A stretch of 64,000 bases of DNA, from positions 4,960,001-5,024,000 of the forward strand of contig NZ_JACCFO010000001.1 of the NCBI RefSeq assembly GCF_013410565.1, in the 5' to 3' direction. The notes beneath the pieces were generated by a model, which did no database searches, was not told the DNA's origin, and saw nothing but the letters and a program-made list of their open reading frames with translations. Each line of letters opens with the position of its first letter. Positions within the stretch are counted from its first letter, which is position 1. This document shows positions 1 to 64,000 of the stretch, piece after piece. The position numbers and the translations under genes are program-made. Source of the DNA: Streptomonospora nanhaiensis (GTDB lineage: Bacteria; Actinomycetota; Actinomycetes; Streptosporangiales; Streptosporangiaceae).

Positions 1-685
1 CGAACACCATCTCGGCGGAGTAGTAGCAGGGCAGCGCGGAGTCGCCCGACCGCGCGGGCATGGTGACGGTGGTCGCGGGGTCGCCCACCCCGACGTGGTG
101 CAGCGTGGTGCGGTGCAGCACCCGGTTGCGCACGCAGTTGTCGAACAGGGTGTGCACCACCTCGGGCACGATCTCGAAGGCGTGCGCGCGCAGCCGCGGG
201 TTGACCGCGGTGCCCGCCAGGGTGAACAGGCCGGTGTAGGCGCCGATGTCCAGCAGCACCGCGCTGCGCCGGGCGGCGGCGGCGAACACCCGCAGCGCCA
301 GGTCGTCGGCGGCGCCCGGGCGCCGGCCCGCGCCCCAGTACAGTTCGGCCGCCACCACGCACGCCGAGGGGCGCAGCATGGTGAACGCGGCGGGTTCGGC
401 GCCGGGCACCAGGCCGGTGACCTCGGCGACCCGGGCGGGCACCGGCAGCCGGCCGGTGCGGCGCAGGCCCGGCGCCGCCACCGCCACCGCGGCCCGCATG
501 GCGAGGTTGGCCGGGCCCCAGCCCAGCAGCCGCTTGACGGGCCTCTTGGCGCCGTACCAGCCGCGCCGGCGCGCCCGGGGCGTGGCACGGAAGTCCACCG
601 CCGCGCCGGCGCCCGCGCGCGCCCCGGTGCGGGGCGGGCCGGCGGGGGAGCGGTGCCGCCCGCCCGTGGTCGACTCCACCGCCAT
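1..685 (-). CDS. FkbM-family SAM-dependent methyltransferase (3' end outside the window)
   Basis: The product is an FkbM-type O-methyltransferase, a Rossmann-fold enzyme using S-adenosylmethionine; FkbM relatives methylate natural products, sugars or lipids. About 228 residues are visible and the C-terminus runs off the window edge. The N-terminal 40 residues are rich in Arg, Gly and Pro. The SAM-binding glycine motif reads LLDIGAYTGLFT near residues 143-154, followed by the acidic-loop region AFEIVPEVVHTLFDNCVRN typical of FkbM domains. The ATG at 685 is preceded by GGAGG with a 6-base spacer. It lies downstream of a Cys-rich peptide gene on the same strand, but a strong hairpin lies between them, so co-transcription is uncertain. 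The substrate cannot be told from sequence. Confidence 0.85.
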   Translation of the reverse strand, partial: MAVESTTGGRHRSPAGPPRTGARAGAGAAVDFRATPRARRRGWYGAKRPVKRLLGWGPANLAMRAAVAVAAPGLRRTGRLPVPARVAEVTGLVPGAEPAAFTMLRPSACVVAAELYWGAGRRPGAADDLALRVFAAAARRSAVLLDIGAYTGLFTLAGTAVNPRLRAHAFEIVPEVVHTLFDNCVRNRVLHRTTLHHVGVGDPATTVTMPARSGDSALPCYYSAEMVF

Positions 686-760
686 GGCCGCCCTCCGTGT
701 CCACGCGCTCACCCAACGCGGCCAGCCTAGCCGGGCGGCGCGGCGCGGGCCGGGCCTCCA

Positions 761-804
761 CGCCGAAAGCCCGCGGACCGGATGGGGTCCGCGGGCCTTC
801 GGCG
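761..804 (-). terminator. Long GC-rich hairpin between Cys-rich peptide gene and FkbM gene
   Basis: Two 19-base arms (761-779 and 786-804) pair at 18 of 19 positions around a short loop. The hairpin is placed downstream of the Cys-rich peptide gene and upstream of the FkbM gene. It has no U-tract, as is common in actinomycetes, so it may terminate fully or only attenuate read-through into the FkbM gene. Confidence 0.7.
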
Positions 805-870
805 GGCCGCGCCGCTGCGGGGAGCGGGGGGTACGGGATCGCGCGGCGGGCCGGGATCGGCGGGGGCTGG

Positions 871-981
871 TCAGCCGCAGCTGCCCCCGCAGCTGCAGGA
901 GCCGCCGCTCTGGCAGCCGCAGCCGCAGCCGGAACCGCAGTTGCAGCCGGGGACAAGCAGGACGGGTGCGGATTCGGGCAT
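871..981 (-). CDS. Cysteine-rich 36-residue peptide (possible metal-binding or RiPP precursor)
   Basis: This is a small gene of 36 codons plus TGA. The N-terminus is MPESAPVLLVPG. The remaining 24 residues are only Cys, Gly, Ser, Asn and Gln, with eight Cys at 13, 15, 19, 21, 23, 29, 31 and 35 arranged as CNC, CGCGC, CSC and SC. The ATG follows an excellent AGGAGG with a 4-base spacer, and a strong hairpin follows the stop, both supporting a real gene. The short leader followed by a Cys/Ser/Gly core could be a metallothionein-like chelator, or a precursor whose Cys and Ser are modified (azole or lanthionine chemistry). No azoline cyclase or lanthipeptide synthetase is visible here; the next gene encodes an FkbM methyltransferase and the previous genes are cydAB. 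I do not recognise a named family. Confidence 0.75.
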   Translation of the reverse strand: MPESAPVLLVPGCNCGSGCGCGCQSGGSCSCGGSCG

Positions 982-1136
982 GGGGCCTCCTCGGACCGGG
1001 CGCGCCCGCAGGTCGGGGAGCACGCGGGCGCGCGGGTGTGCCATGTGCTCGCTCCAAGGCTCACCTGCCCGCTGGCCGTGATCGCCAACCGAACGGTGAG
1101 GAAGGTGTCACCCCCCCGGCGCCACCCCCCGCACCC

Positions 1137-2129
1137 TCAGCCGAAGAAGCCGCCCGCCGGCGCGGGGCGGCGCAGCGTCCGGTACAGGGCCACCTGGCCG
1201 ACCGCCATGACGGGCACCGCCGGGCCCACGGCCAGCCAGAACAGCGCGGACGTGGACGCGGGGACGGCGGCCACCGGCAGCGCCACCGAGGCCGCCACCA
1301 GCAGCGGCACCAGCGCCATCGCCGCCGCCGAGGTGTGCCGGGCCAGCCCCGGGCCCGACAGGCCCGAGGTCGCCGCCAGCACCGCCACCAGGGGCACGGC
1401 GAGGGCGGCGGCGAGCAGCGGCCGGTCCAGCGCGGCGCCGCCGGGCAGCAGCGCGGCGCCCGCGGTGAGCAGCGCCCCGACCAGCGCCGCGCGCGCCAGC
1501 GGCCGGGTGGCCCGCGCGGCGGCGTCGGCGCTCTCGGCCGCGTCGGAGCGCGGCGCGGGCGCGGCGGCGGCCGCCCCCGCGCCCACGGCGGCGGGCACCG
1601 GCGCCGGGGCCTCATGGGGGACCAGCCGCTCGGCGCCGAAGGCGGCACCGCGCAGCGCGAACAGCGCCGCCACGGTGGCCGCGCAGGCGAGCGCGAAGGG
1701 GCTCAGCAGGGCGCCGTCGGCGAGCAGCCCGGCGACCGCCAGGCCCAACGCCACCGCCAGCGTCCAGCTCCCGGCGGTGATCCCCACGTCGCACGCGCCC
1801 CGGCCCGCGGCCGAGGCCCACCGGCCGCGGAACCACAGCCCGGCGTCGCGGAGCAGCCAGCCGGCCAGCAGGGCGGTGAAGACCGGCCACATGCCGGTGA
1901 CGGCCTCGGTCTTGAGGGCGGGGAACAGGCCGGCCACCACGCCGATGGTGCCGACCAGCCAGACCTCGGTGCCCAGGAAGTAGGGCGCCGCGGCGCGCAC
2001 GACGCGCCGGCGCTCGGCCTCGGTGCGGGCGACGAAGGGCATCAGCATGCCCAGGCCGACGTCGCAGCCGGCGAGCACGAAGTAGCCCACGACCGCGCCG
2101 GCGAGAAGGGTGACGGCGACGATGTCCAC
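1137..2129 (-). CDS. cydB: Cytochrome bd-type quinol oxidase subunit II
   Basis: CydB is the second membrane subunit of cytochrome bd oxidase, which oxidises quinol and reduces O2 with high affinity in the cytoplasmic membrane. The 330-residue protein starts with the family hallmark (YFVLAGCDVGLGMLMPFV, close to the usual YxxLDGFDLGxGxLxPF) and has about eight to nine hydrophobic segments. The highly conserved G-F-D-L-G motif reads G-C-D-V-G here. The GTG start at 2129 has AGGAG with a proper spacer; a later start would cut the first helix. It sits 60 bp behind cydA in the same direction. cydCD, the usual assembly transporter genes, are not in the window. Confidence 0.9.
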   Translation of the reverse strand: MDIVAVTLLAGAVVGYFVLAGCDVGLGMLMPFVARTEAERRRVVRAAAPYFLGTEVWLVGTIGVVAGLFPALKTEAVTGMWPVFTALLAGWLLRDAGLWFRGRWASAAGRGACDVGITAGSWTLAVALGLAVAGLLADGALLSPFALACAATVAALFALRGAAFGAERLVPHEAPAPVPAAVGAGAAAAAPAPRSDAAESADAAARATRPLARAALVGALLTAGAALLPGGAALDRPLLAAALAVPLVAVLAATSGLSGPGLARHTSAAAMALVPLLVAASVALPVAAVPASTSALFWLAVGPAVPVMAVGQVALYRTLRRPAPAGGFFG

Positions 2130-2189
2130 TGCTTGCTCCTGGAATGGGTCGGAAGGGGGAGGGGGAGGGCGGTGGCCCGGGAGCGCGCC

Positions 2190-3437
2190 CTAGAAGGCGG
2201 GCGCGTGCGCCGGCGCGGCGGGCGGCTCGGGCGCGGCGGGGGTGAGCGGGCCCCGGTCGGGGCCGCGCACCGCGTAGCGCACCAGCAGCGCGTAGGTGAC
2301 GGTCGCCAGGACCGCGAAGGCCAGCGTGAACAGGGAGAACGAGACCACGGCCATGCCCGGGGTCATGTCGGTCATGGCGTCGGCCGTGGTCAGCAGGTCC
2401 TCCACCACCCACGGCTGGCGGCCGGTCTCGCGCAGCGCCCAGCCGGCGACGCTGGCGATGTAGGGCAGGAACGGCAGGAAGGTCAGCGGCCACAGCAGCC
2501 AGCGCCAGCGGTCCAGGCCGCGCAGCAGCCAGGCCAGCAGCAGCACCGGCGTCAGGAAGAACATCAGCGACCAGAAGCCCATCATGAAGGCGTCGCCAAG
2601 CCCGCCGACCAGCTCCAGTTGGCTGTTGGCCGCATACCGCGCTTCGATGGCCTCGATCTCCTGCGCGGAGTAGGTCGAGCCCGAGGTCGGCGGCACCATG
2701 TCGTAGAGGGCGAACTGCATCCCGCCCACCGCGGCCGTGGGCATCAGCGCCGCCGCGAAGACCACCAGGCCGCGGCGGATGCCCCGGCTGAAGACGCCGT
2801 AGGGGTCGCTGCGCCGCGCCAGGTGGTAGGCGCTCACCGCCATCACCACCGCGCCGCCCAGCAGCAGCGCGCTCAGCGCGATGTGGCCCAGTGCCAGCAG
2901 GGTGGCGGGGTTGGTGAGCATCGCGACGGGGTCGGTCAGCACGGCCGTGCCGTCCTCGACGCGGAAGCCGACCGGGTACTTCAAGAAGCCGTTGGAGACC
3001 AGCACCCAGTAGGCCGACAGGTAGGCGGTGGCGGTGACCACGCCGAAGCACGCCAGGTGCGCCCAGCGGCCCATGCGGTCCCAGCCGAAGATCCACAGGC
3101 CCAGGAAGGTCGACTCCACGAAGAAGGCGCCCATGGTCTCCACGGCCAGCGGCGCGCCGAAGACGTGGCCGAACATGTCGCTCAGCCCGCTCCAGTTCAA
3201 CGCGAGCTGCAGCTCCATCACCAGGCCGGAGAGCACGCCCATGGCGTAGTTGACGACGTAGAGCCCGCCCCAGAACCGGACGCCGCGCATCCGGTCGGCG
3301 TCCCGGCGCAGGGTGGCGCTGAGCTGGCCGAACAGGATGAACGGCGCCAGGCCCAGGGTGAAGGCCACGAAGATGTAGTGGGTGCTCGCCGTCAGCGCGA
3401 ACTGCAGGCGGGCGAGGATCAGGGGATCGTCGAACAT
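2190..3437 (-). CDS. cydA: Cytochrome bd-type quinol oxidase subunit I
   Basis: CydA carries the haem b558/b595/d sites and the quinol site of cytochrome bd. It is 415 residues, clearly shorter than the roughly 520 of E. coli, as expected for forms with a short Q-loop. The axial-ligand His lies at residue 20 in the LTASTHYIFV segment of helix I. The motif GWALRETGRQPW near residues 331-342 is the conserved G-W-x3-E-x-GRQPW signature. About nine transmembrane helices are visible. Only a weak ribosome binding site precedes the ATG. A palindrome of NarL type lies about 130 bp upstream, behind the two-component genes, suggesting control by the neighbouring response regulator. Confidence 0.95.
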   Translation of the reverse strand: MFDDPLILARLQFALTASTHYIFVAFTLGLAPFILFGQLSATLRRDADRMRGVRFWGGLYVVNYAMGVLSGLVMELQLALNWSGLSDMFGHVFGAPLAVETMGAFFVESTFLGLWIFGWDRMGRWAHLACFGVVTATAYLSAYWVLVSNGFLKYPVGFRVEDGTAVLTDPVAMLTNPATLLALGHIALSALLLGGAVVMAVSAYHLARRSDPYGVFSRGIRRGLVVFAAALMPTAAVGGMQFALYDMVPPTSGSTYSAQEIEAIEARYAANSQLELVGGLGDAFMMGFWSLMFFLTPVLLLAWLLRGLDRWRWLLWPLTFLPFLPYIASVAGWALRETGRQPWVVEDLLTTADAMTDMTPGMAVVSFSLFTLAFAVLATVTYALLVRYAVRGPDRGPLTPAAPEPPAAPAHAPAF

Positions 3438-3561
3438 GTCGGATGACGCCTCGCGGGTCGGTGGACCAGGACGACCCGAGCATGGCGCCCGGGCTCGGTC
3501 CGGTTCATCGGCCCGCGGGAGGTTTCGGCGCTACGCCCGCCGGTGTCAGGGGCGGTGCCCG

Positions 3562-3581
3562 CCTACACCGCCCGGTGTAGG
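3562..3581 (-). promoter_or_regulatory. Perfect 8+4+8 palindrome upstream of cydAB (candidate response-regulator box)
   Basis: CCTACACCGCCCGGTGTAGG is a perfect inverted repeat with a 4-base spacer, centred about 134 bp before the cydA start. Read as heptamers it is TACACCG-N2-CGGTGTA, the 7-2-7 geometry used by NarL-type regulators. A near-copy lies upstream of the sensor kinase gene (5619-5638). It could also form an RNA hairpin downstream of the response-regulator gene. Confidence 0.55.
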
Positions 3582-3635
3582 GGGCGCCCCCGAGGGGTAT
3601 GGGGGTCCACCCTGAGCCGGGGCCCGAGCTCCGCC

Positions 3636-4301
3636 TCAGTCGGCCCAGCCGGGCACCACCAGCGAGGTCTCGTAGGCCAGCACGACCAGCTGGGCGCGGT
3701 CGCGCATGCCCAGCTTCACCATGATCCGGCTGACGTGGGTCTTGGCCGTGGCCGGGCTCACCACCAGCCGCCGGGAGATCTCCTCGTTGGACAGCCCCTC
3801 GGCCACCAGCGCCAGCACCTCCCGCTCCCGGTCGGTCAGCCCGTTGAGCCGGGTGGAGGGCGCCGGCCGGCGCGGGCGGCGGGCGTAGTCGGCGATCAGC
3901 CGCCGGGTGACCCCGGGCGACAGCAGGGCGTCGCCGCGCGCCACCACCCGCACGCCCTGGAGGAGGTCCTCGGGCTCGGTGTCCTTGACCAGGAACCCGC
4001 TGGCGCCCGCGCGCAGCGCCTCGAAGATGTACTCGTCCAGGTCGAACGTCGTGAGGATGACGATCCGCACCGCCTCCAGCGCGGGGTCGGCCAGGATCTG
4101 GGCCGTGGCGGCCAGGCCGTCCAGGCCCGGCATGCGGATGTCCATGAGCACCACGTCGGGGCGCTCGGCCCGGGCCTGGCGCACCGCCTCGGCGCCGTCG
4201 GCCGCCTCGGCCACCACGGTGATGTCGGGCGCGCTGTCCAGCAGCGCCCGGAACCCGGCGCGCACCAGCGCCTGGTCGTCGGCGAGAAGAACCCGGATCA
4301 C
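3636..4301 (-). CDS. NarL/LuxR-family two-component response regulator
   Basis: A 221-residue response regulator. The receiver domain (about 1-120) has the acidic pair DD at 8-9, the phospho-acceptor Asp in VVLMDIRMPG near residue 54, Thr in ILTTFD and Lys in FLVKD. A LuxR-type helix-turn-helix follows (about 152-210: LTDREREVLALVAEGLSNEEISRRL, then TAKTHVSRIMVKL). The ATG overlaps the kinase stop by four bases (ATGA), so the pair is translated together. It most resembles LiaR/DesR-like regulators of actinomycetes. The palindromes at 3562-3581 and 5619-5638 fit its class of binding site, making cydAB and its own operon the likely targets (inference). Confidence 0.93.
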   Translation of the reverse strand: MIRVLLADDQALVRAGFRALLDSAPDITVVAEAADGAEAVRQARAERPDVVLMDIRMPGLDGLAATAQILADPALEAVRIVILTTFDLDEYIFEALRAGASGFLVKDTEPEDLLQGVRVVARGDALLSPGVTRRLIADYARRPRRPAPSTRLNGLTDREREVLALVAEGLSNEEISRRLVVSPATAKTHVSRIMVKLGMRDRAQLVVLAYETSLVVPGWAD

Positions 4302-5551
4302 GCCTGCCGCTCCTCCTGTGCGGGCGCCGCCGCGGCCGGCTGCCGGGGTCTCGCACCGCTGTCGTCTCCACTGGCCGGACCACCGCCGGCGGGGCCGCCG
4401 GGCTCGGCCCGGTCGGGCAGCCGGGCCCGCACGGCGAACCCGCCGCCCGGGCGCGCCCCGGCCGCCAGCTCGCCGCCCAGGGCGGCGGCCCGCTCCCGCA
4501 TGCCGGTGATCCCGTTGCCCACCGTGAACTCCCCCGAGGCCGCGCCGTCGTCGGTCACCGACAGGCGCACGCCGTCGTCGGCCACGTCCACCTCGACCAC
4601 CACGGTCGTGGCGCGGGCGTGCCGCACGGCGTTGGTCAGCGCCTCCTGGACGATACGGTAGGCCGCCGTCTGGGTGTTGGCCGACAGGGGGCGGTCGGCG
4701 CCGGTGCGCACCACCCGCACGTCCAGGCCGGCGCCCCGGGTGCCCTCGGCGAGTTCGGCGAGGCGGTCCAGGCCCGGCGCCGGGGAGCGCGGCGCCCGCT
4801 CATCGGCCGAGCGCAGCACATTCAGGGTGGCCCGCAGTTCGCGCAGGGTCTCCTTGCTGGTGCGCTTGATCGTGGCCAGCGCCTCGGCGGCGCGCTCGGG
4901 CTCGGTCTCGATGAGGTAGAGCGCGGTGCCCGCCTGCACGTTGATCAGCGAGATGTTGTGCGCCACGGTGTCGTGGACGTCGCGCGCCAGTTGCACGCGC
5001 TCCTCGGAGATCCGCCGCCGGACGGACTCCTCGCGGGTGCGCGCGGCCTCGTCGGCGCGCTCGCGGGCCAGCGCCCGGTACTCGGTGTGCTTGCGCTTCA
5101 GCTCCCCGCTGCCCACCAGCACCAGGCACCAGGCCAGCATGCCCAGGGCCGGGCCCAAGCGCGGCGCGCCGTAGGCCAGCGCCTCCCACAGGTGGATGAC
5201 CAGGAACTGCGCCGCGGCCAGGGTCCAGGCCTGCCACCGGCGGCCGTCGGCCGCCGCCCCGAACAGCGCGATCGCCCCGGCCAGCCCGACGCAGCCGTCG
5301 GGGAACCCCAGCGGGTAGTACAGCACCGACAGCGGCGCGCTGATGGCGGCCACCGCCGCCGGGTAGCGGCTGCGCCACAGCAGCGGCGCCACCGCGGCCG
5401 CCATCCACACCAGCCCCCAGGGCGCCAGCGGGCGCGAGGGCGCGCCGTCCTGCAGCAACTGCTCGGCGAACAGCGTGGTGGCCAGGGAGACGACGGCCGT
5501 CACCAGGGTGACGGCGGTGTCGCGGCGGGTGGGAAGCGGGACAGACCTCAC
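4298..5551 (-). CDS. Two-component sensor histidine kinase (HisKA_3 type, membrane-bound)
   Basis: A 417-residue membrane kinase and partner of the overlapping response regulator. The first about 150 residues hold five or so hydrophobic helices with little external loop, typical of intramembrane-sensing kinases. A coiled linker (about 150-185) leads to the HisKA_3 dimerisation/phosphoacceptor helix with RDVHDTVAHNISLINVQAG around residues 190-208, where the first His is phosphorylated. The ATP-binding domain ends with the G box NGITGMRERAAALGG. The C-terminus is rich in Ala, Gly and Pro. The signal is unknown; proximity to cydAB suggests respiratory or envelope redox stress. Confidence 0.92.
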   Translation of the reverse strand: MRSVPLPTRRDTAVTLVTAVVSLATTLFAEQLLQDGAPSRPLAPWGLVWMAAAVAPLLWRSRYPAAVAAISAPLSVLYYPLGFPDGCVGLAGAIALFGAAADGRRWQAWTLAAAQFLVIHLWEALAYGAPRLGPALGMLAWCLVLVGSGELKRKHTEYRALARERADEAARTREESVRRRISEERVQLARDVHDTVAHNISLINVQAGTALYLIETEPERAAEALATIKRTSKETLRELRATLNVLRSADERAPRSPAPGLDRLAELAEGTRGAGLDVRVVRTGADRPLSANTQTAAYRIVQEALTNAVRHARATTVVVEVDVADDGVRLSVTDDGAASGEFTVGNGITGMRERAAALGGELAAGARPGGGFAVRARLPDRAEPGGPAGGGPASGDDSGARPRQPAAAAPAQEERQA

Positions 5552-5613
5552 GCCTCAGACGGTACGCGGCCGCTGCCCGCGCGGCCCTCATCCGCCGGGA
5601 TACTCCGCGGCGG

Positions 5614-5643
5614 CCGGGCCTACTCCGCTGGGAGTAGGCCCGG
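5614..5643 (-). promoter_or_regulatory. Palindrome upstream of the kinase gene, also a hairpin after the EamA gene
   Basis: Two 13-base arms (5614-5626, 5631-5643) pair perfectly around GCTG. The core CCTACTCC-GCTG-GGAGTAGG matches the box before cydA except for one complementary A/T swap per arm. Its centre is about 77 bp before the kinase start, so it may be an autoregulatory site. It also lies just after the EamA stop and could terminate that transcript; both roles are compatible. Confidence 0.55.
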
Positions 5644-5661
5644 GCCGCGCCCGGCGCGGGC

Positions 5662-6639
5662 TCAGCCCGACCGGCGCCGCCGCAGCGCCTCGGCGGCCTG
5701 GTCCACGCCCATGGCGGCCAGCAGCAGCACCGCGCCCACCGCGCCGGCCGCGGTCATCTGCTCGCCCAGCAGCACCATGGACAGCACCGCCGCCGTGAGC
5801 GGCTCGGCGATGGTGCCCACGGCCGCGCCGGCGTCGGAGGCGGTGCGCAGCCCGCCGAAGTAGGCGAGGTAGGCCAGCGCGGTGGGCACCAGGCCCAGGA
5901 ACACCAGCAGCGCCAGCGGCAGCGGCCGCGCCGGCACGGCCATGCCGGCCACCAGCCCGGCCGGGAGCAGCAGCAGCCCGCCCGCCAGCAGCCCCACGCC
6001 CACGTTGACCAGCGGGTCCAGCCCGGCAACGGGGGCGCGGTTGAGAAGGGTCATCACCGAGAACGTCAGCCCGGCGCCCAGCGCGCAGGCCAGCCCCAGC
6101 GCCAGCGTCAGCGGCGGCGCGTCGCCCGCCGGGAACCCGGCCAGCAGCGCCAGCCCGGCCACGGCCAGCAGCACCGCCGCCGCCAGCCGCCGCGACGGCA
6201 CCCGGCGCGCCGCCAGGCAGATCCCCACGGCGACGAACACCGGCACGCTGCCGATCTTGACCAGGGTTGCCAGCCCCACCGGGATGAACGCCAGGGAGGC
6301 GAAGTACAGGCTCTGGAACACCGCGTGCAGCAGCGCGTTGGCCGCCAGCCGGACGGCCGGCGGGCGCGAGCGCGGCAGCCGGCCCAGCCGCCCGGCGGCG
6401 GCCAGGAACGCGGTGATCAGGGCGCCGGCCACCAGCAGCCGGTAGGCGGCCACGGCCAGCGGCGGCACGCCGTCGGCCTGGAGCAGGTGCCCGGCGAGGC
6501 CGCCGGTGCCCCACAGCACGCCGGCGGCGGTGAGCAGCGCGAACCCGCGCCGGGCGGAGCCGGGGGAGGACGCGGCGGGCAGGGACGAGGACGAGGACGC
6601 CGCGGCGGACGGGCGCGCGGCAGAGTGGTTTTCGGACAC
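5662..6639 (-). CDS. EamA/DMT-family transporter (10-helix metabolite exporter)
   Basis: A drug/metabolite-transporter superfamily permease with two EamA repeats, each of about five helices. Members of the family export amino acids, nucleotides or toxic metabolites. The first helix begins with GFALLTAAGVLWGTGGL, and the repeat-two conserved stretch LALLVFLGLVPTALAYLAYFGGL is visible. I chose the GTG at 6639 (GGAG with a 9-base spacer; protein 325 residues); an ATG at 6708 would add 23 non-conserved residues. The N-terminal 35 residues are Ser/Ala-rich and probably cytoplasmic. A short leader ORF and a hairpin precede it on the same strand. Confidence 0.85.
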   Translation of the reverse strand: MSENHSAARPSAAASSSSSLPAASSPGSARRGFALLTAAGVLWGTGGLAGHLLQADGVPPLAVAAYRLLVAGALITAFLAAAGRLGRLPRSRPPAVRLAANALLHAVFQSLYFASLAFIPVGLATLVKIGSVPVFVAVGICLAARRVPSRRLAAAVLLAVAGLALLAGFPAGDAPPLTLALGLACALGAGLTFSVMTLLNRAPVAGLDPLVNVGVGLLAGGLLLLPAGLVAGMAVPARPLPLALLVFLGLVPTALAYLAYFGGLRTASDAGAAVGTIAEPLTAAVLSMVLLGEQMTAAGAVGAVLLLAAMGVDQAAEALRRRRSG

Positions 6640-6712
6640 GACGGCGTACTCCAACGTCGACAGGCAGGCAGGGATGTCGGCGTGGGACGTCACGGATCGG
6701 CACCGCACCGCG

Positions 6713-6747
6713 CATCCGGCGGCGCGGCTCGCGCGCTCCGCCGGATG
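6713..6747 (-). promoter_or_regulatory. Perfect 10-bp hairpin in the EamA leader
   Basis: CATCCGGCGG (6713-6722) and CCGCCGGATG (6738-6747) pair perfectly around a 15-base loop. It lies about 20 bases after the stop of the 15-residue leader ORF and about 75 bases before the EamA start. The layout of leader peptide, hairpin and exporter resembles attenuation control, though no alternative pairing was worked out. Confidence 0.4.
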
Positions 6748-6766
6748 GGCGGGCGCGGACGCCCCG

Positions 6767-6814
6767 CTAGGCGCGGGGCGGGGGGGTGACGAAGCGTCGT
6801 GTCTGGTGCGGCAT
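6767..6814 (-). CDS. Possible leaderless 15-residue leader peptide before the EamA gene
   Basis: The ORF reads MPHQTRRFVTPPPRA. A TAGGCT hexamer (6822-6827) lies 7 bases before the ATG, the spacing of a leaderless actinobacterial promoter, and there is no ribosome binding site. The PPP tripeptide is a known ribosome-slowing motif (established for polyproline and EF-P). The hairpin follows the stop by about 20 bases. I infer a leader peptide; it could equally be chance in a GC-rich region. Confidence 0.35.
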   Translation of the reverse strand: MPHQTRRFVTPPPRA

Positions 6815-7018
6815 GTCCGCGAGCCTAGCCCACCGCGCCCCCCCGCCCGTCAGCGCGGGGCGCCGCCAGGCGCGCCGGTCCGCGCGGTGCGGTGGCGGCG
6901 GGGTGAACCGTGCGGTGGGATACTGCGTCAGAAGTCCGTCGAGTCCCCACGACCGACGCCGACCCCGGCCTGCCGCGCGGTCGGCCCGCCACCCCGTCGG
7001 AAGCCACCGGATCCGCCC

Positions 7019-7726
7019 ATGAGTCACCCGCCCTACGGACCGCCCCAGCCCGCCTACGGGCCCCCGCCCAACGACGTGCACCGCTGGCTGCTCAGCCAGC
7101 CCTTCCCGGCGGTGCGGCCCAACCTGCGGGTGATCCTCACCGGCGACCCCTCGGCCCTGGGCACGGACAAGCTGGCGTACTCCATCAACCCCCAGCTCAC
7201 CGCGCTCCTGTGCTACCGCACCAACCCCGCCAACTACGAGGCCGCCGTCCTGGACGTCCGCCACACCCAGCAGTGGGGCCTGACCAAGCAGGACGTGTGG
7301 TTCGCCGCCCTGGGCAACCTCGCCTACGAGCGCTACGACCTCAAGGCGTTCCCCACCAGCGCGCCCAACGCCGACACCCCCGTGCAGGTGCTGATCGGCC
7401 AGACCTGGCCGGGAACGGCGCACGTCATGCGGCTGGTCGACGTCGTGCGGGAGCCGATGCCCTACGGCGCCGTGGTGATGCTGCCCTCGCCCAACACCAT
7501 GATCTTCGCGGTGCTGCGCAGCAAGCGGTCGGCCTCCCTGCTGCCGTTCATCTACAACACCTTCCAGAGCCTGCGCGAGGACGGCGACCCCGTGACCGAC
7601 CAGATGATCTGGTGGCGCGGCGGGCGGGTCACCGGCATGAGCACCCAGCCCGACCCCGGGGGCGGCGTGGGCATCCGGCAGAGCCCGGAGTTCTCGTTCC
7701 TGCTCGACCACGAGCTGCCCGACTGA
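7019..7726 (+). CDS. Conserved protein of unknown function, 235 residues
   Basis: I do not recognise this family with confidence. The protein starts with a Pro/Tyr-rich tail (PPYGPPQPAYGPPPN), then a globular soluble domain without membrane segments or signal peptide. Motifs include LLSQPFPAVRPNLRVILTGD and the helix WGLTKQDVWFAALGNLA. Further on come YGAVVMLPSPNTMIFAVL and a C-terminal WWRGGRVTGM. The order 'ALGNLA ... GAVVMLPSPNTMIF' vaguely recalls DUF1444/YtpQ proteins, but the match is weak. It is flanked by unrelated genes and read alone, 290 bp from its neighbour on the left and convergent with the next gene. The ATG at 7019 has only a weak ribosome binding site. Confidence 0.75.
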   Translation: MSHPPYGPPQPAYGPPPNDVHRWLLSQPFPAVRPNLRVILTGDPSALGTDKLAYSINPQLTALLCYRTNPANYEAAVLDVRHTQQWGLTKQDVWFAALGNLAYERYDLKAFPTSAPNADTPVQVLIGQTWPGTAHVMRLVDVVREPMPYGAVVMLPSPNTMIFAVLRSKRSASLLPFIYNTFQSLREDGDPVTDQMIWWRGGRVTGMSTQPDPGGGVGIRQSPEFSFLLDHELPD

Positions 7727-7754
7727 CCCGCGCGGCGCCCGCCCGCCGGGCGGC

Positions 7755-8588
7755 TCAGCGCGCGAACGCGTCGTCGGGCGGGGCGGGGGAGTCCTTGGCC
7801 GTGGCGTCGCGCACCGGCGCGGCGCCCGCGGTGAACCGCGCCAGCACCTCCCCGGCCAGCACCCGCGCCATGTCGGGGTCGCGGTGGGCGCGCGCGGTCA
7901 GCTCCGCCACCGGCAGCGGGGCGTCCGAGCCCAGCAGCACGAAGTTGCCGAACCGCCGCCCCCGCAGCACGCCCGGCGCGGCGATCAGCACCACGTGCGC
8001 GAACACCTCCGCCAGCGTCACCGCCTGGGCGCGCACGTGCGCCAGCCGCCGGCCGTCGCCCACGTTGGCCGCGCACACCCCGCCCGGCGCCAGGACCCGC
8101 GCCACGTCGGCGAAGAACTCGGTGGAGGTCAGCGCGGCCGGGGTGCGCGCGCCGGCGAACACGTCGCACACCACCAGGTCGGCGCTTGCGGAGTGCCGCT
8201 GGGCCAGCCACGCGCGGGCGTCGCCCACCCCCACCCGCAGGTCGGCGCGCCGGTCCCACGGCAGCTCCCGGCGCACCAGGGCGACCAGCCGCTCGTTGTT
8301 GTCGACCGCGCGCTGGCGCGAACCGGGCCGGGTGGCGGCAACGTAGCGCGCCAGGGTCAGCGCGCCCGCGCCCAGGTGCAGGGCGCGGACGGGCGCGCCC
8401 GGCGGCGCCAGCAGGTCGATGACGTGGCCGATGCGCCGCACGTACTCGAAGTCGAGGTAGGCGGGGTCGGACAGGTCCACGTGGGACTGCGGGGTGCCGT
8501 CGACCAGCAGCAGCCAGGAGTCCGGGCGGTCGGCGTCGCGCAGCAGCTCCACCTCGGGTCGCACCGGTCCGCCGCCCCACGCCGCCAT
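7755..8588 (-). CDS. Spermidine-synthase-like methyltransferase-fold protein
   Basis: This belongs to the spermidine/polyamine synthase-like class of Rossmann methyltransferase folds common in actinomycetes. Visible motifs are DPAYLDFEYVRRIGHVIDL, the nucleotide-binding glycine loop ALHLGAGALTLARYVA, an acidic residue in AVDNNERLV, GDARAWL, and VVCDVFAG where spermidine synthases have the catalytic D-x-x-D region. True polyamine synthases have a longer N-terminal beta domain, reduced here, so the reaction is uncertain. I chose the ATG at 8588 with GAGG upstream (277 residues); GTG or ATG starts up to 8720 add low-complexity sequence. It ends 28 bp from the convergent neighbour. Confidence 0.8.
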   Translation of the reverse strand: MAAWGGGPVRPEVELLRDADRPDSWLLLVDGTPQSHVDLSDPAYLDFEYVRRIGHVIDLLAPPGAPVRALHLGAGALTLARYVAATRPGSRQRAVDNNERLVALVRRELPWDRRADLRVGVGDARAWLAQRHSASADLVVCDVFAGARTPAALTSTEFFADVARVLAPGGVCAANVGDGRRLAHVRAQAVTLAEVFAHVVLIAAPGVLRGRRFGNFVLLGSDAPLPVAELTARAHRDPDMARVLAGEVLARFTAGAAPVRDATAKDSPAPPDDAFAR

Positions 8589-8729
8589 ACGCCCCGCCTC
8601 GCCCAGCCGCTCGATCCGTCGTCCGACGTCCACGGTACGGGGGCGCGGGCACCGCGCGGACCCCGCGCCGACCGGCCGTGCGAGGCCGGCCGGGTGCCCG
8701 CCCCGGCGCGGGACGGGCACCCGGCCGTC

Positions 8730-9587
8730 TTAGGCGCGGTCCAGCTCGGCCAGCTCCCCGGCGCTCAGCTCCAGGTCGGCCGCCTGGGCGCTGTCGGCGA
8801 TGGTCTCGGGCCGCGAGGCCCCCGGGATCGGCACCACCACCGGCGCCTTGGCCAGCATCCAGGCCAGGCACAGCCGCTGCGGGCTGACCCCGCGCTCGGC
8901 CGCGATACGCGCGAACGCCCCGCGCGAGCCCGCCAGCCCGGCGGCCTCGCGCGCGCCGCCCAGCGGCGACCACGGCAGGAACGCGATCTTCAGCTCCGCG
9001 CACAGCTCCAGCTCCGGCTCGCTGGAGCGGAACCGCAGCGAGAACTCGTTCTGCACCGAGGCCAGCCGCCCGCCCAGCACCTCGTTGGCGGTGCGGATCT
9101 GGGCGGGGTCGGCGTTGGAGATCCCGGCCATGCGGATCTTGCCCTCGTCCAGCAGGTCGCGCAGCGCGCCCACCGACTCCTCGAAGGGGACCTCGGGGTC
9201 GGGCCGGTGGAACTGGTAGAGCCCGATCGCGTCGGTGCGCAGCCGCCGCAAAGAGTCCTCGCAGGCCCGCTTCAGGTACTCCGGCCGCCCGTTGAGCGTC
9301 CAGGAGCCGTCCTCGGGCCGCACGTGGCCGCCCTTGGTCGCCACCAGCACCTCGGAGGTGTCGCCGCCGTAGGCGGCCAGGGCCTCGGCGACCAGCTCCT
9401 CGTTGTGCCCGGCGCCGCCGCCGGGGTGGTAGGCGTCGGCGGTGTCGATCAGCGTCACCCCGGCGTCCAGGGCGGCGTGGACGGTGGCGACCGCGCGGTC
9501 GCGGTCGGGGCGCCCGGCGACCGACAGCGGCATGGCGCCCAGGCCGATGGCGCTGACGGTCCGGTCGCCGATGGTTCGCATCCGCAT
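8730..9587 (-). CDS. Aldo/keto reductase
   Basis: An NADPH-dependent aldo/keto reductase with a TIM barrel, 285 residues. The catalytic tetrad is recognisable: Asp and Tyr in LIDTADAYHPGG, Lys in VATKGGH, and His in LYQFHRPDP. The nucleotide-binding C-terminal part includes VVVPIPGASRPETIADSAQA. It most resembles the general-stress or sugar-aldehyde AKR group; the natural substrate is unknown. The ATG at 9587 follows GGGGGA; an alternative ATG at 9620 would add 11 residues. The gene stands alone, head-to-head with proS across a 307-bp gap. Confidence 0.9.
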   Translation of the reverse strand: MRMRTIGDRTVSAIGLGAMPLSVAGRPDRDRAVATVHAALDAGVTLIDTADAYHPGGGAGHNEELVAEALAAYGGDTSEVLVATKGGHVRPEDGSWTLNGRPEYLKRACEDSLRRLRTDAIGLYQFHRPDPEVPFEESVGALRDLLDEGKIRMAGISNADPAQIRTANEVLGGRLASVQNEFSLRFRSSEPELELCAELKIAFLPWSPLGGAREAAGLAGSRGAFARIAAERGVSPQRLCLAWMLAKAPVVVPIPGASRPETIADSAQAADLELSAGELAELDRA

Positions 9588-9894
9588 GGTGTGCGGTCCC
9601 CCTGTCGTCACTCGCGTCATGGTCACACCCGGCCCGCCGCGGCCCCGCCGGGCGGCCCCGGCGGCCTGCCCGCGCGGCCGGCGGACGGGCCGCCGCCATC
9701 CTCCTGCCTGCGCGCGCCCGAGTCCAGCGCGCCTTGGGCGCGCCCGCGCCCGTGCGGGAGGTACCGGGCCGCGCACGGCGGGCGCTAGCCTGGAACTCCT
9801 CCAGCGCACCGCCCCCCACGGGGCGGGCGTATCCCTCCCGCGGACGATCCCGTGCACCGCGCGGAGCAGACCCGACTGTCGTTAAGGAGCGGCC
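9588..9894. promoter_or_regulatory. Divergent intergenic region between aldo/keto reductase and proS
   Basis: This stretch holds no convincing gene. A TAGCCT hexamer at 9786-9791 is a plausible -10 element for proS, about 100 bases before its start, but no good -35 precedes it. I saw no T-box or other riboswitch fold, although aminoacyl-tRNA synthetase genes sometimes carry one. Confidence 0.35.
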
Positions 9895-11643
9895 GTGCTG
9901 CGGATGTCGACCCTGTTCCTGCGCACCCTGCGCGAGGACCCGGCGGACGCCGAGGTGCCGAGCCACAAGCTCATGGTGCGCGGCGGGTACGTGCGCCGCG
10001 CCGCGCCCGGGGTGTACTCCTGGATGCCGCTCGGCAAGATGGTGCTGGACAACGTCGCCGCGGTCATCCGCGAGGAGATGGACCGCATCGGCGGGCAGGA
10101 GGTCCTGCTGCCCGCGCTGCTGCCCCGCGAGTACTACGACGCGTCGGGGCGCTGGACCGAGTACGGCGACTCCATCTTCCGGCTCAAGGACCGCAAGGGC
10201 GCCGACTACCTCCTGGGCCCCACCCACGAGGAGCTGTTCACCCTGCTCGTCAAGGGCGAGTACTCCTCCTACAAGGACTTCCCGGTCATCCTGTACCAGA
10301 TCCAGGAGAAGTTCCGCGACGAGGCCCGCCCCCGGGCCGGCGTGCTGCGCGGCCGGGAGTTCCACATGAAGGACTCCTACTCCTTCGACCTCGACGACGA
10401 AGGGCTGGAGCGCTCCTACGAGCTGCACCGCCAGGCCTACATCCGTGCGTTCGACCGGCTCGGCCTCCGGTACGTCATCGTCTCGGCGATGTCGGGCGCC
10501 ATGGGCGGCTCGGCCTCGGAGGAGTTCCTGGCCGAGACCCCCACCGGCGAGGACACCTTCGTGCGCAGCACGGAGTCCGACTACGCCGCCAACGTCGAGG
10601 CCGTGCGCACCCCCGCGCCCCCCGCCCTGCCGATCGAGGGGCAGCCCGAGGCGCAGGTGCACCACACCCCCAACACCCCCACCATCGAGACCCTGGTCGA
10701 CTTCTTCAACGCCGCAGGGCTGGGCCGCACCTTCACCGCCGCCGACACCCTCAAGAACGTCCTGGTCAAGACCCGCGCCCCGGGCGCGGCCGACTGGGAG
10801 GTCATGGGCATCGGCGTGCCCGGCGACCGCGAGGTCGACATGAAGCGGCTGGAGGCGGTGCTGCACCCCGCCGAGGTCGCGCTGCTGGACGAGGCCGACT
10901 TCGCCGCCAACCCCTTCCTGGTCAAGGGCTACGTCGGTCCCAACGCGCTGCTGCACAACAAGCTGCGCTACCTCGTGGACCCCCGCGTGGTCGAGGGCTC
11001 GGCCTGGATCACCGGCGCCGACAAGGCCGACCACCACGTCATGAACCTGGTGTGCGGGCGCGACTTCGTCCCCGACGGCACCATCGAGGCCGCCGAGGTC
11101 CGCGAGGGCGACCCCTCGCCCGACGGCAAGGGCACCCTCTACACCGCCCGCGGCATCGAGATCGGCCACATCTTCCAGCTCGGCCGCAAGTTCGCCAACG
11201 CCTTCGAGCTGGACGCCCTGGGCCCCGACGGCAAGCCCCGGCGCGTCACCATGGGCTCCTACGGCATCGGCGTCTCCCGCGTGGTCGCCGCCATCGTGGA
11301 GCAGTCCCACGACGACAAGGGCATCATCTGGCCGCGCGAGGTGGCGCCCGCCGACGTCCACGTGGTCGGCACCGGCAAGGGCGAGCAGATCGAGGTCGCC
11401 CTGCGCATCGCCGGCGAACTGGAGGAGCGCGGCGTGCGCGTGCTCGTGGACGACCGCAAGGGCGTCTCGCCCGGCGTGAAGTTCACCGACGCCGAGCTGC
11501 TGGGCGTGCCCACCGCGCTCATCGTCGGCAAGGGCCTGGACCAGGGTGTCGTGGAGCTGCGCGACCGCGCCACCGGCGAGCGCGCCGAGATCCCGCTGGA
11601 GACCGCCGTGGAGCGGGTCGCCGCGGTGGTCGACGGCGGCTGA
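9895..11643 (+). CDS. proS: Prolyl-tRNA synthetase (bacterial type)
   Basis: ProRS charges tRNA-Pro with proline in the cytoplasm. The 582-residue class II synthetase shows motif 1 (around [25 protein letters not shown]), motif 2 ([25 protein letters not shown]) and motif 3 ([17 protein letters not shown]). The bacterial insertion (editing) domain lies between motifs 2 and 3, about residues 220-400, with [14 protein letters not shown] and [19 protein letters not shown] segments. The anticodon-binding domain is C-terminal. The GTG start at 9895 has AAGGAG with a 6-base spacer. It begins the conserved translation block. Confidence 0.97.
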
Positions 11644-11698
11644 GGGCCGCCCCGCCCGCCGGGCGGGTCCGGCGCCCCGGCGCCCGGCGCGGCCCTCA
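11641..11698. terminator. Bidirectional hairpin between convergent proS and ferritin-like gene
   Basis: TGAGGGCCGC (11641-11650) and GCGGCCCTCA (11689-11698) are perfect inverted repeats that contain both stop codons. Smaller nested inverted repeats (CCCGCC/GGCGGG and GGCGCC) lie inside. The arrangement can terminate transcription from either side. Confidence 0.65.
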
Positions 11699-12163
11699 GC
11701 CGCCGTCGGGCGCGGGCGGCGCCCCGCCGGGGAACCCCGGGAACACCGGCAGGTCCGCGCCCCACTCCATGCCGCGCAGCGTGGCGTCCTGCAGCGAGCG
11801 CAGCGCCAGCTCGCGCAGCGCGGAGTCGGGCGCGGCGGCCAGTTCCAGGTAGGCCTGTGCGGTGAGGTCCTCCACCTCCACGGCGTAGTCGGCCAGCGCC
11901 TCGCCGGAGTCGGACTCGGGCAGCGCGTAGGAGCTCTCGCCCGCCGCCGGCACCGCGTCGCGTTCGCGCAGCTCGCCCTTGAGGGTGTCGCGCTGCCCGC
12001 GGTGGGCGTCGAGGTACTCGTAGCAGCGCAGGCGGCGGTCCTCGTCCTGGGAGCGGGCGCCGATGTAGCCGTAGGCGTAGACGGCGGCGTGCTCGGCCCG
12101 CAGGGCGCGCTGCAGCGCCTCGGCGGTGTCGAACTCCTCGGCGTCCTCGGGGGTGGCGGTCAT
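11696..12163 (-). CDS. Ferritin-like (DUF4439-type) domain protein
   Basis: A 155-residue all-helical protein of the ferritin-like DUF4439 group found next to rimP in actinomycetes. Helix one carries LQRALRAEHAAVYAYGYIGARS, with Glu and His residues in the usual metal-ligand position; helix two has CYEYLDAHRGQRDTL, and later helices include DYAVEVEDLTAQAYLELAA. Metal binding is inferred only. The ATG follows GGAGG and overlaps the upstream lipoprotein stop by four bases (ATGA), so the two are co-translated. The exact function is unknown. Confidence 0.8.
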   Translation of the reverse strand: MTATPEDAEEFDTAEALQRALRAEHAAVYAYGYIGARSQDEDRRLRCYEYLDAHRGQRDTLKGELRERDAVPAAGESSYALPESDSGEALADYAVEVEDLTAQAYLELAAAPDSALRELALRSLQDATLRGMEWGADLPVFPGFPGGAPPAPDGG

Positions 12164-12666
12164 CGTGCCTCCGCAAGGAGTCGGGTGTGGCCGGCCTCGC
12201 AGGCCCCCACGGCGGCGAGCAGCTGCGCCAGCCCGGCGTCGGTCAGCCGCTCGACCTGGCGGCCGCGCGACTCCGCCGCGCTCTGCTCGGCCACCCGCAG
12301 CTCGGCCACGGGCAGCGGGGTCTCGGGTACGGGCTCGGGGCTGGGGCCGGGCGAGGGCTCCTCGCCGTCGGGGGTGCGGCCGGGCTCCTCGGGCAGCCGC
12401 AGGCGCAGCGCCTCGACGTGCGCGCGGTGGTCGTCGAGCAGCCGCTCCAGCAGGTCCAGGGGGCCCTCGCCGGCGGCGACGGTGGCCTCGTAGCGGGCGA
12501 TCATGCGCTCCTTCTCGGTGATCACGGAGCGCAGCACGTACTCGTCGGGGCTGATGTCGCTGGGGTACCACCGCGGCCCCTGGCATCCGGCCAGGGCGAC
12601 CCCGGCCAGCCCGGCCAGCGCTCCGACGACGACCGTGCGGCGGGTGACCGCGCCGCTGCTGCCCAC
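12160..12666 (-). CDS. Lipoprotein with ferritin-like partner, conserved beside rimP
   Basis: A 168-residue exported protein. The signal peptide TRRTVVVGALAGLAGVALAGC has a twin-Arg start and a lipobox (L-A-G-C) placing the lipidated Cys near residue 28. The mature part has two helical stretches (SVITEKERMIARYEATVA and LLDDHRAHVEALRLRLPEE) joined by a Pro/Glu-rich linker to a final helix with LTDAGLAQLLAAVGACEAGHT. The GTG at 12666 is preceded by GAGGAGG with a 5-base spacer. It is translationally coupled to the DUF4439-type gene and may form a membrane-surface complex with it (inference). Confidence 0.78.
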   Translation of the reverse strand: MGSSGAVTRRTVVVGALAGLAGVALAGCQGPRWYPSDISPDEYVLRSVITEKERMIARYEATVAAGEGPLDLLERLLDDHRAHVEALRLRLPEEPGRTPDGEEPSPGPSPEPVPETPLPVAELRVAEQSAAESRGRQVERLTDAGLAQLLAAVGACEAGHTRLLAEAR

Positions 12667-13065
12667 CCTCTCCTCCTCAGTCCGGGGCCCCTGAAGGGCG
12701 ACACCGTGAGCCGTGCATGGGCGTGCGCCGGGCCGGGCGGGCGGCCCTCGGCAGCGCCGGGCCGCGCCGGGGCGGGCGACATGCCGGACACCGCGGCGCG
12801 GATCGTCCCCATCCTTCCATGATCGGCGTCCGTTTCGCGCGTGTGCGGGGGGTGTGTACACCCGCGCGTCGCGCCGGCGGGCGCCCGGCGCCTTGACACC
12901 GCCCCCTCGGCTGACAAGGCGCGACGGGCGGCTCTGATCACCGGCGACTGTGGATACCCTTGACTGCACACCGGCGTCGCCTGACGCGCGGAACTCGAAC
13001 CGTTCAAGCAGGACCGCCCCGGATTCCCGTGTCCGAGGGGCGGAATTCGCCGAGGAGGACCACTG
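12667..13065. promoter_or_regulatory. Divergent promoter region between the lipoprotein gene and rimP
   Basis: There is no gene here. The stretch contains a palindrome GGGTGTGTACACCC (12850-12863) and two -35-like hexamers TTGACA (12893-12898) and TTGACT (12960-12965), neither with a convincing -10 at the right distance. A TACCCT hexamer lies at 12955-12960. The rimP-nusA-infB operon presumably starts here. Confidence 0.4.
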
Positions 13066-13548
13066 ATGGGCGCGCAGGCCCGCCACGAACGTCTCGCCGC
13101 GCTGCTGACGCCCCTGCTGGCCGAGGCCGGGCTGGAGCTGGAGTCGATCGAGGTCACCCCGGCCGGCAAGCGGCGGCTGCTGCGCGTCGTGGTGGACTCC
13201 GACAACGGCGTCGACCTCGACGCCGTCGGCGAGGTCAGCCAGGAGATCTCGACCGCCCTCGACTCCTCCGACGCCATGGGCAAGGCCCCCTACGTCCTGG
13301 AGGTCACCTCGCCCGGGGTCGACCGCCCGCTGACCCTGCCCCGCCACTGGCGGCGCTCGCGCGGCCGGCTGGTCCGCGCCGCCACGGCCGAGGGCGGCGA
13401 GGTCCAGGGCCGGGTCAAGGACGCCGACGACGACGGCGTCACCCTGGAGGTCGACGGCCGCGATCGCCGCTACGGCTATTCTGACCTGCGGCGCGCAAAG
13501 GTCCAGGTGGAATTCCGCCGCGAAACCGGCGACGACGCGGCGGACTAG
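13066..13548 (+). CDS. rimP: Ribosome maturation factor RimP
   Basis: RimP assists assembly of the 30S subunit in the cytoplasm. The 160-residue protein has the N-terminal alpha/beta domain with AEAGLELESIEVTPAGKRRLLRVVVDSD and the signature YVLEVTSPGVDRPLTLPRHW (about 83-102), followed by the C-terminal small beta-barrel (DADDDGVTLEVDGRDRRYGYSDLRRAKVQVEF). The ATG follows GAGGAGGACCACTG. It is 12 bp ahead of nusA and is the first gene of the classical rimP-nusA-infB operon. Confidence 0.97.
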   Translation: MGAQARHERLAALLTPLLAEAGLELESIEVTPAGKRRLLRVVVDSDNGVDLDAVGEVSQEISTALDSSDAMGKAPYVLEVTSPGVDRPLTLPRHWRRSRGRLVRAATAEGGEVQGRVKDADDDGVTLEVDGRDRRYGYSDLRRAKVQVEFRRETGDDAAD

Positions 13549-13560
13549 AGGGGGAGCCCC

Positions 13561-14610
13561 GTGGATATCGATATGAGTGTCCTGCGCAGTCTGGAGCGCG
13601 AGAAGGACATCTCGGTGGACCTCGTCGTCAAGGCGATCGAGGACGCCCTGCTGATCGCCTACCACCGCCAGGAGGGCACGGAGTCCGCCGCGCGGGTCGA
13701 ACTCGACCGCGCCACCGGCCACGTCACCGTGTGGGCCGCCGAGACCGACGACGACGGCAACGTCGTGCGCGAGTACGACGCCACGCCCTCGGGGTTCGGC
13801 CGCATCGCCACCTCGACCGCCAAGCAGGTCATCCTCCAGCGGCTGCGCGACGCCGAGGACGAGCTGACCCTGGGCGAGTTCGCCGGCCGCGAGTCCGAGA
13901 TCGTGTCGGGCCTGATCCAGCAGGGCAAGGACCCCCGCAACGTGCTGGTCGACCTCGGCAAGATCGAGGCCATCCTGCCGCCCCAGGAGCAGGTCCCCGG
14001 CGAGCCCTACACCCACGGCGAGCGGCTGCGCGCCTACGTGGTGCAGGTCCGCAAGGGCCACCGCGGCCCCTCGGTCACGCTCTCGCGCACCCACCCCAAC
14101 CTGGTGCGCAAGCTGTTCGAGCTGGAGGTGCCCGAGATCGCCGACGGCACCGTCGAGATCGCGGCCATCGCCCGCGAGGCCGGGCACCGCACCAAGATGG
14201 CGGTGAAGTCCAACAAGTCCGGCGTCAACGCCAAGGGCGCCTGCATCGGCCCGCTGGGCAGCCGCGTGCGCAACGTCATGGCGGAGCTCAACGGCGAGAA
14301 GATCGACATCGTCGACTACTCCGAGGACCCCGCCGTGTTCGTCGGCAACGCGCTGTCCCCGGCCCGGGTCACCCGCGTCGAGGTGCTCGACCGTGCGGGC
14401 AAGGTCGCGCGCGTGACCGTGCCCGACTACCAGCAGTCCCTGGCCATCGGCAAGGAGGGGCAGAACGCCCGGCTCGCGGCCCGGCTCACCGGCTGGCGGA
14501 TCGACATCCGCTCCGACGCCGAGCCCGCCGAGCAGGACGACTCCCCGGCCCGACCGGCGCCCGAGGACCCCGAGCGGCCCTCGGGGCAGCCCGATGCCCC
14601 AACGCGCTAG
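13561..14610 (+). CDS. nusA: Transcription termination/antitermination factor NusA
   Basis: NusA binds RNA polymerase and nascent RNA and modulates pausing, termination and antitermination. The 349-residue protein has the N-terminal polymerase-binding domain ([30 protein letters not shown]), an S1 domain, and two KH domains ([19 protein letters not shown] and [22 protein letters not shown]). It ends in a short acidic/Pro tail without the C-terminal repeats of E. coli, the normal actinobacterial form. The GTG at 13561 follows GGGGGAG. The end overlaps the start of ylxR. Confidence 0.97.
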
Positions 14611-14878
14611 ACTGGAGGCTCGCGACCGCGCCCGCCCCGTACGGACGTGCGTGGGGTGCCGGTCGCGGGCGGCTCAGTCCGATCTGGTGCGGTTGGCGAA
14701 CCTCTCCGGCGTTGTCGCGCCGGACCCCGCCAGGCGCGCACCCGGCCGCGGCGCCTACCTGCACGCCGACTCCCGCTGCTGGGAGGCGGCGAAGCGGCGG
14801 CGCGTCCTGCCGCGGGCCTTCCGGACCGCTGAAGGACTCGACACCTCCCGTGTCGACGCCTACTTCGCCGACGCGTAA
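14594..14878 (+). CDS. ylxR: YlxR (DUF448) RNA-binding protein
   Basis: A small basic protein (94 residues) of the YlxR family, encoded between nusA and infB in most Gram-positive bacteria; it binds RNA, and in some bacteria YlxR acts as a nucleoid-associated or RNase P-related factor. The signature [19 protein letters not shown] lies at residues 16-34, followed by [28 protein letters not shown]. The chosen ATG overlaps the nusA end by 17 bases; the ribosome binding site is poor, consistent with translational coupling. Confidence 0.92.
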
Positions 14879-15078
14879 TCGCGTTGGCGCGGCACCGGGT
14901 TCCAGATAGGGTTGGAATGATCACGCCACCCCGGCGGTTGTACACCGTAGGGTCGGCGGGTCTTGCCATGTCGGCATGCCGGAATGGCCAACCCATTGTT
15001 GTGTAACGACGAGGAAGCGGGTCGAGATTGCGATGAGCGCTCGATGAGTACGCAGCGATGAGTACGTCAAGTTAGCGA

Positions 15079-15108
15079 CGGTCCGGAACAAGCCCATGTC
15101 CCGGACCG
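15079..15108 (+). promoter_or_regulatory. Hairpin just upstream of the infB ribosome binding site
   Basis: CGGTCCGG (15079-15086) and CCGGACCG (15101-15108) pair perfectly around a 14-base loop, ending six bases before the GAGGAG of infB. The 243-bp ylxR-infB gap also contains two copies of ATGAGTACG shortly before the hairpin. It may slow infB translation or act as a processing site; function is inferred. Confidence 0.4.
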
Positions 15109-15122
15109 AGTAGAGGAGAGCA

Positions 15123-18089
15123 GTGGCGAAGGTCCGGGTATACGAACTCGCGAAGGAGTTCGGAGTGGAGAGCAAGGCTGTTCTGGCCAAGCTCAACGAG
15201 ATGGGTGAATTCGTTCGGTCGGCGTCCTCCACCATCGAGGCCCCCGTCGTGCGTCGGCTCAAGGAAGCCTTCAACAACGGCTCCGGCGACTCCCGCGGCA
15301 GCGGCGAGCGCAAGCCGCGCCCCCGCCCGCAGGCTCCTGCGGGCCCCGCCGACACCGCGAACGGCTCCGCCGCGCGCCCGTCGGCCCCCAAGCCGGGCCC
15401 CAAGCCCGGCCCCCGAAGCGATTCCGGTCAGGGCGGCGGCCAGCCCGCCGGTCCCCGGCCGGGTGCCGGCTCCACGCCGGCCAAGGCGGGCGCGCCGCGT
15501 CCGGGCCCCCGGCCCGGCCCGCGCCCGGCGGCCAAGCCCGACAACAAGCCCGGTGCCAAGCCGGGCGGGCGTCCCGAGCGCGCCGAGCGGCCTGAGCGCC
15601 CGGCGGCCGAGGGCGGCCGCTCCGCCCCGCGTCCCGGTCCGCGCCCCGCGGGCCCGCGCCCGGGCAACAACCCGTTCGCGTCCACGGCCACCGGCATGGG
15701 CGCCAAGCCCGCGCCGCGTCCCGGCCCCCGGCCCGGCGGCCCGCAGGGCGGCCAGGGCGGTGCCGGACAGGGCGGCGGTCCCGGCGGCCCCCGTCCCGGC
15801 GGCGGCGGCGAGCGCGGCGGTGCGCCGCGTCCCGGCGGCCCGCGTCCGCAGGCTCCGCGTCCCGGCGGCGGCCCCGGTGCGGGCGGTCCCCGCCCCAGCC
15901 CGGCCGGCATGGGCCCGCGTCCCGGCGGTCCCCGTCCCAGCCCCATGAACATGCCCTCCTCCCGCCCGGCTCCGGGCGGCGGCGGTGGCCGCGGCGGCCC
16001 CGGCGGCGGCCGCGGTGCCGGCGGCGGGCGTCCGGCGGGCGGCCGCGGCGGCGGCGCCCCGGCGGGTGCCGGCCCGCGTCCCGGCGGCGGCGGTGGCCGT
16101 CCCGGTGGCGGCGGCGGGTTCGCCGGCCGTCCGGGCGGCGGCGGGCGCGGTCGCGGCGGCGGCACGGCCGGCGCGTTCGGGCGCCCCGGCGGGCGTCCGG
16201 GCCGTCAGCGCAAGTCCAAGAAGCAGCGGCGCCAGGAGTTCAACGACATGCAGGCGCCGTCCTTCGGCGGCGTCAAGGTGCCCAGCGGCAACGGCCAGAC
16301 CATCCGGCTGTCCCGCGGCGCCTCGCTGTCGGACTTCGGCGACAAGATCGACGTCAACCCCGCGTCCCTGGTGCAGGTCATGCTGCACCTGGGCGAGATG
16401 GTGACCGCCACGCAGTCGCTGCCCGACGAGACCCTCCAGCTCCTCGGCGAGGAGCTGAAGTACAACGTCGAGATCGTCAGCCCCGAGGACGAGGACCGCG
16501 AACTCCTGCAGTCCTTCTCCATCGAGTTCGGCGAGGACACCGGCACCGACGAGGACCTGCGTCCCCGCCCGCCGGTGGTCACCGTCATGGGCCACGTCGA
16601 CCACGGTAAGACCCGGCTGCTCGACACCATCCGCAAGTCCAACGTGGCCGGCGGCGAGGCCGGCGGCATCACGCAGCACATCGGCGCCTACCAGGTGGCC
16701 ACCGAGGTCGACGGCGAAGAACGCAAGATCACCTTCATCGACACCCCGGGTCACGAGGCGTTCACCGCCATGCGTGCGCGCGGTGCCCAGGCCACCGACA
16801 TCGCGGTCCTGGTGGTCGCGGCCGACGACGGCGTGAAGCCGCAGACGGCCGAGGCCATCGACCACGCCAAGGCGGCCAACGTGCCGATCGTGGTGGCGGT
16901 CAACAAGATCGACGTCGAGGGCGCCGACCCCCAGCGGGTGCGCGCCCAGCTCACCGAGTACGGCGTGGTGACCGAGGAGTACGGCGGCGACGTCCAGTTC
17001 GTGGACATCTCCGCGCGGCGGGGCGACGGCATCGACCAGCTGCTCGAGGCCATCGTCCTGACCTCCGACGCCGCGCTGGACCTGCGGGCCAACCCCGACA
17101 TGGACGCCCAGGGGCTCGCGATCGAGGCCTACCTCGACCGCGGCCGCGGCTCCATGGCCACGGTGCTGGTGCAGCGGGGCACGCTCAACGTGGGCGACTC
17201 CATCGTCTGCGGCGACGCCTACGGACGCGTCCGCGCCATGCTCGACGAGCACGGCCAGAACGTCCAGAGCGCCGAGCCGTCGCGGCCGGTCCAGGTGCTG
17301 GGTCTCACCAACGTCCCCAGCGCCGGCGACAGCTTCCTGGTCGTCAAGGACGACCGGGTGGCCCGCCAGATCGCCCAGCAGCGCGAGGCGCGCGAGCGCT
17401 TCGCCCAGCAGAGCCGCTCCACCCGCCGGGTCACGATCGAGACCTGGAAAGACGCGCTGGCCGAAGGCGAGCGCAACGAGCTGCTGCTGCTCATCAAGGG
17501 TGACATGTCCGGTTCGGTCGAGGCCCTTGAGGAGTCCCTCCTCAAGATCGACGCCGGAGGCGAGGAGGTCGACATCCGCGTCATCGGGCGCGGCGTCGGC
17601 GCGATCACGCAGAACGACATCAACCTGGCCTCCTCGGCCGGTGCGATCATCATCGGGTTCAACGTGCGCCCCGAGGGCAAGAACAGCGAACTCGCCGACC
17701 GCATGGGTGTCGACATCCGCTACTACTCGGTCATCTACCAGGCGATCGACGAGGTCGAGGCCGCCGTGAAGGGGCTCCTCAAGCCCATCTTCGAGGAGGT
17801 CCAGCTCGGTTCGGCCGAGATCCGCGAGGTCTTCAAGGTCCCGCGTATCGGCAACGTCGCCGGTTCGATCGTGCGCAGCGGCACGATCCGCCGCAACTCC
17901 AAGGCGCGGCTCATCCGCGAGGGGATCGTCATCAGCGAGAACCTCACCGTGGAGTCGCTGCGGCGGTTCAAGGACGACGCCACCGAGGTCCGCGAGGGCT
18001 TCGAGTGCGGTATCGGCATCGGCTACAACGACGTCCGGATCGGCGACACGATCGAGACCTACGAGATGCGCGAGAAGCCGCGTGACTGA
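15123..18089 (+). CDS. infB: Translation initiation factor IF-2
   Basis: IF-2 is the GTPase that brings fMet-tRNA to the 30S subunit and promotes subunit joining. The 988-residue protein starts with the IF2_N domain ([29 protein letters not shown]), followed by an extended Gly/Pro/Arg-rich linker (about 55-365) typical of actinomycetes. The G domain begins near residue 482 with GHVDHGKT (G1), later DTPGHE (G3) and NKID (G4). Domains II-IV end with the fMet-tRNA-binding C-terminal barrel. The GTG at 15123 has GAGGAG with a 5-base spacer. The linker explains the local extreme GC. Confidence 0.98.
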
Positions 18090-18105
18090 CCCGCGCTAGA
18101 ACACC

Positions 18106-18143
18106 GGTGGCGTCCCCGGCCCCTGCGGGCGGGGGACGCCACC
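18106..18143 (+). terminator. Hairpin terminator after infB
   Basis: GGTGGCGTCCCC (18106-18117) and GGGGACGCCACC (18132-18143) form a perfect 12-bp stem with a 14-base loop, 16 bases after the infB stop. There is no U-tract. It separates infB from the DUF503-rbfA pair. Confidence 0.75.
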
Positions 18144-18240
18144 GCCTTCCACCGGTACCACCGGCCCGGCCGCTCCGTCATGCGGCCCGACGATGACATC
18201 TGAATCGCGATCCGCGGCGAGGCGCGCACGGGGTGGGCGC

Positions 18241-18537
18241 ATGTTCGTCGGGGCTCTGACCCTGGACATCCTGCTCGGCGACGTCCGCTCCCTCAAGCAG
18301 AAGCGCTCCGCCGTGCGGCCCATCGTGGCCGAGCTGCAACGCAGGTTCGGCGTCTCGGTCGCCGAGACCGGCGACCAGGACCTCTACCGCCGGTCCGAGA
18401 TCGGCGTGGCGGTCGTGTCCTCCACGGCCGCGCACTGCACCCAGGTCATGGACGCGTGCGAGCGGCTGGTCGCGGGCCGCCCCGAGATCGAGCTGCTCTC
18501 CGCGAGGCAGCGGCTCTTCAGCGCAGAGGAAGACTGA
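18241..18537 (+). CDS. DUF503 (YlxP-like) protein
   Basis: A 98-residue protein of the DUF503/YlxP family, encoded beside rbfA in many Gram-positive bacteria. The signature FVGALTLDILLGDVRSLKQKRS lies at the N-terminus; the rest forms a ferredoxin-like alpha/beta fold (VAETGDQDLYRRSEIGVAVVSS). The ATG at 18241 is the start that fits family length; upstream starts add Arg-rich residues. The stop is followed after one base by the rbfA start, so the two are co-translated. A role in ribosome or RNA metabolism is inferred from context. Confidence 0.9.
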   Translation: MFVGALTLDILLGDVRSLKQKRSAVRPIVAELQRRFGVSVAETGDQDLYRRSEIGVAVVSSTAAHCTQVMDACERLVAGRPEIELLSARQRLFSAEED

Positions 18538-18538
18538 G

Positions 18539-18994
18539 ATGGTTGACGCCGCACGTGCGCGCAAACTCGCCGACCGCATCCAGCGGATCGTGGCCGAGAT
18601 GCTGGAGCGCCGGGTCAAGGACCCGCGCCTGGGGTTCGTCACCGTGACCGACGCGCGGCTCACCAACGACCTGCGCGACGCCACGGTCTTCTACACGGTC
18701 TTCGGCACCGACGAGGAGAAGGCCGGCACCGCCGCCGCGCTGGAGAGCGCCAAGGGCATCATCCGCACCGAGGTCGGCCGGCAGACCGGGCTGCGGCACA
18801 CGCCCAGCCTGACCTTCCAGAGCGACGAGGTGCAGCAGAACGCCCAGCACATCGAGTCGCTGCTGGCCAAGGCGCGGCAGTCCGACGCCGAGGTGGCGCG
18901 GGCGGCCTCCGGCGCCACCCCGGCGGGCGAGCCCGACCCCTACAAGACCCCGCGCGAGCGCGCCGAGGACGACGAGGACGCCGACGAGGAGTAG
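18539..18994 (+). CDS. rbfA: 30S ribosome-binding factor A
   Basis: RbfA is a KH-like protein needed for 16S rRNA maturation and cold adaptation. The 151-residue protein has the conserved ADRIQRIVAEMLERRVKDPRLGFVTVTD start, VFYTVFG, and a core ending with TPSLTFQSDEVQQNAQHIESLL. The C-terminal 35 residues are an acidic tail ending EDDEDADEE, common in actinomycetes. It begins one base after the DUF503 stop. Confidence 0.96.
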   Translation: MVDAARARKLADRIQRIVAEMLERRVKDPRLGFVTVTDARLTNDLRDATVFYTVFGTDEEKAGTAAALESAKGIIRTEVGRQTGLRHTPSLTFQSDEVQQNAQHIESLLAKARQSDAEVARAASGATPAGEPDPYKTPRERAEDDEDADEE

Positions 18995-19024
18995 CCCCGC
19001 GTCGTCCCCGGTCGCGCCCGCCGC

Positions 19025-19055
19025 GGGCCGTGCCGCGCCCCGCGCGGTACGGCCC
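19025..19055 (+). terminator. Hairpin between rbfA and truB
   Basis: GGGCCGTGCCGCG and CGCGGTACGGCCC pair at 12 of 13 positions around a short loop, 30 bases after the rbfA stop. It may attenuate transcription into truB, which starts 33 bases later. Confidence 0.45.
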
Positions 19056-19087
19056 GCCCCCCACCACACGAGGAAACCCGAGCCCGC

Positions 19088-19975
19088 ATGACCGATAGCG
19101 GTGTCGTCATCGTCGACAAGCCCGCCGACTGGACCTCCCACGACGTCGTCGCCCGGACCCGGCGGCTGGCCGGCACCCGCAAGGTGGGCCACGCCGGCAC
19201 GCTCGACCCCATGGCCACCGGCGTGCTGGTGCTCGGCATCAACAAGGGCACCAAGCTTCTGGGCCACCTCACCCTCACCGAGAAGGTGTACACCGCCACG
19301 ATGCGGCTGGGCCTGACCACCAACACCGACGACGCCGAGGGCGTGCCCGGTGTGCGCACCGACGCCGCCGGTGTCGGCGACGAGGCGGTGCGCGCCGGGG
19401 CCGCCGCGCTCACCGGCACCATCCAGCAGGTGCCGCCGCAGGTCAGCGCGATCAAGGTCGACGGACGGCGCGCCTACAAGTCGGCGCGCGCCGGCGAGGA
19501 GGTCGCGCTGAAGGCGCGGCCGGTGACCGTCTCGGAGTTCGCCGTCACCGCCATCCGCCGCACGGCCGACGACGGCGGCGTGTTCGTGGACGTCGACGCC
19601 ACCGTCACCTGCTCCAGCGGCACCTACATCCGGGCTCTGGCCCGCGACCTGGGTGCCGCGCTCGGTGTGGGCGGACACCTCACGGCGCTGCGCCGCACCC
19701 GCGTGGGGCCCTACGGCCTGGACCAGGCCCGCACCCTGGAGCAGTTGGCCGAGGAGTTCACCGCCGTGCCGCTGGCCCAGGCCGTGGCGGCGGCCTTCCC
19801 GGTGCGCGTGCTCAGCGCCGAGGAGGCGCGGCGCGTGGCCCACGGCAACCGCATCCCGCCCGGCGAGCTGGGCCCCGGCCCGGTGGGGCTGTTCGCGCCC
19901 GACGGCAGCGTGGTCGCGCTCGCCGAGGACCGGCCCGGCTACAGCAAGCCGATCGTGGTCTTCGCGGGCGGCTGA
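19088..19975 (+). CDS. truB: tRNA pseudouridine-55 synthase
   Basis: TruB isomerises U55 in the T-loop of tRNAs. The 295-residue protein has the N-terminal VIVDKPADWTSHDVV and the catalytic motif GHAGTLDPMATGVL with Asp40 as nucleophile. It also has VDGRRAYKSARAGEEV and the substrate-binding CSSGTYIRALARDLG near residue 180. The C-terminal part forms the small PUA-like domain. The ATG follows GAGGAAACCCGAGCCCGC, a moderately spaced ribosome binding site. Confidence 0.97.
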   Translation: MTDSGVVIVDKPADWTSHDVVARTRRLAGTRKVGHAGTLDPMATGVLVLGINKGTKLLGHLTLTEKVYTATMRLGLTTNTDDAEGVPGVRTDAAGVGDEAVRAGAAALTGTIQQVPPQVSAIKVDGRRAYKSARAGEEVALKARPVTVSEFAVTAIRRTADDGGVFVDVDATVTCSSGTYIRALARDLGAALGVGGHLTALRRTRVGPYGLDQARTLEQLAEEFTAVPLAQAVAAAFPVRVLSAEEARRVAHGNRIPPGELGPGPVGLFAPDGSVVALAEDRPGYSKPIVVFAGG

Positions 19976-20180
19976 GCCCGCCCCGCCCGCCTGCGGGGCG
20001 CCGCCCGTCGGCGGGTTCGGCCCTGTCGTCCCCCTTCGGCCTCCCCCCGACCCCCCGGCGTGCCGTGCACCACCCGCGCCGTCGCGCCGCGCCCCGGCGC
20101 CGGGCGATACGGTGGCTGTGGCCCCGCGGCCCAGCGCCGCGCCGGGCCTTCTTCCACCCACCGCGCTCGGAGGGGAGCTG

Positions 20181-21143
20181 TTGGACGTGCGGCCGTGGCA
20201 CGGGCTGGATGAGGTGCCCCGCGACTGGGGCGGGTCGGTCGTGGCGGCCGGCGTGTTCGACGGCGTGCACCGCGGTCACCAGGCCGTCCTCGCCGCCGCC
20301 GTGGAGCGGTCCCGCGCGCTGGGCCTGCCGGTCGTGGCGGTGGTGCTGGAGCCCGGATTCGGCGGGGCCGGACCGGACGCCGCGCCCCCGGCGGTGCTCA
20401 CCCCGATCGACCGGCGCGCCGAGCTGCTGGCCGCCCTCGGCGCCGCGGCGGTGTGCGTGCTGCCGGCCTCCGCCGGGGCGGCCGCCCCCGAGCCCGCGCT
20501 GTTCGTGCGGCGCGTCCTGGTCGAGCGCCTGGGCGCGGCGGCGGTCGCGGTCGGCGACGGCGGCCTCGACCTGGGCCGCGGCGCCGCGATCGGCGCCGAG
20601 GAGCTGCGCGGGCTGGGCGAGCGCCACGGGTTCGCCGTGGACGTGGTGGCCCCGGTCGGCGGCGCCGAGCCGGTCACCTCCGAGCGCGTGCGCGCCCTGC
20701 TGGAGGCGGGCGACGCCGACGCCGCGCGGGAGGCCCTGGGGCGTCCGCACCGGGTCGAGGGGGTGGTGGTGCACGGTGCGGCGCGCGGGCGCGAGCTGCT
20801 GGGGTTCCCCACCGCCAACCTGGAGTGCCCGCCGGGCACGGCCGTGCCCGGCGACGGCGTCTACGCCGGGCGCATGCTGCTGACGGAGCCCGCGCCCGGG
20901 GCGGCCGAGACGGCGTGGCCGGCGGCGATCTCGGTGGGCACCAACCCCACGTTCGAGGGTGCGGCGCGCACGGTCGAGGGCTACGCCCTGGACCGCGACG
21001 ACCTCGACCTCTACGGCCGGCGCATGGCCATGGAGTTCACCCACCGCATCCGCGGCCAGCGCAGGTTCGCCAGTGTGGACGAGCTGATCGAGGCCATGGG
21101 CCGCGACGTGGACCGCGCGCGGGAGCTGGCGGGCGAGGGCTGA
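20181..21143 (+). CDS. ribF: RibF: riboflavin kinase with a degenerate FAD synthetase domain
   Basis: Bifunctional RibF normally makes FMN and then FAD. Here the 320-residue protein keeps the C-terminal riboflavin kinase domain: GRELLGFPTANLECP, ISVGTNPTFEG and RTVEGYALDRDDLDLYG are intact. The N-terminal adenylyltransferase part keeps GVFDGVHRGH (HxGH at 30-33) and VLTPIDRRAELLAAL. The usual FDPHP is LEPGF, the usual VGENFRFG-like motif is VGDGGLDLG, and the SS/TxR motif is TSERVRALL. FAD synthesis by this protein is therefore doubtful. A TTG start at 20181 has GGAGG with a 7-base spacer; the GTG at 20187 is the alternative. Confidence 0.88.
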   Translation: MDVRPWHGLDEVPRDWGGSVVAAGVFDGVHRGHQAVLAAAVERSRALGLPVVAVVLEPGFGGAGPDAAPPAVLTPIDRRAELLAALGAAAVCVLPASAGAAAPEPALFVRRVLVERLGAAAVAVGDGGLDLGRGAAIGAEELRGLGERHGFAVDVVAPVGGAEPVTSERVRALLEAGDADAAREALGRPHRVEGVVVHGAARGRELLGFPTANLECPPGTAVPGDGVYAGRMLLTEPAPGAAETAWPAAISVGTNPTFEGAARTVEGYALDRDDLDLYGRRMAMEFTHRIRGQRRFASVDELIEAMGRDVDRARELAGEG

Positions 21144-21462
21144 CCGCCGGCGCGGCGGGCCGCTGGGCGCCCGACGCGGGGGCCCAACCCCCGCCGTCCG
21201 CCGGTAGGGGGGACGGCGGGTGCGAACGTCCGGTAGACTGCCAGGAGCCTGTTTACGAGCCGCGCAGTGCTGCCCGCCGGACCCCGGCCGGGCGAAGGCG
21301 ACCGGGGCGCGGTACCCGCTGAGTACACGCGGGGGTTTCCTCTGGTCCGCTGAACGGTGACTGTTCGTACGCGTGGTCACCGGACCCCACCCGCGGGGCG
21401 CACACCGCCCCGAAGAGTGCGGGCATGTTGATGTCTGCGTACCGATACCGAGAAGGAGCGCC
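21144..21462 (+). promoter_or_regulatory. ribF-rpsO intergenic region with likely rpsO promoter and long leader
   Basis: After the ribF hairpin there is a good -10 hexamer TAGACT at 21234-21239; the -35 region overlaps the hairpin and is poor. This would give a leader of about 215 bases before rpsO. Such leaders often carry the S15 autoregulatory fold in other bacteria, but I could not identify one here. No coding sequence is supported in this stretch. Confidence 0.45.
21190..21220 (+). terminator. Hairpin after ribF
   Basis: CCCGCCGTCC (21190-21199) and GGACGGCGGG (21211-21220) pair perfectly around an 11-base loop, 46 bases after the ribF stop and just before the likely rpsO promoter. Confidence 0.65.
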
Positions 21463-21732
21463 GTGTCGATCGACACCGCCACCAAGCAGAAGATCATCGC
21501 CGAGTACGCCACCCAGGAGGGTGACACCGGCTCCCCCGAGGTCCAGGTCGCGCTGCTCACGCACCGCATCACCGAGCTGACCGAGCACCTCAAGACCCAC
21601 AAGCACGACCACCACAGCCGCCGCGGGCTGCTGCTGATGGTCGGCCGCCGCCGCCGCCTGCTGAAGTACATCCAGAAGCAGGACATCGAGCGCTACCGCG
21701 ACCTGATCCGGCGGCTCGGCCTGCGCCGCTAG
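21463..21732 (+). CDS. rpsO: 30S ribosomal protein S15
   Basis: S15 binds the central domain of 16S rRNA and forms an intersubunit bridge. The 89-residue protein shows [37 protein letters not shown] and the C-terminal [20 protein letters not shown], all family hallmarks. The GTG at 21463 follows AGAAGGAG with a short spacer. A strong intrinsic terminator follows, and pnp lies 390 bp downstream in the classical rpsO-pnp arrangement. Confidence 0.98.
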
Positions 21733-21746
21733 GCACACCGACCCGG

Positions 21747-21774
21747 GGGAGTGGCCACGGCCACTCCCTTTCTT
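21747..21774 (+). terminator. Intrinsic terminator after rpsO
   Basis: GGGAGTGGCC (21747-21756) and GGCCACTCCC (21759-21768) pair, realistically as a 9-bp stem with a 4-base loop, followed by TTTCTT. It is the best classical terminator in the window. In Streptomyces the rpsO-pnp intergenic hairpin is also a processing site (established knowledge); the same may hold here. Confidence 0.85.
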
Positions 21775-22122
21775 AGTAGTGTGGTGGTGACCGCCGCCGT
21801 CGTGGCCAGCGGGTATCGTCCGCAGTGTCGGCCGTGCCCCTGCCGTGCCACCGGTGGCGGCCACCCACAACCGCATAACGCACAACTGGCAACAAGCGCT
21901 CCCGCGCACCCACCGCGGCTGCCGCGTCGAGGCCGGTCCTCGGTAGTGGCCTCCGGCCCGCCCCACACGGGCGCGCCGCGGGCTTCGATCGATGGCCGGC
22001 CGTAAGCGGCCCGCGGCGCTCGCCCTTCGAGCACCGCCGGCCGCCGCGACTCGACGAACCCTCCGGGGCACGGACGCGGGGCACACCGACACACCTGTTT
22101 CCGTGTTAGTAGGAGGACGCCC
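21775..22122 (+). promoter_or_regulatory. Long pnp leader / intergenic region with a stem-loop
   Basis: There is no gene in this 348-base stretch. GCGCCGCGGGC (21973-21983) and GCCCGCGGCGC (22009-22019) form a perfect 11-bp stem with a 25-base loop, about 100 bases before pnp. It could be the autoregulatory leader stem that RNase III cleaves upstream of pnp in other bacteria (inference). GTAGGAGG is the pnp ribosome binding site. Confidence 0.45.
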
Positions 22123-24432
22123 ATGGAGGGCGCGTATTCCGCCGAGGCCGTGATCGACAACGGCGCCTTCGGCACCCGTACCATCCGCTTCGAGACCGGC
22201 CGCCTCGCCAAGCAGGCCGCCGGCTCGGCCGTCGCCTACCTCGACGGCGAGACCATGGTCCTGTCGGCGACCACGGCCTCAAAGCGGCCCAAGGAGAACC
22301 TCGACTTCTTCCCCCTGACGGTGGACGTCGAGGAGCGCATGTACGCGGCGGGCCGCATCCCCGGCTCGTTCTTCCGCCGCGAGGGGCGCCCGTCCGAGGA
22401 CGCCATCCTCACCTGCCGGCTGATCGACCGCCCGTTGCGCCCGTCCTTCAAGAGCGGCTTGCGCAACGAGATCCAGATCGTCGAGACGATCATGGCGCTG
22501 CACCCCGAGCACCTCTACGACGTCGTGGCCATCAACGCCGCCTCGATGTCCACCCAGCTCGCGGGGCTGCCCTTCTCCGGCCCCATCGGCGGCGTGCGCG
22601 TCGCGCTGATCGAGGGCCAGTGGGTCGCGTTCCCCACCCACACCGAGCTGCAGAGCGCCACGTTCGACATGGTCGTGGCCGGCCGGGTGCTGGAGGACGG
22701 CGACGTCGCGATCATGATGGTCGAGGCCGAGTCCACCGTGAACACCCTCAAGCTGGTGTCGGAGGGCGCGGTCGGCCCCAACGAGCAGTCGGTGGCCGAG
22801 GGCCTTGAGGCGGCCAAGCCGTTCATCAAGGTGCTGTGCCGGGCGCAGAGCGCCCTGGCCGAGCAGGCGGCCAAGGAGGTCGCCGAGTTCCCGATCTTCG
22901 TGGACTACGAGGACGACGCCTACGCCGCCGTCGAGTCCGCCGTGCGCGACCAGCTCGCCGAGGCGCTGACCATCGCCGACAAGCAGGAGCGCGAGTCCGA
23001 GCTGGACCGGGTCAAGACCCTGGCCGCCGAGAAGCTCGGCGAGGACTTCGAGGGCCGCGAGAAGGAGATCAGCGCGGCGTTCCGCGCGCTGAGCAAGAAG
23101 CTCATGCGCGAGCGCGTGCTGCGCGACAAGGTCCGCATCGACGGCCGCGGCCCCAAGGACATCCGCCAGCTCAGCGCCGAGGTCGGCGTGCTGCCGCGGG
23201 TGCACGGCTCGGCCCTGTTCGAGCGCGGCGAGACCCAGATCCTGGGTGTCACCACGCTGAACATGCTGCGCATGGAGCAGATGGTCGACACGCTCAACCC
23301 CGAGCGGACCAAGCGCTACATGCACAACTACAACTTCCCGCCGTACTCCACCGGCGAGACCGGGCGCGTGGGCTCGCCCAAGCGCCGCGAGATCGGCCAC
23401 GGCGCGCTCGCCGAGCGGGCGCTGCTGCCGGTGCTGCCCTCGCGCGAGGAGTTTCCCTACGCCATCCGCCAGGTCTCCGAGGCCATCGGCTCCAACGGCT
23501 CCACCTCGATGGGGTCGGTCTGCGCCTCGACGATGTCGCTGATGCAGGCCGGCGTGCCGCTGAAGGACATGGTCTCGGGCATCGCCATGGGCATGGTCAG
23601 CGAGGGCGACGAGTACGTCACCCTCACCGACATCCTCGGCGCCGAGGACGCCTTCGGCGACATGGACTTCAAGGTGGCCGGCACCCGCGAGCTGATCACC
23701 GCGCTGCAGCTCGACACCAAGCTCGACGGCATCCCCGCCTCGCAGCTGGCGCAGGCGCTGCAGCAGGCGCGCGGCGCCCGCCTGGCCATCCTGGACGTCA
23801 TGCAGGAGGCCATCGAGCGCCCGGCCGAGATGAGCCCGCACGCGCCGCGCATCCTCACCGTCAAGGTCCCGGTCGACAAGATCGGCGAGGTCATCGGCCC
23901 CAAGGGCAAGATGATCAACTCGATCCAGGACGAGACCGGCGCCGACATCACGATCGAGGACGACGGCACCATCTACATCGGTGCCACCGACGGCCCCTCC
24001 GCCGAGGCCGCGCGCGACACCATCAACAGCATCGCCAACCCGACCATGCCGGAGGTCGGCGACCGCTACCTGGGCACGGTCGTCAAGACCACCGCCTTCG
24101 GGGCGTTCGTCTCCCTGCTGCCGGGCAAGGACGGCCTGCTGCACATCTCGCAGATCCGCAAGCTGCACGGCGGCAAGCGGATCGAGAACCTGGACGACGT
24201 CATCAGCATCGGCGAGAAGATCCAGGTCGAGATCCGCGAGATCGACGACCGCGGCAAGCTGTCGCTGGTGCCGGTCGAGGTGGTCGAGGCCGAGGCCGCG
24301 GCGTCCAACGGCGCCGAGCCCGCGGCCGGCGACTCCGCTCCGGCGGCCGAGCCCGCCGAGGACGCCCCGGCCGAGGGCGGCGGCGAGCAGCGCCGCCGGC
24401 GGCGCACCCGCAGCCGCAGCGAGAACACCTGA
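22123..24432 (+). CDS. pnp: Polyribonucleotide nucleotidyltransferase (PNPase)
   Basis: PNPase degrades RNA phosphorolytically from the 3' end and can add 3' tails; in actinomycetes it is the main tailing enzyme. The 769-residue protein has two RNase PH domains (first from [30 protein letters not shown]; second with [15 protein letters not shown] and the catalytic-site segment [10 protein letters not shown]). These are followed by a KH domain ([22 protein letters not shown], near 588) and an S1 domain ([28 protein letters not shown], near 650). The C-terminus is an Ala/Glu stretch ending in a basic [10 protein letters not shown]-like tail. The ATG follows TAGGAGGACGCCC. Confidence 0.98.
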
Positions 24433-24450
24433 TCCGCGCCTATGATCGGT

Positions 24451-24484
24451 GGGGCGGTCGCACCCGGCAGGGTGCGACCGCCCC
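24451..24484 (+). terminator. Perfect 15-bp hairpin after pnp
   Basis: GGGGCGGTCGCACCC (24451-24465) and GGGTGCGACCGCCCC (24470-24484) pair perfectly around GGCA, 18 bases after the pnp stop and followed by GCGTCGTTTCC. It should terminate the pnp transcript strongly. Confidence 0.85.
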
Positions 24485-24563
24485 GCGTCGTTTCCCCGCG
24501 CCGCCCGCCGCCGGGCCGCGGGCGGCGGCGCCCGACCGTGGCGCGCAACCGAGGAAGGCCCGT

Positions 24564-25898
24564 ATGAGTTCTGTGCCCATCGCCGCCGAGCAGGAGCCCG
24601 GCAGCACCATCACCCTGCTGGAACCCGGTGACGGTTCCGGGCTGGTGCGGCGCACGGTCCTGCCCGGGGGCCTGCGTGTGGTCACCGAGGCCATGCCGGG
24701 GGTGCGCTCGGCGGCGTTCGGGATCTCGGCCACCACCGGTTCCCGCGACGAGGACGGCGAGCACGCCGGTGCCGCGCACTTTTTGGAGCACCTGCTGTTC
24801 AAGGGCACCCGGCGGCGCGACGCCATGGAGATCTCCGCGCTGCTGGACAGTGTGGGCGCCGACCACAACGCCTACACCACCAAGGAGCACACCTGCTACT
24901 ACGCCAAGGTGCTGGACCGCGACCTGCCGCTGGCCATCGACGTGGTCGGCGACATGGTGGCCAACTCCGTCCTGGACCCCGGTGAGGTCGAGACCGAGCG
25001 CGGCGTGATCCTTGAGGAGATCGCCATGAACGAGGACGAGCCCGGCGACCTCATCGACGACGTCTTCGCCGCGCACGTCTACGGCGACACCGCGCTGGGC
25101 CGGCCCATCCTGGGCACCAACGAGACCATCGCCAAGCTTAGCCGCGACCGGATCTTCGAGCAGTACCGCGACGCCTACGTGCCGGGCGAGCTGATCGTGG
25201 CGGCGGCCGGCAACCTCGACCACGACACCGTGGTGGAGCAGGTCCGGGCGGTCTTCGCCGAGCAGTCGGCGGCGGCGGGCGACGCCCGCCCGGCGCGCCC
25301 GCGCATCGGCGGCGGCCCCGTGGCCGTGCACGCCGGCTCCCGCCTGGTGTCCCGCGACACCGAGCAGGCGCACCTGATCCTGGGCCGCGAGGGCCTGCCG
25401 CGCACCGATCCGCGCTGGTACGCGCTGCGGGTGCTGGGCTCGGCGCTGGGCGGCGGGATGTCCTCCCGGCTGTTCCAGGAGGTCCGCGAGAAGCGCGGCC
25501 TGGCCTACTCCGTGCAGGCGTTCCACAACTCCTACGCCGACACCGGCGTCTTCCAGGTCTACGCGGGCTGCCTGCCCGACAAGATCGACGAGGTGCTGTC
25601 GGTGTGCCGCGAGGAGCTGGCCAAGGCCGCCGCGTCGGGGATCAGCCCCGAGGAGCTGGAGCGCGCCAAGGGCCAGATCAAGGGCTCGTGGGTGCTGGGC
25701 ACCGAGGGCAGCAACTCCCGCATGGGCCGGCTGACCGTGCACGAGCTGGGCTACCCGCGGCACTTCTCGCTGGACGACGACCTCGCGCTGTTCGACGCGG
25801 TCACCGCCGACGACGTCGCCGAGGTCGCCGCCGAGGTGCTGGGCCGCCCCGAGGCCCTGGCGGTGATCGGCCCCTACGACGAGGGCCGCTCCTTCTGA
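24564..25898 (+). CDS. M16-family zinc metalloprotease (processing-peptidase-like)
   Basis: An M16B peptidase, the relative of mitochondrial processing peptidase always found behind pnp in actinomycetes; its bacterial substrates are poorly known. The 444-residue protein has the inverted zinc motif HFLEH (His72, Glu75, His76) and the distal glutamate region ETERGVILEEIAMNEDEP. The second, non-catalytic domain carries the R/Y pair in SSRLFQEVREKRGLAYSV. There is no signal peptide, so it is probably cytoplasmic. The ATG at 24564 follows GAGGAAGG. dapB, which often follows in Streptomyces, is replaced here by a TetR gene. Confidence 0.95.
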   Translation: MSSVPIAAEQEPGSTITLLEPGDGSGLVRRTVLPGGLRVVTEAMPGVRSAAFGISATTGSRDEDGEHAGAAHFLEHLLFKGTRRRDAMEISALLDSVGADHNAYTTKEHTCYYAKVLDRDLPLAIDVVGDMVANSVLDPGEVETERGVILEEIAMNEDEPGDLIDDVFAAHVYGDTALGRPILGTNETIAKLSRDRIFEQYRDAYVPGELIVAAAGNLDHDTVVEQVRAVFAEQSAAAGDARPARPRIGGGPVAVHAGSRLVSRDTEQAHLILGREGLPRTDPRWYALRVLGSALGGGMSSRLFQEVREKRGLAYSVQAFHNSYADTGVFQVYAGCLPDKIDEVLSVCREELAKAAASGISPEELERAKGQIKGSWVLGTEGSNSRMGRLTVHELGYPRHFSLDDDLALFDAVTADDVAEVAAEVLGRPEALAVIGPYDEGRSF

Positions 25899-25906
25899 GG
25901 CCCGGG

Positions 25907-25933
25907 CGTGCGGCCGGGCCGCCCGGCCGCACG
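25907..25933 (+). terminator. Hairpin after the M16 protease gene
   Basis: CGTGCGGCCGGG and CCCGGCCGCACG form a perfect 12-bp stem with a 3-base loop, nine bases after the stop codon. Confidence 0.75.
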
Positions 25934-26090
25934 CGCCCCTCCGCGCCCCCGCTCACCCCGGAGCAAGATCACGAACACGGACCGTCCGGGATACGATCGG
26001 GAGACCGGTGCCCGAAGCGGCCCCTGTGCGCCGTATGTGTCGGGTGACCGGTTTGGACGGGGCTGTGGGCGCGGAAGGGCGGGATCGGGC

Positions 26091-26708
26091 GTGGGGGACG
26101 ACCAGAGCCGGCTGGGACCGGCCCGGCCGGGCGCCGAGCGGCCGCTGCGGGCCGACGCCCGGCGCAACCGGGCGCGCGTGCTGGAGGTCGCCAACGCGGT
26201 GTTCGCCGCCGAGGGGCTGTCGGTGCCCGTGCACGAGATCGCCCGGCGTGCGGGTGTGGGCACCGGGACGGTCAGCCGGCACTTCCCGACCAAGGAGGCG
26301 CTGTTCGCGGCCGTGCTGGCCGACCGGCTGGAGCGCTACGCGGCGCGCGCCGACGAACTGGCCGAGGCCGACGACCCCGGGGCCGCGTTCTTCGCGTTCT
26401 TCGCGTTCCTGGTCGAGGAGGGCGCGCTCGACCGGGGGCTGACCGACGCCCTGGTGGGCAGCGGAATCGACAAGAGCGCCCTGTCGGCCCAGGGCCGCGG
26501 CGTGATGGGCGCGCTGGGCCGGCTGCTCACCCGCGCACAGCAGGCCGGCGCGGTGCGCGGCGACGTCGGCATCACCGAGGTGCGGTCCCTGCTGGTGGGG
26601 TGCCTGTCGCGCAGGGCCGGCCGCGAGGACGGCGCCGACGGCGAGGACGCCGAGGCCGGCCGGCGCATGGTGGCCGTGGTCCGCGACGGCCTGCGCGCCC
26701 GGGGCTGA
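26091..26708 (+). CDS. TetR/AcrR-family transcriptional regulator
   Basis: A 205-residue regulator. The N-terminal helix-turn-helix reads VHEIARRAGVGTGTVSRHFPTKEALFAAVL (about 40-69), diagnostic for TetR. The ligand domain is short and contains AFFAFFAFLVEEG and the end LLTRAQQAGAVRGDVGITEVRSLLVGCL, the pattern of the SbtR-like C-terminal domain. The GTG at 26091 fits the HTH position and has GGGA upstream. A GATACGAT segment about 90 bases before it may be its promoter. Its target is unknown; the DHA2 exporter 4 kb away, with an orphan palindrome, is one candidate. Confidence 0.9.
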   Translation: MGDDQSRLGPARPGAERPLRADARRNRARVLEVANAVFAAEGLSVPVHEIARRAGVGTGTVSRHFPTKEALFAAVLADRLERYAARADELAEADDPGAAFFAFFAFLVEEGALDRGLTDALVGSGIDKSALSAQGRGVMGALGRLLTRAQQAGAVRGDVGITEVRSLLVGCLSRRAGREDGADGEDAEAGRRMVAVVRDGLRARG

Positions 26709-26712
26709 GCAC

Positions 26713-26747
26713 GCGGGGCGCGGGCCGCGCCGGCGGCCGCGCCCCGC
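26713..26747. terminator. Hairpin between convergent TetR and deaminase genes
   Basis: GCGGGGCGCGG (26713-26723) and CCGCGCCCCGC (26737-26747) pair perfectly. The stem lies between the two stop codons and can serve both genes. Confidence 0.6.
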
Positions 26748-26763
26748 GCGCTCGGCGCCGGGA

Positions 26764-27243
26764 TCAGGCGCGGCCGTGGAACCGGCGCTGGAGTTCGCGG
26801 ACCTGGGCGTCCAGGCCGGGCACCGGGCCCTCGACCACCACTCCGGGGGCGACCTCGTTGACCGGAAGCGGGCGCACCGGCGGGGCGGGCACCCCCCACT
26901 CGGTCAGCCACGCGGTGAGCTGCGCCGAGGAGCTGATGTAGACGATGCGGCCCAGGCCCACCCAGGCGTGGGCGGCGGCGCACATGGGGCAGTGCTCGCC
27001 GGAGGTGTAGACGGTGGAGGCGGCACGCTCGGCGGGGGCGAGGTGCGCGGCCGACCAGCGGGCCAGTTCGAACTCGGGGTGGCGGGTGTGGTCGCCCCCG
27101 GCCACGCGGTTGCGGTCCTCGCCGAGCACGGTGCCGTCGGGGCCGACCAGGACGGATCCGAACGGCTCGTCGCCGTCCTCCAGCGCCTCGGTGGCCAGTT
27201 CCACGCAGCGGTGCAGGTAGGTCAGTTCGGAATCGGACACCAC
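26764..27243 (-). CDS. Nucleoside/guanine deaminase-like protein (CDA fold)
   Basis: A zinc-dependent deaminase of the cytidine/deoxycytidylate deaminase fold, 159 residues, closest to the guanine deaminase / tRNA adenosine deaminase branch. The zinc and catalytic motif is HPEFELAR instead of the common HAE, and the second half is HCPMCAAAHAW (PCxxC-like CPMC). FGSVLVGPDGTVLGEDRNRV precedes it. The substrate (guanine, or another purine or pyrimidine) is uncertain. The GTG at 27243 follows AGGAGG with a 5-base spacer; a second GTG is one codon later. Confidence 0.85.
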   Translation of the reverse strand: MVSDSELTYLHRCVELATEALEDGDEPFGSVLVGPDGTVLGEDRNRVAGGDHTRHPEFELARWSAAHLAPAERAASTVYTSGEHCPMCAAAHAWVGLGRIVYISSSAQLTAWLTEWGVPAPPVRPLPVNEVAPGVVVEGPVPGLDAQVRELQRRFHGRA

Positions 27244-27467
27244 GGCGGCCTCCTGGCGGGGTGTGTGCGGACGGGACGGCGGCGGGGCCGCCGACCCGCA
27301 TCCTAGGGAGTGTTCTACGGACGCTCGCCCCGCTGCGCGGCGCCCCGGGGAGGGATGCTCGCTCTCGCCGCTTCTCGTCGGTCGGCAGGGAACCACCCTG
27401 ACTCCCTCCTGGGCCTTGCGAGAGCGGCACCGGTCCCTGCTCTGCCGCGCCGAGGGCCCCGGGGCGG

Positions 27468-27683
27468 CTACCAGGTGGGGAGCTCCCGGCGCATCAGCTC
27501 GGCCCAGCGCTCGTCGACGCGGGCGGGGTCGAGGTGGATCCGGGCGCCGCTCGCGCGCGGGCCGGCGGGCCCCGCCGCGGGGGCCGCCTCCAGCGGCAGG
27601 ACGAGGGGGCACAGCCACGCCGCGCCCGCGAGGAGTCCGCGCGCCGCGGAGCGGACCGCGCGCCAGGTGACCGACGTCAGCAT
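27468..27683 (-). CDS. Small hypothetical protein, 71 residues (DUF6059-like?)
   Basis: A small protein with one hydrophobic stretch (LLAGAAWLCPLVLPL, about 17-31), a Pro/Ala/Gly linker, and a polar end DPARVDERWAELMRRELPTW. The layout recalls the short DUF6059 proteins of actinomycetes, but the match is by style only. There is no ribosome binding site; TACACA lies 7 bases before the ATG, so a leaderless start is possible. It stands alone between the deaminase and VOC genes. Confidence 0.4.
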   Translation of the reverse strand: MLTSVTWRAVRSAARGLLAGAAWLCPLVLPLEAAPAAGPAGPRASGARIHLDPARVDERWAELMRRELPTW

Positions 27684-27764
27684 GTGCGCGTGTGTACCCG
27701 CTCGGGCGGGCGCGCAACCGTCCCGGGCGCGGGGCGGGCGGTCGCGGAGGGGTGGAACGGCGCT

Positions 27765-27792
27765 GCCCCCGCCCCGGTGGCGGGGCGGGGGC
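27765..27792 (-). terminator. Hairpin after the VOC gene pair
   Basis: GCCCCCGCCCC (27765-27775) and GGGGCGGGGGC (27782-27792) form a perfect 11-bp stem with a 6-base loop, about 60 bases after the stop of the VOC gene on the minus strand. Confidence 0.7.
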
Positions 27793-27852
27793 CGGCGGGC
27801 CGCCACGGCCGCGCGCGGCCGTCCGTCCGGCGGCCGTCGGGGACCCCGTGCG

Positions 27853-28245
27853 CTACGGCTCCTGGAGCACGGAGAGGATGTTCCCGGCGGGGTCGGTGAA
27901 CCAGGCGATCGAGGGCCCGCCGCCGCGCGCCCGGGCGATTCCCTTGCCGTCCTGGTCGAAGCCGGGAGAGCGCAGGAACGCCACGCCGCGCGCCGCGAGG
28001 CCGTCGACGGCCTCGTCGATGTCCTCGACCGCGAAGTTCAGGACGGTGTAGGCGGCGGGCGTGAAGTCGGGCTTGGGATAGACCAGGACCTGCGCGCCGC
28101 CGGGCAGGCGCAGGGCGAGCAGGCCGTGCTCCTCCATGCCCGGGACCGGTTCCACGGTCAGTCCGAGGGTGTCGCGGTAGAACGCTGCGGCCGCGGCGGT
28201 GTCGTCCACCGCGAACCCGCTGTAGGCCGTGCTGTCGGCGAGCAT
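27853..28245 (-). CDS. VOC (glyoxalase/bleomycin-resistance fold) protein
   Basis: A 130-residue vicinal-oxygen-chelate protein with two beta-alpha-beta-beta-beta modules: SGFAVDDTAAAAAFYRDTLGLTVE and VLNFAVEDIDEAVDGLAARGVAF, ending with WFTDPAGNILSVLQEP, where the Glu near the end is a typical metal ligand. The family covers lyases, dioxygenases and antibiotic-binding proteins; the reaction is unknown. The ATG follows AAGGGAG. It lies 28 bp behind a second VOC gene in the same direction, so the two are probably co-transcribed. Confidence 0.9.
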   Translation of the reverse strand: MLADSTAYSGFAVDDTAAAAAFYRDTLGLTVEPVPGMEEHGLLALRLPGGAQVLVYPKPDFTPAAYTVLNFAVEDIDEAVDGLAARGVAFLRSPGFDQDGKGIARARGGGPSIAWFTDPAGNILSVLQEP

Positions 28246-28273
28246 GCCGGCTCCCTTCGTGGTCGGGCGGGTG

Positions 28274-28651
28274 CTACATGGCGGCGCGGTGCTCCTCGCT
28301 CATCTGGATGAGCTGCACGTAGTTGCCGTCGGGGTCGACGGCGGTGGCGAACAGGCTGCCGTCGCGGTCCTCCAGCGGCGCCAGCCACGTGGTGTGGAGC
28401 CGGTCGAGGCGCTCGACGGCCGCGCGGGCGTCCTCGACGTGGAAGTTGAGGATCAGCCGGCCCGGCTCGGGGTTGGCGGCGCCGACGTCGTCGCGGCTGT
28501 CGATCATCAGGTAGACCGGGCCGAACTTGAGGACGCGGTAGGACTCCACCTTGGTGTCCTCCTCGGGCGCGAGGCCTTGGGCGTACCAGGCGTGCAGGCG
28601 CTCGGGGTCGGTGCTGGACAGCAGCATGCTGTCGATGGCGGCGTGGGTCAT
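28274..28651 (-). CDS. VOC family protein
   Basis: A 125-residue single-domain VOC protein: SSTDPERLHAWYAQGLAP, LILNFHVEDARAAVERLDRL, and FATAVDPDGNYVQLIQMSEE with the usual D-P-x-G-N and terminal ligand region. AAGGAGG lies in front of the ATG. Together with the next VOC gene it forms a small operon downstream of the DHA2 exporter. A binding protein for a toxic compound is possible, but only by association. Confidence 0.88.
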   Translation of the reverse strand: MTHAAIDSMLLSSTDPERLHAWYAQGLAPEEDTKVESYRVLKFGPVYLMIDSRDDVGAANPEPGRLILNFHVEDARAAVERLDRLHTTWLAPLEDRDGSLFATAVDPDGNYVQLIQMSEEHRAAM

Positions 28652-28762
28652 GGTGCCTCCTTCTCACATGGTGCGGTGGGGTGCGGTTGTGCCGTCATGG
28701 GTGCCGACTCCCGCCCGGGCCGAAACTCATCGGTCGGCGGGGCGGCGGGTGGCCGCGCGGTT

Positions 28763-30355
28763 TCAGGGGGCGGCGGGCTCGGGGCGCGGGTCGGCGGCGT
28801 CGGCGCCGGGACCGGGCGCGGCGGCCGCGCCGGAGGCGGCGGGGCGCAGCAGGACGATCGCCAGCACGCCGAACACCGCCATCAGGACGGCGCCCGCGAC
28901 GGCCGTGGTGGTGAGGCCCAGGACGAACGCCTCGCGGGCGGGGGCCAGCAGGCGCCCGGCGGTTGCGGCGGGCAGGTCGGCCGCCGCGGCGACCGCCGCC
29001 GCCAGGCTGTCGCCGACCGCGCCGGCGGTCCCGGCCGGGGCGTCGTCGGGCACCGTGATCCGGGCGCGGTAGACGGCGGTGCTCAGGCTGCCCAGCAGCG
29101 CCACGCCCAAGGCGACGCCGAACTCGCCGGCGGTCTCGGAGATCGAGGCGGCGGACCCGGCCTTGGCGGGCGGAGCGGACCCCACCACCACGTCGGCCAC
29201 GAGCGCGGCGCCCGGTCCCAGGCCGAGCGAGGCGACCGCCAAGCCGGCCACCACGAGGAGCGTTCCGCTGTCGGCGTCCACCTGGGTGAGCAGCAGGAAC
29301 CCGAACGCGGTGACGATCATCCCGCCGCCGATGACGTTGGCGGTGCCCACCCGGCGGGCCAGGCCGGGGGCCAGCATCGTTCCGGCGATCATCACCAGGG
29401 ACGGCGCCACCAGGCGCAGGCCCGCCTCCAGCGCGGAGAGGCCCGCCACGAGCTGGAGGTACTGGGAGAGCAGCAGGAACGTGCCGCCCATGGCAACGGC
29501 GCCCATCGCCGAGACGGCGAGGCCCACCGAGAACGTCCGCCGGGTGAACAGCCGGAGGTCGAGCAGGGGGTCGGCGAGGCGGAGTTGGCGCCGGACGAAC
29601 ACCGCGCCCACCACCGCGCCCGCGGCGACGGCGGCGGCCGGGACCGGGGAGAGGCCGTGGGCGGCGGACTCCTTGATGCCGTAGACGACGGGCAGGATGG
29701 CGGCGAGCGACAGGGCCACGCTGACCGGGTCGAGCCGGCCGGCGGCGGGGTCGCGGTGCTCCGGCAGCAGCAGCGGCGCGGTGACCAGCAGCAGCACCAT
29801 GACGGGCACGCCGAGCAGGAACACCGATCCCCACCAGAACCACTCCAGGAGCACCCCGCCCACCACGGGGCCGATGGAGGTGCCGCCCATGAAGCAGCTC
29901 GCCCACACCGCGATGGCCACGCCGCGCTGGCGGGGGTCGCGGAACATGTTGCTGATGAGGGCGAGGGTGGAGGGCATCAGCGTGGCGCCCGCGACGCCGA
30001 GCACGGTGCGCGCGGCGATGAGGAGGGCGGGGGTGGCGGCGTAGGCGGCCGCCGCGGAGGCGAGGCCGAACGCCGCGCCGCCGATCATGAGGAGGCGCCG
30101 GCGGCCGACGCGGTCGCCGAGGGTGCCCATCGTGACGAGGAAGCCCGCGATCATGAAGCCGTAGACGTCCATGATCCACAGCAGTTCGCTGCCGCTGGGG
30201 CGGAGGTCGGCCGTCAGGTGGGGCAGGGCGAGGTGCAGCACGCTCATGTCGAGTGACAGCAGCAGGGTCGGCAGCGCGAGCACTGCCAGCCCCAGCCATT
30301 CGCGCCGTCCCGCCCGCACCGGTGCCGCGGGGGCGGCGGTCACGCCGGTGTCCAT
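28763..30355 (-). CDS. DHA2-family (14-TM) multidrug MFS exporter
   Basis: A proton-driven drug exporter of the EmrB/QacA branch, 530 residues with about 14 helices. Motif A of the MFS reads LGDRVGRRRLLMIGG in loop 2-3. Motif C in helix 5 is GTSIGPVVGGVLLEWFWWGSVF, and helix 1 carries the DHA2 motif LDMSVLHLALPHL. The C-terminus is Ala/Pro-rich. The ATG at 30355 follows AAAGGA. An 18-bp palindrome 24-41 bases upstream is a likely repressor site, but no regulator gene lies next to it. The two VOC genes follow in the same direction. Confidence 0.93.
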   Translation of the reverse strand: MDTGVTAAPAAPVRAGRREWLGLAVLALPTLLLSLDMSVLHLALPHLTADLRPSGSELLWIMDVYGFMIAGFLVTMGTLGDRVGRRRLLMIGGAAFGLASAAAAYAATPALLIAARTVLGVAGATLMPSTLALISNMFRDPRQRGVAIAVWASCFMGGTSIGPVVGGVLLEWFWWGSVFLLGVPVMVLLLVTAPLLLPEHRDPAAGRLDPVSVALSLAAILPVVYGIKESAAHGLSPVPAAAVAAGAVVGAVFVRRQLRLADPLLDLRLFTRRTFSVGLAVSAMGAVAMGGTFLLLSQYLQLVAGLSALEAGLRLVAPSLVMIAGTMLAPGLARRVGTANVIGGGMIVTAFGFLLLTQVDADSGTLLVVAGLAVASLGLGPGAALVADVVVGSAPPAKAGSAASISETAGEFGVALGVALLGSLSTAVYRARITVPDDAPAGTAGAVGDSLAAAVAAAADLPAATAGRLLAPAREAFVLGLTTTAVAGAVLMAVFGVLAIVLLRPAASGAAAAPGPGADAADPRPEPAAP

Positions 30356-30721
30356 GGCAGTCCTTTCCGGAAGGCGTTGCCGAACATGTGTTCGGCGGTC
30401 TACCGGGATGGACCCGGCGGCGGCGGAGAACTCATCGCCCCTCCGCGCGCGCGGCGACGTGACGTGCGTCTCACCAGGAGTGGGAGGAGACCGCGGCCGG
30501 GGCCCGGAGCCCGCGCGGGGCCCGGTGCGCGGCCCCGAGCGGTGGGGGCGCGGTCCGCGCGCCCCCTGCCCCGCTTCCGGGAGCCGGGCGAGGGTGAGCG
30601 GCCCCCGCACCGGCCCGCACCGGGGGCGCGCGCGAACGTGCCGCCTCCTCCGCGGCGGCAGGGCTCCGCCGCGGCTCGGACCGATAAGGCCGCCCGGCCG
30701 CCGGGCCGCCGGTGCGCGCGC
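30356..30721. promoter_or_regulatory. Upstream region of the DHA2 exporter
   Basis: No gene is supported in this 366-base stretch. It contains the palindrome described separately and otherwise GC-rich sequence. The gene on its right reads the same way and ends at 30722, so part of it is that gene's 3' flank. Confidence 0.4.
30379..30396. promoter_or_regulatory. Palindromic operator before the DHA2 exporter
   Basis: GCCGAACATGTGTTCGGC is a perfect inverted repeat with 8-base arms and a TG centre. Size and position (24-41 bases before the start codon) fit a TetR- or MarR-type repressor site. The nearest TetR gene is at 26091-26708. Confidence 0.6.
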
Positions 30722-31075
30722 TCAGTCGGTCCCGTCGGCCTCGTCGGGTTCGGCGGTGGAGGTGGACGTGGGCTCCGGCTCCGGGTAGGCGGTGGGCTCG
30801 GGGGCGGCGGGCGGCACGGTGCCCTGGAACTCGGCGGTGCCGTCCCGGGCGCCGCCGCGCTCCCCGCCGCCCCCGTCGCGGTTGTCTTCGGGCCGGGGCG
30901 TGGCGGACACCGTGACCGTCGCGGTCGCGGTGACCGGCGGCCTCGGGGGATCGGGCGCCTCGGGGCCGCCGCCCAGTCCGCCGAAGAGGGCGGTGCACGA
31001 GCCGAAGAGGAGCAGGAGCAGCACGATGATCCCGCATCCGGCCAGCACCGAAACGGGTCGGTTGCTCTGCACCAT
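30722..31075 (-). CDS. Hypothetical membrane-anchored protein with Pro/Thr-rich tail
   Basis: A 117-residue protein with a single N-terminal hydrophobic segment (VLAGCGIIVLLLLLFGSCTALFGGLGG) containing two Cys, followed by an extracytoplasmic low-complexity tail rich in Pro, Thr, Glu and Gly. It may be a membrane anchor or a poor lipoprotein. GAGGAGG with a good spacer precedes the ATG. It is the last gene of a three-gene minus-strand cluster with two conserved unknown proteins. Confidence 0.65.
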   Translation of the reverse strand: MVQSNRPVSVLAGCGIIVLLLLLFGSCTALFGGLGGGPEAPDPPRPPVTATATVTVSATPRPEDNRDGGGGERGGARDGTAEFQGTVPPAAPEPTAYPEPEPTSTSTAEPDEADGTD

Positions 31076-31138
31076 AGGCGCCTCCTCGTGTCGTGGGCGC
31101 GTCCGCGAAGGCCCGCGCGGGCGGCGCCCGCGCGGGGT

Positions 31139-31444
31139 TCAGTCGGCCGGTCCGCGCTCGGCGGGGCCGCCGCGGTCGGCTCCGGGGTCCTCGGTGCCGC
31201 CGTCCTCGGCGACCCGGCCCGCGATGCGGTAGTCCACGCGGACGTCGTGGTAGGTCGTGCCCGGCTCGACGCGTTCGGGCAGGTTGCGGCGGTCGCCGCC
31301 GTGGGCGGACTCGGGGTCCGGGTCGCCGGTGAAGCCCGGCACCACCGACGGCCGGCCGTGGAAGGTGACCTCCTCGGCCGTCGCCCCGGCCTCGATCTCC
31401 ACGTCCGCGCGGCGCGGGCGGTCGGGTCTGGCCACCGTGCTCAC
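31139..31444 (-). CDS. Conserved hypothetical protein, 101 residues
   Basis: No known domain is recognised. The soluble protein starts MSTVARPDRPRRADVEIE and has a conserved-looking block NLPERVEPGTTYHDVRVDYRIAGRV; the C-terminus is a disordered Gly/Asp/Glu tail. Its start overlaps the end of the larger upstream gene by four bases (ATGA), so the two are translationally coupled. I believe I have seen similar pairs in other actinomycetes, but no function is known to me. Confidence 0.7.
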   Translation of the reverse strand: MSTVARPDRPRRADVEIEAGATAEEVTFHGRPSVVPGFTGDPDPESAHGGDRRNLPERVEPGTTYHDVRVDYRIAGRVAEDGGTEDPGADRGGPAERGPAD

Positions 31445-32679
31445 CTCGCCTCGCGCGCGGCCTGGACGGCGCGGCTCACCACGGAGCCGGCGTCGCGGCC
31501 CACCTGCCGGGCCCCCGCCCGCACGCCCCGGATGCCGCGCAGCACGCGCTGCGAGGCGGTGGGCGCGGGCTCCGGCCCGCTCGTCTCCTCGGCCGGGGTG
31601 CGCTCCCGGCCTCCGGTCTGGTCGGCGCGCCGCAGCCGGGGCGCGCCGGGCACCGCCGGCCCGCGCTCCCGGCGGGGGGCCGGGCTGCCGGTGCCCCCGT
31701 CAGCGGGGGGCCGGTCGGCGCGGTGGGCGGGTTCGGGAGCGGTGTCGTAGTCGAGGCCGGGGTCGGCGGTGCCCGGGGCACCCGCCCCGGGCGCGGGCTC
31801 GCCGGCGCCCACGCCGCCGGGGCCGTCCTCGGGGCCTGATGGGGTGTCCTCGGCCGGCTCCCCGGTGTCCAGGTCGGCTTCCCCGGGCGGGGGTTCGTCG
31901 GAGGGGTAGCCCCAGACGGCGTCGGCGGCGCTCTCGGCGGAGGCCGGCGCGGCGGGCGCGGGGCCGGGGGCCGCCGGCGCGGTGCCGCCGCCCTGGGCGC
32001 CGGCGGCGGACCGCCCGGCCGCGCCCCCGGCGACCGCGTCGCCGGCCGGCCCGGCGGCGCGGTCGCCCGCACGGGCCCTCCGGCCCACCGCGTCCGCCAC
32101 CGGCGCCGCCGGGGCCGCGCCGCCGCCCGCCAGGGCGCCCAGCCCGCCGGCCGCCGCCTCCGCGCCCCTGCCGAGGACGCCGGTGGCCTGCCCGGCGACG
32201 CCCCCGACCTCGTCGACCGCCGACTTCAGCGGCCCGGCCAGGCCCTCCGTGATGAGCTGCGGGTTCTCGTCGATGGTGCGCAGCACCCGCTCGATGATCG
32301 CCGCGACGTTGTCCAGCCGCACCTTGAGCCGGGCCTGCGCCTCGACCCCGCGCAGGGTCAAGGAAACCGCGCCCAGGTCGACGTCGGCGCCCACGTTGAG
32401 CCGCAGCAGGTCGCCCACCTCCGCCTGGAGCGACACGCGCGCCCGCAGGTTCTCGACGTCCAGGTCGATCTCGTCCACCGCCAGGTCGGGCACGTCCAGC
32501 AGGACGTCCGGCTCCTGGTCGGTGGCCGCGCGCTTGGCCGGTGCGGCCCGCGCGGCGCGCCCGTTGCGCGGCGCCTCACCGGTCACCCGCCGCGCCCGCA
32601 CCCGCCGCTCCGGGGTTTCGCGGTCGGTCGGGGAACCGGCGCGGTCCCGGCGCGGGCCCTCCATGCCGCCTCCAGTCAT
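31441..32679 (-). CDS. Conserved hypothetical protein with repeat-like amphipathic core and disordered tail
   Basis: A 412-residue protein with three parts: a basic Arg/Ala N-terminus; an ordered core (about 60-190) reading VLLDVPDLAVDEIDLDVENLRARVSLQAEVG, then LNVGADVDLGAVSLTLRGVEAQ and a helix with NVAAIIERVLRTIDENPQL; and a 200-residue Ala/Gly/Pro/Glu-rich disordered region ending in a basic helix. The core's alternating hydrophobic strands suggest a beta structure lying on lipid or a shell, but this is speculation. The ATG at 32679 follows GGAGG; an ATG five codons later also has GGAGG. Confidence 0.7.
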   Translation of the reverse strand: MTGGGMEGPRRDRAGSPTDRETPERRVRARRVTGEAPRNGRAARAAPAKRAATDQEPDVLLDVPDLAVDEIDLDVENLRARVSLQAEVGDLLRLNVGADVDLGAVSLTLRGVEAQARLKVRLDNVAAIIERVLRTIDENPQLITEGLAGPLKSAVDEVGGVAGQATGVLGRGAEAAAGGLGALAGGGAAPAAPVADAVGRRARAGDRAAGPAGDAVAGGAAGRSAAGAQGGGTAPAAPGPAPAAPASAESAADAVWGYPSDEPPPGEADLDTGEPAEDTPSGPEDGPGGVGAGEPAPGAGAPGTADPGLDYDTAPEPAHRADRPPADGGTGSPAPRRERGPAVPGAPRLRRADQTGGRERTPAEETSGPEPAPTASQRVLRGIRGVRAGARQVGRDAGSVVSRAVQAAREAR

Positions 32680-33110
32680 GCCTGCCTCCCTGGCGGCGCG
32701 CAAAGCGGGCGCGGTGCGGTCCCGGCCGGTGCGGCGGGCCGACGCGGCTGCCTGCGGCGCCACGGTGTGCGTGTACGGCGGCGGCTGCCCGTGCCGTCCC
32801 TGGAGAAACCCTTTTGACCTGGTATTTCCCTGCCCTGGAGGCCGTCGCGGGGCGGCGGTGGGCGGCGGGGCCCGAAGCCGGGGCGAACCGCCGCCCGGCC
32901 CGGCGGGGCGCGCCCGCCCCGGTTCCCCCTCGCCCGGTCCTCTCGGCGGGGGCGCCGGTGTGCGGCGTCTCTCATCCGCCGACCGCGCCCGGAACTTCCC
33001 GCCTCCCGGCGACGACTGCTCTTATGGGCGGTGGCGGGCCCGCCCCGCCGAGTCCGCCGCCCGCCCCGCCCGCGTCCGCGCCGTCCCCACACGCCTCCGG
33101 AGCCGCCGCC
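32680..33110. promoter_or_regulatory. Divergent intergenic region, conserved-unknown cluster and MFS gene
   Basis: No gene is supported in these 431 bases. A less GC-rich patch around 32800-32835 (AACCCTTTTGACCTGGTATT) contains TTGACC and may hold a promoter for one of the two flanking genes. I could not assign the direction. Confidence 0.35.
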
Positions 33111-34349
33111 ATGTCCGACAGCACCCCGGCCACCCCGGCCACTCCGCCGCCGCGCGCCGACGGCGGTCCGGAGCGGGGCGCCCCCGCCGGGATCACCGTC
33201 CTGCTCACCTCGGTCATGGCGTTCTCGATGGCCCAGCTCTTCATCGTCGGCGCCCTCGGCCCCGCCCTCGTCGCCGAACTCCGCATGAGCACCACCATGC
33301 TCGGCTTCACGACCACGGTCGGCTTCGCCACGGCCGCGCTGCTCTCGCCCCTGGCCGGCCGGGTGGTCGACCGGTTCGGCGCGCGGCGCTGCCTGGTGGC
33401 GCTGCTGGTGCTCACCGCGCTGGCCCTCGCCTCGATCGGCGCCGCGCGGCACTACGCCGTGCTGCTCCTGGCGATCGCCCTGGGCGGCCTGCCGCAGGCG
33501 CTGGCCAACCCGGCCACCAACACCGTGATCCTCGCCGTGGTGCCGCCGAAGCGCCGGGGCTCGGTCACGGGGTGGAAGCAGTCGGGGGTGCAGATGGGCG
33601 CGTTCGCCGCCGGGCTGCCGGTCGCGGCGCTCGCGGCCGTCGCGGGATGGCGGTCCGCCGTGGCCTGCGCGGCCGTCGCGGCGGCCGCGGCCGCCGTGTG
33701 GGCCTGGCGCGCGGTGCCCGCCGCGCCGCCCCGCCCGGCGGGCGGGCGCCCGGCTGCGGGGCGGGTGCCGGCGTCGGTCGTCTGGCTGGCGGCGTTCTCG
33801 CTGCCGCTGGGCGGCGGCCTGGCCTCGATCAACACCTACCTGCCGCTCTTCGCCGCCGACGAACTGGGCTACCTGGAGTTCGGCGCGGCGGTCCTCGTGG
33901 CCGTGCTGGGGGTCTGCGGTATCGCGGGCCGGGTGCTGTGGGCGCGGCTGGCCGGCGGCGACGGAGCCCGCGCCGACCGGCTGCCCGTGGTGCTGGCGGC
34001 GGGCGCCGTGCTGGGTCCGGTGCTGATCGGGGTGGCGCCGCTGGTGCCCGGCGCGGGGGCGTCGGCGTGGGCGGGGGCGGTCGCCATCGGCGCCTTCGCC
34101 GTCGCCGCCAACGCCGTGTCGATGCTGATCGTGATGCGCCGCGCGGCGCCGGGCGCGGCGGGCCGCGACTCCGCCCTGGTGTCGGCGGGGTTCTTCGCGG
34201 GGTTCGCCGTGGGGCCGCCCGTCTTCGGCGCCGTCACCGAGGCGTGGGGCTTCGGCGCCGGATGGTCGGCGGTGGCGGCGCAGTTCGTGCTGGCGGCGGC
34301 CGTCGCCCTGGCCTGGCGCGCCGCCGACCGCCCGGCCGCCACCGCCTGA
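33111..34349 (+). CDS. MFS transporter (12-TM, CynX/NimT-like)
   Basis: A 412-residue major facilitator with about 12 helices. Helix 1 starts GITVLLTSVMAFSMAQLFIVGALGPAL; motif A reads AGRVVDRFGARRCLVALL, and the second half starts VWLAAFSLPLGGGLASINTYLPLFAADELGY. The NPATNTVILAVVPPKRRG segment resembles carriers of small anions such as cyanate or nitroimidazole/carboxylate importers, but the substrate is uncertain. It faces the acyl-CoA dehydrogenase gene tail-to-tail, and lies beside the CoA-ligase cluster, so uptake of a carboxylic acid is plausible. Confidence 0.85.
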   Translation: MSDSTPATPATPPPRADGGPERGAPAGITVLLTSVMAFSMAQLFIVGALGPALVAELRMSTTMLGFTTTVGFATAALLSPLAGRVVDRFGARRCLVALLVLTALALASIGAARHYAVLLLAIALGGLPQALANPATNTVILAVVPPKRRGSVTGWKQSGVQMGAFAAGLPVAALAAVAGWRSAVACAAVAAAAAAVWAWRAVPAAPPRPAGGRPAAGRVPASVVWLAAFSLPLGGGLASINTYLPLFAADELGYLEFGAAVLVAVLGVCGIAGRVLWARLAGGDGARADRLPVVLAAGAVLGPVLIGVAPLVPGAGASAWAGAVAIGAFAVAANAVSMLIVMRRAAPGAAGRDSALVSAGFFAGFAVGPPVFGAVTEAWGFGAGWSAVAAQFVLAAAVALAWRAADRPAATA

Positions 34350-34386
34350 CCGGGCGGCCCGCCGCCCGGCCGGATCGCCGCGCGGG

Positions 34387-35616
34387 CTAGCGCACGGCGG
34401 CGGGCGGCGCGCTCCCGGTCGCGGCGTACTGCCGCAGGAGGCGCCCGGCGAAGGACGCGATGTGGGACTCGTCGGGCCCGTCGAGGATGCGGGCCTGGCG
34501 CGCCACCCGCAGCAGCCGGGGCAGCGGGGTGTCGGGCCCGAGCCCCTCGGCGCCGTAGACCTGGACGGCGGCGTCGGTGACGGTCGAGAGCATGCGGGCG
34601 GCGGCGACCTTGGCCAGCGCGACGGCCTGGCGGGCGTCGCCGCCGGCGGCGACCTCGCGCACGGCCGCGTCGACCAGGGGGCGGGTGCCCGCGATGGCCA
34701 GGTGGGCCTCGAAGACCAGGCGGCGCACGAGCTGGTGGTCGCCCAGCGGCGGGCCGCCGCGCCCGGTGTCGGCGGCCCGGGCCAGCAGCAGCCCATAGGC
34801 GCGCTCGGCCTGCCCGGTCCAGCGCAGGCAGCGCAGCGTCCGGCCGAGGGCGACCCGCTCCGAGGCGATGGCCAGGCCCTCGCCGGGGGTGCCGAGGACG
34901 TGTTCGGCGCCGGCGCGGACGCCGTCGAGGGCGATCTCGTACTGGCCGCCCGCGCCCAGCATCGGCAGTTCGCGCTCCACGCGCACGCCGGGGAGGTCGG
35001 CGGGCAGGCAGAACATCGTCAGCCCGCCGTCGGCGCCGGCGGGGCCGACGACGCGGGCCAGGACGGTGACGAGGTCGGCCTCGGCGGCGCCGGTGATGAA
35101 CCACTTGCGGCCGTCGAGCACCCAGCCGCCGCTGTCGGCCACGGCCCGCGTGCCGATCTCGGCGGGCCGCGTACCGCGCACACCCGGTTCGGTCATGGCG
35201 TAGCAGGCCCGCACCCGGCCGGCGGCGAGGTCGGCGAGGTAGCGGTGCCGCAGTTGCGGGCTGCCGTGGCGGTCGAGCATGCGGACGTCGAGCAGGCCGG
35301 CCGACCCGAGTGCCGCCGGGCCGTGGTCGCTGCGCCCCTCCTCGACGGCGACGGGCGCGTACTCGGTGAGCGAGAGGCCGCCCCCGCCCAGGCCGCGCGG
35401 CAGGGGAAGGGCCCACAGCCCGGCGTTCCTGGCGCGTTCGTTCAGCGCGGCGAGGAGGGGCCTGCGGTCGGCGCCGGGGGCGTCGAGGGCGTCCTCGGCG
35501 GGTTCGACGTGCTCGGCGACGAACGCCCGGACCCGTGCGGCGAGCCCGGGGGAGTCGTCGCCGGGGGAGCCGGGCGCGGGGCGCACGCCGGTCGCCGCCT
35601 GCTCACTGGTGCTCAT
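34387..35616 (-). CDS. Acyl-CoA dehydrogenase, ACAD10/11-like
   Basis: A flavin acyl-CoA dehydrogenase, 409 residues. FAD-binding hallmarks are RACYAMTEPGVRGTRPAEI and DGRKWFITGAAEADLVTVLARV. The C-terminal active-site region reads ILDGPDESHIASFAGRLL, like the DGPDEVHR of ACAD10/11-type enzymes rather than the YEGT of medium-chain types. The N-terminus has a short disordered region, then RVRAFVAEHVEPAEDAL. The ATG at 35616 follows AAAGG. It is divergent from the CoA-transferase and ligase genes, across 570 bp, and probably desaturates an acyl-CoA they produce (inference). Confidence 0.9.
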   Translation of the reverse strand: MSTSEQAATGVRPAPGSPGDDSPGLAARVRAFVAEHVEPAEDALDAPGADRRPLLAALNERARNAGLWALPLPRGLGGGGLSLTEYAPVAVEEGRSDHGPAALGSAGLLDVRMLDRHGSPQLRHRYLADLAAGRVRACYAMTEPGVRGTRPAEIGTRAVADSGGWVLDGRKWFITGAAEADLVTVLARVVGPAGADGGLTMFCLPADLPGVRVERELPMLGAGGQYEIALDGVRAGAEHVLGTPGEGLAIASERVALGRTLRCLRWTGQAERAYGLLLARAADTGRGGPPLGDHQLVRRLVFEAHLAIAGTRPLVDAAVREVAAGGDARQAVALAKVAAARMLSTVTDAAVQVYGAEGLGPDTPLPRLLRVARQARILDGPDESHIASFAGRLLRQYAATGSAPPAAVR

Positions 35617-36186
35617 GACACGGCCTTTCGCTGGCACGGACGGGACTGCGGGGGCGTGGTCGCCGGAACGGGCGGCCGGGCGTGATCGGCGGAAGGTGGC
35701 GAAGACGCGGGGACAAGCCGCGTCGGTGGGCGCAGAGTCCGTCTGCGCGGCGAGCCGGGCCTGGGTGCCGCTGGATGAACGGCGTGGTGGCGTCCCGGCG
35801 GTAGGGGGCCGGCGCGTGGCGGTCGGGGCTGTCCGTCGGTGGTGGCGAACGGTGGCGGCGCGCCCCTTCCCGCGGAGTCCGGATCCACCGCCCTTGGTGA
35901 CCGAATGGTTGCCCTGGGTGGCCGGATGCGGTCTCCCCGCCATGGGCGCTGAACTGCGGAGAACGTGCCGGTGGTTGCGTCATTGCAGGCCACGGGCGTG
36001 GCGGCCAGGCCTCGTGATCATGGAATCGCAGTGTGGTCCCGGTCATGTCCGCCCCCTTTTCGCCCTTCCGAGGGAACTGGGATCGCGTCCGCTTCGACTG
36101 CTTCTGTGACGAGAAGTCGGAGACGCCACGAAAGAAGTTCCCGCGCTCCGGCTCCCGCTTCTGATGCGTGACCAGAAGGATGCGAT
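35617..36186. promoter_or_regulatory. 570-bp divergent intergenic region of reduced GC
   Basis: This gap between the acyl-CoA dehydrogenase and CoA-transferase genes has clearly lower GC than its surroundings, especially its right half. Open frames inside have non-coding codon use. Two related inverted repeats (36101-36116 and 36158-36178) sit next to the CoA-transferase start. A promoter for each direction is expected, but I could not place them. Confidence 0.5.
36101..36178 (+). repeat. Two related inverted repeats CTTCTG...AGAAG before the CoA-transferase gene
   Basis: CTTCTGTGACGAGAAG (36101-36116) and CTTCTGATGCGTGACCAGAAG (36158-36178, 21 bases including arms CTTCT/AGAAG) share both arms and an internal TGAC. 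The second contains the ribosome binding site (AGAAGGA) of the CoA-transferase gene, so a bound regulator or RNA fold here would block translation or transcription. Confidence 0.5.
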
Positions 36187-38046
36187 ATGAATTCCATCCC
36201 GTCTGACCGACCACTCACCGGGCTCGCGGCCGGTGTCGACGGCCCCGGGGCGCTGACCCGGCTCGCCGTCCGCCACCTCGCCGCCCTCGGAGCGGACGTC
36301 ACCGGCCACGACGCACCCGCCGCCACCGGCACCGCCGGCGCATCCCCCGCATCCCCCACCCGCCCCCCGCACCCCCGCACCGGCCCCGCCCGGCTGCGCC
36401 TCGGCGACGCCGCCGAGATCGAACTGTCCTGGTCGGAGGACCCGGAGGCCACCGGGATCACCGACGAGGCCACCGCCCAGGCGGCCACCGGCGTGATGGC
36501 GGTCAACGGCCGCCGCACGGGCGCCGGTCCGCGCCCCCTCACCCTCGACTACACCACCGCCCTCGCCGAGGTCCTCGCTGTGGCCGGCCTGCTGGCCGGA
36601 GTGCACGCCCACCGCCGCGCGGGCACCCCGCTGCGCCTGGCCGCGACGGTGGAGCGGGCCGGTCTGCTCGCGGTCTCGCAGTACCTGGCCGCCGCCGGCG
36701 CGCCCGAGGCCGAGGCCGTCCCGCTCGACCCCGGCGGCGCCACCTTCACCAGCGCCGACGGCACCGCCTTCGAGATCGAGGCGCTGAGCGCCGAGGTCTG
36801 GGCGCGGTTCTGGCGGGCGGTGGGCGCTCCCGAGCCCGCCGTCCGCGCCGGCTGGGCGCCCTTCCAGTTCCGCTACGCCACCGCCTGCTCGGCCCTGCCC
36901 GCCGACCTGCGCGCGGCGGCCCGCGCCCTGCCCTGGGAGCGGCTGCGCGCGGCGGCCGACGCCTCGGGCGCGGGCATCTGCGAACTGGTGACCCTGGAAC
37001 GGCGCCGTGCGGAGATCGGCGCCGCTCCCGCACCGCTGTGGACGCTGCGCGCCCTCGGCGCCACCGGTCCGGCACCCGCCCCGGCCGCCGGACGGGCCGG
37101 GGCCCCGGCCTCCTCGGCACCCGCGCCGCTGGCCGGTGTCACCGTGGTGGAGGCCGGCCGCCGCATCCAGGCCCCGCTGTGCGCCCACCTGCTCGGCCTG
37201 CTCGGCGCCCGCGTCGTCCGCGTCGAGCCCCCCGGCGGCGACCCGCTGCGCGCCATGCCGCCCGTCACCGGCGGGGTCTCGGCGCGCTGGCTGGCCCTCA
37301 ACCGCGGCAAGGACGCCGTGGAGATCGACATCAAGACCCCGCAGGGCCGCGCCGACCTGCGCGAACTCGTCTCCCGCGCGGACGTGTTCTGCCACAACTG
37401 GGCCCCCGGCAGGGCCGAGAGCCTCGGCCTTGCCGCCGCCGACCTCGCCGCGGCCAACCCCCGGCTGGTCTACGTGCACACCTCCGGGTGGGCCGACGCC
37501 GTCCCCGACGCCCCGCCCGGCACCGACTTCATGGTCCAGGCGCGTTCGGGCCTGGCCGACGCCCTCAGCCCCGTCGGCGCATCCACCGCGCCTTCCCTGA
37601 TGACCCTGCTCGACATCCTCGGCGGCGCGCTCGGCGCCCAGACCGTCGTCGCCGCGCTGCTGGCGGCCGACCGCCGCGGCGGCGCCGTGGCCGCCGAAAG
37701 CTCCCTGCTCGGCGCCGCCGACACCCTGCTGCACGACCTGCTGTCCGGCCCGCCGGCGGTCGTGGACCCGCGCCGCTTCGCCGAGGGCTTCCGGGCGCCG
37801 CTGCGCACCGCCGACGGCTGGGTCGCCCCCGCCGACGGCGACGCCGACGACGCCGCCCTGCTCACCGCCGCCGTCGCCGACGCCCCCACCGGCGACGCCC
37901 TGCGCATGCTGCGCGACAAGGGCCTCAGCGCCACCGCCGCACTCGGCGACATCGCCGCGCTGCCGACCGACCCCCGATACGCGGCCCGCCTCCCGCGCGA
38001 CTCCCACGGCGCCATCGCCGTGCCCAACGTCTGGAGCCAGGTATGA
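36187..38046 (+). CDS. Didomain CaiB/BaiF (class III) CoA-transferase
   Basis: A 619-residue family III CoA-transferase, which moves CoA between carboxylates. The C-terminal half (from about 315) is canonical: GVTVVEAGRRIQAPLCAHLLGLLGARVVRVEPPGGDPLR, WLALNRGKDAVEIDIKTPQGR, and GTDFMVQARSGLADALSP, in which the Asp near residue 446 is the catalytic acceptor position. The N-terminal half (1-300) is a divergent second copy with no obvious catalytic Asp. The ATG follows AAGGA. The stop overlaps the ligase start (ATGA), so the two are co-translated. The acid substrate is unknown. Confidence 0.9.
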   Translation: MNSIPSDRPLTGLAAGVDGPGALTRLAVRHLAALGADVTGHDAPAATGTAGASPASPTRPPHPRTGPARLRLGDAAEIELSWSEDPEATGITDEATAQAATGVMAVNGRRTGAGPRPLTLDYTTALAEVLAVAGLLAGVHAHRRAGTPLRLAATVERAGLLAVSQYLAAAGAPEAEAVPLDPGGATFTSADGTAFEIEALSAEVWARFWRAVGAPEPAVRAGWAPFQFRYATACSALPADLRAAARALPWERLRAAADASGAGICELVTLERRRAEIGAAPAPLWTLRALGATGPAPAPAAGRAGAPASSAPAPLAGVTVVEAGRRIQAPLCAHLLGLLGARVVRVEPPGGDPLRAMPPVTGGVSARWLALNRGKDAVEIDIKTPQGRADLRELVSRADVFCHNWAPGRAESLGLAAADLAAANPRLVYVHTSGWADAVPDAPPGTDFMVQARSGLADALSPVGASTAPSLMTLLDILGGALGAQTVVAALLAADRRGGAVAAESSLLGAADTLLHDLLSGPPAVVDPRRFAEGFRAPLRTADGWVAPADGDADDAALLTAAVADAPTGDALRMLRDKGLSATAALGDIAALPTDPRYAARLPRDSHGAIAVPNVWSQV

Positions 38047-39689
38047 CCGCAGCCGCCGTCACCGACCTCGTCCCCGCCCGACTCCGCGCCGAGTGGGCGC
38101 GCCGCGGGGACTACCCCTGCGACGACCTGTTCGCATTGTTCTCCGCCCACGCCGACGCCCACCCCGACCGCCCCGCCGTCATCGACGACGGCGGAACCCT
38201 CGACTACGCGGGCCTGCGCGCCCGTGCCCTGGCGACCGCCGGGGGCCTGGCCGCCCTGGGGGTGCGCCCGGGCGAGGTGGTGTGCGTCCAGTTGCCCAAC
38301 GGCCGCGACGCCGTCGCCGCCGAACTCGCCGTCGCCGCCCTCGGCGCCGTCGCCCTGCCCTTCCCCGTGGGCCGCCGCGTCCGCGAGACCGAGGCCCTGG
38401 TGCGGGGCTCCGGCGCCGTCGCCGCGATCGCCCCGGCCCGCCACAGGGACCGCTCGCCCGCGGCCGAACTCGCGGCGCTGCGCGGCACGGCGCCCACCCT
38501 GCGCCACGTCGTCGCGGTCGGCCCCGGCCCGGCGCCCGAGGGGTGCGTGCCCGCCGACGGGCTGCCCCCGGCCCCGCCCGGGTTCGCCCCCGCCCGCCCC
38601 GACCCCGACTCCTGCGCGCGGATCCTGGTGTCCTCGGGGTCGGAGGCCCAACCCAAGATGATCGCCTACTCCCACAACGCGCTCGCCGGAGGGCGGGGCA
38701 ACTTCGTCGAGGCGCTGCGGCGCCCGGGCCAGGACCTGCGGGCCATGTTCCTGGTGCCGCTGGGCTCGGCCTTCGGCAGCAGCGGCACCAGCGTCACCCT
38801 GGCCCGCCACGGCGGCACGCTGGTGCTGTGCGGGGCGTTCGACGCCGACGCGGCGGTGCGGGCCGTCGCCGAGCACCGGCCCAGCCACGTGTTCGCGGTG
38901 CCCACCATGATCCGGATGATGCTGGACAGCCCCAGCGCGCGCACCGCCGACCCCGGCGGGGTCTCGGCGGTGGTGCTGGGCGGCGCCCCGCTGGACCCGC
39001 TCACCGCCGCCGAGGCGCGCGCCCGCTTCGGCTGCCCGGTGGTCAACCTCTACGGGTCGGCCGACGGCGTCAACTGCCACACCGGCCTGGACGACCCGCC
39101 CGACATCAGCGGCCGCCCCGGCATCGCGGCCGGCCGGCCCAACCCGCGGGTGGCCGACATCCGCGTTGTCGACGAGGAGCTGCGCGACGTCCCGGCCGGC
39201 GCCATCGGCGAGATCGTCTCGCTGGGCCCGATGACGCCGATGTGCTACGTCGGCGCGCCGGAGCTGAACGCCCGCTACCGCGCGGCCGGCGGCTGGGTGC
39301 GCACCGGCGACCTGGGGACCCTGGACGAGGACGGCGGGCTGCGCGTGGTCGGGCGGCTCAAGGACGTGGTGATCCGCGGCGGCGCCAACATCAGCCCGGC
39401 CGAGGTGGAGCAGCTGCTGCGCGAGCACCCCGACGTGCGCGACACCTGCTGCGTGGGCGTGCCCGACCCGCTGATGGGCGAGCGCCTGGCCGCCCACATC
39501 GTGCCGCGCCACGGGCGGGTGCCCGACCGCGCCGAACTGGAGGAGTTCCTGCGCGGCAAGGGCGTGGAGCCCTACAAGTTCCCCGAGTACGTGCTGCCCG
39601 CGCCGGCCGGGGGGTTCCCGCTGACCCCGGCCGGCAAGGTCGACAAGCAGCGGCTGCGCGAGCGCGCGGTGGAGGTGGTGGGCGGCTAG
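38043..39689 (+). CDS. Acyl-CoA synthetase / AMP-dependent ligase
   Basis: An ANL-superfamily adenylate-forming enzyme, 548 residues, which activates a carboxylic acid through an acyl-adenylate to the CoA thioester. The P-loop motif reads LVSSGSEAQPKMIAYSHN, the A5 motif NLYGSADG, the A7 motif GGWVRTGDLG, and the hinge GRLKDVVIRGGANISPAEVE. The catalytic Lys is in LTPAGKVDKQRL near the C-terminus. It is co-translated with the CoA-transferase. No peptidyl-carrier domain follows, so the product is probably a free acyl-CoA. Confidence 0.93.
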   Translation: MTAAAVTDLVPARLRAEWARRGDYPCDDLFALFSAHADAHPDRPAVIDDGGTLDYAGLRARALATAGGLAALGVRPGEVVCVQLPNGRDAVAAELAVAALGAVALPFPVGRRVRETEALVRGSGAVAAIAPARHRDRSPAAELAALRGTAPTLRHVVAVGPGPAPEGCVPADGLPPAPPGFAPARPDPDSCARILVSSGSEAQPKMIAYSHNALAGGRGNFVEALRRPGQDLRAMFLVPLGSAFGSSGTSVTLARHGGTLVLCGAFDADAAVRAVAEHRPSHVFAVPTMIRMMLDSPSARTADPGGVSAVVLGGAPLDPLTAAEARARFGCPVVNLYGSADGVNCHTGLDDPPDISGRPGIAAGRPNPRVADIRVVDEELRDVPAGAIGEIVSLGPMTPMCYVGAPELNARYRAAGGWVRTGDLGTLDEDGGLRVVGRLKDVVIRGGANISPAEVEQLLREHPDVRDTCCVGVPDPLMGERLAAHIVPRHGRVPDRAELEEFLRGKGVEPYKFPEYVLPAPAGGFPLTPAGKVDKQRLRERAVEVVGG

Positions 39690-39865
39690 GCCGCCCGCGC
39701 CGGGCCCTCTCGGGCCGGCGCCTCGGGCGGCCGGTGCCTTGGAGGCAGCCGCCGGGGCACCGGCGGTCCGGCCCGGCCGTGCCCCGGCACGGCCGGGCCG
39801 GGCGGCGGACGCGCGGCTCCCGGGCGGCGCGCCCGCCGGGGAACACGCGCGGCGGGGCCGCCGCC

Positions 39866-40780
39866 TCAGCGGTGGCCCCCGCCCCCGCCCCCGCCGCCGT
39901 GGCCGTCGTGGTCGGCCTCGTGGCCGCCGCCGTCGCCACCGGATCCGGGACGCGGCGAGGGCGCCTCCTCACCGCGCAGCGCCGCGCCGATCGCCTCGGC
40001 GTTGGCCCGGTAGAGCGCCAGCAGGTCCTGGTCCTCGCCGGGGTAGTTCACCACGTCCACCTCCACGGCGCCGGAGTCGGGCAGCACCGCTCCGGTGGAC
40101 ATGTGCGCGTTGTCCAGCACCAGCGCGGGATTCGCCGCGCTCAGCTCCGCCACCTGCTCGGGGGTGACCTGGTCGGGCCCGTAGGTGCCCACCACCTCCG
40201 CGCCCGCCAGCTCCGCCGCCCACCCGGCGTAGACCTGGGCCACCGCCGCGGGCCGCTCCCCGCCCGGCCAGTCGGCCTCGACGTCCTCGCGCAGCTCGGC
40301 GCGCACCGCGTCGAACTTTGCCAGCCACTCCCGCGCCGCCTCGGCCGTGCCGAACCGCTCACCCAGCTTCTCGACCTCGGCGGTCACCACCTCCGGGCTG
40401 TTGTCGGCGTTCACCTCGACCGCCTCGGCCCCGGACCCCGCCGCCTCGGTGATCTGCCCGGCGAACGACTCGAACGGGCTGTAGAGCACGAACTCGGCGT
40501 CGGCCACCGCCGCCAGGTCCGAGGGCCGCGGCTCGTAGTCGGGCGCGTGCTGCACCGAGGCGGGCACGATCACCGTGACGTCCTCGGCGCCGGCCGCGCG
40601 CGCGAACGCCGCCTGCCAGGTGGTGGTCGCCACCACGGCCGGCCCGGCGCCGTCGCCGCCGCCGTCGTCCGCGGCCCCGCCGGAGCCGCACGCGGCGCAG
40701 CCCAGCAGCAGCGCCGCCGCCGTCAGTGCCCCGCCGCGGAGGAGGGCGGGGCGGGGGAGGGGGGTGCGAGCGTCGACCAT
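39866..40780 (-). CDS. Zinc/manganese-type ABC substrate-binding lipoprotein
   Basis: The extracellular metal-binding lipoprotein of an ABC importer (cluster A-I, ZnuA/TroA-like), 304 residues. The signal peptide GALTAAALLLGCAACGSGG has tandem Cys near a lipobox. Metal-site residues are plausible in VQHAPDYEPRPSDLAAV (His), YSPFESF (Glu) and LDNAHMSTGAV (His). The C-terminus is His/Gly/Asp-rich (GGHEADHDGHGG...), a common zinc-collecting tail. The start overlaps the permease end by 58 bases. The gene is the last of a four-gene coupled operon. Confidence 0.88.
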   Translation of the reverse strand: MVDARTPLPRPALLRGGALTAAALLLGCAACGSGGAADDGGGDGAGPAVVATTTWQAAFARAAGAEDVTVIVPASVQHAPDYEPRPSDLAAVADAEFVLYSPFESFAGQITEAAGSGAEAVEVNADNSPEVVTAEVEKLGERFGTAEAAREWLAKFDAVRAELREDVEADWPGGERPAAVAQVYAGWAAELAGAEVVGTYGPDQVTPEQVAELSAANPALVLDNAHMSTGAVLPDSGAVEVDVVNYPGEDQDLLALYRANAEAIGAALRGEEAPSPRPGSGGDGGGHEADHDGHGGGGGGGGHR

Positions 40781-41601
40781 CGCGACGTCGTCCTTTCCGG
40801 GAGGAACTGGACCACCAGCACGACCGCGCCGGCGGTGAGGACAAGGGCGGGGCCCGGCGGCAGGTCGAACAGCAGCGCGATGGCGAACCCGGCCAGGTTC
40901 ACCACCACGCCGATGCCGATCGCCCACAGGACCATCGCCCCCAGGGAGTGCCCGAGCCGGCGCGCGGCCAGCGCGGGCAGCAGGGTCAGCGCGTCCACGA
41001 GCAGCGCTCCCGTCAGCCGGATCGCACCGGCCACCGACACCGCGATCAGCACCAGCAGGAGCGTGGTGAGCGCGCCCACCGGCACGCCCGAGCACAGCGC
41101 CAGCTCGCGGTCGTGCAGCAGCAGCGCGAGGTCGCGGCGCCGCCACCAGAACAGCCCGGGCACCACCACCGCCAGGACGCCCAGGATCGCGATGTCCACG
41201 GCGCGCACCGACAGCACCGATCCCCACAGCAACTCGAACGCGCTCGCGCCGTTGACGCCCGACATCGCCAGGACCAGCAGCGCCGCCGCCATGGCCAGGC
41301 TCATCAGCAGGCCCATGCCGCCCGACAGCCCGCCCGGGTCGCGGGCCAGCGGGCTGATGCCCACCCCCGCCAGCGCGCACGCCACCAGCGCGCACAGCAG
41401 GGGGTCCAGGCCCACCAGCAGCCCCACGGCGATCCCCAGCAGCGCGACGTGCATCATCGCGAAGCGCACCGGCATGATGTCCAGGCCCACGATCGCCACG
41501 CCGATCACCGGCAGCCCGATCGCGCCCACCACCAGCGCCACCGCCGCCCGCTGGACGGCGGGCATCTCCAGCAGCGCCAGGAACGTCGCCCCGTCGATCA
41601 C
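40723..41601 (-). CDS. Metal ABC transporter permease (ZnuB/TroC type)
   Basis: An integral membrane permease of the zinc/manganese importer family, 292 residues and about eight to nine helices. Family features include VIGLDIMPVRFAMMHVALLGIAVG early, FELLWGSVLSVRAVDIAILGVLAVVV in the middle and GALLVDALTLLPALAARRLG near the end. The GTG at 41601 follows GGGAGGCGCC and overlaps the ATPase stop by four bases (GTGA). The C-terminus is a Pro/Ser tail encoded over the start of the next gene. Confidence 0.93.
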   Translation of the reverse strand: MIDGATFLALLEMPAVQRAAVALVVGAIGLPVIGVAIVGLDIMPVRFAMMHVALLGIAVGLLVGLDPLLCALVACALAGVGISPLARDPGGLSGGMGLLMSLAMAAALLVLAMSGVNGASAFELLWGSVLSVRAVDIAILGVLAVVVPGLFWWRRRDLALLLHDRELALCSGVPVGALTTLLLVLIAVSVAGAIRLTGALLVDALTLLPALAARRLGHSLGAMVLWAIGIGVVVNLAGFAIALLFDLPPGPALVLTAGAVVLVVQFLPERTTSRWSTLAPPSPAPPSSAAGH

Positions 41602-42260
41602 GGCGCCTCCCGCAGGGCGCCGGCCGCCATCTCCAGCCGGCGGTCGCACCGGTCGGCCAGCCGGCGGTCGTGGGTGACAACGACGACCGTGGCCGGCAGG
41701 CCCAGCAGCACGTCGGCGGCCTCGCGCTGGCCCTCGAAGTCCAGCGCCGCCGTGGGCTCGTCGGCCAGCAGCAGCCCCGCGCCCGCCGCCACACAGCCCA
41801 CCGCCCGCGCCAGGTGCACGCGCTGCACCTGCCCGCCGGAGAGGGTGTGCACCGGCCGCCGCAGCAGGGGCGCCACGCCGAGCCGGTGCGCGGCGGCGAC
41901 GGCGGCGTCGCGGTCGCCGCTGCCGGCGAGCAGTTCCTCGGCCAGCAGCGGGAACGCGCCGCCGCCCTGGCGCTGGGGGATCCAGGCGCACTGGCGGCGC
42001 CGCCGCGCCCAGTCGGCGCGGGTGGCCGCGACCGCGCCGCCGACGCTGACGCGGCCCGCCACCCGGCCCCGGTGCAGGCCCAGCACGGCGCGCAGCAGCG
42101 TCGTCTTGCCGGACCCGTTGGTGCCGGTCAGCGCGACCTTCTGGCCCGGGCGCACCGCGACGGAGACGCCGCGTACCGCCGGGGCGGCCCCGAAGCGGCA
42201 CGTCACGTCGACCAGGGAGAGTTCCAGCGCCGCCGTGGTGGTCACAGTTACCGCCGTCAT
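41598..42260 (-). CDS. Metal ABC transporter ATP-binding protein (ZnuC/TroB type)
   Basis: A cytoplasmic ABC ATPase of 220 residues. Walker A is GTNGSGKTTLLRAVLG, the ABC signature LSGGQVQRVHLARAVG, Walker B GLLLADEPTAALD, and the H-loop VVVVTHDRR. GAAPAVRGVSVAVRPGQKVAL is the A-loop side. The ATG at 42260 follows AGGAG and overlaps the sigma-factor stop by four bases. The operon order sigma - ATPase - permease - binding protein is unusual. Confidence 0.93.
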   Translation of the reverse strand: MTAVTVTTTAALELSLVDVTCRFGAAPAVRGVSVAVRPGQKVALTGTNGSGKTTLLRAVLGLHRGRVAGRVSVGGAVAATRADWARRRRQCAWIPQRQGGGAFPLLAEELLAGSGDRDAAVAAAHRLGVAPLLRRPVHTLSGGQVQRVHLARAVGCVAAGAGLLLADEPTAALDFEGQREAADVLLGLPATVVVVTHDRRLADRCDRRLEMAAGALREAP

Positions 42261-43072
42261 GTGGGCTCCTGGGTCGGTATCAGGGTGGGCGCCGGACCCG
42301 GGGGCGCCGGGACCGGCAGGGGCGAGGGGGCGACACGGGCGGTCGGCGCGGACGGGGAGCCGGGGTCGGGCGGTGTGCGGGCCGGGCGGCACGCGGTGCC
42401 CCTCTGCCGCACTGGTCGGGTGCGGGGCGGCCGCGGTTCCCGCGAATGCGGCGCCGGCGCGGTCGGGCCGGCCTCCGCCGCCTTGGCCGCCGCCGGCGGC
42501 GCGGCGGGCGGCGCGGCCGGTTCGGCGGCCTCGGGGCTCTCCGCCAGCCGCAGGGCGGTGATCAGATCCTCGCGGGCCCGCGCCACGCGGGAGCGCACGG
42601 TCCCCACCGGCACGCGGGTGATCTCGGCCGCCTCGGCGTAGGAGAACCCCTCGATCTGGGTGAGGACGAAGGCGGTGCGGCGGGGCTCGGCCAGGTGGCT
42701 GAGCAGGTTCAGCAGCGCGATCTCCTCCTCGAACCGGCCCTGCCCGGACTCGGTCCGGGACTGGGCCGCGTCCCAGTCCTCCACGCTGACCGTGGCCGGG
42801 CGGGAGGACGCGGCCCGGTACCGGTCGACGACCGTGTGCCGGGCGATGGACAGGATCCAGGAGCGCACCGAGGAGCGGGCGGCGAAGCGGGGCAGGCCGC
42901 GCAGGGCGCGGATCAGGGTCTCCTGGGTCAGCTCCTCGACCAGCATGGGATCCGACATCGACCCGATGAAGCGGGCGACGTCGGGCCGCAGCCGGCGCAC
43001 CAGCTGCTCGACGGCGCCGTCGCCGCCGTCCACCGCGTCCAGCGCCAGCCGGGTCAGTTCGGCGTCATCCAC
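42257..43072 (-). CDS. ECF-type RNA polymerase sigma factor with Pro-rich C-terminal extension
   Basis: An extracytoplasmic-function sigma factor. Region 2 reads DPMLVEELTQETLIRALRGLPRF then SVRSWILSIARHTVVDRYRA; region 4 reads LAEPRRTAFVLTQIEGFSYAEAAEI then VPVGTVRSRVARAREDL. These end near residue 180; the remaining about 90 residues are Pro/Ala/Arg-rich and have no sigma counterpart. The GTG at 43072 follows AGGAGG with a 9-base spacer; the GTG at 43096 would add eight residues. The stop overlaps the zinc ABC ATPase start (ATGA). A ZAS-type anti-sigma-like gene faces it across 73 bp. Confidence 0.9.
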   Translation of the reverse strand: MDDAELTRLALDAVDGGDGAVEQLVRRLRPDVARFIGSMSDPMLVEELTQETLIRALRGLPRFAARSSVRSWILSIARHTVVDRYRAASSRPATVSVEDWDAAQSRTESGQGRFEEEIALLNLLSHLAEPRRTAFVLTQIEGFSYAEAAEITRVPVGTVRSRVARAREDLITALRLAESPEAAEPAAPPAAPPAAAKAAEAGPTAPAPHSREPRPPRTRPVRQRGTACRPARTPPDPGSPSAPTARVAPSPLPVPAPPGPAPTLIPTQEPT

Positions 43073-43145
43073 GGACGGCCACCTCCTCGCCGGCACATCG
43101 GGACCAGGGGGTGGCGCCGACGGGGGAATGAGCCATTATGGACGG

Positions 43146-43331
43146 GTGAGCTGCGTGGAGTGCCGGACCGCGCTGTCCGCCGAACTGGACGGCGAGGCCG
43201 CTGATGCGGTCCCCGAGGAGGTCCGCCGCCACCTGCGCGACTGCGCGGCGTGCGGCTCCTGGCTCGCCGCGGCCCACCGGCTCCAGCGGCTTTTGCGCTC
43301 GGCCCGCCTGGCCGCCGACCGCGGCGAGTAG
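43146..43331 (+). CDS. Zinc-finger (ZAS, zf-HC2) anti-sigma-like protein
   Basis: A 61-residue soluble protein with the zf-HC2 motif: Cys3, Cys6, then His29-x3-Cys33-x2-Cys36, the ligands of zinc-containing anti-sigma factors. It lacks the transmembrane segment and effector domain of larger anti-sigmas, resembling the short actinobacterial ZAS proteins. It is divergent from the ECF sigma gene, not downstream of it, but the pairing is likely. The GTG gives the family N-terminus VSCVEC; an ATG at 43128 would add six residues. No good ribosome binding site is present, so a leaderless mRNA is possible. Confidence 0.85.
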   Translation: MSCVECRTALSAELDGEAADAVPEEVRRHLRDCAACGSWLAAAHRLQRLLRSARLAADRGE

Positions 43332-43753
43332 CCGGGCGCCGCGCACCCGCCACTCCGCCGCGCGGGCCCGCGCGGGTGCGGCCGCCGCGATCACCGGTAA
43401 GCGGTGCGGCCGCCGGGGCCCTGGCCCGCTCGGCCGCGGTCTGGCGCGGTCGAGGGCCGCCCGCCCGCCGAAACGGGGCGGGGCGGGCCGGGCCGCGTTC
43501 ACTGCGCGATGAGACGTCATGTGCCTTCCTCTGCGGTCGAGGACCGCCGCCGCGCCGCGCCGTGCGGACGGCGGCGGTGCGCCACTGCGGCGGCCGCGTT
43601 GCGGGCCGCCGACGGGCGCGACTGGCGCGGCGCGGTCGGGGGCGCTGGGCGCACCCCCGACCGCACCGGCACGGCCGAAGGGGGACGGCTCGACCCGGGC
43701 CCGCCGGGCGCGTGCGGGTGCGCCCGGCCGCGCGTGCGCGCGGAGGGAGGGGG
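43332..43753. other. Gene-free region between anti-sigma and membrane protein genes
   Basis: Open frames here have no recognisable domains. A minus-strand ATG at about 43518 has a fair GGAAGG in front, but its product is Arg/Pro-rich and runs into the antisense of the anti-sigma gene, so I do not call it. The stretch contains the hairpin at 43632-43664 and two direct copies of GTGCGGCCGCCG. Confidence 0.4.
43632..43664 (-). terminator. Hairpin after the minus-strand membrane protein gene
   Basis: GCGGTCGGGGG (43632-43642) and CCCCCGACCGC (43654-43664) pair perfectly around an 11-base loop, about 90 bases after the membrane protein stop. Confidence 0.65.
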
Positions 43754-44425
43754 TCAAGCGGGGGCGGGAGGCGGCGGGCCGCGCAGGACGACGGTGTGGC
43801 GCAGCAGGCCGGGCGCCACGGCCGGGCCGCCCACCGCCGAGACCGGGCGCGGCGGCGCGCAGGGGGCGGGGGACTCGCCGGCGCCGAGGGCGACGAGGGT
43901 GGAGAGCAGGGAGCGCACCAGGCCGGCGAGCCGGAAGGCCGCGGCCTCGCCCCGCCGCAGCCACCACGCGGTGGCCAGCGCGGCGGCCAGGTGGGCCAGC
44001 ACCATGCCGGCGCCGCCTTCGCCGTCGGCCGGGCCGAGTCCGCCCAGACCGCCCGGAACGCCGATGGCGCCGCCGAAGCAGCAGCCCTCGCAGGGGGCCT
44101 CGGCGCCGGCGGTGTGCGCGCGGTGGCCGGCCGGGTGGGCGGCGCCGGGCGGCCGGGCCAGGGTGAACAGCACGTGCAGGGCCGCCTGGCCCCACAGCAT
44201 CCAGCCGGACAGGGCCGCCAGCCCGCGCTCGCGGCGGGCGGCGGGCCACAGGGCGGCGAACACGAGCGCGCCGCCGCCCGCGAGGGCCGGCCACGGAAGG
44301 GCGTGGCCCGACGCCAGGCCGTGGCCGAGCGCCGACACGCCGACGCAGACCGCGGCGAAGACACCCACACGCGGCCATCGGGCGAAAGGCGGCGTTGACG
44401 CCGACATCTCGGACACTGGATCCAT
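43754..44425 (-). CDS. Hypothetical multi-pass membrane protein with Cys/His loop
   Basis: A 223-residue membrane protein with about five hydrophobic helices, starting VGVFAAVCVGVSALGHGLASG. The middle loop contains HPAGHRAHTAGAEAPCEGCCFGG, a Cys/His cluster that could bind metal; later helices include GMVLAHLAAALATAWWLRRGEA. Similar proteins occur beside copper-handling genes in actinomycetes as far as I recall. Its closeness to a zinc importer and zinc-finger protein is suggestive. The ATG at 44425 is chosen; an ATG at 44407 is an alternative. The ribosome binding site is weak. Confidence 0.65.
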   Translation of the reverse strand: MDPVSEMSASTPPFARWPRVGVFAAVCVGVSALGHGLASGHALPWPALAGGGALVFAALWPAARRERGLAALSGWMLWGQAALHVLFTLARPPGAAHPAGHRAHTAGAEAPCEGCCFGGAIGVPGGLGGLGPADGEGGAGMVLAHLAAALATAWWLRRGEAAAFRLAGLVRSLLSTLVALGAGESPAPCAPPRPVSAVGGPAVAPGLLRHTVVLRGPPPPAPA

Positions 44426-45122
44426 TCTCGCATTGCGCTCGCCTTTTCCGCTGTGACGTTCACCGTCATTCCACGGCGAAGGATAAACGCCGAGGTCGGC
44501 GCTTTGATCATTTTTTGATTCGTGCAACGTTCAATTAACATCCGCCAAATCGCGGGTGCCGCGGCAAAAACGATCATGGACGGCACGGGGTGGATCCCGT
44601 TTCGGTCGGGAGGGAAAGGCGAATTCGGTGGTGAACCGGTTAAGGCCATCCGCGCGGCGCGTTGGCGGTACGGCGGGCGCGGGGCGCAGGCCCGTGCGAG
44701 GCGGCCGGAGCCGCCGGAGCGGGCGCGGAGGGCGAGGGCGGTCCCCGGGGATTCGGCCGGAATCCGGCGGCGACGGCCGGGCGGCGCCGGAGGCGGCGCT
44801 GAGGGGAGCGGTTTCGGGCCGCCGGAAAAGGCGGCCGCCGAAAGCGCCCCGGCGGCGCGGCGCCCCGCCGGGCGGGCGGGGTGAAGCGCCGGGGCGGTCC
44901 GCCGGAGCGAAAGGGGCGGTCCGCCGGAAAACGCGGCGGCGGCCCCGCGGGCGGTCCCCTTTTTCCGCGAGCCCCTCCCGCTCGCCGGCGCGCCCCGCCG
45001 GGTGTCCGCGGTATCGCGGCGGGCCGGCCGCCCGCGTCCCGGCGCGGCCCGGACCGGGCGGGCGCCGGGGACGGCGACCGCGCCGGACGCGCTGTCCAAA
45101 CCGGGCATAACGTGGCATCATC
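44426..45122. other. 700-bp gene-free region: AT-rich island, LacI-like half-operator, tandem repeats
   Basis: The first 150 bases are strikingly AT-rich for this genome (for example TTTTTTGATT and TTCAATTAACAT near 44507-44541) and probably hold the promoter of the membrane protein gene. TGAACCGGTTAAG at 44632-44644 is identical to the core of the sugar-operon operator at 61581-61598. The rest is extremely GC-rich with repeated GCCGGA units. No coding frame with plausible product was found. Confidence 0.55.
44891..44928. repeat. Tandem direct repeat of 16 bp
   Basis: GGGGCGGTCCGCCGGA occurs at 44891-44906 and again at 44913-44928, separated by GCGAAA. Each unit contains a small inverted repeat (GGCGG/CCGCC-like). 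It lies in the gene-free region before the AraC gene. Confidence 0.6.
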
Positions 45123-45578
<456 letters not shown>

Positions 45579-45583
45579 CGGCC

Positions 45584-45994
45584 ATGGACATCACCATCCA
45601 CACCACCTTCCTGCCGCACGACGACCCCGACGCGTCGGTGGCCTTCTACCGCGACGTCCTCGGCTTCGAGGTGCGCAGCGACGTCGGCAGCGGCACGATG
45701 CGCTGGATCACGGTGGGCCCGCCCAACCAGCCCGACACCCGTATCCTCCTGGCGCCGCCGGCCGCCGACCCCGGTATCACCGACGAGGAGCGCCGCCTCA
45801 TCGCCGAGATGATGGCCAAGGGCACCTACGGCTGGATCGTGCTGGCCACCACGGACGTCGACGCCACCTTCGAGCGGGTCGTGGCCCACGACGTCGAGGT
45901 CGTCCAGGAACCCACCGACCAGCCCTTCGGCGTCCGCGACTGCGCCTTCCGCGACCCCGCGGGCAACATGGTCCGCATCCAGCAGCAGCTCTGA
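45584..45994 (+). CDS. VOC family protein (glyoxalase-like)
   Basis: A 136-residue VOC protein: FLPHDDPDASVAFYRDVLGFEVRSD, WITVGPPNQPDTRILLAPP, GWIVLATTDVDATFERVVA and a C-terminal DCAFRDPAGNMVRIQQQ with the common D-P-x-G-N motif. It follows the AraC gene after five bases. The pairing of a small AraC regulator with a VOC protein is common in actinomycetes; a role in binding or breaking a small toxic molecule is inferred. Confidence 0.9.
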   Translation: MDITIHTTFLPHDDPDASVAFYRDVLGFEVRSDVGSGTMRWITVGPPNQPDTRILLAPPAADPGITDEERRLIAEMMAKGTYGWIVLATTDVDATFERVVAHDVEVVQEPTDQPFGVRDCAFRDPAGNMVRIQQQL

Positions 45995-46164
45995 GCGGGC
46001 CGGTCGGCGCTGCCGCCGCCGCACGGCCGCGCCGCGACGCCGCCGGCCCCCCGTTTTCCACAGCCCGCCACGAGCGGCCGCACCCGCGTGCGAACCCGGC
46101 CTACCGTGGGCCGCGGGAAGGTCCGACGGCCCGTTCCCGGCCCAGCCCGACAGATGGAGACACC

Positions 46165-48552
<2,388 letters not shown>

Positions 48553-48668
48553 CCCCCGTCCGCGCGGGCGGGGCCGGGTCCACGCGCGTCCCCGGCCCTC
48601 CGCCCGCGAGGGGGCCGCGCCCTCGGCCCGCATCGGCCGTGCGGCGGGCCTCCGGGTGCTCTGCCGAT

Positions 48669-48697
48669 TTGCCTTGGCGGCCATAGGCGACTAACGT
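48669..48697 (+). promoter_or_regulatory. Promoter of the HelD-type gene
   Basis: TTGCCT (48669-48674) and TAACGT (48692-48697) are separated by exactly 17 bases, a good actinobacterial housekeeping promoter. Transcription would start near 48704, giving a leader of about 130 bases. Just at the start lies CTTGCTTGGCGGCAAC, an imperfect inverted repeat that should be compared with the rifamycin-associated element found before helR genes. Confidence 0.6.
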
Positions 48698-48831
48698 CTT
48701 TGGCTCTTGCTTGGCGGCAACTCTTTTTCCTGTGCGCTGAGGATCGCGACGCACCGGGGGCTTTCCGGGGCGGGACCCGCGCTGCCGCCCGTTACCCCCG
48801 TGTCCCGCCTACCGCCGAGGCTGCCCTCATC

Positions 48832-51012
48832 ATGGCCGAAACCGTGCCCGATTCCGTCGCCGACCCCGAAATCCGCTCCGAACGCGCGTTCCTCGCCGAA
48901 GCCCGCGCCGCGCTGGCGCGCATGCACGAGGACGTCGTCACCACCGAGTCCGTCCAGGACAGCGCCGAGGACGCCGACTACACCCTGATCAACCGGATCC
49001 TGGACATGGACCGCAAGCGGCGCGCCGCCGCCCTCGTGGACCTGCCCGACGTCCCGCTGTTCTTCGGCCGGCTGGAGTACCCGCCGGGAACCGTCTACGA
49101 GGACGAGCCGGGCGCCCCCTCCGGCGGCGGCCCCACCGGCCCCGCAGCCCACACCCGCACCCCCCACGCCGACCGGGTCTACATCGGGCGCCGGCACGTG
49201 CACGACGGCCTGGGCGACCCCCTCGTCATCGACTGGCGCGCGCCGATCTCCGCCGCCTTCTACCGCGCCAGCGCCACCGACCCCCAGGGGGTGCTGCGCC
49301 GCCGCCGCTACGGGTTCTCCGACACCGCAGAGCTGACCGCCTACGAGGACGAGCCGCTCGCCGCCGCACCCCGCCCCGACGACCGCCCCGGCGCGAAGAC
49401 CCTGGCCGACCGGCTGCTGCACGCCGAGATCGAGCGGCCCCGCACCGGCCCCATGCGCGACATCGTCGCCACCATCCAGCCCGAGCAGGACGACCTCGTC
49501 CGCGCCCCGCTGCGCCCCACCATCTGCGTCCAGGGCGCGCCGGGCACCGGCAAGACCGCCGTCGGCCTGCACCGCATCGCCTACCTCCTCTACACCGAGC
49601 GCGACCGGCTGCGCCGCGACGGCGGCGTGGCCATCATCGGCCCCAACCGCTCCTTCCTCTCCTACATCCGCCGCGTGCTTCCCGCGCTCGGCGAGGTCGG
49701 CGTCCGCCAGACCACGATCGAGGAACTGGCGGCCCGCGTCCCCGTCCGCCGCGCCGAGGACCCCGAGGCCGAACGCGTCAAGGGCGACGCCCGCATGGCC
49801 GAGGTCATCCGCCGCGACCTGTGGAGCCTGCCCACCCCGCCCGAGGACACCCTCGTGGTCGAGCGGGGCTCGCGCCGCTGGCGCATCCCCGCCCACGAAC
49901 TCGCCGAGGTGCTCGACGAGCTGCGCACCCGGGACATGGCCTACGGCGCCGGCCCCAACCTGCTGCTGCACCGGATCGCCCACCTGCTCATGCGGCGGAT
50001 CGAGAACTCGGGGGAGTCCGTCGACTCCGGCACGCTGAGCGCGCTGCGCCGCAACCGCACCGTCAGCGCGGCCGTCCGCGCCATGTGGCCCAAGGCCGAG
50101 CCGGTGCGCCTCGTCCTGGGCCTGCTCACCGACCCCGACCGCCTCGCCCGTGCGGCCGAGGGCCTCCTGACCCCCGAGGAGCAGCGCCGCGTCCTGCTGC
50201 CCGGCCGCCCGCGCGGCCCCAAGTCGGCCAGGTGGTCGGTCGCCGACCTCGCCCTTATCGACGAGGCGGCCGGCCTCATCGAGCGCCCCGACACCCTGGG
50301 CCACATCGTGGTGGACGAGGCCCAGGACCTCAGCCCGATGCAGTGCCGGGTCATCGCGCGGCGCTGCGCGCGCGGCTCGCTCACCGTGCTCGGCGACATC
50401 GCCCAGGGCACCAGCCCTTCGGCCGTGGACCGGTGGGAGAGGCTGCTCGCCCACCTCGGCCAGCCCGACGCGCACCTGGCCGTGCTCGACCGGGGCTTCC
50501 GGGTGCCCGCCCAGATCATCGACTTCGCCGCCCGGCTGCTGCCCGAGATCGCGCCCGGCCTGGGCCGGCCGACCGGCGTGCGCCAGGGCGCGGGATCGCT
50601 GCGGGTCACCGCCGCGCCTGCGGCGCAGCGGGCCGGCGCCGTGGTGGCGGCCTGCCGCGCCGCGCTCGCCGGTGAGGGCTCGGTCGGGGTGATCACCGCC
50701 GAGGCCGACGCCGCCGGGCTCGCCGCCCGGCTGCGCGCCGAAGGGCTGGAGACCGCCCTGGTCGGCGAGACCGAGGACGCGCTGGAGGCGGCCCGGCTGG
50801 TGTGCGTGCCCGCCACCCTCGCCAAGGGGCTGGAGTTCGACGCGGTGGTGGTGGACGAACCGGCCCGCATCGCGGCGGCCGAGGCGCGCGGTCTCAACCG
50901 GCTCTACGTGGTGCTGACCCGCGCCGTGACCAGCCTGCACGTCGTGCACAGCGAGCCGCTGCCCCCAGCGCTGGCCGCTTACGCCGAGGAAACGCCGGGG
51001 TCGGCAGGCTGA
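48832..51012 (+). CDS. HelD/HelR-type RNA polymerase recycling helicase
   Basis: A UvrD/Rep-like ATPase of the HelD family, 726 residues, which in actinomycetes binds RNA polymerase, removes stalled complexes, and in the HelR branch displaces rifamycins. The N-terminal coiled region (EIRSERAFLAEARAALARMHEDV) is the secondary-channel arm. Walker A is GAPGTGKTAVGLHRIAYLLY (about 235), Walker B HIVVDEAQDLSPMQ (about 493), and the helicase motif VI region GLNRLYVVLTRAVTSLHV. The 'PLVIDWRAPISAAFYRA' segment is HelD-specific. The ATG at 48832 follows GAGG. Whether it is HelD or HelR in function cannot be settled by eye. Confidence 0.92.
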   Translation: MAETVPDSVADPEIRSERAFLAEARAALARMHEDVVTTESVQDSAEDADYTLINRILDMDRKRRAAALVDLPDVPLFFGRLEYPPGTVYEDEPGAPSGGGPTGPAAHTRTPHADRVYIGRRHVHDGLGDPLVIDWRAPISAAFYRASATDPQGVLRRRRYGFSDTAELTAYEDEPLAAAPRPDDRPGAKTLADRLLHAEIERPRTGPMRDIVATIQPEQDDLVRAPLRPTICVQGAPGTGKTAVGLHRIAYLLYTERDRLRRDGGVAIIGPNRSFLSYIRRVLPALGEVGVRQTTIEELAARVPVRRAEDPEAERVKGDARMAEVIRRDLWSLPTPPEDTLVVERGSRRWRIPAHELAEVLDELRTRDMAYGAGPNLLLHRIAHLLMRRIENSGESVDSGTLSALRRNRTVSAAVRAMWPKAEPVRLVLGLLTDPDRLARAAEGLLTPEEQRRVLLPGRPRGPKSARWSVADLALIDEAAGLIERPDTLGHIVVDEAQDLSPMQCRVIARRCARGSLTVLGDIAQGTSPSAVDRWERLLAHLGQPDAHLAVLDRGFRVPAQIIDFAARLLPEIAPGLGRPTGVRQGAGSLRVTAAPAAQRAGAVVAACRAALAGEGSVGVITAEADAAGLAARLRAEGLETALVGETEDALEAARLVCVPATLAKGLEFDAVVVDEPARIAAAEARGLNRLYVVLTRAVTSLHVVHSEPLPPALAAYAEETPGSAG

Positions 51013-51062
51013 CCCGGAGCCGTCCGCGCCGCCGCACGGGCGCGGGCGGCCGACCAAGGGGT

Positions 51063-51092
51063 GCGGCGGCCGGGGGGTGACCCGGCCGCCGC
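51063..51092 (+). terminator. Hairpin after the HelD-type gene
   Basis: GCGGCGGCCGGG (51063-51074) and CCCGGCCGCCGC (51081-51092) pair perfectly around a 6-base loop, 50 bases after the stop. Confidence 0.75.
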
Positions 51093-51152
51093 GGCGCCCG
51101 GCCCGCCGCCCCGGCCCCGCTTCCGCGATCGACGCCACACGGAAGGACACGC

Positions 51153-52700
51153 ATGCCCAAGACCCGAGGCCGCCACCGGCTGGTGGGGCTGGTCCTGGTG
51201 CCGGCCCTGGTTTTGGGCTGCGCCGCCGCCGGAGGCGCCGCGGCCGCCGACCAGGCCGCCGCCGGGGGAGGGGACGCGCGGGCACGCGGGCCGCAGCGCC
51301 CCGTCGAGGGCTCCGTCGAGGTCGGCGGCACCGAGCGCGCCTACACGGGCGAACTCCCGCGCGGACGGTCGGTGCCGGTCGTCATCGCGCTGCACGGCAA
51401 GGGCTCCTCGCCCCGGGACATGGCCGAGACCACGGGGCTGACGGAGGCCGCGGCCGAGGAGGGGCTGGGCGTGGTCTACCCCGCCGGACTGCACTCCGGG
51501 TGGGGCGACCACCGGGAGCCCACCGCCCTGCGCCCCGACCCCGACGCCGACATGGACTTCCTGCGCGCCCTGGTGGCCGAACTGGTCGAGGAGCACCGGG
51601 CCGACCCCGACCGGGTCTACATCGCCGGGCAGTCCAACGGGGCCAACATGGCGCTGCGCGCCGCCGCCGAGGAGCCCGGCCTGTTCGCGGCGGCCGCCTC
51701 GGTCGCCGGCCAGTTGGGCGCCGCTCCCGAGCCGCAGCGCCCCCAAGGCGCGGTGCCGATCGAGGACATCGTCGGCCCCGCCTACGTGGTCGCCGACCCC
51801 CAGGACGCCGGCTCCGGCTACCCCCCGCCCGAACCGGTCGCGCCCACGGTCACCCTGGCCGACGTCGGCGGCATGGAGGCCGTCAAGGAGCGCCTGCACG
51901 CCGCGTTCCTGGCGCCCATGCGCAACCCCGAACTCCAGCGCCTCTACGGCAAGAGCCTGCGCGGCGGCCTGCTCCTCTACGGCCCGCCCGGCTGCGGCAA
52001 GACCTTCATCGCCCGCGCGCTGGCCGGGGAGCTGGGCGCCGACTTCCTCTCCGTCGGCATCACCGACGTCCTGGACATGTACCTCGGCCAGTCCGAGCGC
52101 AACATCGGCTTCGTCTTCGCCCAGGCCCGCCGCAGGGCGCCCTGCGTGGTGTTCTTCGACGAGATCGACGCCATCGGCCGCCGCCGCGACCATCAGTCCG
52201 GCGGCGGGGCCTCCGTCGTCCACCAGCTCCTGCTGGAACTCGACAGCGTCAACGCCGACAACGAGGGCGTGTTCGTCCTGGCCGCCACCAACCAGCCCTG
52301 GGAGGTCGACTCCGCGCTGCGCCGCCCCGGCCGGTTCGACCGCACCGTGCTGGTGGTGCCGCCCGACGCCTCGGCCCGTGAGGCGATCCTGCGCTACCAC
52401 CTGCGTGACCGCCCCATCGAGAACATCGAGATCGACACCCTGGTCCGGCGCACCGAGGGCTTCTCCGGCGCCGACCTGGCCCACCTGTGCGACTCCGCCG
52501 CCGAGCGGGCCCTGCTCGACTCCGCCGCCAGCGGCGAGGTCCGCCTCATCCAGATGCCCGACTTCGAGGCCGCCCTCAGCGACATCCGCCCCTCCACGGA
52601 GACCTGGCTGGAGACCGCGCGCGGCGTGGCGATGTTCGGCAACCAGGCCGGCGCCTACGACGAACTGGTGGAGTACCTCAACGGGCGGACGGCGCGGTGA
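51153..52700 (+). CDS. Chimera: truncated secreted esterase (LpqC/PHB-depolymerase type) fused to an AAA+ ATPase
   Basis: One 515-residue frame joins two unrelated proteins. Residues 1-190 are a secreted alpha/beta-hydrolase: signal peptide GLVLVPALVLGCAAAGG, oxyanion region VVIALHGKGSSP, and nucleophile elbow YIAGQSNGANMALRA; the sequence stops after SVAGQL, without the catalytic Asp and His. Residues 230-515 are an AAA+ module of CDC48/FtsH type: TLADVGGMEAVKERL, Walker A GPPGCGKT (about 277), Walker B VVFFDEID (about 332), arginine fingers RRPGRFDR. A secreted AAA+ makes no sense; an internal GTG at 51753 (AAGG upstream) may give the ATPase alone. GGAAGGA precedes the outer ATG. Two TPR genes follow. 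Confidence 0.82.
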   Translation: MPKTRGRHRLVGLVLVPALVLGCAAAGGAAAADQAAAGGGDARARGPQRPVEGSVEVGGTERAYTGELPRGRSVPVVIALHGKGSSPRDMAETTGLTEAAAEEGLGVVYPAGLHSGWGDHREPTALRPDPDADMDFLRALVAELVEEHRADPDRVYIAGQSNGANMALRAAAEEPGLFAAAASVAGQLGAAPEPQRPQGAVPIEDIVGPAYVVADPQDAGSGYPPPEPVAPTVTLADVGGMEAVKERLHAAFLAPMRNPELQRLYGKSLRGGLLLYGPPGCGKTFIARALAGELGADFLSVGITDVLDMYLGQSERNIGFVFAQARRRAPCVVFFDEIDAIGRRRDHQSGGGASVVHQLLLELDSVNADNEGVFVLAATNQPWEVDSALRRPGRFDRTVLVVPPDASAREAILRYHLRDRPIENIEIDTLVRRTEGFSGADLAHLCDSAAERALLDSAASGEVRLIQMPDFEAALSDIRPSTETWLETARGVAMFGNQAGAYDELVEYLNGRTAR

Positions 52701-52758
52701 CCGAGGACCGCACGACGCCGCCGCCGACCTGGCCGAGCGCGCCAAGGCGCTGGCGGCG

Positions 52759-54141
52759 ATGGGCCGTCTGGAGCAGGCCGAGGAGTTCGCGCGCCGGGCC
52801 GTGGCCGCCGACCCCGACCGGGCGAGCGCCCTGCTGACGCTCTCCCGCGTCCTGAACAACCGGGGCGACCGGGACGGCGCCATCGAGGTCGCCGCGCGGC
52901 TGCTGGCCGTGCGCCCGGACCTCTCCGTCAGCCACTACTGGTACGCCAGCCTGCTCGGCGACGCCGCGCGCTTCGCCGAGGGGCTGGCGCACGCCCGCGA
53001 GGCGGTGCGGCTCAACCCGGGGTCGGCGCTGGAGCTGGGGGTCCTGGCCCGCACCGCCTCGGCCGTCGCCGGGTGCGCCGACGAGGCCCGCGCCGCGGCC
53101 GCGGAGCTGCTGCGGACCGCCCCGGCCGACCCGGTGGCCCAGGACCTCGCGCGCGGGGTCTACACCCGGCTCGGCGACTGGGAACGGGCCCGTGAGACCG
53201 CCCAGGCCGTGGTCGACGCCCGGCCCGCCGACCCGGTCGCCCGGTTCCGCCTGGGCGAGGCGCTGCTCAACCTGGGCCGGTACGCCGAGGCCGGCGCGGC
53301 GTTCATGTCCACCCTCCAGCAGCGGCCGTCGCAGGACCAGTTGGAGACCACCGCCGTGGTCCTGCTGGAGGCAGGCCTGCCCGAGGAGATGCGCGAGCTG
53401 TTCGGCCGGGTGTGCGCGGCGCTGGGCCGCCCCGACCCCACGGTCCCCCACGCCGCGGGCACCGACGAGCGGCTGATCGCCTGGCAGCTGGAGGCGGCCG
53501 AACTGCTCGTGGAGGAGGCCGGCCGCCCCGACATGGCCCGCCCGATCCTGCTCGGGCTGTTCGCCGACAACCCCGGCCACCCGGACGTGCGGACCGCGTT
53601 GGCCGAACTGGCCTACGACACCGACGGCGACGCCCAGAGCGCCTGGGAGCTGGTCGCCCCCCTGGTCGAGAGCGGCCACGACAGCGCCGACGCCCACGGC
53701 GTGGCCGTCCACGCGCTCGCCGACCTCGGACGGCTGGACGAGGCGGTGGCCCTGGCACGGGCGTGCCGCGGCCGGTGGCCGCACAGCACGCTCGTCTTCG
53801 AGTACATGGAGGCGTACTGCCACGGCGAGCGGCGCGACCACGCGGCCGTGCTGGAGGCGACCGAGCACGGCCTGGCCCGCTGGCCGCACCACCCCGGCCT
53901 GCTCTACCTGCGCGGCCGATCGCAGCTCACCTTCAGCGTGGAGGAGGGCCTGCCCACCCTGCGCGCCGCCATCGCCGCCGACCCCGACTTCCACGAGCCC
54001 TACGTCTGGCTGGCGCTGGCCCTGGGCAAGCTGGGCGACCGCGCCGGGGCCGCGGAGGCGGTGGCCACCGCCGAGCGGCTGTCCGGGCTGGACCTGGGCT
54101 GGGCCCTGAAGGAGCCCGCGGACCCAGCCGAGACGCGGTGA
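52759..54141 (+). CDS. TPR-repeat protein 1 (5' end apparently frameshifted)
   Basis: A protein of tetratricopeptide-like helical repeats (about 460 residues from the ATG at 52759): GRLEQAEEFARRAVAADPDRAS, SHYWYASLLGDAARFAEGLAHAREAVRLNPGS, GDWERARETAQAVVDARPADP and others through the C-terminus. It is probably a cytoplasmic scaffold for the AAA+ ATPase. A GTG at 52697 overlapping the AAA+ stop (GTGA) mirrors the start of the second TPR gene. From there, however, the frame is shifted by one before the repeats begin, so either the true start is internal or a base was lost in the CCG-rich stretch 52700-52735. Its end overlaps the next gene (GTGA). Confidence 0.8.
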   Translation: MGRLEQAEEFARRAVAADPDRASALLTLSRVLNNRGDRDGAIEVAARLLAVRPDLSVSHYWYASLLGDAARFAEGLAHAREAVRLNPGSALELGVLARTASAVAGCADEARAAAAELLRTAPADPVAQDLARGVYTRLGDWERARETAQAVVDARPADPVARFRLGEALLNLGRYAEAGAAFMSTLQQRPSQDQLETTAVVLLEAGLPEEMRELFGRVCAALGRPDPTVPHAAGTDERLIAWQLEAAELLVEEAGRPDMARPILLGLFADNPGHPDVRTALAELAYDTDGDAQSAWELVAPLVESGHDSADAHGVAVHALADLGRLDEAVALARACRGRWPHSTLVFEYMEAYCHGERRDHAAVLEATEHGLARWPHHPGLLYLRGRSQLTFSVEEGLPTLRAAIAADPDFHEPYVWLALALGKLGDRAGAAEAVATAERLSGLDLGWALKEPADPAETR

Positions 54142-55545
54142 CGGACGTCTCCCGCTCCCCGGTCGATGAGCTGACCGGGCGCGCCGCGCTGCTGGCGGAG
54201 ATGGGCCGCCTGGAGCAGGCCGAGGAGACCGCGCGCCGGGCCCTCGCCGCCGCCCCCGACGACCCCGAGGCCCTGTACGGGCTCTCGCGGGTCCTGGCCG
54301 CGCGGGGCGACGTGCGGGCCGCGGTCGAGACCGCCGAGCGGCTGGTCGCCGTGCTCCCCGGCGAATCGACGTCCCACTACTGGTACGCCCTGCTGTTCGC
54401 CGAGACCGGCGCCGCCGTCGAGGCGCTGCCGCACGCCCGCGAGGCGGTGCGGCTGGCCCCGGGCGCGGCCCTGGAGGCGGCGGCGCTGGCCTACACCGCG
54501 GCCCGCGTGGTGGGCTGCGAGAACGAGGCACGCGCCGCCGCCGCGCGGGCGGTGCGGCTGGAGCCCGCCGATCCCACGATCCACAGCCTCGTCCGCGACG
54601 TCTACGCCGCCCTCGGCGACTGGGAGGACGCGCGGAGGGCGGCCCAGGCCGTGGTGGCCGCCGAGCCCGCCGACCCGGTGAGCCGGCTCTGCCTGGGGGA
54701 GGCGCTGCCGCACCTCGGCCGCCACGCCGAGGCCGACGACGCGCTCACCTCGGCGCTGGCGCAGCGGCCCGCACCGGAACGGATCGCGGGAACGCTGGCG
54801 ACGCTGCTGAAGGCGGGCCTGCCCGACCTGCTGGTCCCCCACGCCGCGGGCACCGACGACCGGCTGGTCCTGTGGCAGCTGCGGGTGGCCAAGGCGCTCC
54901 GTGAGCGGGCGCGGCGGCCCGAGGAGGCGCGCCCGCTCCTGCGCGCGCTGTTCGCCGACAACCCCGACCACCCGGCGGTGCGGACCCAGTCGGCCTGTCT
55001 GGCCCACGAGGACGACCGGGACTCCCGGACCGCCTGGGAGCTGGTGGCACCGCTCATCGAGCGCGACCACGACAGCCCGGTGACCCACGCCCTCGCCGTC
55101 CGCGCGCTCACCGGCCTCGGCCGGCTGGACGAGGCGGTGGCGCTGGCCCGTGCGGCGCGCGGCCGGTGGCCGCACGGGGGGCCAGTGCTTCGAGTACCTG
55201 GAGGCGCTCTGCCACGCCCGGCGCCGCGACCACGCGGCGGTGCTGGAGGCGACCGGGGCGGGCCTGGCCGTCGCACCGCACCATCCGGGCCTGCTCCTCC
55301 AGCGCGGCCGTGCGCAGCTCAGCGTCGACGTGGCGGAGGCGCTGGCGACCCTGCGCGCCGCCGCGGCGGCCGACCCGGACTCCTATGAGCCCCACTTCTG
55401 GCTGGCCTTCGGCCTGAAGCGGCTGGGCGACGCCGAGGGCGCGGAGGAGGCGATCGCGCTCGCCGAGCGGCTGTCGGGCGAGGAGTTGCGGTCGGCGCTG
55501 GAGCCGCCGCCCCCCGGCTGGAGCGGCGGCGCCCCGCCCGCCTGA
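54138..55545 (+). pseudogene. TPR-repeat protein 2, interrupted by a +1 frameshift in a G6 run
   Basis: A tandem paralogue of the preceding TPR protein: DELTGRAALLAEMGRLEQAEETARRAL, SHYWYALLFAETGAAVEALPHAREAVRL, VPHAAGTDDRLVLWQLRVAKAL, and AWELVAPLIERDHDSPVTHALAV run parallel to the first. At GRWPH the frame breaks in GGGGGG (55176-55181). Removing one G restores QCFEYLEALCHARRRDHAAVLEATGAGL and the remaining repeats to 55545, matching the first protein residue for residue in spacing. Unless this is a read error, the gene yields a truncated product with a nonsense tail ending at 55388. The GTG start overlaps the first TPR stop. Confidence 0.8.
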
Positions 55546-55577
55546 GCCCGGCGGTGCGGGACCGCACCGGTCCGGTG

Positions 55578-56012
55578 TCAGTCGGCCATGTCGAGCCCGG
55601 CGAGGACGCGGGTGGGGCGGATGCGCACCAGCAGCTCGCCCGGGACGCCGTTGCGGCGGCCGAACTCCTCGGCGCGCTCGGGCCCCATGTAGCGGCCGCC
55701 GAGGTCGGTGGCCACCCGGAGCAGTTCGGCGGGGTCCTCCGACACCTCCGCCACGCCCTGCACCTGCACGAAGGCGTAGGGCGGCTCCTCCACGTCCACG
55801 CAGATGCTCAGGCGGGGGTCGCGGGCGATGGCGCGGCCCTTGGCGGTGTCCTTGCCGGTGGTGAAGAGGATGTCGTCGCCTTCGAGGAGGAACCACACCG
55901 GCGCGACCAGCGGGCGGCCGTCGGAGGCGGTGAACGCGAGTTTCCCGGTCCGGGTGCCGTGCCGCAGGATTTCGCGGACCCGGGGATCACTGATGGAAGC
56001 CACGGGCGCCAC
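55578..56012 (-). CDS. PPOX-class F420/FMN-dependent protein
   Basis: A 144-residue split-barrel protein of the pyridoxamine-phosphate-oxidase-like family; actinobacterial members often use coenzyme F420. Motifs are VREILRHGTRTGKLAFTASDGRPLVAPVWFLLEGDDILFTT, the phosphate-binding TGKDTAKGRAIARDPRLSICVD, and a C-terminal VRIRPTRVLAGLD. The GTG at 56012 is used; a GTG three codons later also fits. It stands alone, convergent with the TPR operon. Confidence 0.9.
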   Translation of the reverse strand: MAPVASISDPRVREILRHGTRTGKLAFTASDGRPLVAPVWFLLEGDDILFTTGKDTAKGRAIARDPRLSICVDVEEPPYAFVQVQGVAEVSEDPAELLRVATDLGGRYMGPERAEEFGRRNGVPGELLVRIRPTRVLAGLDMAD

Positions 56013-56166
56013 CCTAGCCCGCCGCGCCCGCGCGCACCACGGGCCGCGCCGTCCTTGCCTGGCCGGGGCTGCCGGGGCCGCGGACCGGACCGCCGCCGGC
56101 CGTACCCGCCGGCACCGGATGGCCGGCCCCCGCGCACCACGGGCCGCGCGACCGGGGCGCGGGGGG

Positions 56167-57174
56167 TCAGGGGACCAGCAGGGTCTTGGCCACCGTGGAG
56201 CGGGACTCGAAGGCCGCGTGGGCCGCGGCGGCCTCGGCGAAGCGGAACGTCTGGCCGATCACGGGCCGCAGCTCGCCCTTGGCGACCAGCTCCAGCACCT
56301 GGGCGACGCTGTCGCGCTTGCGCGGGCCGGTCATGTCGAGCAGACCGAACAGCGTGGTCAGCTCCACCCCGCGCCGCGCGGCGTCCTCGGGGTCCACCGG
56401 CGCGAACTCGCCGTCGGTGGTGCCGTAGGTGACGAACCGGCCGCCGGGCGCCGTCAGCTCGAACGCGGTCCGGCCGATGGCGCCCGAGGCGCCGTCGTAC
56501 ACGACGTCGGCGCCGCGCCCGCCGGTCAGCGCGCGCACCCGATCGGCCCAGTCCGGTGCGGAGTAGTCCACGACCGCCTCGGCGCCCAGCCCGCGCACCA
56601 GCTCCAGCTTGCGCTCCCCGCGCGCGGCCCCGATCACCCGGCCGCCGGCGGCGCGCACCAGCTGCACCAGCAGGCTGCCCCCGCCGCCGGCCGCCGCCGC
56701 GACCAGCACCCACGCCCCGGGACGCACGGCACCCGCCTCCGCTAGCCGCAGCGCGGTGGGGCCGTCGTGCAGCACCGCGACGGCGTCGCGCACCTCCACC
56801 CCGGCGGGCACCGGCACCAGCCGGTGGGCCGCGACGGCCACGCGTTCGGCGGAGCCGCCCGTGGGCGCGGTGCTCACCCCCGTCTCGGGGTCGGCGGGGC
56901 CGGTCTCGGCGACCACGCCGGCGCCGACCCAGGCGGCGTCCACGCCCGCGCCGACGGCGGCGACCCGGCCGCCCATGCCGTTGCCGGGCACGTAGGGCGG
57001 CCGGACGGGGAAGAAGTCCCCGCCCCAGCCGCGCCGCACCAGCGTGTCGAGGTACATGACGTCGGCCGCGGCCACGTCCACCAGCACCTCGCCCGGAGCG
57101 GGCGACGGATCGGGCGCCTCCGCCACCTCCAGCACCTCCGGCCCGCCGAACTCCCTGACCCGCACCTCGCGCAT
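56167..57174 (-). CDS. Zinc-independent quinone oxidoreductase (MDR superfamily)
   Basis: A 335-residue medium-chain dehydrogenase/reductase of the QOR branch. The N-terminal GroES-like domain reads VRVREFGGPEVLEVAEAPDPSPAPGEVLVDV; the NADPH-binding fold carries VLVAAAAGGGGSLLVQLVRAAGGRVIGAARGERK, and further conserved parts are GADVVYDGASGAIGRTAFEL and FRFAEAAAAHAAFESRSTVAKTLLV. No zinc-ligand Cys set is present. The ATG at 57174 follows AAGGGGA. It probably reduces quinones or enones; the physiological role is unknown. Confidence 0.9.
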   Translation of the reverse strand: MREVRVREFGGPEVLEVAEAPDPSPAPGEVLVDVAAADVMYLDTLVRRGWGGDFFPVRPPYVPGNGMGGRVAAVGAGVDAAWVGAGVVAETGPADPETGVSTAPTGGSAERVAVAAHRLVPVPAGVEVRDAVAVLHDGPTALRLAEAGAVRPGAWVLVAAAAGGGGSLLVQLVRAAGGRVIGAARGERKLELVRGLGAEAVVDYSAPDWADRVRALTGGRGADVVYDGASGAIGRTAFELTAPGGRFVTYGTTDGEFAPVDPEDAARRGVELTTLFGLLDMTGPRKRDSVAQVLELVAKGELRPVIGQTFRFAEAAAAHAAFESRSTVAKTLLVP

Positions 57175-57280
57175 CGCGGTCCCCTTCGATCGTTTCCGGA
57201 CCCGGTCGGTCCGCCCGCCGCCCACTCTGCTTCCTCAACTAAAGTTCAGGTCAAGGCCGCGGGCCGGCGCGCACGCGAAG

Positions 57281-57311
57281 GGCCCGGCCGGCCCCAGGGG
57301 CCGACCGGGCC
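57281..57311 (-). terminator. Hairpin after the DUF4352-type gene
   Basis: GGCCCGGCCGGCCCC and its imperfect complement GGGGCCGACCGGGCC (14 of 15 positions) face each other almost without loop, so the real stem is a few pairs shorter. It lies about 20 bases after the stop on the minus strand. Confidence 0.55.
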
Positions 57312-57329
57312 TGTCTGCGGCCGAAGGCG

Positions 57330-57950
57330 TCAGTTCACGGGCGCCTCGTAGGAGGTCATGCCCAGCACGTCCTCCATGATCAGAGTCGTGGGCGCCGAGG
57401 CGGTCGGGAAGACGACCACGCCGCTCTCGCTCTCGCCGGTGGCGAGGTCCATCGCGTCGAAGGGCTCGTCCTGGCCGACCGACTCCATCAGGTCGGCCTC
57501 GACGGTCTGGCCGTTCTCGTCCTCGATGGAGAAGTACAGCGGGTTGACCGCCAGCGGGTCGGAGCCGTTGTTGGTGACCGTCACGTTCACCGCGACGTAG
57601 TCGCCGCCCTCCGACAGCACGCCGGGGGTGTACTCCGCGGTCTCGGCGACGATGGTGACCTCGCCGTCGCCGCCCTCGGCGGGCGGGGCGGAGGAGCCGT
57701 CGGCGGGCGGCTCCGACCCGGCGCTGGGGATGTCGACGGAGGGCGGGGAGTCCGCGCTGTCGTCGCCGCTGTTGAGCACCACCGCCACCACGACGATGAT
57801 GCCGATCACCAGGATCAGCAGGCCGCCGCAGCCCAGGCAGCCCATCAGCCACCAGTTGGTCTTCTTCTTCGGCGGCTCCTGGGGATAGGAGTAGGGCTGC
57901 TGCGGCTGGTAGTACTGAGAGGAGTACACGAAAGACCCCTGTCCGTTCAT
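57330..57950 (-). CDS. Membrane-anchored protein with DUF4352 (immunoglobulin-like) domain
   Basis: A 206-residue protein with a short cytoplasmic Tyr/Gln/Pro tail (YSSQYYQPQQPYSYPQEPPKKK) and a long membrane helix with two Cys (LMGCLGCGGLLILVIGIIVVVAVVLN). A Ser/Pro/Gly linker leads to an extracellular beta-rich domain with YVAVNVTVTNNGSDPLAVNPLYFSIEDENGQTVE, the DUF4352 pattern of Telomeric-repeat-like Ig folds. The ribosome binding site is weak. Function unknown; such proteins are surface-exposed. It is divergent from the DUF574 methyltransferase gene. Confidence 0.85.
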   Translation of the reverse strand: MNGQGSFVYSSQYYQPQQPYSYPQEPPKKKTNWWLMGCLGCGGLLILVIGIIVVVAVVLNSGDDSADSPPSVDIPSAGSEPPADGSSAPPAEGGDGEVTIVAETAEYTPGVLSEGGDYVAVNVTVTNNGSDPLAVNPLYFSIEDENGQTVEADLMESVGQDEPFDAMDLATGESESGVVVFPTASAPTTLIMEDVLGMTSYEAPVN

Positions 57951-58373
57951 GGGCGGTGTCGGGTGCTGAACGCGCCCATGGCTGTGGTCGAGTGCATGAG
58001 CGCCGGGCGAGGCGGGGCGCCTCTGGGGGAACGGCCGAGGCCGGACCGGTCCGGACGGCCGCCGCGAGGGGCCGGGCGGCCTGCTTTCCGTGCCGGCTGT
58101 GCATAGGACGGCGCCCGGGCGCCTCCGGTTCCCCGCGAGTCCGCCACGGCGCCGCCACGGGGCGGTGAACTGAGCCACACCGGGGGCGCGCGGCCGCTTG
58201 CGGCCACCGCGCCGCCGACGCCCGTCCGGAATGCCGGAAAGCCCCTCCGGCACGGGGTTTGGGGCTGGATCCCCTAAGCTCGCATCGAGTGTCCGGCCCA
58301 CGGCCGCACCCAAGCCGCCTCCCCACGCACCGGCGGCTCCGCTCCGCCTTTTCGAGACGAACGAGGACCCGCC
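57951..58373. promoter_or_regulatory. Divergent intergenic region before the DUF574 methyltransferase gene
   Basis: No gene is supported in these 423 bases. TAAGCT at 58275-58280 is a possible -10 for the methyltransferase gene, about 95 bases before its start. The rest is GC-rich with several short inverted repeats. Confidence 0.35.
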
Positions 58374-59207
58374 ATGAGCGACCCCACACCTCCCGGCCCC
58401 TCCGCGCCCGCCGGGGTCGACACCACCGTCCCCAGCGCCGCCCGGCTCTACGACTACTACCTCGACGGCAAGAACAACTACGCCGTCGACCGCGAGATGG
58501 GCGGCCGGCTGCTGAAGGCCATGCCCGAGCTGAAGATGGCGGCGCACGCCAACCGCCTCTTCCTCGGCCGCGCGGTCGAGTTCATGGCGGCCCAGGGCGT
58601 CGACCAGTTCGTCGACATCGGCTCCGGGCTGCCCACCCAGGAGCCCGTGCACGAGGTCGCCCGGCGGCACATCCCCGACGCCCGGGTGGTCTACGTCGAC
58701 CACGACCCCGTGGTGCGGGTGCACGCCGAGGCGCTGCTGGCCGACCGCCCCGAGATCACCGGCGTGGTGCTGGGCGACATGCGCGAGCCCGAGAAGGTCT
58801 TCCGCGCCGACGACCTGCTCTCCCGCATCGACCTCAACCGCCCCGTGGGCCTGCTGCTCATCGCGGTGCTGCACTTCCTCAAGGACGAGCAGGGCCCCTA
58901 CGAGCTGGTCCGCCGCTACCTGGACCGCCTCGCGCCGGGCTCCTACATCGCCATCACCCACCTGGAGCGCGACACCCACCCGGAGCGCGCCGACTACCTC
59001 CAGCAGATGTACGAGTCCACCAGTTCGCCCGGCCAGATCCGCGGCCGCGACGAGATCGCCCGCTTCTTCACCGACGTCACCCTGGTCGAGCCGGGCCTGG
59101 TCCACCTCGCCGACTGGCGGCCCCGCGACACCCAGCCCTACTACAGCCCCGAGCAGGTGTGGGGCCTGGCGGGCGTGGGCCGCTGGGACGGCCCGGCGGG
59201 GTCCTGA
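58374..59207 (+). CDS. DUF574-family SAM-dependent methyltransferase
   Basis: A 277-residue protein of the S-adenosylmethionine methyltransferase family widespread and multiplied in actinomycetes (DUF574, Methyltransf_19). The hallmark N-terminus is ARLYDYYLDGKNNYAVDREMGG, followed by the SAM loop QFVDIGSGLPTQEPVHEVA, the acidic residue in VYVDHDPVVRVHAEALL, and ADDLLSRIDLNRPVGLLLIAVLHFL. The ATG follows GAGGACCCGCC. Members often sit near regulators; substrates are unknown. Confidence 0.93.
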   Translation: MSDPTPPGPSAPAGVDTTVPSAARLYDYYLDGKNNYAVDREMGGRLLKAMPELKMAAHANRLFLGRAVEFMAAQGVDQFVDIGSGLPTQEPVHEVARRHIPDARVVYVDHDPVVRVHAEALLADRPEITGVVLGDMREPEKVFRADDLLSRIDLNRPVGLLLIAVLHFLKDEQGPYELVRRYLDRLAPGSYIAITHLERDTHPERADYLQQMYESTSSPGQIRGRDEIARFFTDVTLVEPGLVHLADWRPRDTQPYYSPEQVWGLAGVGRWDGPAGS

Positions 59208-59214
59208 GCCCACG

Positions 59215-59248
59215 CGCCTCCGGCACCCGCGCGCGGGCGCCGGAGGCG
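59215..59248. terminator. Hairpin between convergent methyltransferase and sugar-kinase genes
   Basis: CGCCTCCGGCACCC (59215-59228) and GGGCGCCGGAGGCG (59235-59248) pair at 13 of 14 positions around a 6-base loop, serving the genes on both sides. Confidence 0.7.
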
Positions 59249-59276
59249 GGTCGTCCGCGGCGAGGCGTCGGCCGCC

Positions 59277-60293
59277 TCAGCCCGCGAAGGTGAACCCCGC
59301 CAGCTCGCGCGCCGTGGGCGGATCGGCGCCGGGCCGGGTGCAGGTGATCGCGGCGGCGCGCGCCGCCGTCGCCAGCATCGCCTCCAGCGCGGCCGGATCG
59401 GCGGGCACCGCGCCGTCGGCCGCCGCGCACCCGGCGATCAGGGCGGCCATGAAGGTGTCGCCCGCGCCGATGGTGTCGCGCACCGCGACCGGCGGCGCCG
59501 CGGCCTCGGCCCGGCCCTCGGCGCTGAGGGCGAACGCGCCCGCGCCGCCGCGCGTGACCACCACGGCGCGCGGGCCCAGCGCCAGCAGCCGCTCGGCCGC
59601 CGACTCCGCCGACTCCGCGGGGTACAGCTCCGCCAGGTCGGCGTCGCTCGCCTTGACCAGGTGGCTGACCCGGCAGAACTCCTCGGTGCGACGGCGCGCG
59701 TGGTCCAGGCCGGGCAGCGTGGCCAGGCGGACGTTGGGGTCGAAGGTGACGGTGCGGCGGGCCCGCTCGGCGCGGGCGAACTCCAGCAGCGCCGCGTCGC
59801 CGGGCGGGCGCAGCGCCGCGATGGAGCCCAGGTGCAGCACGCGCACCGAGTCGGGCAGCGCGCCGGCCAGCTCCTCGGGGGTCCACCGCCAGTCGGGGGC
59901 GTCGGCCAGCCAGAAGTCGTAGCGCGCCGACCCGTCGGGGCCGATCCCGGCCAGGGCCAGCGCCGAGGAACCCGGCCCCACCGGGCAGCGGCTCAGGTCG
60001 ACCGACTCCGCGCTCATCCGCGCCCGCAGCCGCTCGGCGAAGGCGTCGGTGCCGAACCGGGACAGCAGCAGGGTGGGGGTGCCCAGGCGGGCGGTGGCCA
60101 CCGCGATGTTGGCCGGTCCGCCGCCGGGCACGGGGTCGAGCCGGCCGTCGTCGGCGGGGATCAGGTCGATGACGTGCTCGCCGGCGACGGCCGCCAGCGG
60201 CGCCGCCCGCCGCGCGGCCGAGGCGTCCGGCCCCTCGGGCGCCCCCGCCGCGCCGTCCGGCGCCCCGGCGGGCCGCCCCGCGTCCGCGGTCAT
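59277..60293 (-). CDS. PfkB-family sugar kinase (fructokinase-like)
   Basis: A ribokinase/PfkB kinase, 338 residues, phosphorylating a sugar with ATP. Signature 1 reads DPVPGGGPANIAVATARLG (about 54-72) and signature 2 DTIGAGDTFMAALIAG (about 280), with the catalytic Asp in GAGD. The N-terminal 35 residues are Ala/Pro/Gly-rich. The start overlaps the AGE-family gene stop by four bases, so the two are co-translated. With an AGE-type ketose-forming isomerase upstream, fructose is the likely substrate (inference). Confidence 0.92.
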   Translation of the reverse strand: MTADAGRPAGAPDGAAGAPEGPDASAARRAAPLAAVAGEHVIDLIPADDGRLDPVPGGGPANIAVATARLGTPTLLLSRFGTDAFAERLRARMSAESVDLSRCPVGPGSSALALAGIGPDGSARYDFWLADAPDWRWTPEELAGALPDSVRVLHLGSIAALRPPGDAALLEFARAERARRTVTFDPNVRLATLPGLDHARRRTEEFCRVSHLVKASDADLAELYPAESAESAAERLLALGPRAVVVTRGGAGAFALSAEGRAEAAAPPVAVRDTIGAGDTFMAALIAGCAAADGAVPADPAALEAMLATAARAAAITCTRPGADPPTARELAGFTFAG

Positions 60294-61534
60294 CGGGCCC
60301 CGCTCCCTTCGGCGGTGCGCAGCGCGAACCCAGGGGCGGCCAGGCCCTCGGCGAACGCCAGCGCGGTGTAGGCGTGGTAGACGTCGGGCCGGCCAGCCCA
60401 CACGGTGGCGGCGGGCCGGTTGCCGGCGTCGAGCTCGTGGCGCCAGTTGCCGGCCGCGTCGTCGACCAGGTGCGCGCGCACGTAGCGCCACCACCGGTCG
60501 GCGTGCCCGGCGTAGCCGGGTGCGCCGGTGCGCCGGTGCAGCGCGGTCGCCGCCGCCACCGCCTCGGCGGCCACCCAGTGCATGCGCGCGCGGATCACCG
60601 GGCGGTTTGACCAGTCCAGGGTGTAGCAGAACCCGTCGGCGCCGTCGCGCGCCCAGGACTCCCGCGCGGCGGTGGCGAACAGCGCCTCGGCCGCCGGCAG
60701 CAGCCACTCCGGCGGGTCGGCCAGCGCCGCCTCCACGTGCAGCAGCAGCCGCGCCCACTCCAGCGAGTGGCCCGGCGTCCAGCCGTAGGGGCGGAACGGG
60801 TCGGCGGGGCGGTCGCGGTTGTACTCGGGCAGCACCGCCCAGTCGGCGGTGTAGTGCTCGGGCAGCCGGTGGCCGTGCCCGGCGGCCTGCTCGCCGATGA
60901 GGAACGCGGCGACGCCCAGCGCCCGCCGCGCCCAGGCGGGTTCGCCGGTGGCGGCCCCGGCCGCGAGGAACGCCTCGACCAGGTGCATGTTGCTGTTGGC
61001 CCCGCGGTAGGGCTCGGCGCCGGTCCAGTCGCGGTCGAACGCCTCGGCCGCGCGCCCGGCCGACTCGTCCCAGAAGCGGGAGTCCACCACGGCGGCGGCG
61101 TCGGCGAGCAGGGCGGCGGCGCCGGGGATCCCCGCCGCCGTGCCGGTGGCGCCGGCCAGCAGCACGAACGCGTGCTGGTAGGCGGCCTTGCCGGTGTCGG
61201 CGGGCGTGCCGTCGAGGTCCAGGCGCGAGAACCAGCCGCCGTGGACGGGGTCGCGCAGCGACTCCCGCAGCCGCGCCACCCCGTGCTCGGCGAGGGCGGC
61301 GGCCCTGCGGCCGGTGCCGTCGGCGCCGTCCGCGTGCAGGGCGTGCAGCGCGCCCACGTGGGCGGCGCGGGCGGTGATCCAGGTGTGGACGCCCTCCTCC
61401 GCGCGGGGCCGGCCGGTGTCGTCCAGCCAGGCGAACCCGTGGGGGTGGCGGGCGCGCTCGGCCCAGGCCACCAGCCGCTCCCGCTGCGCGCGCGTCCACT
61501 CCGGGGGAGCGGGGTCGTCGGCGGATGGGTCCAT
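60290..61534 (-). CDS. AGE-family epimerase/isomerase (mannose isomerase-like)
   Basis: An N-acylglucosamine 2-epimerase fold protein, 414 residues, an (alpha/alpha)6 barrel. Catalytic His contexts of the family are visible: NSNMHLVEAFLAA, GWTPGHSLEWARLLL, MHWVAAEAVAAA and PDVYHAYTALAFAEG. Family members interconvert mannose and fructose, glucose or glucosamine derivatives, or sulfoquinovose; pairing with a PfkB kinase favours aldose-ketose isomerisation. GGAGGAG lies five bases before the ATG at 61534; an ATG at 61546 overlaps that site and is less likely. A LacI-type operator lies 47-64 bases upstream. Confidence 0.9.
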   Translation of the reverse strand: MDPSADDPAPPEWTRAQRERLVAWAERARHPHGFAWLDDTGRPRAEEGVHTWITARAAHVGALHALHADGADGTGRRAAALAEHGVARLRESLRDPVHGGWFSRLDLDGTPADTGKAAYQHAFVLLAGATGTAAGIPGAAALLADAAAVVDSRFWDESAGRAAEAFDRDWTGAEPYRGANSNMHLVEAFLAAGAATGEPAWARRALGVAAFLIGEQAAGHGHRLPEHYTADWAVLPEYNRDRPADPFRPYGWTPGHSLEWARLLLHVEAALADPPEWLLPAAEALFATAARESWARDGADGFCYTLDWSNRPVIRARMHWVAAEAVAAATALHRRTGAPGYAGHADRWWRYVRAHLVDDAAGNWRHELDAGNRPAATVWAGRPDVYHAYTALAFAEGLAAPGFALRTAEGSGAR

Positions 61535-61580
61535 GGGCTCCTCCATTCGTCCGTGGCGCCCGCGGCGGGGAACAGAACAC

Positions 61581-61598
61581 CACTGAACCGGTTAAGTG
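61581..61598. promoter_or_regulatory. LacI-type operator before the isomerase-kinase operon
   Basis: CACTGAACCGGTTAAGTG is a near-perfect palindrome (8 of 9 pairs) with a central CG, the pattern of LacI-family operators. It lies between the LacI gene and the AGE gene, 47-64 bases before the isomerase start. The core TGAACCGGTTAAG recurs at 44632-44644. Confidence 0.75.
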
Positions 61599-61686
61599 TC
61601 AACGCTCCCGAGCGCGCGGCCACCCTACCGGGCCGGCCGCGCCGCACCGGGCCGGCCGCGCCGCCCGCCGGGCCGCGATCGGGGGC

Positions 61687-62703
61687 TCAGCGGGGCGGAG
61701 GGGCCGTGCTGGCGCGCTCGACCAGCGTGGCCGGGGCCGCCGCCGTGTCGGTGACCGCGCCGCCCGCCAGCAGCTCCCGCAGGACCCGCGCCGCGTGCTC
61801 GCCGTAGCCCTTGACGTCGCGGCTGACCGCCGTGAGCGCCGGCCGCGTCATGCGGCACAGCGGGGAGTCGTCCCAGGCCACCACCGACAGGTCGGCGGGC
61901 ACCGCGAACCCCAGTTCGTGGGCCACACCCAGCCCGGCCACCGCCATCAGGTCGTTGTCGAAGACCAGCGCCGTGGGCGCCGGGCGCCGCGACAGCAGCC
62001 GCCGGGTGGCCTGGGCGCCGGAGGCGTCGGAGTAGTCGGCGTGCACGGTCGCCCAGTCCGACAGCCCCAACGCCGCGGCGGCCTCCTCGAACGCCGCCGT
62101 GCGCCGGTGGGTGTGCAGCAGCGCGGCCGGCCCGGCCACCCGGCTCACCCGCCGGTGGCCCAGGCCGGCCAGGTAGCCCACGGCCCGCGCCACCGAGGCG
62201 GCGTCGTCGGACCACACGCAGGGCTGCGCGGCCCCGGGCAGGGGGCCGCCGACGAGCACCGCGGGCAGCCCCATCTCCGCGAGGGCGGCCGGGCGCCGGT
62301 CCTCGGTCAGCAGGTCCACCACCAGCACCCCGTCGACGCGGCTCTGGGCGTGCCAGTTGCGGTAGGTGCGCACCTCCTGCTCCTGGTCGGGGGTCACCTG
62401 GAGCAGCAGCGACGTGGAGGTCTCGGCCAGCGCCGTCTGCACCCCCGACATCAGCTCCATGAAGAACGGCTCCAGGCCGAGCGTGCGCGCCGGGCGGCCC
62501 ACCACCATGCCGATGGCGTCGGCGCGGCCGTCGGAGAGCGCGCGGGCGGCCGTGCTCGGCGCCCAGCCCAGCTCCTCGGCGATGGCCAGCACGCGCAGCC
62601 GGGTGGCCTCGGAGACCCCCGGCTTGCCGTTGAGCGCGTAGGAGACCGAGCCCTTGGAGACCCCCGCTGCCTGGGCGATGTCGGCGATGGTGGGACGGCG
62701 CAC
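61687..62703 (-). CDS. LacI-family transcriptional regulator
   Basis: A complete 338-residue LacI/GalR repressor. The helix-turn-helix and hinge read TIADIAQAAGVSKGSVSYALNGKPGVSEATRLRVLAIAEELGWAPSTAARALS (about 4-57). The periplasmic-binding-like domain includes LEPFFMELMSGVQTAL, VFDNDLMAVAGLGVAHELGFAVPADLSVVAWDDS. GTG start at 62703; GGAG-like sequence precedes it. It is followed by the sugar operon in the same direction and probably represses it through the operator at 61581-61598. Confidence 0.95.
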   Translation of the reverse strand: MRRPTIADIAQAAGVSKGSVSYALNGKPGVSEATRLRVLAIAEELGWAPSTAARALSDGRADAIGMVVGRPARTLGLEPFFMELMSGVQTALAETSTSLLLQVTPDQEQEVRTYRNWHAQSRVDGVLVVDLLTEDRRPAALAEMGLPAVLVGGPLPGAAQPCVWSDDAASVARAVGYLAGLGHRRVSRVAGPAALLHTHRRTAAFEEAAAALGLSDWATVHADYSDASGAQATRRLLSRRPAPTALVFDNDLMAVAGLGVAHELGFAVPADLSVVAWDDSPLCRMTRPALTAVSRDVKGYGEHAARVLRELLAGGAVTDTAAAPATLVERASTAPPPR

Positions 62704-62875
62704 GGTGGTCTCCCTCGGTGTTCGGCGGCTGCCGCCGCGCGCGGCCCTGGGCCGGGGGCGCGCGGGCGATGGCCCGACAGGGGCAGCGTAGTTCGTCGGC
62801 GTACTTTCCTCCGGTGCGGCGACCGCGCCGGGGGCCGGGAGGGGAGCGGCCGAGGCGCCCGCCGCGCGCGGGCCC

Positions 62876-63754
62876 TCACACGGCCGCGCGCACCCCGGGC
62901 CGGGCGGTGCTGCCCCGCGCGACGTAGCGGGCGGCGGGGGACCAGCGCTCGGCCACCGGGCGGCCGTCGACGCACTCCAGCACCGACTCCGCGACCGCGG
63001 TCCCGTACTGGTGCACGTCCACGCTCATGGTCGTCAGCGGGGGCGAGGCCAGGCGGCACAGCGTGGAGTCGTCCCAGGCCACCAGGCTCACGTCGGAGGG
63101 CACCGCGACGTCCAGCTCCTTGGCGGCCGCCAGGCCGGCCACCGCCATCACGTCGTTGTCGTAGAGGACCGCGGTGGGCGGCTCGGCGGCGCGCAGCAGC
63201 CGGGCCGTCAGCTCGGCCCCGGCCTCGTGGGAGTAGTCGCCGGCCAGGACCACCGGCGGGGCGATCCCGGCCCGGCGGCAGCCCTCCTCCAGCGCCGCCG
63301 TGCGCGCCCGGGTGTGCAGCAGTTCGGGCGGCCCGCTGATCCGCGCCACCCGCCGGTGCCCCAGCTCCAGCAGGTGTGCCAGCGCCTCGTGTACGGGCGC
63401 TGCGTCGTCGGTGCGCACCGCCGGTGCGGCGGGCTCGCCGGGCCAGGTGCCCACGAGCACGGCGGGCAGCCCCAGCCGCGCCAGCACCGCCGGGCGCTCG
63501 TCGCCCACGCGCAGGTTGACCACGGCCACCGCGTCGACCAGGCCCCGCTCGGCCCAGCGCTCGTAGGCGGCGGCCTCGGCGGCGGGGGAGTCGACGATGT
63601 GCAGCAGCACCGCCATGTCGCGCTCGGCCAGGCGCTCCTCGATCCCGCCGATGAACTCCATGAAGAACGGCTCGACGCTGAGCAGGCGGGCGGGCCGCGC
63701 CAGGACCAGCCCGACCGCGCCCCCTTCCCCGGGGGCGGGCACCGGTTCACTCAT
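62876..63754 (-). CDS. LacI-type sensor-domain protein lacking the DNA-binding domain
   Basis: A 292-residue protein homologous over its whole length to the ligand domain of the neighbouring LacI regulator (LSVEPFFMEFIGGIEERL; LYDNDVMAVAGLAAAKELDVAVPSDVSLVAWDDSTLCRL). The helix-turn-helix is missing: upstream of the ATG, any extension is only Pro/Ala/Arg-rich up to a GTG at 63976. The ribosome binding site of the ATG is poor. It could bind the same or a related sugar and mix with the complete LacI protein, or be a decaying duplicate. ACCGGTTCA at its start resembles half of the operator. Confidence 0.85.
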   Translation of the reverse strand: MSEPVPAPGEGGAVGLVLARPARLLSVEPFFMEFIGGIEERLAERDMAVLLHIVDSPAAEAAAYERWAERGLVDAVAVVNLRVGDERPAVLARLGLPAVLVGTWPGEPAAPAVRTDDAAPVHEALAHLLELGHRRVARISGPPELLHTRARTAALEEGCRRAGIAPPVVLAGDYSHEAGAELTARLLRAAEPPTAVLYDNDVMAVAGLAAAKELDVAVPSDVSLVAWDDSTLCRLASPPLTTMSVDVHQYGTAVAESVLECVDGRPVAERWSPAARYVARGSTARPGVRAAV

Positions 63755-64000
63755 TCGGGGCCGCGCCGGGGGCCGGGGGGAGGGCGGCGCCCGCGGCGGG
63801 GGCGCCGCGGGGGCGGTGTGCGTCGGGTGCGGCCACGCGTTGCTCCTTGCTCGGATCGGCCGAAATGAGCGGGGCGCCGGCCGGAACGGACCCCGCCGCC
63901 GGCCGGGCGGCCGCGGCGGGGGCGATTCCAGCGGCGCCGGGCGAGCCGCCGGGGGCGGGGCCGGTCGGCTCACCACGGTTCTTATGTCATCGAATTAACT
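63755..64000. other. Upstream flank of the DBD-less LacI gene
   Basis: The stretch contains GC-rich low-complexity sequence and, at the edge (63975-64000), an AT-rich patch with a possible promoter reading to the left. No lost helix-turn-helix was found in any frame. Confidence 0.4.

Follow-up and report, generated by a model that had tools for sequence, protein, structure and literature searches.

A short eight-cysteine peptide gene behind cydAB in Streptomonospora nanhaiensis: a probable metallothionein of the MtpA kind with its own promoter-like element

The window analysed here is a stretch of 64,000 nucleotides from Streptomonospora nanhaiensis, whose genus NCBI taxonomy places in the Nocardiopsidaceae (contig NZ_JACCFO010000001.1, positions 4,960,001 to 5,024,000 of the forward strand). 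The locus of interest lies at its beginning, where a very short cysteine-rich gene is placed between the genes of a cytochrome bd oxidase and that of a methyltransferase, all on the minus strand. The features are as follows.

1..685, minus strand: FkbM-domain methyltransferase gene (PF05050), outside the peptide unit and running off the window; the protein has 345 aa in locus L013
758..806, minus strand: GC hairpin of very high stability (−46.7 kcal/mol), separating the peptide gene from the FkbM gene
871..981, minus strand: gene for a 36-aa eight-cysteine peptide, probably a metallothionein of the MtpA kind; ATG at 981-979, TGA stop at 873-871
986..992, minus strand: Shine-Dalgarno sequence GAGGAGG, conserved in all six sequences of the genus
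1066..1090, minus strand: promoter-like element GGTTG-N15-GGGCA, ending 84 nt before the start codon
1137..2129, minus strand: cydB, cytochrome bd subunit II (PF02322), a positional neighbour
2190..3437, minus strand: cydA, cytochrome bd subunit I (PF01654, with profile positions of about 234-317 unmatched), a positional neighbour

The gene translates as MPESAPVLLVPGCNCGSGCGCGCQSGGSCSCGGSCG, a peptide of 36 residues with eight cysteines; all eight fall within the final 24 residues, where the rest is solely Gly, Ser, Asn and Gln. The arrangement GAGGAGG-N4/5-ATG is found in all six rows of the genus alignment. An alternative in-frame ATG at 1044, which would give a product of 57 aa, can be ruled out as the start, its ATG being without conservation in the same alignment. 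Among the six genus orthologues, the differences per site-pair in the core are 0.070, 0.093 and 0.174 at codon positions 1, 2 and 3, with 52 synonymous and 45 non-synonymous codon differences, and over the 41 loci described below the corresponding values are 0.138, 0.111 and 0.287. The third codon position is the most variable in both sets, as would be expected of a reading frame that is translated and under selection.

The hairpin downstream consists of 21 pairs with one bulged base, and in L090, the closest relative, a change on one side of a pair is compensated on the other. It is missing from a scan for T-run terminators because it has no T-run, and is probably a transcription end of a kind that does without one. 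The preliminary description of this DNA, made from the letters alone, had proposed an eight-cysteine peptide gene with an excellent ribosome binding site, a last 24 residues made up of cysteines and those four small or polar residues, a strong hairpin after the gene, cydAB ahead of it and an FkbM gene behind it. All of this stands: the coordinates of the gene are right and its strand is minus, the binding site is the conserved GAGGAGG at 992-986, the translation has the composition described, the hairpin is backed by its folding energy and by the paired change in L090, and the neighbours are identified by Pfam.

Aligned relatives give the consensus CxCGxxCxCGCQxxxxCxCxGxC, with all eight cysteines invariant in 29 of 29 rows. 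These rows come from 36 short loci read, L002 and L008-L012 having been left out for weak E-values and L029 for a wrongly picked frame, and the methionine that they share is a product of the start codon chosen for each row (GTG written as M). A larger collection of 80 cores (62 of them distinct) has eight cysteines in 68, seven in nine, nine in two and six in one, although it was gathered by a pattern demanding most of the cysteines and is no independent measure of their conservation; histidine occurs in one of these cores, an aromatic residue in two and a charged residue in three. In contrast to the core, with a pairwise identity of 0.805, the N-terminus is poorly conserved (0.305) and in relatives is variable and often rich in Pro, Thr and Ser. 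The hydrophobicity of the ‘short hydrophobic leader’ in the preliminary description is not a conserved property.

Metallothioneins are generally smaller than 10 kDa, with about 20% or more cysteine in CxC or CxxC arrangements and nearly no aromatic residues, and the window peptide, judged by its length, its eight cysteines and the composition of its core, has these features of size, cysteine content and aromatics. It also conforms to the signature CxCGxxCxCGCQ(S/N)xxxCxC, which comes from the present alignment, not from a published model of MtpA. No Pfam or NCBIfam model matched the window peptide at E≤10, in a search whose HMMER filters can drop weak matches, and a profile search of PDB chains with the peptide family found none at E≤10.

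All six genomes searched within the genus, that of the window included, carry the peptide. In the window's own genome there is one convincing copy, a second match being weak (E 0.52). At the level of the family, 33 of 200 genomes match at E≤0.01, from 15 of 68 sampled genera, where one of the 33 matches is weak and has an inner stop and one of the 15 genera depends entirely on a weak match; the remaining 167 genomes have no match at this threshold, so that the peptide is dispensable in many relatives. At the level of the order there are matches in 58 of 297 genomes at E≤2e-9, a count that leaves out ten further weak matches (E 3e-4 to 0.01). Class-level matches number 59 in 394 genomes at E≤0.001, from ten of 137 genera, and are made up of 21 genomes of the window's family, 37 of Streptomyces and one weak match elsewhere, whilst at the level of the phylum 12 of 396 genomes match, from two of 237 genera. 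Among the matches listed are Streptomonospora alba, Nocardiopsis sinuspersici, Thermobifida fusca, a MAG, two Kitasatospora, many Streptomyces and a record titled Streptosporangium nondiastaticum. Relatives with conserved cysteine spacing near cydAB or FkbM genes, the search for which had been proposed in the preliminary description as a check, were therefore found. By its conservation, this is a real actinobacterial peptide.

The Streptomyces relatives carry C.CG..C.CGCQ....C.C, mostly beside phoU. Seven of 20 fetched Streptomyces loci were missed by the regular expression and were re-read separately, and phoU is present in 32 of the 42 Streptomycetaceae-type loci (25 of 35, plus seven of seven re-read). 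The locus counts for neighbours leave out the duplicates L039=L089, L042=L119, L045=L103 and L049=L113, which are kept among the 80 cores; the duplicates L055 and L150, and the similar L040 and L041, are each counted in the locus totals. In three of the 25 phoU loci the gene converges with that of the peptide, and in L148 it lies 3.3 kb away; phoR is divergent from phoU. For the other ten copies phoU is absent from the sequence read; one of these, L041, begins near a contig end. A position beside phoU is that given for mtpA of Streptomyces in PMC11019849, and SCO4227 appears as ‘Metallothionein protein (mtpA)’ in a list in PMC2267785. The window peptide is thus of the same kind as MtpA (SCO4227, S. 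lividans mtpA) by signature and synteny rather than by alignment to the SCO4227 protein. There are differences: the window member has all eight cysteines whereas some Streptomyces members end earlier, and the mtpA gene lies beside phoU whereas the window gene lies behind cydAB, with cydB and the FkbM gene as its neighbours. No phoU lies directly upstream in the window; this neighbour characterizes the Streptomyces locus and not the protein.

The published accounts of mtpA regulation are not in agreement. In PMC3282765, mtpA is reported to be upregulated under phosphate limitation independently of PhoP, whereas PMC4991794, citing others, counts SCO4227 amongst PhoRP-regulated genes. The review PMC7866108 speculates that oxidative stress may be sensed or resisted with the help of PhoU and the product of mtpA. 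Other bacterial metallothioneins named in a review are SmtA, PmtA and MymT (PMC12193353). SmtA/BmtA/PmtA and MymT are, as the window peptide is predicted to be, small metal-sequestering proteins; compared by description rather than by alignment, the window peptide differs from them in having no Pfam or NCBIfam match and almost no histidine or aromatic residues. Searches of openly licensed papers found no report of a Nocardiopsidaceae member, of a link to cydAB or of a SigB-type promoter for this kind of peptide. Within these searches, the kind is known from Streptomyces, and what is new is the Nocardiopsidaceae-type branch, its promoter-like element and the copies found beside znuB-zur.

Those copies bear on the identity of the metal. 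In L051, L052 and L062 a FUR-family gene and a gene for a ZnuB-like ABC-3 permease precede the peptide gene on the same strand, at a distance of 0.5-0.7 kb; the permease match is partial in L052, and a CobW gene converges on the peptide gene in L051 and L062. One copy belongs to S. mashuensis, where a further copy (L054) is linked to phoU; the other two belong to the record titled Streptosporangium nondiastaticum. A search of these three loci for palindromes resembling the Zur box turned up nothing convincing before the peptide gene, the best match (12/15) being at −4679 in L051. The znu-zur arrangement would favour zinc as the metal. A metallothionein could instead serve as a copper sink, binding Cu(I) much as the CxC-rich fungal copper thioneins do, and the CxC spacing and near lack of histidine and aromatic residues in the core are in keeping with this. 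However, the zur neighbourhood of these three relatives points to zinc, and no copper regulator or pump was found among the few neighbours typed by Pfam. This variant, which differs from the preferred reading in the metal alone, seems less likely than zinc.

In the Nocardiopsidaceae-type loci the peptide gene has its own promoter-like element. Forty-one such loci were read, that of the window included, out of the 58 strong order-level genomes. An initial k-mer screen caught mostly the 3' end of cydB, and the element was found in the last 150 nt before the peptide gene. In 39 of the 41 loci the pattern G(G/A)TTG-N11-18-GGG(A/C/T)A is found 41-105 nt ahead of the start codon as assigned by script, a figure that is partly a fit since the pattern was written after viewing the same sequences. 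The spacer is 15 nt in 33 of these loci, 16 nt in five and 14 nt in one, its letters varying from locus to locus. Each of the 39 has either C or A as fourth −10 base, hence G(G/A)TTG-N14-16-GGG(C/A)A. By chance, 0.385 per 41 would be expected from shuffles and about 0.5 per 41 from random windows of the same loci (25 of 2050), expectations that treat the loci as independent when they share ancestry, though their spacers differ; restricted to spacers of 14-16 nt, the comparison is 39 of 41 against 46 of 4100 random windows. The same blocks with this spacer are found in none of the 29 stretches of 300 nt upstream of cydA and in none of 41 stretches of 250 nt after the peptide gene. Under a rule that needs no start codon, the element is absent from all 33 Streptomycetaceae-type loci with at least 200 nt upstream, while the same rule recovers it in 39 of the 41 family loci; the MtpA-type loci and the window gene thus differ in this respect too. 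A scan for the sigma-70 consensus found nothing.

SigB-type promoters are described in PMC8346170 as GTTTAA-N12-14-GGG(A/T)A(A/T), with near-invariant GGG and position-5 A, and GGGCAT, GGGAAA and GGGCAC are amongst the −10 cases listed there; sites before SigF-dependent genes of M. smegmatis include GGTT-N15-GGGCA and GTTG-N15-GGGTA, as given in PMC4694148. The element resembles these actinobacterial SigB/SigF-type stress promoters in its G-TT block, its spacer of about 15 nt and its GGG-x-A, but differs in having GGTTG or GATTG at −35 and C or A, rather than the T or A of the consensus, as fourth base at −10. In terms of a SigB/SigF regulon, a matching promoter at a similar upstream place is therefore present in 39 of 41 loci, with an imperfect −10. 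The window's own genome has two SigBFG matches above the cut-off, and a factor of the SigB/SigF family would be the one to read the element. The peptide gene looks like a stress-type transcription unit of its own, into which there may also be read-through from cydB.

The place of the gene behind cydAB suggests another reading, in which the peptide is dedicated to respiration, as a small accessory protein or a metal or haem helper of the CydAB oxidase made from one operon. In 29 of the 41 loci, from nine genera, the peptide gene is preceded on its own strand by the cydA-cydB pair. The other 12 loci lack cydA, and in four of these (L118, L120, L121 and L104, the last with a 72-aa fragment) a remnant of the 3' end of cydB remains upstream of the peptide gene, so that the cydA-cydB-peptide order is probably the older one; to go by these remnants, cydAB has decayed in these four loci and the peptide has stayed. 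Yet the peptide is retained in all 12. Each of the 12 genomes has a full-length long-type cydA elsewhere, four of them with a second, short-type cydA as well and eight with the long type only. The promoter-like element, moreover, has no counterpart before cydA, and cydA is nowhere near the peptide in the 35 Streptomycetaceae-type loci scanned. An obligate partnership with cydAB is ruled out by the loci without cydA and by the separate upstream element, and a helper of the oxidase is improbable. The link to respiration in the preliminary description holds for position but not evidently for regulation; cydAB looks like a neighbour rather than an obligate partner. This is a warning against inferring function from a cydAB neighbourhood, since the neighbour comes and goes and the peptide stays.

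Some further features of these loci may be recorded. Downstream of the peptide, 34 of the 41 loci, among them each of the 12 that lack cydA, encode a protein of about 120 aa without a Pfam match. This protein ends in CxxCxxxWPCPT in the two cases examined, and in L097 it lies 229-591 nt past the first core cysteine; it was not seen downstream in the window's locus or in L090, L111, L112, L113, L115 and L117. The window's own genome has three cydA-like genes, at window positions 2190-3437, at C1:4849438-4850784 and at C1:5053511-5054776. Upstream of cydA, at 3562-3581, lies a perfect inverted repeat, CCTACACCG-N2-CGGTGTAGG, which is a possible operator; a similar repeat is present in L123, and half-sites, only partly repeated, in some other loci.

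The other possibility raised in the preliminary description is a RiPP precursor, in which the N-terminus would be a leader and the Cys/Ser/Gly core would undergo modification, perhaps by the FkbM neighbour, and export. It fits the size, the core and the methyltransferase next door in the window genome, but it is rejected as highly improbable on the conservation pattern, which is the opposite of a conserved leader and a variable core, and on the neighbour counts. An FkbM gene lies within 3.7 kb in 15 of the 41 loci and in both orientations, follows the peptide gene on its own strand within 0.9 kb in four, and is near the peptide in none of the 35 Streptomycetaceae-type loci; in the window a strong hairpin separates the two genes.

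No co-conserved modification enzyme was found among the part of the neighbours typed by Pfam. With the conserved core and the variable N-terminus, this makes a metallothionein the most likely identity, and of the two suggestions in the preliminary description, a tiny metallothionein or a RiPP, the first is supported, by the invariant CxC lattice, the MtpA signature and synteny and the znuB-zur neighbours of three relatives. The peptide is thus probably a cytosolic metallothionein of the MtpA kind with a stress-type promoter-like element of its own. It would stay in the cytosol, where its eight thiolates would coordinate a small cluster of d10 metal ions, most likely Zn(II) and next Cu(I). It would buffer or store the metal, and oxidation of its thiols may lead it to release that metal or to quench oxidants. 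A stress sigma factor of the SigB/SigF family would turn on its transcription, which would make the peptide a free-standing ‘metal sponge’ induced by stress. Against the metallothionein or stress reading stand a Streptomyces mtpA promoter that in one strain showed no increase with zinc or manganese (PMC11019849), a decrease of SCO4227 to 0.14-fold in S. coelicolor under oxidative stress (PMC4991794) and the lack of a copy in 167 of the 200 family genomes.

Published bacterial metallothioneins are few, to judge from the review PMC12193353, and a kind that is present in 15 of 68 sampled family genera and in 37 sampled Streptomyces genomes goes unseen by Pfam and NCBIfam in the case of the window copy. 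Given the conserved promoter-like element and the zur-linked copies, both the trigger and the metal of this peptide are open to direct test. Tentatively, one tiny metal sponge may have been wired into at least three control circuits: a stress promoter of the SigB/SigF type next to cytochrome bd in the Nocardiopsidaceae, a phosphate-starvation locus in Streptomyces and a znu-zur zinc locus for some Streptomycetaceae-type copies, in which case zinc would be released on stress or on shortage of phosphate or zinc.
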